From NCBI GenBank assembly GCA_905235955.1, contig CAJONN010000014.1:1-17751 (forward strand): a stretch of 17,751 nucleotides of DNA, in the 5' to 3' direction. The DNA comes from an uncultured Marinilabiliaceae bacterium. Lineage in GTDB: Bacteria > Bacteroidota > Bacteroidia > Bacteroidales > Marinilabiliaceae. The position numbers were made by a program, and so were the translations under genes. A model generated the notes under the pieces. The model was not told where the DNA came from. It saw only the letters and a program-made list of their open reading frames with translations, and ran no database searches. Shown piece by piece: positions 1 to 17,751 of this stretch; the first letter of the stretch is position 1; each line of letters starts with the position of its first letter.

Positions 1-6
1 AATTAG

Positions 7-14
7 TATCTTTG
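7..14 (+). promoter_or_regulatory. -7 promoter box of leuS
   Basis: The octamer TATCTTTG matches the Bacteroidetes sigma-factor -7 consensus TAnnTTTG exactly. It lies 32 bases before the leuS ATG, which leaves a leader of about 25 nt. The -33 element would fall outside the window, so only half of the promoter is visible. Confidence 0.65.
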
Positions 15-46
15 CAGCCGATTTTATTTGCGCAAATAGAAAAACA

Positions 47-2884
47 ATGGAATATAATTTCAAAGACATCGAGACCAAATGGAAGAAATATTGGTCCGAC
101 AACAACGTCTATAAGGTCAGCACCGACCAACAAAAGCCTAAATTTTACGTCCTCGATATGTTTCCCTATCCGTCGGGAGCGGGACTGCACGTGGGACACC
201 CGCTTGGCTACATCGCAAGCGACATTTTTGCTCGCTACAAGCGCCTCAACGGCTTCAACGTGCTGCACCCAATGGGCTACGATGCCTACGGATTGCCTGC
301 CGAGCAATATGCCATTCAAACCGGTCAGCATCCGGCAGTTACAACCACAAAAAATATAGCTCGTTATCGCGAGCAACTCGATAAAATCGGTTTCTGCTTC
401 GACTGGGACCGCGAGGTGCGCACCTGCGACCCGAAATATTACAAGTGGACGCAGTGGGCATTCCAACAGATGTTCAACTCGTTCTACTGCAACAAAGAGC
501 AGAAGGCGATGCCGATAGAGAAACTTGTGAAGCGCTTCGAGACCAAAGGTTCGCTGAGCGACGACGGCGGCGCAATAAAGGTGGCTTGCTCAGAAGAGCT
601 CATCTTCACCGCCGACGAATGGAACTCGTGGGACGAGGCGAAAAAACAGCATGTGCTTATGAATTATCGCCTTGCATACCTCGGCGACACGATGGTGAAC
701 TGGTGTCCGAAACTTGGCACGGTGCTCGCCAACGACGAGGTTGTAGATGGCGTGTCGGTGCGCGGTGGCTATCCAGTTGTGCAGAAAAAGATGCGCCAAT
801 GGTGCTTGCGCGTGAGTGCCTACGCTCAGCGCCTGCTCGACGGACTGGAGACGATAGACTGGAGCGAGTCGATAAAAGAGACGCAGAAAAACTGGATTGG
901 ACGCTCGGAAGGTACCGAAGTGGAATTTTCGGTGAAAGATTCCGACGTGAAATTCACCATCTTCACCACACGCGCCGACACGATGTTTGGCGTAACATTT
1001 ATGGTGCTTGCACCCGAGAGCGACTACGTGGCACAGGTTACCACCGCCGAGCAGAAAAAAGAGGTTGACGAATATATTCAATATGTGAAGAAACGCACTG
1101 AGCGCGACCGCATTAGCGACCGCAAAGTAACGGGCGTCTTCACCGGCTCGTATGCCATCAACCCATTCACTGGCGAGGCCATTCCAATTTGGGTGAGCGA
1201 ATATGTACTTGCTGGCTACGGCACAGGCGCCATCATGGCAGTGCCAGCCCACGACAGCCGCGACTACGCATTTGCTAAGCATTTCAACCTGCCTATCATT
1301 CCGCTCATCGAAGGCGCAGACGTTAGCGAACAGAGCTACGACGCCAAAGAGGGCATTGTGAGCAACTCGCCTCGTGCCGACGTCAAGCCTTATATCGACT
1401 TCAGCCTCAACGGATTAACCGTAAAAGAGGCAATCGCAGCTACCAAGAAATATGTGAAAGAACACAAGCTTGGTCGCATCAAGGTGAATTATCGTCTGCG
1501 CGACGCCATCTTCTCGCGTCAACGCTACTGGGGCGAGCCATTCCCCGTATATTATAAAAATGGTATGCCTTATATGATTCCGGCGGATAAACTTCCGCTC
1601 GAATTGCCCGAAGTTGATAAATTCTTACCAACAGAAAGTGGCGAGCCTCCTCTCGGTCATGCACAGACTTGGGCTTGGGACGAGAAGAACGCTAAAATAG
1701 TGGATACCAACCTGATAGACAACAAAACGATATTCCCACTCGAGCTCAACACGATGCCCGGTTTTGCTGGTTCGTCGGCCTACTACCTGCGCTATATGGA
1801 CCCGCTCAACGACAAGGCTCTCGTTGATGCCGATGTGAATAAATATTGGCAAAATGTCGATTTGTATCTCGGCGGTTCGGAGCATGCCACAGGTCACCTC
1901 ATCTACAGCCGTTTTTGGAACAAATTCCTCTTCGACCTCGGCGTTGTTTGCCAAGAAGAGCCATTCAAAAAGCTTATAAATCAGGGCATGATACAAGGTC
2001 GTTCAAACTTTGTTTATCGCATCAACGGCACGAACAAATTTGTGTCGCTTGGGCTGAAAGACAAATACGAGACGACGCGCATCCACGTGGATGTGAACAT
2101 TGTGCAAAACGACATTCTCGACCTTGATGCCTTCCGCAAATGGCGTCCAGAGTTCGAAAACGCTGAGTTTGAGCTCGAAGATGGCAAATATGTTTGCGAT
2201 TGGGCGGTAGAAAAAATGTCGAAATCGATGTTCAACGTGGTGAATCCCGACATGATTGTTGAGAAATATGGTGCCGACACATTGCGCATGTACGAGATGT
2301 TCCTCGGACCTATTGAGCTCTCGAAACCTTGGGACACCAACGGCATCGACGGCGTGCATAAGTTCTTGAAAAAACTTTGGCGTGTATTTGATGGCGAACT
2401 GACAGACGCTAAAGCCGATGCCAAAGAGCTGAAAGCACTACACAAAACCATAAAGAAAATTGGCAACGACATAGAGCATTTTTCGTTCAACACATGCGTG
2501 AGTCAATTTATGATACTGCTCAACGAACTCAGCGACCTCAAATGCAACAAACGCGAAATATTTGAACCTATTGTTGTGTTGCTCACGCCATTTGCGCCTC
2601 ACATTGCCGAAGAGCTATGGCATCAGCTTGGTCACACTACAACAGTACTTGATGCCCAATGGCCTATCTTTGATGAGAAAAATTTGGTAGAGAATTCGTT
2701 CAACTACCCTATCTCATTCAACGGCAAAACACGCTTCATGCTCGAACTGCCACTAAGCTTAGACAAAGCTGCTGTAGAGAAAGTAGTTCTCGAAAACGAA
2801 CAGTCGCAGAAATATTTGGAAGGAAAGACAATAGCTAAAGTTATTGTTGTTCCGGGCAAAATAGTAAATATTGCGCTGAAATAA
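47..2884 (+). CDS. leuS: Leucyl-tRNA synthetase
   Basis: Cytosolic class I aminoacyl-tRNA synthetase that charges tRNA-Leu with leucine using ATP. The 945-residue protein has the class I HIGH motif as HVGH (residues 48-51) and a perfect KMSKS loop (723-727). Between them is the CP1 editing domain, with the threonine-rich TTRADTMFG stretch and the [17 protein letters not shown] segment whose aspartate holds the mischarged amino acid. The C-terminal anticodon-binding helical domain includes [14 protein letters not shown]. Two extra segments, one in the zinc/CP region and one just before KMSKS (about residues 655-715), are typical of Bacteroidetes LeuS and explain the length above the usual ~860. 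The ATG at 47 fits the conserved N-terminus and follows a -7 box. The first half looks richer in G+C than the rest of the window, by eye only. It appears to be a single-gene unit ended by the hairpin at 2916-2950. Confidence 0.98.
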
Positions 2885-2915
2885 GTTTTGAAATTTTAAG
2901 CAATAAAATTCACAC

Positions 2916-2950
2916 GGATAGAGAGAAGTAAAATTCTTTCTATCCTTTTT
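2916..2950 (+). terminator. Rho-independent terminator of leuS
   Basis: GGATAGAGAGAA (2916-2927) pairs with TTCTTTCTATCC (2934-2945) over 12 positions with one imperfect pair and a 6-nt loop. A run of five T follows directly. It lies 32 bases after the leuS stop and ends just before the promoter of the next gene. Confidence 0.8.
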
Positions 2951-2951
2951 A

Positions 2952-2959
2952 TATATTTG
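2952..2959 (+). promoter_or_regulatory. -7 promoter box of the glycosyltransferase gene
   Basis: TATATTTG matches TAnnTTTG exactly. It ends only five bases before the ATG at 2965, so transcription would start at or within a base or two of the start codon. The message may therefore be leaderless. The upstream half of the promoter would overlap the leuS terminator hairpin. Confidence 0.5.
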
Positions 2960-2964
2960 CCACT

Positions 2965-3882
2965 ATGAAAATATTAGTTTCGCCACTCGATTGGGGACTT
3001 GGTCATGCAACACGTTCCTCTGCTTTGGTGAGCAAATTTTTAGCCAAAGGCGATGAAGTTGTTTTGGCAGGAAGTGGCAATTCTATAAACATGCTTTCTG
3101 CTGATTTTCCACAACTTAGATGTTTACAACTTAAAAGTTTCTCACCATTTTTCTTCCGCTATTTACCACAATGGATAGCTATAACTATGCAAGTACCATA
3201 TTTTGTGTGGTGCATAGCCAAAGAATGGCAGCAAATGTGCAAACTGCAAGAAACTGAGCATTTTGACCTAATAGTATCTGACAATAGATATGGAGTGCGA
3301 AGTAGCAAATGCAAAAACATTTTGGTTACACATCAGCTTGCACCCATCACGGCAATGTGGGCTCCAGAATGGTTTAACAGACTGTTTGCTAAATGTTTAG
3401 CAAAGCTAATAAACAAATTCGACGAAGTTTGGGTGCCCGACATCAAAGAATTTCCAAATGGCTTAGCTGGCAGACTTGCCAATCCGCAATACATCAACAT
3501 ACCCGTCAGAACCATCGGATTACTATCAAGACTCAAACCACTGAATAACAAAACATTAAACAACAATAAAATAAATCATCTTGCCATCATCTCCGGTCCG
3601 GAACCGCAACGCACACTGATGCAAAAACAGATAGAAAAGCTTTTTGCAAAGATGGAAGGCACAAAAATAATATTCGATGGGAAACACCACACACACTCCT
3701 CACACTTAGCGCAATGCATAGAGAATGCTGAGCATATATATTGCCGCTCAGGTTATTCTACCATAATGGATATTGTTGCACTCAACAAAACGGCAATACT
3801 CATACCAACCTACGGACAGGCAGAACAAGAGTATCTGTGCGAAAAAATGCAACAATTTGGCTTCAGTACAATAAAAAATTAA
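2965..3882 (+). CDS. MurG-like (GT28-type) glycosyltransferase, short C-terminus
   Basis: The 305-residue protein resembles a Bacteroidetes family of two-domain GT-B glycosyltransferases related to MurG, which move a sugar from a nucleotide donor to an unknown acceptor, probably at the inner face of the membrane. The N-terminal acceptor domain has the glycine-rich loop DWGLGHATRS (residues 9-18). The C-terminal donor domain has SGPEPQR (210-216), CRSGYSTIMD (260-269) and PTYGQAEQEYL (281-291), the last two expected to contact the nucleotide sugar. No signal peptide or clear membrane span is seen; a hydrophobic patch near 60-85 may touch the membrane. From memory, relatives run about 340-370 residues, and this one stops roughly 14 residues after the donor motif, so the terminal helix may be missing or remodelled. 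The substrate cannot be read from the sequence. The gene is followed by a small membrane-protein gene. Confidence 0.82.
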   Translation: MKILVSPLDWGLGHATRSSALVSKFLAKGDEVVLAGSGNSINMLSADFPQLRCLQLKSFSPFFFRYLPQWIAITMQVPYFVWCIAKEWQQMCKLQETEHFDLIVSDNRYGVRSSKCKNILVTHQLAPITAMWAPEWFNRLFAKCLAKLINKFDEVWVPDIKEFPNGLAGRLANPQYINIPVRTIGLLSRLKPLNNKTLNNNKINHLAIISGPEPQRTLMQKQIEKLFAKMEGTKIIFDGKHHTHSSHLAQCIENAEHIYCRSGYSTIMDIVALNKTAILIPTYGQAEQEYLCEKMQQFGFSTIKN

Positions 3883-3925
3883 CATTTCGTATGTAACAAT
3901 GACAACTTTATGACGTATCAATCAA

Positions 3926-4366
3926 ATGTTTATATGGTTATGCCAAAAACAGATGTTTTTAGAACTCTTACTCATATTATGTGTCTTTATAGCAATATTT
4001 TTTATTGCACGTAATTTTTATTTTCGTTGGTTAGAAAACGAAGCCATCGTCCGTCTCATCAAAATACTATTTCCTTCGGGCGATGAACAGATGGAAAATA
4101 CGATAAACGACATTGATGAGATGACTCATGGACGTTTCACACGTGACGAGATACTTGATTATTATCTAAAAATAAAAGGTTTACAAATAACTGATTTACA
4201 CTCAAATGCTGATAGTAGCATACGCAGTTATCTGATGAAACAAACAAAAGTAAGGCTTACATATTTTGAGTTAGTAAAATTCTACGAAATATATCTCAAC
4301 TATCCGCAAGCCATTGGCGAGAGTATTCTCAACACTAATAAAATCAGATTGGAGAAAAGTTTATAA
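3926..4366 (+). CDS. Small membrane-anchored protein of unknown function
   Basis: I do not recognise this family. The 146-residue product begins with one strongly hydrophobic helix (about residues 11-30, LELLLILCVFIAIFFIA), followed by a soluble, mostly helical and charged domain. No lipobox or catalytic motif is visible, so it is probably a single-pass inner-membrane protein with its C-terminus in the cytosol. The start is uncertain. The ATG at 3953, in the same frame and just before the hydrophobic helix, would give a 137-residue product and looks at least as likely as 3926. Neither has a Shine-Dalgarno sequence, which is normal for this phylum. The stop codon is one base from the ATG of the radical SAM gene, so the two are almost certainly co-transcribed and translationally coupled. 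Lack of stops over 440 bases and this spacing support a real gene. Confidence 0.7.
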   Translation: MFIWLCQKQMFLELLLILCVFIAIFFIARNFYFRWLENEAIVRLIKILFPSGDEQMENTINDIDEMTHGRFTRDEILDYYLKIKGLQITDLHSNADSSIRSYLMKQTKVRLTYFELVKFYEIYLNYPQAIGESILNTNKIRLEKSL

Positions 4367-4367
4367 A

Positions 4368-5144
4368 ATGCCTACATTTCTATTCGACAAGACGATATTT
4401 GGTCCTGTGCATAGTCGTCGGTTAGGAGTGTCGCTGGGAGTAAATTTGCTACCCAACGACCGTAAGTTGTGTTCGTTTGACTGCATCTATTGCGAATGTG
4501 GTTTTGGTCAGAAAGCAAATGGCAAAGCACAGTTGCCAACACGTGAAGAGGTAAAGAAACAATTGCACCAAAAACTTACTGAAATGCACAACAATGGCAA
4601 ATTGCCTGACGTGATAACATTTGCTGGCAATGGCGAACCTACCCTTCATCCGCAATTTGCTGACATCATAGATGATACATTGCTGCTACGCGACAAGTTT
4701 TGCCCCACGGCACGGGTAGCTGTACTCTCAAATGCTTCGCGCCTCAACGATGTGCATGTGGTAGAGGCACTGCGCCGCATCGATGACAATATTTTGAAAA
4801 TAGACTCAGCTTTTGAAGCAACTGTAGCAATGCTCGACCGCCCCAATTATACCTATTCTACAGAAAAAACTATTGAACAAATATCGCAGTTTGGCAGCAA
4901 CTTGGCTATACAAACAATGTTTGCTCGGTGGAGCCTCAACGGTGTGCAATATGACAACTCAACCGATGCAGAGGTAGATGCGTGGATAGAGTGTATCAAA
5001 CGCATCAGTCCGCCACGTGTAATGATTTATACCATCGACCGCGAAACACCGCTACAAGGTATGCAAAAGGTTGACAAAAAGCGCTTAGACGAGATAGCCG
5101 ACAGGGTAAGACCACTGATTGATGAAGTAAGTGTATCATATTGA
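4368..5144 (+). CDS. Radical SAM protein, COG0731 (TYW1-related) type
   Basis: A 258-residue cytosolic radical S-adenosylmethionine enzyme. The cluster motif CxxxCxxC is at Cys35, Cys39 and Cys42 (CSFDCIYC); these cysteines bind a [4Fe-4S] cluster that cleaves SAM to start radical chemistry. The preceding GPVHSRRLGVSLGVNLLP (about 12-29) and the glycine-rich FAGNGEPTLHP (SAM-binding) are characteristic of the COG0731 group, related to the tRNA wyosine enzyme TYW1. The substrate in bacteria is not known to me. The ATG at 4368 is preferred over an in-frame ATG at 4314 because homology begins at PTFLFDKTIFGPV and the upstream start would overlap the previous gene by 53 bases. The one-base gap to that gene indicates an operon. 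Transcription ends at the hairpin at 5164-5224. Confidence 0.9.
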   Translation: MPTFLFDKTIFGPVHSRRLGVSLGVNLLPNDRKLCSFDCIYCECGFGQKANGKAQLPTREEVKKQLHQKLTEMHNNGKLPDVITFAGNGEPTLHPQFADIIDDTLLLRDKFCPTARVAVLSNASRLNDVHVVEALRRIDDNILKIDSAFEATVAMLDRPNYTYSTEKTIEQISQFGSNLAIQTMFARWSLNGVQYDNSTDAEVDAWIECIKRISPPRVMIYTIDRETPLQGMQKVDKKRLDEIADRVRPLIDEVSVSY

Positions 5145-5163
5145 AATGTAATACACACTAATA

Positions 5164-5224
5164 AAAACAGATATGACACAGATTTGTTGTTTTGCCAAGC
5201 AAAATCTGTATCATATCTGTTTTA
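5164..5224. terminator. Bidirectional terminator between convergent genes
   Basis: A long inverted repeat has arms of about 23 bases. The left arm begins AAAACAGATATGACACAG; the right arm, read on the other strand, begins AAAACAGATATGATACAG. Because the arm ends are A-rich on the left and T-rich on the right, the hairpin has a U-tract on both strands (TTTTATTTT on +). It lies between the + strand radical SAM gene and the - strand pdxA-like gene and can terminate both. Confidence 0.85.
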
Positions 5225-5240
5225 TTTTATAGCTAAAAAA

Positions 5241-6239
5241 CTATGCGTTTCGCTCAGTTTCGTTGTTGATATGTGTAAGCATTGGGTTGGCAGCCAACTC
5301 TTTATTGTTCTTACGATTGCGATAGGTATCGATAGCTAAGTAGAGAGCGTTTCTGAACGAGTCGCACGGAGCCACATCTTGTCCGGCAATGCTATATTCT
5401 ACGCCATTGATAGGTGCAGTGATGATATTGTCGATTCCGGCAGTAAAAATAGCACCGTTGTCTGACGCTAAAGCCTTGAGAGGTGCAACACCTTGGTCGT
5501 AGTACATTGCTAAGACAGCATCAAACTTATAAGCATCGCCATTGCCAAAGAGAGCATCGGCGGTATATGGACCCATAGCATATATTTTCTCATCGCTAAC
5601 GGCATTGATGGCTGGTGCAATGATGTTTTCTTCAGTTTCGCCTGTTTGTCCTTCAGGGTTGAGGCTAAGCACAGCAATGCGTGGACGACGAATGGTGAAG
5701 TCTTGCTTCAGTGTCTTGTCTATAATGCGAATAGCATCAGCAATACGCTCAGTGCTAATGTATTGTGCAACGTTGGCAAAAGCTACATTTTCTGCAACAA
5801 CGCCTATTTTGAGTTTGTTGCTAATGTAAAGTTTCAAACCCTTATTGCTCAGAGCATTACCATTCATTGGAGCACAAACCAAAGCATCTATCTTGCCAGC
5901 TTCAAGGTCGGCTTTGGCGGTGTTGAGTGCAATATTGGCAGCCTCTTCAGCAAACTGACTTTTTTTGCCTATTTCAACATGAATGTTATCGTCGCCCGAA
6001 GTTACAATGTTGACGCGCTTAGGGTGTGCCTCTTGCGCCTCTTTGATGCTATTGATGCTAAAATTTTGTATGTTGAGCATTTTGCGATGATAGGCAGCAG
6101 CTTTGGGCGAACCATAGATGATGGCTGTAAAATGTTCGCATATATCTGGTTCTGAAAGAGTTTTCAATATCATTTCGTAGCCAATGCCGTTTACATCGCC
6201 TTGCGTTATTCCTATTTTTATTTTCTGTTCTTCTTCCAT
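5241..6239 (-). CDS. PdxA-family protein lacking the metal-binding histidines
   Basis: The 332-residue protein aligns with PdxA, the 4-hydroxythreonine-4-phosphate dehydrogenase of vitamin B6 synthesis. Family hallmarks remain: KIGITQGDVNGIGYE (residues 8-22), YGSPKAAAYHR (42-52), LVCAPMNGNAL (120-130), RIAVLSLNP (187-195), GPYTADALFG (223-232), AMYYDQGVAPLKA (244-256) and DSFRNALYLAID (293-304). PdxA enzymes bind a catalytic divalent metal through three histidines, and none is found here. The FPGHTE segment is absent, with the ~25 residues after the 'API/MN' motif collapsed to about ten. NPHAG is changed to NPEGQ (194-198), and MYHDQG to MYYDQG (245-250). The usual S-x-x-HGTA motif is also replaced (APINGVEYSIAG, 275-286). 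The frame is open and full length apart from the deletion, so this is not simple decay. It follows the DUF4837 gene by 24 bases, probably one operon. No pdxA symbol is given because activity is doubtful. Confidence 0.85.
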   Translation of the reverse strand: MEEEQKIKIGITQGDVNGIGYEMILKTLSEPDICEHFTAIIYGSPKAAAYHRKMLNIQNFSINSIKEAQEAHPKRVNIVTSGDDNIHVEIGKKSQFAEEAANIALNTAKADLEAGKIDALVCAPMNGNALSNKGLKLYISNKLKIGVVAENVAFANVAQYISTERIADAIRIIDKTLKQDFTIRRPRIAVLSLNPEGQTGETEENIIAPAINAVSDEKIYAMGPYTADALFGNGDAYKFDAVLAMYYDQGVAPLKALASDNGAIFTAGIDNIITAPINGVEYSIAGQDVAPCDSFRNALYLAIDTYRNRKNNKELAANPMLTHINNETERNA

Positions 6240-6263
6240 TGGTATATATTCGTGTGATGGATT

Positions 6264-7292
6264 TTATTCGTTGTTATTCACTGTAAGTGTGTACATTATG
6301 GCTTCAAGTTGCCTTATGAGATTGCGTTTTTTGTCTTTGCTGGGATAGTATACAAAGCCATCAGTAACTATGATACGATTGTTGATAGTGTCATGATGTG
6401 CACGCAACAGAAATGGGCCACCCATAGCATAACCTTCCATGCGCCATAATCCGCGCAATTCAGCTATGTCCATACCATTGTATTTGCCACTATTATAGAC
6501 TATTTCGTCGAGTCCGAAGCGTGTTTCAGTGCACATATATGAGCCTGCCGGACCTTCAATATTGGCTTTGAGTAGCGAGTCGCGTTGGCTAAGTAGGTAT
6601 GGTATAGTAAGCGAACTTTCATCAACATAAGGCAAGCTATAAATCAAAAGGTTGATGTTCGATTCATCGGTGTCTATTCTTACCCACGACATATCGGTTT
6701 TGTTTTTGGGACTACACCGGCTAAATGTATTTGGGATAGAAAGCGTTACGCCCCATTGCTTAGCTATTTCTTCGCATAGTGCTATGTGTGGCACTCGTTT
6801 GTTGTAGGCTATTTGGCGGTCGCGTTCCAACTTGGTTATGAAGCTAACTATCTTGATATGATTGCTTTCGATGAGTGGCAAAAGGGCTTTTTTGTTGTTA
6901 GCTCGTATACTAATGTAGGCTTGTGGTTGTGCCCACATATTGTTGTAGCAAGCCACTGTGTTGGTGCTAATGGTGTCGTTTACAACTACGTCGATGATAT
7001 TTCGGAAGGTGCTCATCACATCGTTGAAGTAGCCGTGTGGCACAGTTTGCATATCGAAAAGTGGTTCTGGAGCCGACAAGCCTAAGACGTTTTCGGTGAG
7101 TATGCTTGCTAAATATCTGCCAGCTGTGTCTGATTTTATGTCGTCGTTGATAACTACAAGCACTTCGCCGTTTCGGCCTGTTACACTTGGTTTGAATGCA
7201 TCAGAGTTTTGTGTTGTTGTTTGTTTTTCGCACGAACAGAGTGTTGCAATTGTTGTTGCAACAAACAAAACTGACGATATAAGTTTTTTCAT
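6264..7292 (-). CDS. DUF4837 family lipoprotein
   Basis: The 342-residue product resembles the DUF4837 family, found in Bacteroidetes and of unknown function. The N-terminus is a lipoprotein signal: positively charged MKK, a hydrophobic core (residues 4-18), then lipobox LCSC with the acylated cysteine at residue 21. The residues after it (EKQTTTQNSD) are polar with little acid clustering, so periplasmic-side anchoring and surface exposure are both possible. The mature part begins with the family-typical TGRNGEVLVVI segment (about 39-49); later segments include the tryptophan- and glycine-rich LRGLWRMEGYAMGGPFLLRA and a C-terminal GFVYYPSKDKKRNLIRQLEAIMY. A -7 box lies 27 bases upstream, and the downstream PdxA-like gene starts 24 bases after the stop, so the two are likely transcribed together. 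Function cannot be inferred from sequence. Confidence 0.85.
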   Translation of the reverse strand: MKKLISSVLFVATTIATLCSCEKQTTTQNSDAFKPSVTGRNGEVLVVINDDIKSDTAGRYLASILTENVLGLSAPEPLFDMQTVPHGYFNDVMSTFRNIIDVVVNDTISTNTVACYNNMWAQPQAYISIRANNKKALLPLIESNHIKIVSFITKLERDRQIAYNKRVPHIALCEEIAKQWGVTLSIPNTFSRCSPKNKTDMSWVRIDTDESNINLLIYSLPYVDESSLTIPYLLSQRDSLLKANIEGPAGSYMCTETRFGLDEIVYNSGKYNGMDIAELRGLWRMEGYAMGGPFLLRAHHDTINNRIIVTDGFVYYPSKDKKRNLIRQLEAIMYTLTVNNNE

Positions 7293-7318
7293 ATTGGTGT
7301 GTTATGATTATAATGTAG

Positions 7319-7326
7319 CAAATTTA
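7319..7326 (-). promoter_or_regulatory. -7 promoter box of the DUF4837/pdxA-like operon
   Basis: On the - strand the octamer reads TAAATTTG, an exact match to TAnnTTTG, 26 bases before the ATG at 7292. The predicted leader is about 20 nt. Confidence 0.6.
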
Positions 7327-7359
7327 CAACATAGCTTTAATATTTCCTAAAAGTTTTGC

Positions 7360-7389
7360 AGAGCCGTGGGAGGTAAGTTCCACGGCTCT
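7360..7389. terminator. Strong hairpin downstream of folE
   Basis: AGAGCCGTGG (7360-7369) pairs perfectly with CCACGGCTCT (7380-7389) around a 10-nt loop. On the - strand it lies 137 bases after the folE stop and is followed by GCAAAACTTTT, a weak U-tract; on the + strand it is followed by TTCATTT. It probably ends folE transcription, although the weak tail leaves this open. The right arm carries the CACGGCTCTTTCATT motif shared by the intergenic repeats of this window, so it may be part of a repeat. Confidence 0.55.
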
Positions 7390-7401
7390 TTCATTTAATA
7401 T

Positions 7402-7462
7402 CTCAAGTTTCGCAAGTAGAAATGTTCTGCAAACAAGTTCCTAAACACGGCTTTTTCATTAG
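7402..7462 (+). repeat. Intergenic repeat, copy 1
   Basis: It starts with CTCAAGTTTCGCAAGTA (7402-7418) and ends with ACACGGCTTTTTCATTAG (7445-7462). Both are nearly identical in sequence, order and spacing to the copy at 16780-16862, including an intervening CTRCAAACAA. The right inverted arm seen in that copy is not recognisable here. It lies between folE and the DUF4837 promoter, and nothing else is seen in this 234-base gap apart from the hairpin and promoter already listed. Confidence 0.75.
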
Positions 7463-7526
7463 CAAGATATTTAACAAAATCAGAAATACTTAGATTAACT
7501 ATACAAGATTATTTGAATAGTTTAAA

Positions 7527-8150
7527 CTAATGCATATTACGTCCAATAATGTTAAAAAATTCTTCGCGAGTGGCAATATTGTTAGCAAAAGCTCCTGTAA
7601 AGTCACTTGTTGTGGTAAATGAATGTTGTTTTTGCACGCCTCGCATCTGCATACACATGTGTTGTGCTTCAATTACAACGGCTACACCAAGCGGATTGAG
7701 TGTTTTCTGTATACAATCTTTTATCTGTGTTGTTAAGCGTTCTTGCACTTGCAAACGACGCGCGTAGGCATCTACTACTCGAGGCAATTTGCTCAATCCT
7801 GTGATGTGGTCGCGAGGTATGTAGCCTATGTGTGCTTTGCCAAAGAATGGAAGCATGTGATGTTCACAAAGCGAATATATCTCAATGTCTTTCACTACAA
7901 TCATTTGCCTATAAGGCTCATGAAATGTAGCAGCACGCAATATCTCTTCGGGGTCTTCGTTGTAGCCTTTGAGCAGAAATTGCATTGCTTTGGCTACACG
8001 TTCGGGGGTTTTTTGCAATCCTTCACGTTCCGGATTTTCGTTCATCAAGCCCAAGATAGAACGCACGTGAGCTGATATGCTCGATGTAAGTTCCTCTTTG
8101 TAGATATTGCTTTCGTCTTGCAACTCTGATGCTGATAATACTTGTGTCAT
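7527..8150 (-). CDS. folE: GTP cyclohydrolase I
   Basis: FolE opens the imidazole ring of GTP to give 7,8-dihydroneopterin triphosphate, the first step of tetrahydrofolate (and other pterin) synthesis, as a toroidal homodecamer in the cytosol. The 207-residue protein has the full catalytic core. It includes [15 protein letters not shown] (residues 41-55), the zinc site Cys95 and His98 in [18 protein letters not shown] plus Cys166 in QHMCMQMRG, and the substrate-binding [20 protein letters not shown] (118-137). The tail [15 protein letters not shown] segment (about 189-199) is also typical. Length is normal. The ATG at 8150 is 24 bases after the glgB stop, and I see no separate -7 box there, so folE is probably expressed from the upstream kinase-glgB transcript. 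The pairing with glycogen synthesis has no evident biochemical logic. Confidence 0.97.
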
Positions 8151-8174
8151 GTTGTTGTCTGTGGGTATATATTT

Positions 8175-10178
8175 TTATCTTATCCTTACTATATCTCTCT
8201 TTTTCAATACTATAGCCGAGCGCGAAGGTAGGTATAGATGTAACACATCGCGGTCGCCTTCGGTTTGTGTGTAGAATACAAAGTACATATCGTTGCGGTC
8301 GAAGCCGTTGAAACGACCTTCGTCAGTAGAGAGTACTATATTGTATCGACCTTTGGGCACTGGAATGCCGTAGTTGGTGTATGAGTTGTTTGGACTAAAG
8401 TTGAAAACAAGTAGCAAGTCGCCACGCATAAATGCAAGTACTTGTGTGCCGTCATAGTCATAGAGGCGATATGGATAGCTAGGTTGTGGCACTTCTTTGA
8501 ACAGCTTGAGCATTTCGACCTCAAAGTCGAGCAAGAAGTGGTAGCGCAGATAGTCGGCTTTGGCAAGGTTCCATTGACGGCGAGCATATTTGTAGCTCCA
8601 TCCGTTGCCTTCGCGCGGAAAGTCAATCCACTCTGGGTGTCCGAATTCGTTGCCCATAAAGGTGAGGTAGCCTCCATTGGCGGTGAAGAGTGTTATCAGA
8701 CGTATCATCTTGTGTAGTGCTATGCCTCGTTCTACGGTGAGGTTGTGGCTCTCGCAGTTCATGTCAGTATACATATCTTTGTCGATGAGGCGGAAGATGA
8801 TAGTTTTGTCGCCAACTAGGGCTTGGTCATGACTTTCGGCGTAGTTTATGGTTTTTTCTTCTGGGCGATGTTGTTGTAGCTCATAGAATATTTTGCCTAC
8901 TGGCCATTTTTCGTCGGGTGTTTCTTTTATTAGTTTTATCCAATAATCAGGTATGCCCATAGATAGACGTAGGTCGAAACCAAGTCCGCCAGCATCAATA
9001 TCGCCAGCTATGCCGGGGAAGCCGCTCATCTCTTCGGCTATGGTTATAGCTTGTGGTTTTATGCTATGAATTAGTATATTGGCAAGTGCCAGATATATTA
9101 TGGCGTCTTCGTCTTCGTTGGCACGAAAGTAGTCGGCATAACATGTAAAGTCTTTGCCGAGTCCGTGGTCATAGTAGAGCATGCTTGTTACGCCATCGAA
9201 GCGGTAGCCGTCGAAGTGATATTCATCGATCCAGAAACGGTCATTGCTGAGCAGTAGGCGCAGTGTTTCAATTCGCCCATAGTTGAAGCATCGGCTGTCC
9301 CATGCGGGATGGTTGCCACGTTCGCCATAATGGAAATAGAGGTCGGTGGTGCCATCGAATTTTGAGAGTCCTTCGTTTTCGTTTTTTACTGCATGCGAGT
9401 GCACTATGTCCATTATTACGGCTATGCCTGCGTTGTGTGCTTCGTTGATGAGGCGCTTGAGGTCTTCAGGTGTACCAAATCTGGATGAGGCTGCAAAGAA
9501 GTTGCTCACGTGGTAGCCAAAACTGCCGTAGTAAGGGTGTTCTTGTATGGCCATAAGCTGCAATGTATTGTAGCCTGTGGCTATTACGTGTGGCAATACA
9601 TTACGGCGGAAGTCGTCGTAAGTGGCAACGCCTTCAGTTTCGCCACTCATACCTATGTGTGCTTCGTATATGAGACGAGGTTGCTTAGTGTCTATTTTGA
9701 AGTTTTGGTCGGTCCACTCAAAAGGTTGTTCGGGCTGCCATACTTGTGCATCGAAGAGTTTTGTGTCGTTGTTTTGTACAACTCGACGCACATAGGCTGG
9801 TATGCGTTCTCCTTGCCCATTGTTCCAATGCACTGAAAGTTTGTATTTGTCAGCGTGTTTGAGGGCTTTTAGTGGTAGTTTTATTTCCCAGTTGCCAAAC
9901 TCTATGCGGTGTAGTTCATATTCTGGTTTTTCTTGCCAAGATGAGAATTCGCCAATAAGGAATATTTTTGTGGCATTGGGTGCCCATTCTCTGAATATCC
10001 ATCCGTTGCTTGTGCGATGTAGTCCGTAGTATTCATGAGCCAAGGCGAACTCTTCGAGCGAACCGAAGTCGACCTTTATATCTTCTATTTTATTGAGTAT
10101 TTTTTTGTGTCGGTCGTTGATGATGTTGGCGTATGGTTCGAGCCATGAGTCGCTTTTGTATATGGGCAGTGTATTCAT
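8175..10178 (-). CDS. glgB: 1,4-alpha-glucan (glycogen) branching enzyme, eukaryotic-type
   Basis: It cuts alpha-1,4-glucan chains and rejoins them through alpha-1,6 bonds, making the branches of glycogen. With the start at 10178 the protein has 667 residues. The order is an N-terminal CBM48-like beta-sandwich (about 50-140, GWIFREWAPNATKIFLIGEF), a GH13 catalytic barrel (about 165-520) and a C-terminal beta domain. Expected catalytic residues are the nucleophile Asp328 (GYRFDGVTSM), the acid/base Glu382 (TIAEEMSG) and Asp451 (AESHDQALVGDK). Wording such as YEAHIGMSGE, QLMAIQEHPYYGSFGYHV and FDGVTSMLYYDHG is much closer to animal and fungal branching enzymes (subfamily GH13_8) than to the Escherichia coli type. 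An in-frame ATG at 10241 would add 21 residues without family similarity and overlap the kinase gene, so 10178 is chosen; it leaves a 26-base gap. Probably co-transcribed with the kinase and folE. Confidence 0.95.
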   Translation of the reverse strand: MNTLPIYKSDSWLEPYANIINDRHKKILNKIEDIKVDFGSLEEFALAHEYYGLHRTSNGWIFREWAPNATKIFLIGEFSSWQEKPEYELHRIEFGNWEIKLPLKALKHADKYKLSVHWNNGQGERIPAYVRRVVQNNDTKLFDAQVWQPEQPFEWTDQNFKIDTKQPRLIYEAHIGMSGETEGVATYDDFRRNVLPHVIATGYNTLQLMAIQEHPYYGSFGYHVSNFFAASSRFGTPEDLKRLINEAHNAGIAVIMDIVHSHAVKNENEGLSKFDGTTDLYFHYGERGNHPAWDSRCFNYGRIETLRLLLSNDRFWIDEYHFDGYRFDGVTSMLYYDHGLGKDFTCYADYFRANEDEDAIIYLALANILIHSIKPQAITIAEEMSGFPGIAGDIDAGGLGFDLRLSMGIPDYWIKLIKETPDEKWPVGKIFYELQQHRPEEKTINYAESHDQALVGDKTIIFRLIDKDMYTDMNCESHNLTVERGIALHKMIRLITLFTANGGYLTFMGNEFGHPEWIDFPREGNGWSYKYARRQWNLAKADYLRYHFLLDFEVEMLKLFKEVPQPSYPYRLYDYDGTQVLAFMRGDLLLVFNFSPNNSYTNYGIPVPKGRYNIVLSTDEGRFNGFDRNDMYFVFYTQTEGDRDVLHLYLPSRSAIVLKKRDIVRIR

Positions 10179-10204
10179 AGTGGAATGTAGATTTTCTTGA
10201 GTTT

Positions 10205-11524
10205 TTATAATTTTTCTATCGGAATGGTAAAGTAGAAACAAGCGCCACCCTTGTAGCCAGTGTCACACCAAATTTTGCCGTTGGTAAGTTCTATATATTT
10301 TCGAGCTACTGCCAATCCGATGCCAGTGCCTGTTGTCTGTCGAATAAGTGAGTTGTCGGCAACGCTAAACATATTGAATATATTGTCTTCTTCGCCGCTT
10401 TTTATACCACAACCTGTATCGCGCACATAGAATGTAACATCTTTATGATCAAATGTATAGCCAAACGATATTTTACCTTTTTCGGTAAATTTGCAAGCGT
10501 TGTCGAGTAGCTGTTCTATGGTTTTGGTTATTATCTCTTCGCTGTTCCAAATGGTGTCGTTGGGGCTTTCCATTGCATAGGATGTTTCTACGCTAATGTC
10601 TTTTTTGTTCATGTCGACAAGTTTGCTTATTGTTTGACTTTTTATCTTGTCGAGCAGGTCGTTGAGTTGCAATGGTGATGAGGCTTTGAACATATACGAC
10701 GATTGCAACTTTGATATATCTATTAGGTTGTCGATGACCTTGAGCAGTGTTTCGCAGTTTTGCTTTATGACGGTAACAAATTCGTGTTTTTGAGCTTCGT
10801 CGGTTACTGTATCGAGCAGGTCAGTGAAGCCCATTATCACGTTCATTGGCGTGCGTATTTCGTGCGAAAGGTTGGTAAGAAATATCGATTTAAGTTCTTT
10901 ATTTTCAGCCGATTTTTCTTTTTCTATTTTCATATCGTTGCTCATCACCTCTATGTTTTGACGTAGCGACGATATACGTTGTTCGCATTGCAATTTGTCT
11001 TGCCTAAGTTTCATCACCTCTACTTCGGCATCGAAGAATGGTGCCATGAGGTGCAATAGGCGTGTTTTTGAGTCGATGTCGTTTATGGCGTTGAGCGACA
11101 AGCCAAGCAACATGCCAGTTTGGATGTTTTTTTGGTTTTTGATTGGCACAGAGATAAAACCTGTAGCGCCTATTTTGGGCAGTGGGAGCGAACTGAGCAT
11201 AGCTGCTGCGTCAGAGGATCCAGCAGGCAAGCTGTGTTGCCACTTGAACGAGCGGTCGATTGCGTTGAAGGTGCGATCTGATGCTTCAACAACAACAAAT
11301 TTCTCTTGATTGGCTATTTTTTGACATAGTAGCATTACGTGGCAATCGCACATTTGAGCGAGGTCGACTAAGCGACGATGTCTGTCGTTGTAGCCGGTTG
11401 ACGACAGCAGACGTTTTACGTCGATGATGTTGTCGTTTACAAAATCAGACACTTCAGTGTAGTTGCTAACTTTCTGATTGTCTATTATCTCTTTGTGCGG
11501 GAATAATTTGTTCCAAAAACCCAT
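10205..11524 (-). CDS. Cytosolic sensor histidine kinase
   Basis: A 439-residue two-component sensor kinase. The HisKA dimerisation domain has the H-box FLTNLSHEIRTPMNVIMGF with phospho-acceptor His221. The HATPase domain has the N-box IEQLLDNACKFTEKG (Asn342), G1 motif DTGCGI (369-374) and G2 motif GTGIGLAVA (399-407). A coiled-coil linker runs over about residues 165-212. The N-terminal ~160 residues show no membrane span or signal peptide and look like a GAF-like sensory fold, judged only from pattern and position, so the kinase should sense a cytosolic cue. No response regulator or receiver domain is encoded in the window; the partner must be elsewhere. A -7 box lies 33 bases upstream. 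The gene heads an apparent operon with glgB (26-base gap) and folE, which suggests, but does not show, a role in carbon storage. Confidence 0.92.
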   Translation of the reverse strand: MGFWNKLFPHKEIIDNQKVSNYTEVSDFVNDNIIDVKRLLSSTGYNDRHRRLVDLAQMCDCHVMLLCQKIANQEKFVVVEASDRTFNAIDRSFKWQHSLPAGSSDAAAMLSSLPLPKIGATGFISVPIKNQKNIQTGMLLGLSLNAINDIDSKTRLLHLMAPFFDAEVEVMKLRQDKLQCEQRISSLRQNIEVMSNDMKIEKEKSAENKELKSIFLTNLSHEIRTPMNVIMGFTDLLDTVTDEAQKHEFVTVIKQNCETLLKVIDNLIDISKLQSSYMFKASSPLQLNDLLDKIKSQTISKLVDMNKKDISVETSYAMESPNDTIWNSEEIITKTIEQLLDNACKFTEKGKISFGYTFDHKDVTFYVRDTGCGIKSGEEDNIFNMFSVADNSLIRQTTGTGIGLAVARKYIELTNGKIWCDTGYKGGACFYFTIPIEKL

Positions 11525-11556
11525 ATTGATTTTTCATTTAAACTTTTACAAATATG

Positions 11557-11564
11557 CAAATTTA
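11557..11564 (-). promoter_or_regulatory. -7 promoter box of the kinase-glgB-folE operon
   Basis: The - strand reads TAAATTTG, matching TAnnTTTG, 32 bases before the ATG at 11524. I could not identify a convincing -33 element. Confidence 0.6.
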
Positions 11565-11629
11565 TTTTTTCTAAAACAATGTTAATGACACGGCTCTTTC
11601 TTTTTAAAACTTTTCTTCTTTTACTTTTA

Positions 11630-11662
11630 CTCAAGAAATATTGTAAAAATAAGCCCCCAAAA
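11630..11662 (+). repeat. Intergenic repeat, degenerate copy
   Basis: It begins with CTCAAG and ends with AGCCCCCAAAA, as in the copy at 17616-17664 (where CTCAAG is followed 19 bases later by AGCCCCCAAAA). The middle has drifted. A CACGGCTCTTTC motif lies just upstream at 11589. Confidence 0.45.
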
Positions 11663-11733
11663 AATGAGCGATAGAATTGTTGTGTATTAAATCTTTCGCC
11701 GCTTAGGATTGTAAAGACGCGCCATTGAGGTGA

Positions 11734-11765
11734 ACCCCAAAAGTTGGACAAAAAACTTTTGGGGT
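11734..11765. repeat. Hairpin resembling an insertion-sequence end
   Basis: ACCCCAAAAGTT (11734-11745) pairs perfectly with AACTTTTGGGGT (11754-11765) around GGACAAAA, preceded by TGA. Sequences of the form TGA-CCCCAAAAGTTGGACA resemble the ends of IS3-family elements as I remember them, but no transposase or second end is present. It is either a solo IS-end relic or a hairpin that stops read-through from the HD gene. Confidence 0.5.
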
Positions 11766-11773
11766 ATATTTAG

Positions 11774-11789
11774 ACGTGGCACGCCACGT
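11774..11789. repeat. Short G/C-rich palindrome
   Basis: ACGTGGC and GCCACGT form a 7-bp stem around AC, followed by TTCTACGA. A similar half-sequence (GTAAAGACGCGCCAT, 11711-11725) lies on the other side of the IS-end-like hairpin, as if a longer palindromic repeat had been split. Confidence 0.5.
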
Positions 11790-11897
11790 TTCTACGAGGT
11801 CTATCAGGTTTCGTGCTATTTGTTTGAAGGCTATTTGTTGGTTATATGAAAGAGCCACTGCGCTACACCTATTGCCTATAACATTTTGCCCATTCGA

Positions 11898-11922
11898 GGC
11901 TACTTTACTTGCAAAAGTTGAG
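11898..11922 (-). repeat. Intergenic repeat, reverse-oriented copy
   Basis: Read on the - strand, the 25 bases starting CTCAACTTTTGCAAGTAAAG match 23 of 25 positions at 17616-17640. This copy lies eight bases after the stop of the HD gene and is the only one on the - strand. Confidence 0.7.
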
Positions 11923-11929
11923 TAAAAAC

Positions 11930-13162
11930 CTATATTCCTCGCGGATAGCACAAGTACCATTTGGTGTCTTTGTCGCCCAATATTTCTAAGTTGAGTTCAG
12001 ACATATCTGAGATGTCGTTGATGGTATTGTCGTCTACTTTGATGTTGATGCGGTCTTTGTATATGTTGTAGGTATTGCTTGTTACTTGCCCCATAAGCAC
12101 AAAGTAGTTGGTTTCGTTGATATCTATTTTGAGAGCTTTCTGAGCGCGTTGGCGCAGGTCGTCAATTTGTGCGTCAGCGAAGCGTGTGTTGCTCTCTTCG
12201 ATGTGGAATAGTCGGCGGTTGAGGAACCATGTGCAGAGTGTGGCAAGTGTGCGATCTTCAGAGAGCGACCATACTTTGATAGCTGACATAATGTCGCTAT
12301 CGTCGAGCATGGTGAAGTTGCGTATGGTTTCGTATTCGTCGAAGTTAGATGTATCTATTTCGTTTTCGAGGAAGAATTGCAATTGTGGTGCTGCAAATGG
12401 CGTTTTGCCTTGGCGCGATAGGTTTTTGGCTCGGCGCAATATTTGTATTAGCATGCGTTCGGCGGCTATTACTGTTTTGTGCAAATATACTTGCCAATAC
12501 ATTAGGCGGCGAGCTATGAGGAATTTTTCTATTGAATATATGCCTTTGGCTTCAACTACAAGTTGGTCGTTGCATACATCGAGCATTTTGATGATGCGTT
12601 CAGAGCCTATTGTACCTTCTGACACGCCTGTATAGAAGCTATCGCGCTTGAGGTAGTCAAGGCGGTCAGTGTCGAGCTGGCTTGATATGAGCTGATGGAG
12701 AAATGGCTTGCATTGTCCTTGGAATACGTTGAGGCAACGGTCGAGGCGACCACCCATTTGGTTATTCATTCGCTCCATCAATATCATTGATATTTCTTCG
12801 TGGCTGATGCCTGCAACTATACTGTGCTCTAATGCATGTGAGAATGGTCCGTGACCAACGTCGTGCAAGAGCATAGCTGCCATAGCTGCGCGTTGTTCGT
12901 CTTCAGTTATGAGTGTGCCTTTGTAGAGCAGTGTATCCATAGCAAGCCTCATAAGGTGCATAGCACCCAATGCGTGTTGGAATCGGGTATGTTGTGCTCC
13001 GGGGAATACGAGGTTGGTCATACCAAGTTGGCGTATTCGGCGCATTCGTTGCATCCATGGGTGGTCAAGTATATCGAGCAATAGCTTATACTCAATGGTC
13101 ATAAAGCCATGTACGGGGTCGTTTATTATTTTATTTGTTGTATACCATTTGTTTGTTTGCAT
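11930..13162 (-). CDS. HD-domain phosphohydrolase (COG1078, SAMHD1-like)
   Basis: A 410-residue cytosolic metal-dependent phosphohydrolase of the HD superfamily. The metal-binding set is visible: His63 (TRFQHALGAMHL), His100-Asp101 (LLHDVGHGPFSHALE) and an aspartate in DTDRLDYLKRDSF (Asp166 the likely ligand). The arrangement, starting with the family-typical INDPVHGFMTIE (residues 13-24), matches the COG1078 group, related to dNTP triphosphohydrolases and SAMHD1. Bacterial members have been tied to dNTP hydrolysis, but the substrate of this one cannot be told. The C-terminal ~150 residues have no motif I recognise. The start at 13162 fits the conserved N-terminus. The gene follows the TPR-protein gene by 15 bases and is very likely in the same operon. 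No terminator with a clear U-tract was seen directly after it. Confidence 0.93.
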   Translation of the reverse strand: MQTNKWYTTNKIINDPVHGFMTIEYKLLLDILDHPWMQRMRRIRQLGMTNLVFPGAQHTRFQHALGAMHLMRLAMDTLLYKGTLITEDEQRAAMAAMLLHDVGHGPFSHALEHSIVAGISHEEISMILMERMNNQMGGRLDRCLNVFQGQCKPFLHQLISSQLDTDRLDYLKRDSFYTGVSEGTIGSERIIKMLDVCNDQLVVEAKGIYSIEKFLIARRLMYWQVYLHKTVIAAERMLIQILRRAKNLSRQGKTPFAAPQLQFFLENEIDTSNFDEYETIRNFTMLDDSDIMSAIKVWSLSEDRTLATLCTWFLNRRLFHIEESNTRFADAQIDDLRQRAQKALKIDINETNYFVLMGQVTSNTYNIYKDRINIKVDDNTINDISDMSELNLEILGDKDTKWYLCYPRGI

Positions 13163-13177
13163 GAGTGCTATATTTTT

Positions 13178-15289
13178 TTATTTGGCTACTATGTCGGTAA
13201 GAAATTTCAAGTCGTGAAGTGATATGTTGTTGGCATCGAACGAGAGACGATAGCGTGCATAGTCAGCACAAGCGTCGATTGATGCGTGATTTTCTGTTTT
13301 TTCTAGTGCTTCGATGGCAGCTGTTGTATTATGAGCGCACAGATATACGTAGGCAGCTATTGTGAGGTGCTGTGGGTTGGTTGCGTCGGTGCGCGATATG
13401 TAGCGTATGGCATCGGCTCCTTTGCCTACTATGAGCATGTAGTTGGCTACTTTGTATGCTGTTGTGGCAGTTGGTTGCAAGTAGTCTATTTCATACATCA
13501 GTTGCAAGGCTTTGGCATATAGGTTTGCTCTGGCGTAACAGTCAGATAGTTGTTGTTTTAGTTCGATGTTGGTGGTATCGAGGGCTATAAGTTCTGAGAG
13601 GCATTGTGCTTCGTTGTCAGTAAGTTGCAAAAAGCGGTAGCAACGGGCGCGCATTTTGAGGCTCCATGTTGTTTGTCCGCTGATGCATTCAAGTTTTTGT
13701 AGCAGTGTGAGTGCTTGCTGACAGTTATCTTCGGCCATATAGCAGAAGATGAGTTTTTTGATGTATTGTGCAGTTTCTTGTTCGGGCTTTACGCCTAAAT
13801 ATATGTTTTTGGCTATGGTGTATTGCGACTGATGCCCCATATAGTCGGCCAATATTTCGCGCTCGGTGGGTAAGAATGAGATGTGAAATAGGTCACTGGA
13901 CAAGAATTGTGACAATGCTTCGAATGGATTGACAAATTCTTTGCGGCGTGGATAGACGTAGAAGAGGCGATAGAGGTCGCGAATATACTGGTCGGCAATG
14001 CACTGATGCGAACCGAATGAGAGGTCGTTGTTGTCGTTGGCTTCAGTTACGGCTTCGAGTTCGCGAGTGTACATTTCGCAGATGCTTTCGCGCGAAGTGG
14101 TTGGGATGAATGAAAACGACATTAATATTGAGTATTTGTCTGATTCGCAGAGTACTGGTGCCAATCTGACGCCTTCAAGAAATGATTTGCGATAGATTAT
14201 AGGTATGGCTTCAAGTGCTTTGACGAGTGCGGCATTGCATTCGTCAAAAGGCATAAGCCAACTGCTTATTTCTATAAAGAATTTGTAATCTTTCAGATGC
14301 GAGAATGTTGACAGGAATACGTCAGCACCTTCCATTTGCCACTTCATTAGCTTGTTGAGGCTTTTTTTGAGGTGTTTGTCTTCGCCTGTCATTTCGTCCC
14401 AATCTATTTCGTGTAGTGAGTGCAGTCCTTTGTTATTTTTGACTGATAGTATGGTTGGGGTAACATCGGTGAGCATTTTTTCTGTTATATCGCTCGTTTG
14501 CACTGTTTTGAGTATTGCCATCAAGGCTATTGTGAGGTCGCGCTTGTGTGGCATACTGTTCATCATGCTTGTCCATTGTGCCCAAAGTTGGTTTTCGTTT
14601 TTTATACGGTCAGCATGTTTCACTACACATAGCATTGCGCCGGCTATAGCTTTTGAGCGTATTGTGTTGTTTTGTGCATCAGAAAGCGAGAATAGCATTG
14701 CTATGTATTGCGGAATGAAGCGTTGCGAGGCGGCTAATATTATTGCTCCGAGTATTAGTGTGCGGTCTTCGGTGCGAGCTTCGGTATTGTTTATGAAGTC
14801 TGCAATGGTGTTGCAAAGTTCGCTATTGGGCATGAATGACCAAACTATATCAAATAGGTGTCGCATAGTCAGTTCCATTTCAACTGGCAATGTGGCAGGT
14901 TGTGGCATTTGGTCGAATAGGCTCTTGCTTTTGAAGTAGGAGGCTATATACATTGTAGCTTCGGTGGGCAAGAGGTTTTTCTGATTGCGATAGCGTATGT
15001 GAATTGAGTCAGTTTTGATGGCTTCAATGTCAGCCCATTGATATATTATGTTGTAGAGATCAGTGAGGACTTTGCTATAAATGAGGTTGCGCTGTGGGTC
15101 GGTGCTGCTGTTTTTGTAGAATTCGAGTAGCGATGAATAGGTATATTCTACGCTTGCCAACTTATCATCGAGGCCAGATGCTGACCACGATGTTTTGTTG
15201 CGCAGCTCTGACATTAGCTCATGAAGTCGGCCTTGATCAGCCAATGTTTCTAAGGCTATGATTGTTGTTTTTATATCTGATAAATCCAT
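13178..15289 (-). CDS. Large TPR-like helical repeat protein
   Basis: The 703-residue protein has no enzymatic motif. It is helical throughout. The C-terminal ~200 residues show tetratricopeptide-like pairs of helices, for example QYIKKLIFCYMAEDNCQQAL, NIELKQQLSDCYARANLYAK and LTIAAYVYLCAHNTTAAIEA. These are typical of protein-protein interaction scaffolds. No signal peptide or membrane helix is present, so it is probably cytosolic. I believe similar long TPR proteins occur in other Bacteroidales, but I can name no studied member. It starts with MDLSDIKTT, and the stop is 15 bases from the HD phosphohydrolase start, so the two are almost certainly co-expressed and may act together. A possible -7 box with one mismatch is upstream at 15333-15340. 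Confidence 0.85.
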   Translation of the reverse strand: MDLSDIKTTIIALETLADQGRLHELMSELRNKTSWSASGLDDKLASVEYTYSSLLEFYKNSSTDPQRNLIYSKVLTDLYNIIYQWADIEAIKTDSIHIRYRNQKNLLPTEATMYIASYFKSKSLFDQMPQPATLPVEMELTMRHLFDIVWSFMPNSELCNTIADFINNTEARTEDRTLILGAIILAASQRFIPQYIAMLFSLSDAQNNTIRSKAIAGAMLCVVKHADRIKNENQLWAQWTSMMNSMPHKRDLTIALMAILKTVQTSDITEKMLTDVTPTILSVKNNKGLHSLHEIDWDEMTGEDKHLKKSLNKLMKWQMEGADVFLSTFSHLKDYKFFIEISSWLMPFDECNAALVKALEAIPIIYRKSFLEGVRLAPVLCESDKYSILMSFSFIPTTSRESICEMYTRELEAVTEANDNNDLSFGSHQCIADQYIRDLYRLFYVYPRRKEFVNPFEALSQFLSSDLFHISFLPTEREILADYMGHQSQYTIAKNIYLGVKPEQETAQYIKKLIFCYMAEDNCQQALTLLQKLECISGQTTWSLKMRARCYRFLQLTDNEAQCLSELIALDTTNIELKQQLSDCYARANLYAKALQLMYEIDYLQPTATTAYKVANYMLIVGKGADAIRYISRTDATNPQHLTIAAYVYLCAHNTTAAIEALEKTENHASIDACADYARYRLSFDANNISLHDLKFLTDIVAK

Positions 15290-15332
15290 TGGGAGAGCTA
15301 AGATATAAAATTATTGTGAATAAACGACAGCG

Positions 15333-15340
15333 CAAAGGTT
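15333..15340 (-). promoter_or_regulatory. Possible -7 box of the TPR-HD operon
   Basis: The - strand reads AACCTTTG followed by CG, one mismatch from TAnnTTTG, 43 bases before the ATG at 15289. It sits just beyond the pgk terminator, as expected for the next promoter. The mismatch makes this tentative. Confidence 0.4.
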
Positions 15341-15344
15341 AGAA

Positions 15345-15403
15345 CTTAAAACAAAAAACAGAGCGTTGTTCTGGTCAGGAAGCTGACAGTGAACAACGCT
15401 CTG
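15345..15403 (-). terminator. Rho-independent terminator of pgk
   Basis: CAGAGCGTTGTTC (15359-15371) pairs perfectly with GAACAACGCTCTG (15391-15403). A nested inner stem, GTCAG with CTGAC (15374-15378 and 15383-15387), lengthens the hairpin. On the - strand the stem is followed by TTTTTTGTTTT. It begins 38 bases after the pgk stop. Confidence 0.9.
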
Positions 15404-15441
15404 AGAATTTTATCGTTTCTAAAAAATATTTAGATCAGATA

Positions 15442-16713
15442 TTATTTGTCGCCACGAATAGCTGCGATACCTGGGAGGATTTTGCCTTCCATGTATTCGA
15501 GCATTGCGCCACCACCTGTCGATACGTATGAAACTTTGTCGGCAAGTTTGTTTTTGTTGATAGCGGCAACTGAGTCGCCACCACCAATGAGTGTGAAGGC
15601 ACCATTGTTCTGAGTAGCGTTGGCTACTGCCTGAGCTATGGCTGATGTACCTTTAGCAAATTTGTCGAACTCGAATACGCCCATAGGACCGTTCCAGAGC
15701 ACTGTTTTGCTGTTGGCAATAGTTTCAGAGAAGAGTTTGATAGATTCGTCAGCAATATCCAAGCCCATCCAGCCGTCAGGTGTTTCGTTGGCTTTGCTTA
15801 TGTTGCTGTTGGCATCTTTGTCGAATTTATCAGCGTTTACGGCATCAACAGGAAGGAGCAGTTTAACGCCTTTTTCTTTAGCTTTAGCGAGGACTTCTTT
15901 TGCTACGTCGAGGCGATCTTCTTCGCAGAGTGAGTTACCAATTTTGCCACCCAATGCTTTGATGAAGGTATAGGTCATGCCGCCACCGATGATGAGGTTG
16001 TCAACACGGTCGAGGAGGTTGTTGATAATGTTGATTTTGTCAGAAACCTTAGCACCACCCATGATAGCGGTGAATGGTTTTTGTGCGCTTTTGAGCACTT
16101 TGTCCATTGCTTCAACTTCTTTGTTGATGAGGAAGCCGAACATTTTAGCGTCGTCAGCGAAGAAGTCTGCTATGACGGCAGTAGAAGCATGCTTACGGTG
16201 AGCAGTACCGAATGCGTCGTTTACATAAACGTCAGCGTAAGAAGCAAGTTTCTTAGCAAATTCTTTTTGCTTAGTCTTGATTTCTTTCTTAGCATCTTCA
16301 TATTTGGGGTCGTCTTTTTCTATACCACGTGGCTTGCCTTCTTCCTCAGCGTAGTAGCGGAGGTTTTGCAAGAGGAGGATTTCGCCGGGTTTGAGGTTTT
16401 TAGCAGCCTCATCAGCAGCTGCGCAGTCGTCAGCAAACTGTATTTTGCCCAAATATTTTTCTATAGCTGAAACTATTTGTTTCAGTGAGAATTTTGGGTC
16501 GCCCTCATGTGGGTCAACGTTTTTAGGCTTACCCATGTGGCTTACCAAGATAGCTGCGCCACCATCGGCGATAACTTTTTTGATGGTTGGGAGGGCACCG
16601 CGGATGCGAGTGTCGTCAGAAACTTCACCAGTTTCTTTGTTCAAAGGTACGTTGAAGTCAACACGAATGATTGCTTTTTTGCCTTTGAAGTTGTAGTTGT
16701 CAATTAGAATCAT
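15442..16713 (-). CDS. pgk: Phosphoglycerate kinase
   Basis: It catalyses 1,3-bisphosphoglycerate + ADP to 3-phosphoglycerate + ATP, the first ATP-yielding step of glycolysis, in the cytosol. The 423-residue length is normal. The signature RVDFNVPLN is at residues 17-25, and the substrate-binding SHMGKP at 58-63. The interdomain/nucleotide segment contains NGPMGVFEF and ends with GGGDS (377-381) and STGGGA (398-403), the phosphate-binding glycine-rich loops. All expected motifs are intact. The ATG at 16713 matches the family N-terminus. A perfect -7 box at 16754-16761 and a strong terminator downstream make it a single-gene unit. The promoter region abuts an inverted-repeat element. Confidence 0.98.
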
Positions 16714-16753
16714 GACTTTTCTTATTTTGTGTTTTTTTGTTCAAAAGTTGGCA

Positions 16754-16761
16754 CAAAGATA
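16754..16761 (-). promoter_or_regulatory. -7 promoter box of pgk
   Basis: The - strand reads TATCTTTG, exactly as before leuS, 40 bases before the ATG at 16713. The predicted -33 region falls at the edge of the repeat element that begins at 16780. Confidence 0.65.
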
Positions 16762-16779
16762 TTAATTTATTATGAATGA

Positions 16780-16862
16780 CTTAAGTTTCGCAAGTAAAAA
16801 TGTACTACAAACAAATTTTCAAACACGGCTTTTTCATTAGTTTTTCACTTGCGAAACTTGAG
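16780..16862 (+). repeat. Intergenic repeat, complete inverted-repeat copy
   Basis: The left arm CTTAAGTTTCGCAAGTAAAAA (16780-16800, shown minus its last base: CTTAAGTTTCGCAAGTAAAA) pairs with the right arm at 16841-16862, whose complement reads CTCAAGTTTCGCAAGTGAAA onward; only two or so positions differ. The 40-base centre includes CACGGCTTTTTCATTAG (16824-16840), shared with copy 1. The element starts 18 bases upstream of the pgk -7 box and ends three bases after the stop of the lipoprotein gene. It could thus serve as that gene's 3' hairpin. No coding capacity. Confidence 0.8.
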
Positions 16863-16865
16863 TTG

Positions 16866-17555
16866 TTATTTTGTAGTAGTGAATGTTTTATCGTCAGTTA
16901 CACCCTCTGCTATTTGAGCTTTGCTATATATGACATTAAACTTGTTTTTTATCTCTTTATACTCTTTATCGCTATAACCACTTACATAGCCATCTTCAAT
17001 GTCATGGTATAGTATTTCAAGTCTGTCAACTTCATCTTCATCTTCTTCTGTCCATCTGGCATAGTCATGAGCATCATAAAAAAATACGTATGAATACTCT
17101 GTATTGGACTCCAAATAATCGAGTTTGAATACGTATTCTTTTAGTATACCTTTATCGATTATTTCTCGCTTGCCTGTGCACCCTACATACGACCAAACTT
17201 CTTGATATTTCTCTGGTTGTTTTGTACCCCAAGCATAGTATGTATCATCGTGAAAAATCAAATCTTTGAGAGATTCCAAACCATATTTCTTCAGAATAGA
17301 TGTTTCGACGTAAAAGCCTATTAAGAATAGATATGCATCATATTCACCATCTCTTTTGGCTAATTCGGTGTCTAATTTGAATGTTATTTCAGCATCTTCT
17401 GAGTGGATGTTTTGAGAGTCAACGGTTATTGTATATGGGTAGTTGACTCCTTCATTATCATCGTCATCATCGCAAGATGTTGCAAATGTCATAGTAGCTA
17501 CAACAAGAAGTATTATGGCTATCTTGTCAGCAAGAAAATTACTTAGATTTTTCAT
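16866..17555 (-). CDS. Acidic surface lipoprotein of unknown function
   Basis: I do not recognise the family. The 229-residue product has a lipoprotein signal peptide: a charged N-terminus, a hydrophobic core (about residues 12-26, IAIILLVVATMTFAT) and a lipobox ending at Cys28. Five aspartates and an asparagine follow directly (DDDDDNE). An acidic run in this position is the known Bacteroidetes export signal that sends lipoproteins to the outer face of the outer membrane, so surface exposure is likely. The mature part is rich in Asp, Glu, Tyr and Lys, with no catalytic motif. The alternation in YTITVDSQ and TYSYVFFYDAHD-like stretches suggests beta strands. The C-terminus, DDKTFTTTK, resembles the end of an immunoglobulin-like or fibronectin-type strand, a weak guess. 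A -7 box lies 47 bases upstream, and an inverted repeat follows the stop by three bases. Confidence 0.8.
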   Translation of the reverse strand: MKNLSNFLADKIAIILLVVATMTFATSCDDDDDNEGVNYPYTITVDSQNIHSEDAEITFKLDTELAKRDGEYDAYLFLIGFYVETSILKKYGLESLKDLIFHDDTYYAWGTKQPEKYQEVWSYVGCTGKREIIDKGILKEYVFKLDYLESNTEYSYVFFYDAHDYARWTEEDEDEVDRLEILYHDIEDGYVSGYSDKEYKEIKNKFNVIYSKAQIAEGVTDDKTFTTTK

Positions 17556-17602
17556 TGTGCGTTAGTTTTTTTAGGTTGTATTACCACTTTTTTTTGATTT
17601 TA

Positions 17603-17610
17603 CAAATGTA
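17603..17610 (-). promoter_or_regulatory. -7 promoter box of the surface lipoprotein gene
   Basis: The - strand reads TACATTTG, an exact match to TAnnTTTG, 47 bases before the ATG at 17555. The -33 region would lie inside the repeat starting at 17616. Confidence 0.6.
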
Positions 17611-17615
17611 ATATA

Positions 17616-17664
17616 CTCAAGTTTCGCAAGTAAAGTAGCCCCCAAAACACGACTTTTTCATTAA
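17616..17664 (+). repeat. Intergenic repeat, copy at the right edge
   Basis: It starts with CTCAAGTTTCGCAAGTAAAG (17616-17635), continues through GTAGCCCCCAAAA and ends with CACGACTTTTTCATTAA (17648-17664), one base different from the motif in the other copies. The start is five bases from the lipoprotein -7 box. The remaining 87 bases (17665-17751) hold CCGCAAGACTCAA and ATTGAGCGAAGCGAAATAAA but no gene I can support; they may belong to a longer repeat or a gene cut by the window edge. Confidence 0.7.
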
Positions 17665-17751
17665 TCTTTTACTTTTTCTTTCCGCAAGACTCAACGATGA
17701 TTGAGCGAAGCGAAATAAAAAGTAACAAAAAGAACTCGTCGCTGTTGCCAC

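Follow-up and report, generated by a model that had tools for sequence, protein, structure and literature searches.

The nearest known system to the protein described here is PdxA, the 4-hydroxythreonine-4-phosphate dehydrogenase of vitamin B6 synthesis (E. coli entries 1ps6 and 1ptm; 1yxo from PA0593). To the same superfamily belong the PdxA2-type D-threonate 4-phosphate dehydrogenases (6e85, 2hi1) and the terephthalate cis-diol dehydrogenase (4aty and the 8zj series), which share their predicted fold with the window protein; the window denotes the whole stretch of DNA that was analysed, 17,751 nucleotides in length. PLP is also made by a DXP-independent route via PdxS and PdxT, which are unrelated to PdxA. 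General text on the B6 pathway is contained in the excerpt of PMC8427247, and a pathway rule in the excerpt of PMC6593275 sets PdxA in brackets, which we read as optional.

Two symbionts outside Bacteroidota illustrate the fate of pdxA. In Blochmannia obliquus, pdxA, pdxB and pdxJ are all pseudogenes according to the excerpted text of PMC4389277, and for Ca. T. hoelldobblerii the excerpt of PMC6044324 states that homologues of pdxA and pdxJ were not found. In these two cases, which serve as an illustration and not as a survey, pdxA goes with the pathway as far as these excerpts tell. A transposon-sequencing study (PMC3547785, in excerpt) judged the pdxA gene of P. gingivalis to be essential in vitro, and rows on its expression and methylation are found in PMC10470040. 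Since proteomics rows in PMC12119571 list PdxJ for P. gingivalis as well, this essentiality is suggestive only and not decisive. Among the matches listed from the open-access literature, subscription papers being outside the scope, there was no PdxA pseudoenzyme.

The window gene and its active site

The pdxA homologue of the window is an open reading frame that starts with ATG, runs from 6239 down to 5241 and encodes 332 amino acids without an internal stop (Table 1). Its product matches the PF04166 PdxA profile over its full length with 205.8 bits (cut-off 27), and it scores 191.3 bits against the TIGR00557 pdxA equivalog, which is below the required 290.35. The earlier note had described a protein that is PdxA-like throughout and encoded by an open frame, and both points were borne out; its strand detail needs correcting, as the gene sits on the minus strand. 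Within the window, pdxA is the last gene of its same-strand run, and its retention by polarity on a downstream gene is therefore ruled out.

Residue numbers refer to E. coli K-12 PdxA, which was aligned to the window protein. At eight functional positions, H136 and T137 have no counterpart, H166, H211 and H266 are replaced by N, E and Y, and N283 and R292 are both replaced by I; K274, equivalent to K255 of the window protein, is the sole survivor. In E. coli PdxA, the metal is bound by H166, H211 and H266, while H136 of the GHT motif contacts the substrate and is not a metal ligand. All three metal-binding histidines are thus absent from the window protein and, among the substrate residues, H136, T137, N283 and R292 are absent as well, leaving only K274. 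In terms of motifs, FPGHTE is deleted together with its loop, NPHAG has become NPEGQ, MYHDQG has become MYYDQG, and DHGTA, which we assume to be the NAD-adenine loop of PdxA, has become INGVE.

These motif changes had been noticed before and agree with the alignment. The accompanying claim that every metal histidine is gone also stands, but the FPGHTE histidine had been named as a ligand, whereas the real third position is H166, occupied by N151. Histidines occur in the window protein at positions 36, 51, 72, 87 and 323 only, and none lies between residues 88 and 322, the span that holds the active site. Thus, no displaced histidine substitutes for the lost ligands; shifted histidines at the metal site, one of the outcomes that would have overturned the earlier claim, are rejected. 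The best reading of the product is a PdxA pseudoenzyme, in which the catalytic residues are lost according to the alignment and the rest of the fold is predicted to be conserved.

Table 1. Features of the window around the pdxA homologue.
Feature	Position	Strand	Basis
Metal-less PdxA homologue (putative pseudo-PdxA), 332 aa	5241..6239	minus	
Codon 151, Asn at the E. coli PdxA metal-ligand position H166	5787..5789	minus	alignment
Codon 196, Glu at the E. coli metal-ligand position H211 (NPHAG to NPEGQ)	5652..5654	minus	alignment
Codon 247, Tyr at the E. coli metal-ligand position H266 (MYHDQG to MYYDQG)	5499..5501	minus	alignment
Substrate-loop deletion junction, codons 127-136; the GHT motif and its surroundings, about 19 residues, absent	5832..5861	minus	
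Codons 264-273, Ile at each end for the E. coli substrate residues N283 and R292	5421..5450	minus	alignment
DUF4837 lipoprotein-like gene, 24 nt directly upstream of pdxA	6264..7292	minus	PF16125, 257.8 bits

For close relatives, 163 listed database proteins were considered, comprising the best 120 of 7149 and 43 new ones from a second search. At least one metal histidine is lost in 27 of the listed proteins and all three are lost in 18. Nine relatives with 65-90% identity (P0003-P0011) all lack the loop, H166 and H211, and eight of them also lack H266, which is retained in P0007. The occurrence of the same loop deletion in nine relatives makes a sequencing or assembly error unlikely, in line with the earlier view. 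In P0012 and P0013, only H136 and N283 are changed among the eight positions, and hence intermediate states exist.

The DUF4837 gene adjoins pdxA in 13 of the 15 genus genomes. Among the PdxJ-less genomes fetched elsewhere in the order, it was seen beside pdxA in G186 and G206 only, by an ORF scan that is greedy and that overlooked even the pdxA of G006 and of G073; an M17 aminopeptidase takes this place in G083, G173, G234 and G235. As the adjacency is not universal, DUF4837 was rejected as an obligate PdxA partner. A search of the open-access literature on DUF4837 found no paper. A further frame of the window, 703 residues long (13178-15289), is without any Pfam match.

Vitamin B6 synthesis in the window's genome and genus

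The window's genome (G000) has a size of 2.18 Mb and is 81.3% complete. The PF04166 search returned a single match in this 81%-complete genome and thus no second canonical PdxA, and there was likewise no PF03740 match for PdxJ. Contig C40 carries on its plus strand an operon (L073:6646-9196) that encodes a Phos_pyr_kin protein, followed by PdxS (PF01680, 362.7 bits) and PdxT (PF01174, 184.1 bits). Based on one PdxA, no PdxJ match and the kinase-PdxS-PdxT operon, B6 synthesis in this organism looks rerouted, and the presence of PdxS and PdxT in an operon suggests that PLP is probably made by them. This replacement route would make PdxA and PdxJ dispensable for B6. The earlier expectation that B6 synthesis must be broken or rerouted if the window carries the only pdxA copy is supported by these data, within the limits of an 81%-complete genome.

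The Phos_pyr_kin protein of the operon is 373 amino acids long and has a C-terminal AraC-type HTH fusion. Such a kinase joined to a DNA-binding domain could be a candidate for a self-contained B6 regulator.

Among the 15 genus genomes, the profile search found PdxJ absent from G000, G059, G060, G063 and G064; G063 and G064 are 84-85% complete and G059 is 97% complete. PdxS was found only in G000 and G060 among the 16 genomes searched. In the PdxJ-less G060, only H136 and N283 of the eight residues are changed, which looks like an early stage of active-site loss as judged from these residues. The organisms of G059, G063 and G064, genomes in which neither PdxJ nor PdxS was found, may consume B6; each of these genomes has PF08543-family kinases, some of which may be thiamine enzymes. 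The PdxA of G062 (L051, L078) is devoid of H166 and H211, with a full PdxJ still present. Thus, active-site loss can come before PdxJ loss.

Recurrence and selection across Bacteroidales

The order was surveyed by an even draw of 199 Bacteroidales genomes, all of them at least 95% complete except for G000, which was included. PdxA is present in 198 of the 199 genomes and PdxJ in 178, with the match of G192 below the cut-off. All 21 PdxJ-less genomes of the survey keep PdxA (G255 being the 21st). Fifteen of these 21 genomes have a best PdxA E-value weaker than 5.4e-99, in contrast to none of the 176 in which PdxJ exceeds its cut-off and PdxA has a match (Fisher 4.7e-18, relatedness ignored).

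The same contrast is seen at the active site. At least one of the eight residues is changed in 25/26 PdxJ-less versus 2/51 PdxJ-positive sequences (Fisher 7.6e-17, relatedness ignored), and at least one metal histidine is lost in 19/26 versus 1/51 (Fisher 2.3e-11, relatedness ignored). The 51 PdxJ-positive sequences come from 42 of the 63 family genomes with both genes and from 9 others of the order, and they are a biased sample consisting mostly of best-scoring loci. G192 is counted as PdxJ-less in these residue counts (n = 26), because its sole PdxJ match (1.3e-4) does not reach the cut-off. The counts leave out every database protein (P ids) as well as the second PF04166 gene of G031 (L061), a PdxA2-like paralogue with 31% identity.

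A tree was built leaving out the eight active-site columns. PdxJ state changes 11 times on this tree, and at least 6 changes are forced by well-supported branches. For the six supported sister pairs, any change in the eight residues goes the expected way in about 4, the opposite way in 0 and is equal in 2 (median p 0.125); for the metal histidines the corresponding values are 2.7, 0 and 3.3 (median p 0.25). In seven families (f2, f5, f35, f42, f43, f47 and f61), PdxJ-positive and PdxJ-less genomes stand side by side. Active-site loss in PdxA seems to have happened repeatedly across the order.

Some genomes depart from this pattern, among them G062 with its degenerate PdxA alongside PdxJ. All three metal histidines are kept in 7 of the 26 PdxJ-less genomes, and in one of them, G191 (95% complete), the active site is unchanged; its PdxJ may lie in the unassembled part of the genome. 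PdxJ is present without a PdxA match in G263, G027, G032, G044, G295 and G402, the last of which is 99% complete and belongs outside Bacteroidales. In the PdxJ-positive G203 (L094), the pdxA match holds two in-frame TAA codons, which reflect either a broken gene or a sequencing error. Many of these cases may be due to gaps in the assemblies, and others may be true exceptions to an essential second role. Outside the order, PdxA scores are normal in the four genomes that lack PdxJ (G280, G320, G346 and G399). Conversely, the survey of the class shows weak PdxA matches in PdxJ-positive genomes outside the order, namely in G321 (E 4.1e-61, positions 38-284) and in families f120 and f133, with G305, G338, G390, G292 and G357 at E 3.4e-84 to 1.7e-87. 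Thus, the score alone is no proof of a dead site.

Selection was assessed on loop-deleted forms. The loop deletion is common to G000, G063 and G064, so that the divergence among the three most simply postdates it. Their states are not identical, as G064 retains H266. Between G000 and G064, the pdxA genes differ by 0.196, 0.151 and 0.601 at the first, second and third codon positions, and the adjacent DUF4837 genes by 0.250, 0.176 and 0.604. No exact ratio is claimed, because synonymous change (dS) is saturated. At the level of codon comparison, these values show strong purifying selection on the loop-deleted forms, and the constraint on pdxA is like that on its neighbour DUF4837. When the window gene was mutated at random, 107/300 runs remained stop-free at 90% identity, 12/300 at 71% and 11/300 at 67%. 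The comparison of G000 with G064, in which H266 is kept, thus gives the purifying selection in an inactive state that is expected of a pseudoenzyme. The earlier proposal of selection for a non-dehydrogenase role instead of decay gains support from these codon-position differences and from the recurrence; the role itself is an inferred one.

The pattern of conservation was analysed in a degenerate group of 22 sequences, which comprises those with at least three changes among the eight residues and G062. Conserved positions (98) were those with at least 95% conservation among sequences that retain the full set of eight. Of the 98, 47 are kept in the degenerate group (at 75% or more) and 18 are lost (35% or less). 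The lost positions comprise 16 within E. coli residues 113-290 and two beyond 290, with none in 1-112, a segment in which 14 of 19 conserved positions are kept. Among the positions kept although E. coli differs are, in window numbering, N17, K26, K46, Y50, R52, K53 and N77 towards the N terminus, and Y300, D304 and R309 of the C-terminal helix. Two of them, K26 and K46, also occur beyond Bacteroidales, as both are shared by the Burkholderia protein 4jqp in the alignment, and Bacteroidales-specific positions were not retained significantly better than universal ones (p 0.105). From PdxA structures, we take the kept N-terminal segments and the C-terminal helix to pack as one domain, apart from the active-site groove.

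Candidate second function and rival explanations

A dismantled B6 enzyme that is kept by a gut-type bacterium in which PdxJ was not found, together with the apparent recurrence of this state in the order, suggests an unrecognised second job of the protein. Our favoured explanation, to which we give a probability of roughly 0.7, is that the PdxA pseudoenzyme is retained owing to a second function, non-catalytic in nature, which PdxA would have in Bacteroidales. This function would not need the dehydrogenase site. A lineage would abandon the PdxA/PdxJ route of B6 synthesis either by gaining PdxST, as in the window's genome, or by becoming a B6 consumer. PdxJ would then disappear and erosion would set in at the metal and substrate positions of PdxA, while the predicted fold and a set of non-catalytic positions stay under selection, as the sequence comparison shows. 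Most probably, the PdxA chain would serve for binding or as a scaffold by means of domain 1. The segments proposed for this are the N-terminal strands and helices (residues 10-77, for instance N17, K46, Y50, R52, K53 and N77) together with Y300, D304 and R309 of the C-terminal helix; these residues are conserved in active and inactive forms and are different in E. coli. We lean slightly towards the further view that Bacteroidales PdxA, the active form included, carries a non-catalytic second function, probably an essential one, which predates the repeated losses of B6 synthesis. The metal-less clades would expose this function, because only it remains in them.

The strongest rival explanation, itself unlikely, is a new enzyme, i.e., a PdxA whose old cleft has been adapted to another reaction that needs no metal. 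The retained predicted fold is compatible with this, as are the presence of K255 (E. coli K274), D248 and Q249 and the existence of PdxA relatives named for other substrates, such as the D-threonate 4-phosphate and terephthalate-diol enzymes. However, the replacement residues vary among lineages, and a non-systematic look noticed no recurring replacement set, whereas convergent chemistry should give a recurring signature. Furthermore, the same loop is shortened in G000, G063 and G064, in G220, in G214 and in G142, and the presumed NAD-adenine loop DHGTA is also degraded in the window protein.

Slow decay after pathway loss, which would make pdxA a pseudogene on its way out that has not yet acquired stops, is very improbable. 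The absent PdxJ and the eroding active site would fit this scenario, and G203 does carry a pdxA with stops, though PdxJ is present there. Against it, the loop-deleted forms diverge mainly at third codon positions, with much smaller differences at the first and second. In addition, the pdxA frame is open and at least 326 amino acids long in all 26 PdxJ-less genomes that were read, some of them on very long branches. Even G142 (L109), a genome of 1.2 Mb that is 99% complete, keeps PdxA, in an extremely diverged form that scores 44 bits for PF04166 and has its substrate loop shortened.

The idea that the protein still works in B6 synthesis by an unusual mechanism, PdxJ being located in a region that is missing from the assembly, draws on the 81% completeness of G000 and on the PdxJ alongside a degenerate PdxA in G062, but it has the slimmest chance of all, given the loss of the metal, substrate-phosphate and loop residues (K274 excepted), the absence of PdxJ also from the close relatives G063, G064 and the 97% complete G059, and the presence of PdxS and PdxT in G000.

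Should the proposed second function of PdxA prove true, an enzyme known from textbooks for vitamin B6 synthesis would have a role so far overlooked in a dominant order of gut bacteria, and the lineages devoid of PdxJ would set this role apart from catalysis. The name PdxA would then wrongly imply B6 synthesis in a number of genomes, and pathway rules that count PdxA should consequently demand PdxJ, too.

Different from canonical PdxA, the window protein is without the metal histidines, the GHT loop and the equivalents of N283 and R292, it stays under the TIGR00557 cut-off, and PdxJ was not found in its genome. The PdxA2 sequences 2hi1 and 6e85 keep NPHAG and MYHDQG, in contrast to the window protein, which lacks those histidines. 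A conserved fold, lost catalytic residues and purifying selection are features of pseudoenzymes in general, and the window protein resembles them in these respects. Pseudoenzymes are known as a kind, while one derived from PdxA, with repeated origins alongside the loss of PdxJ, seems to be new.
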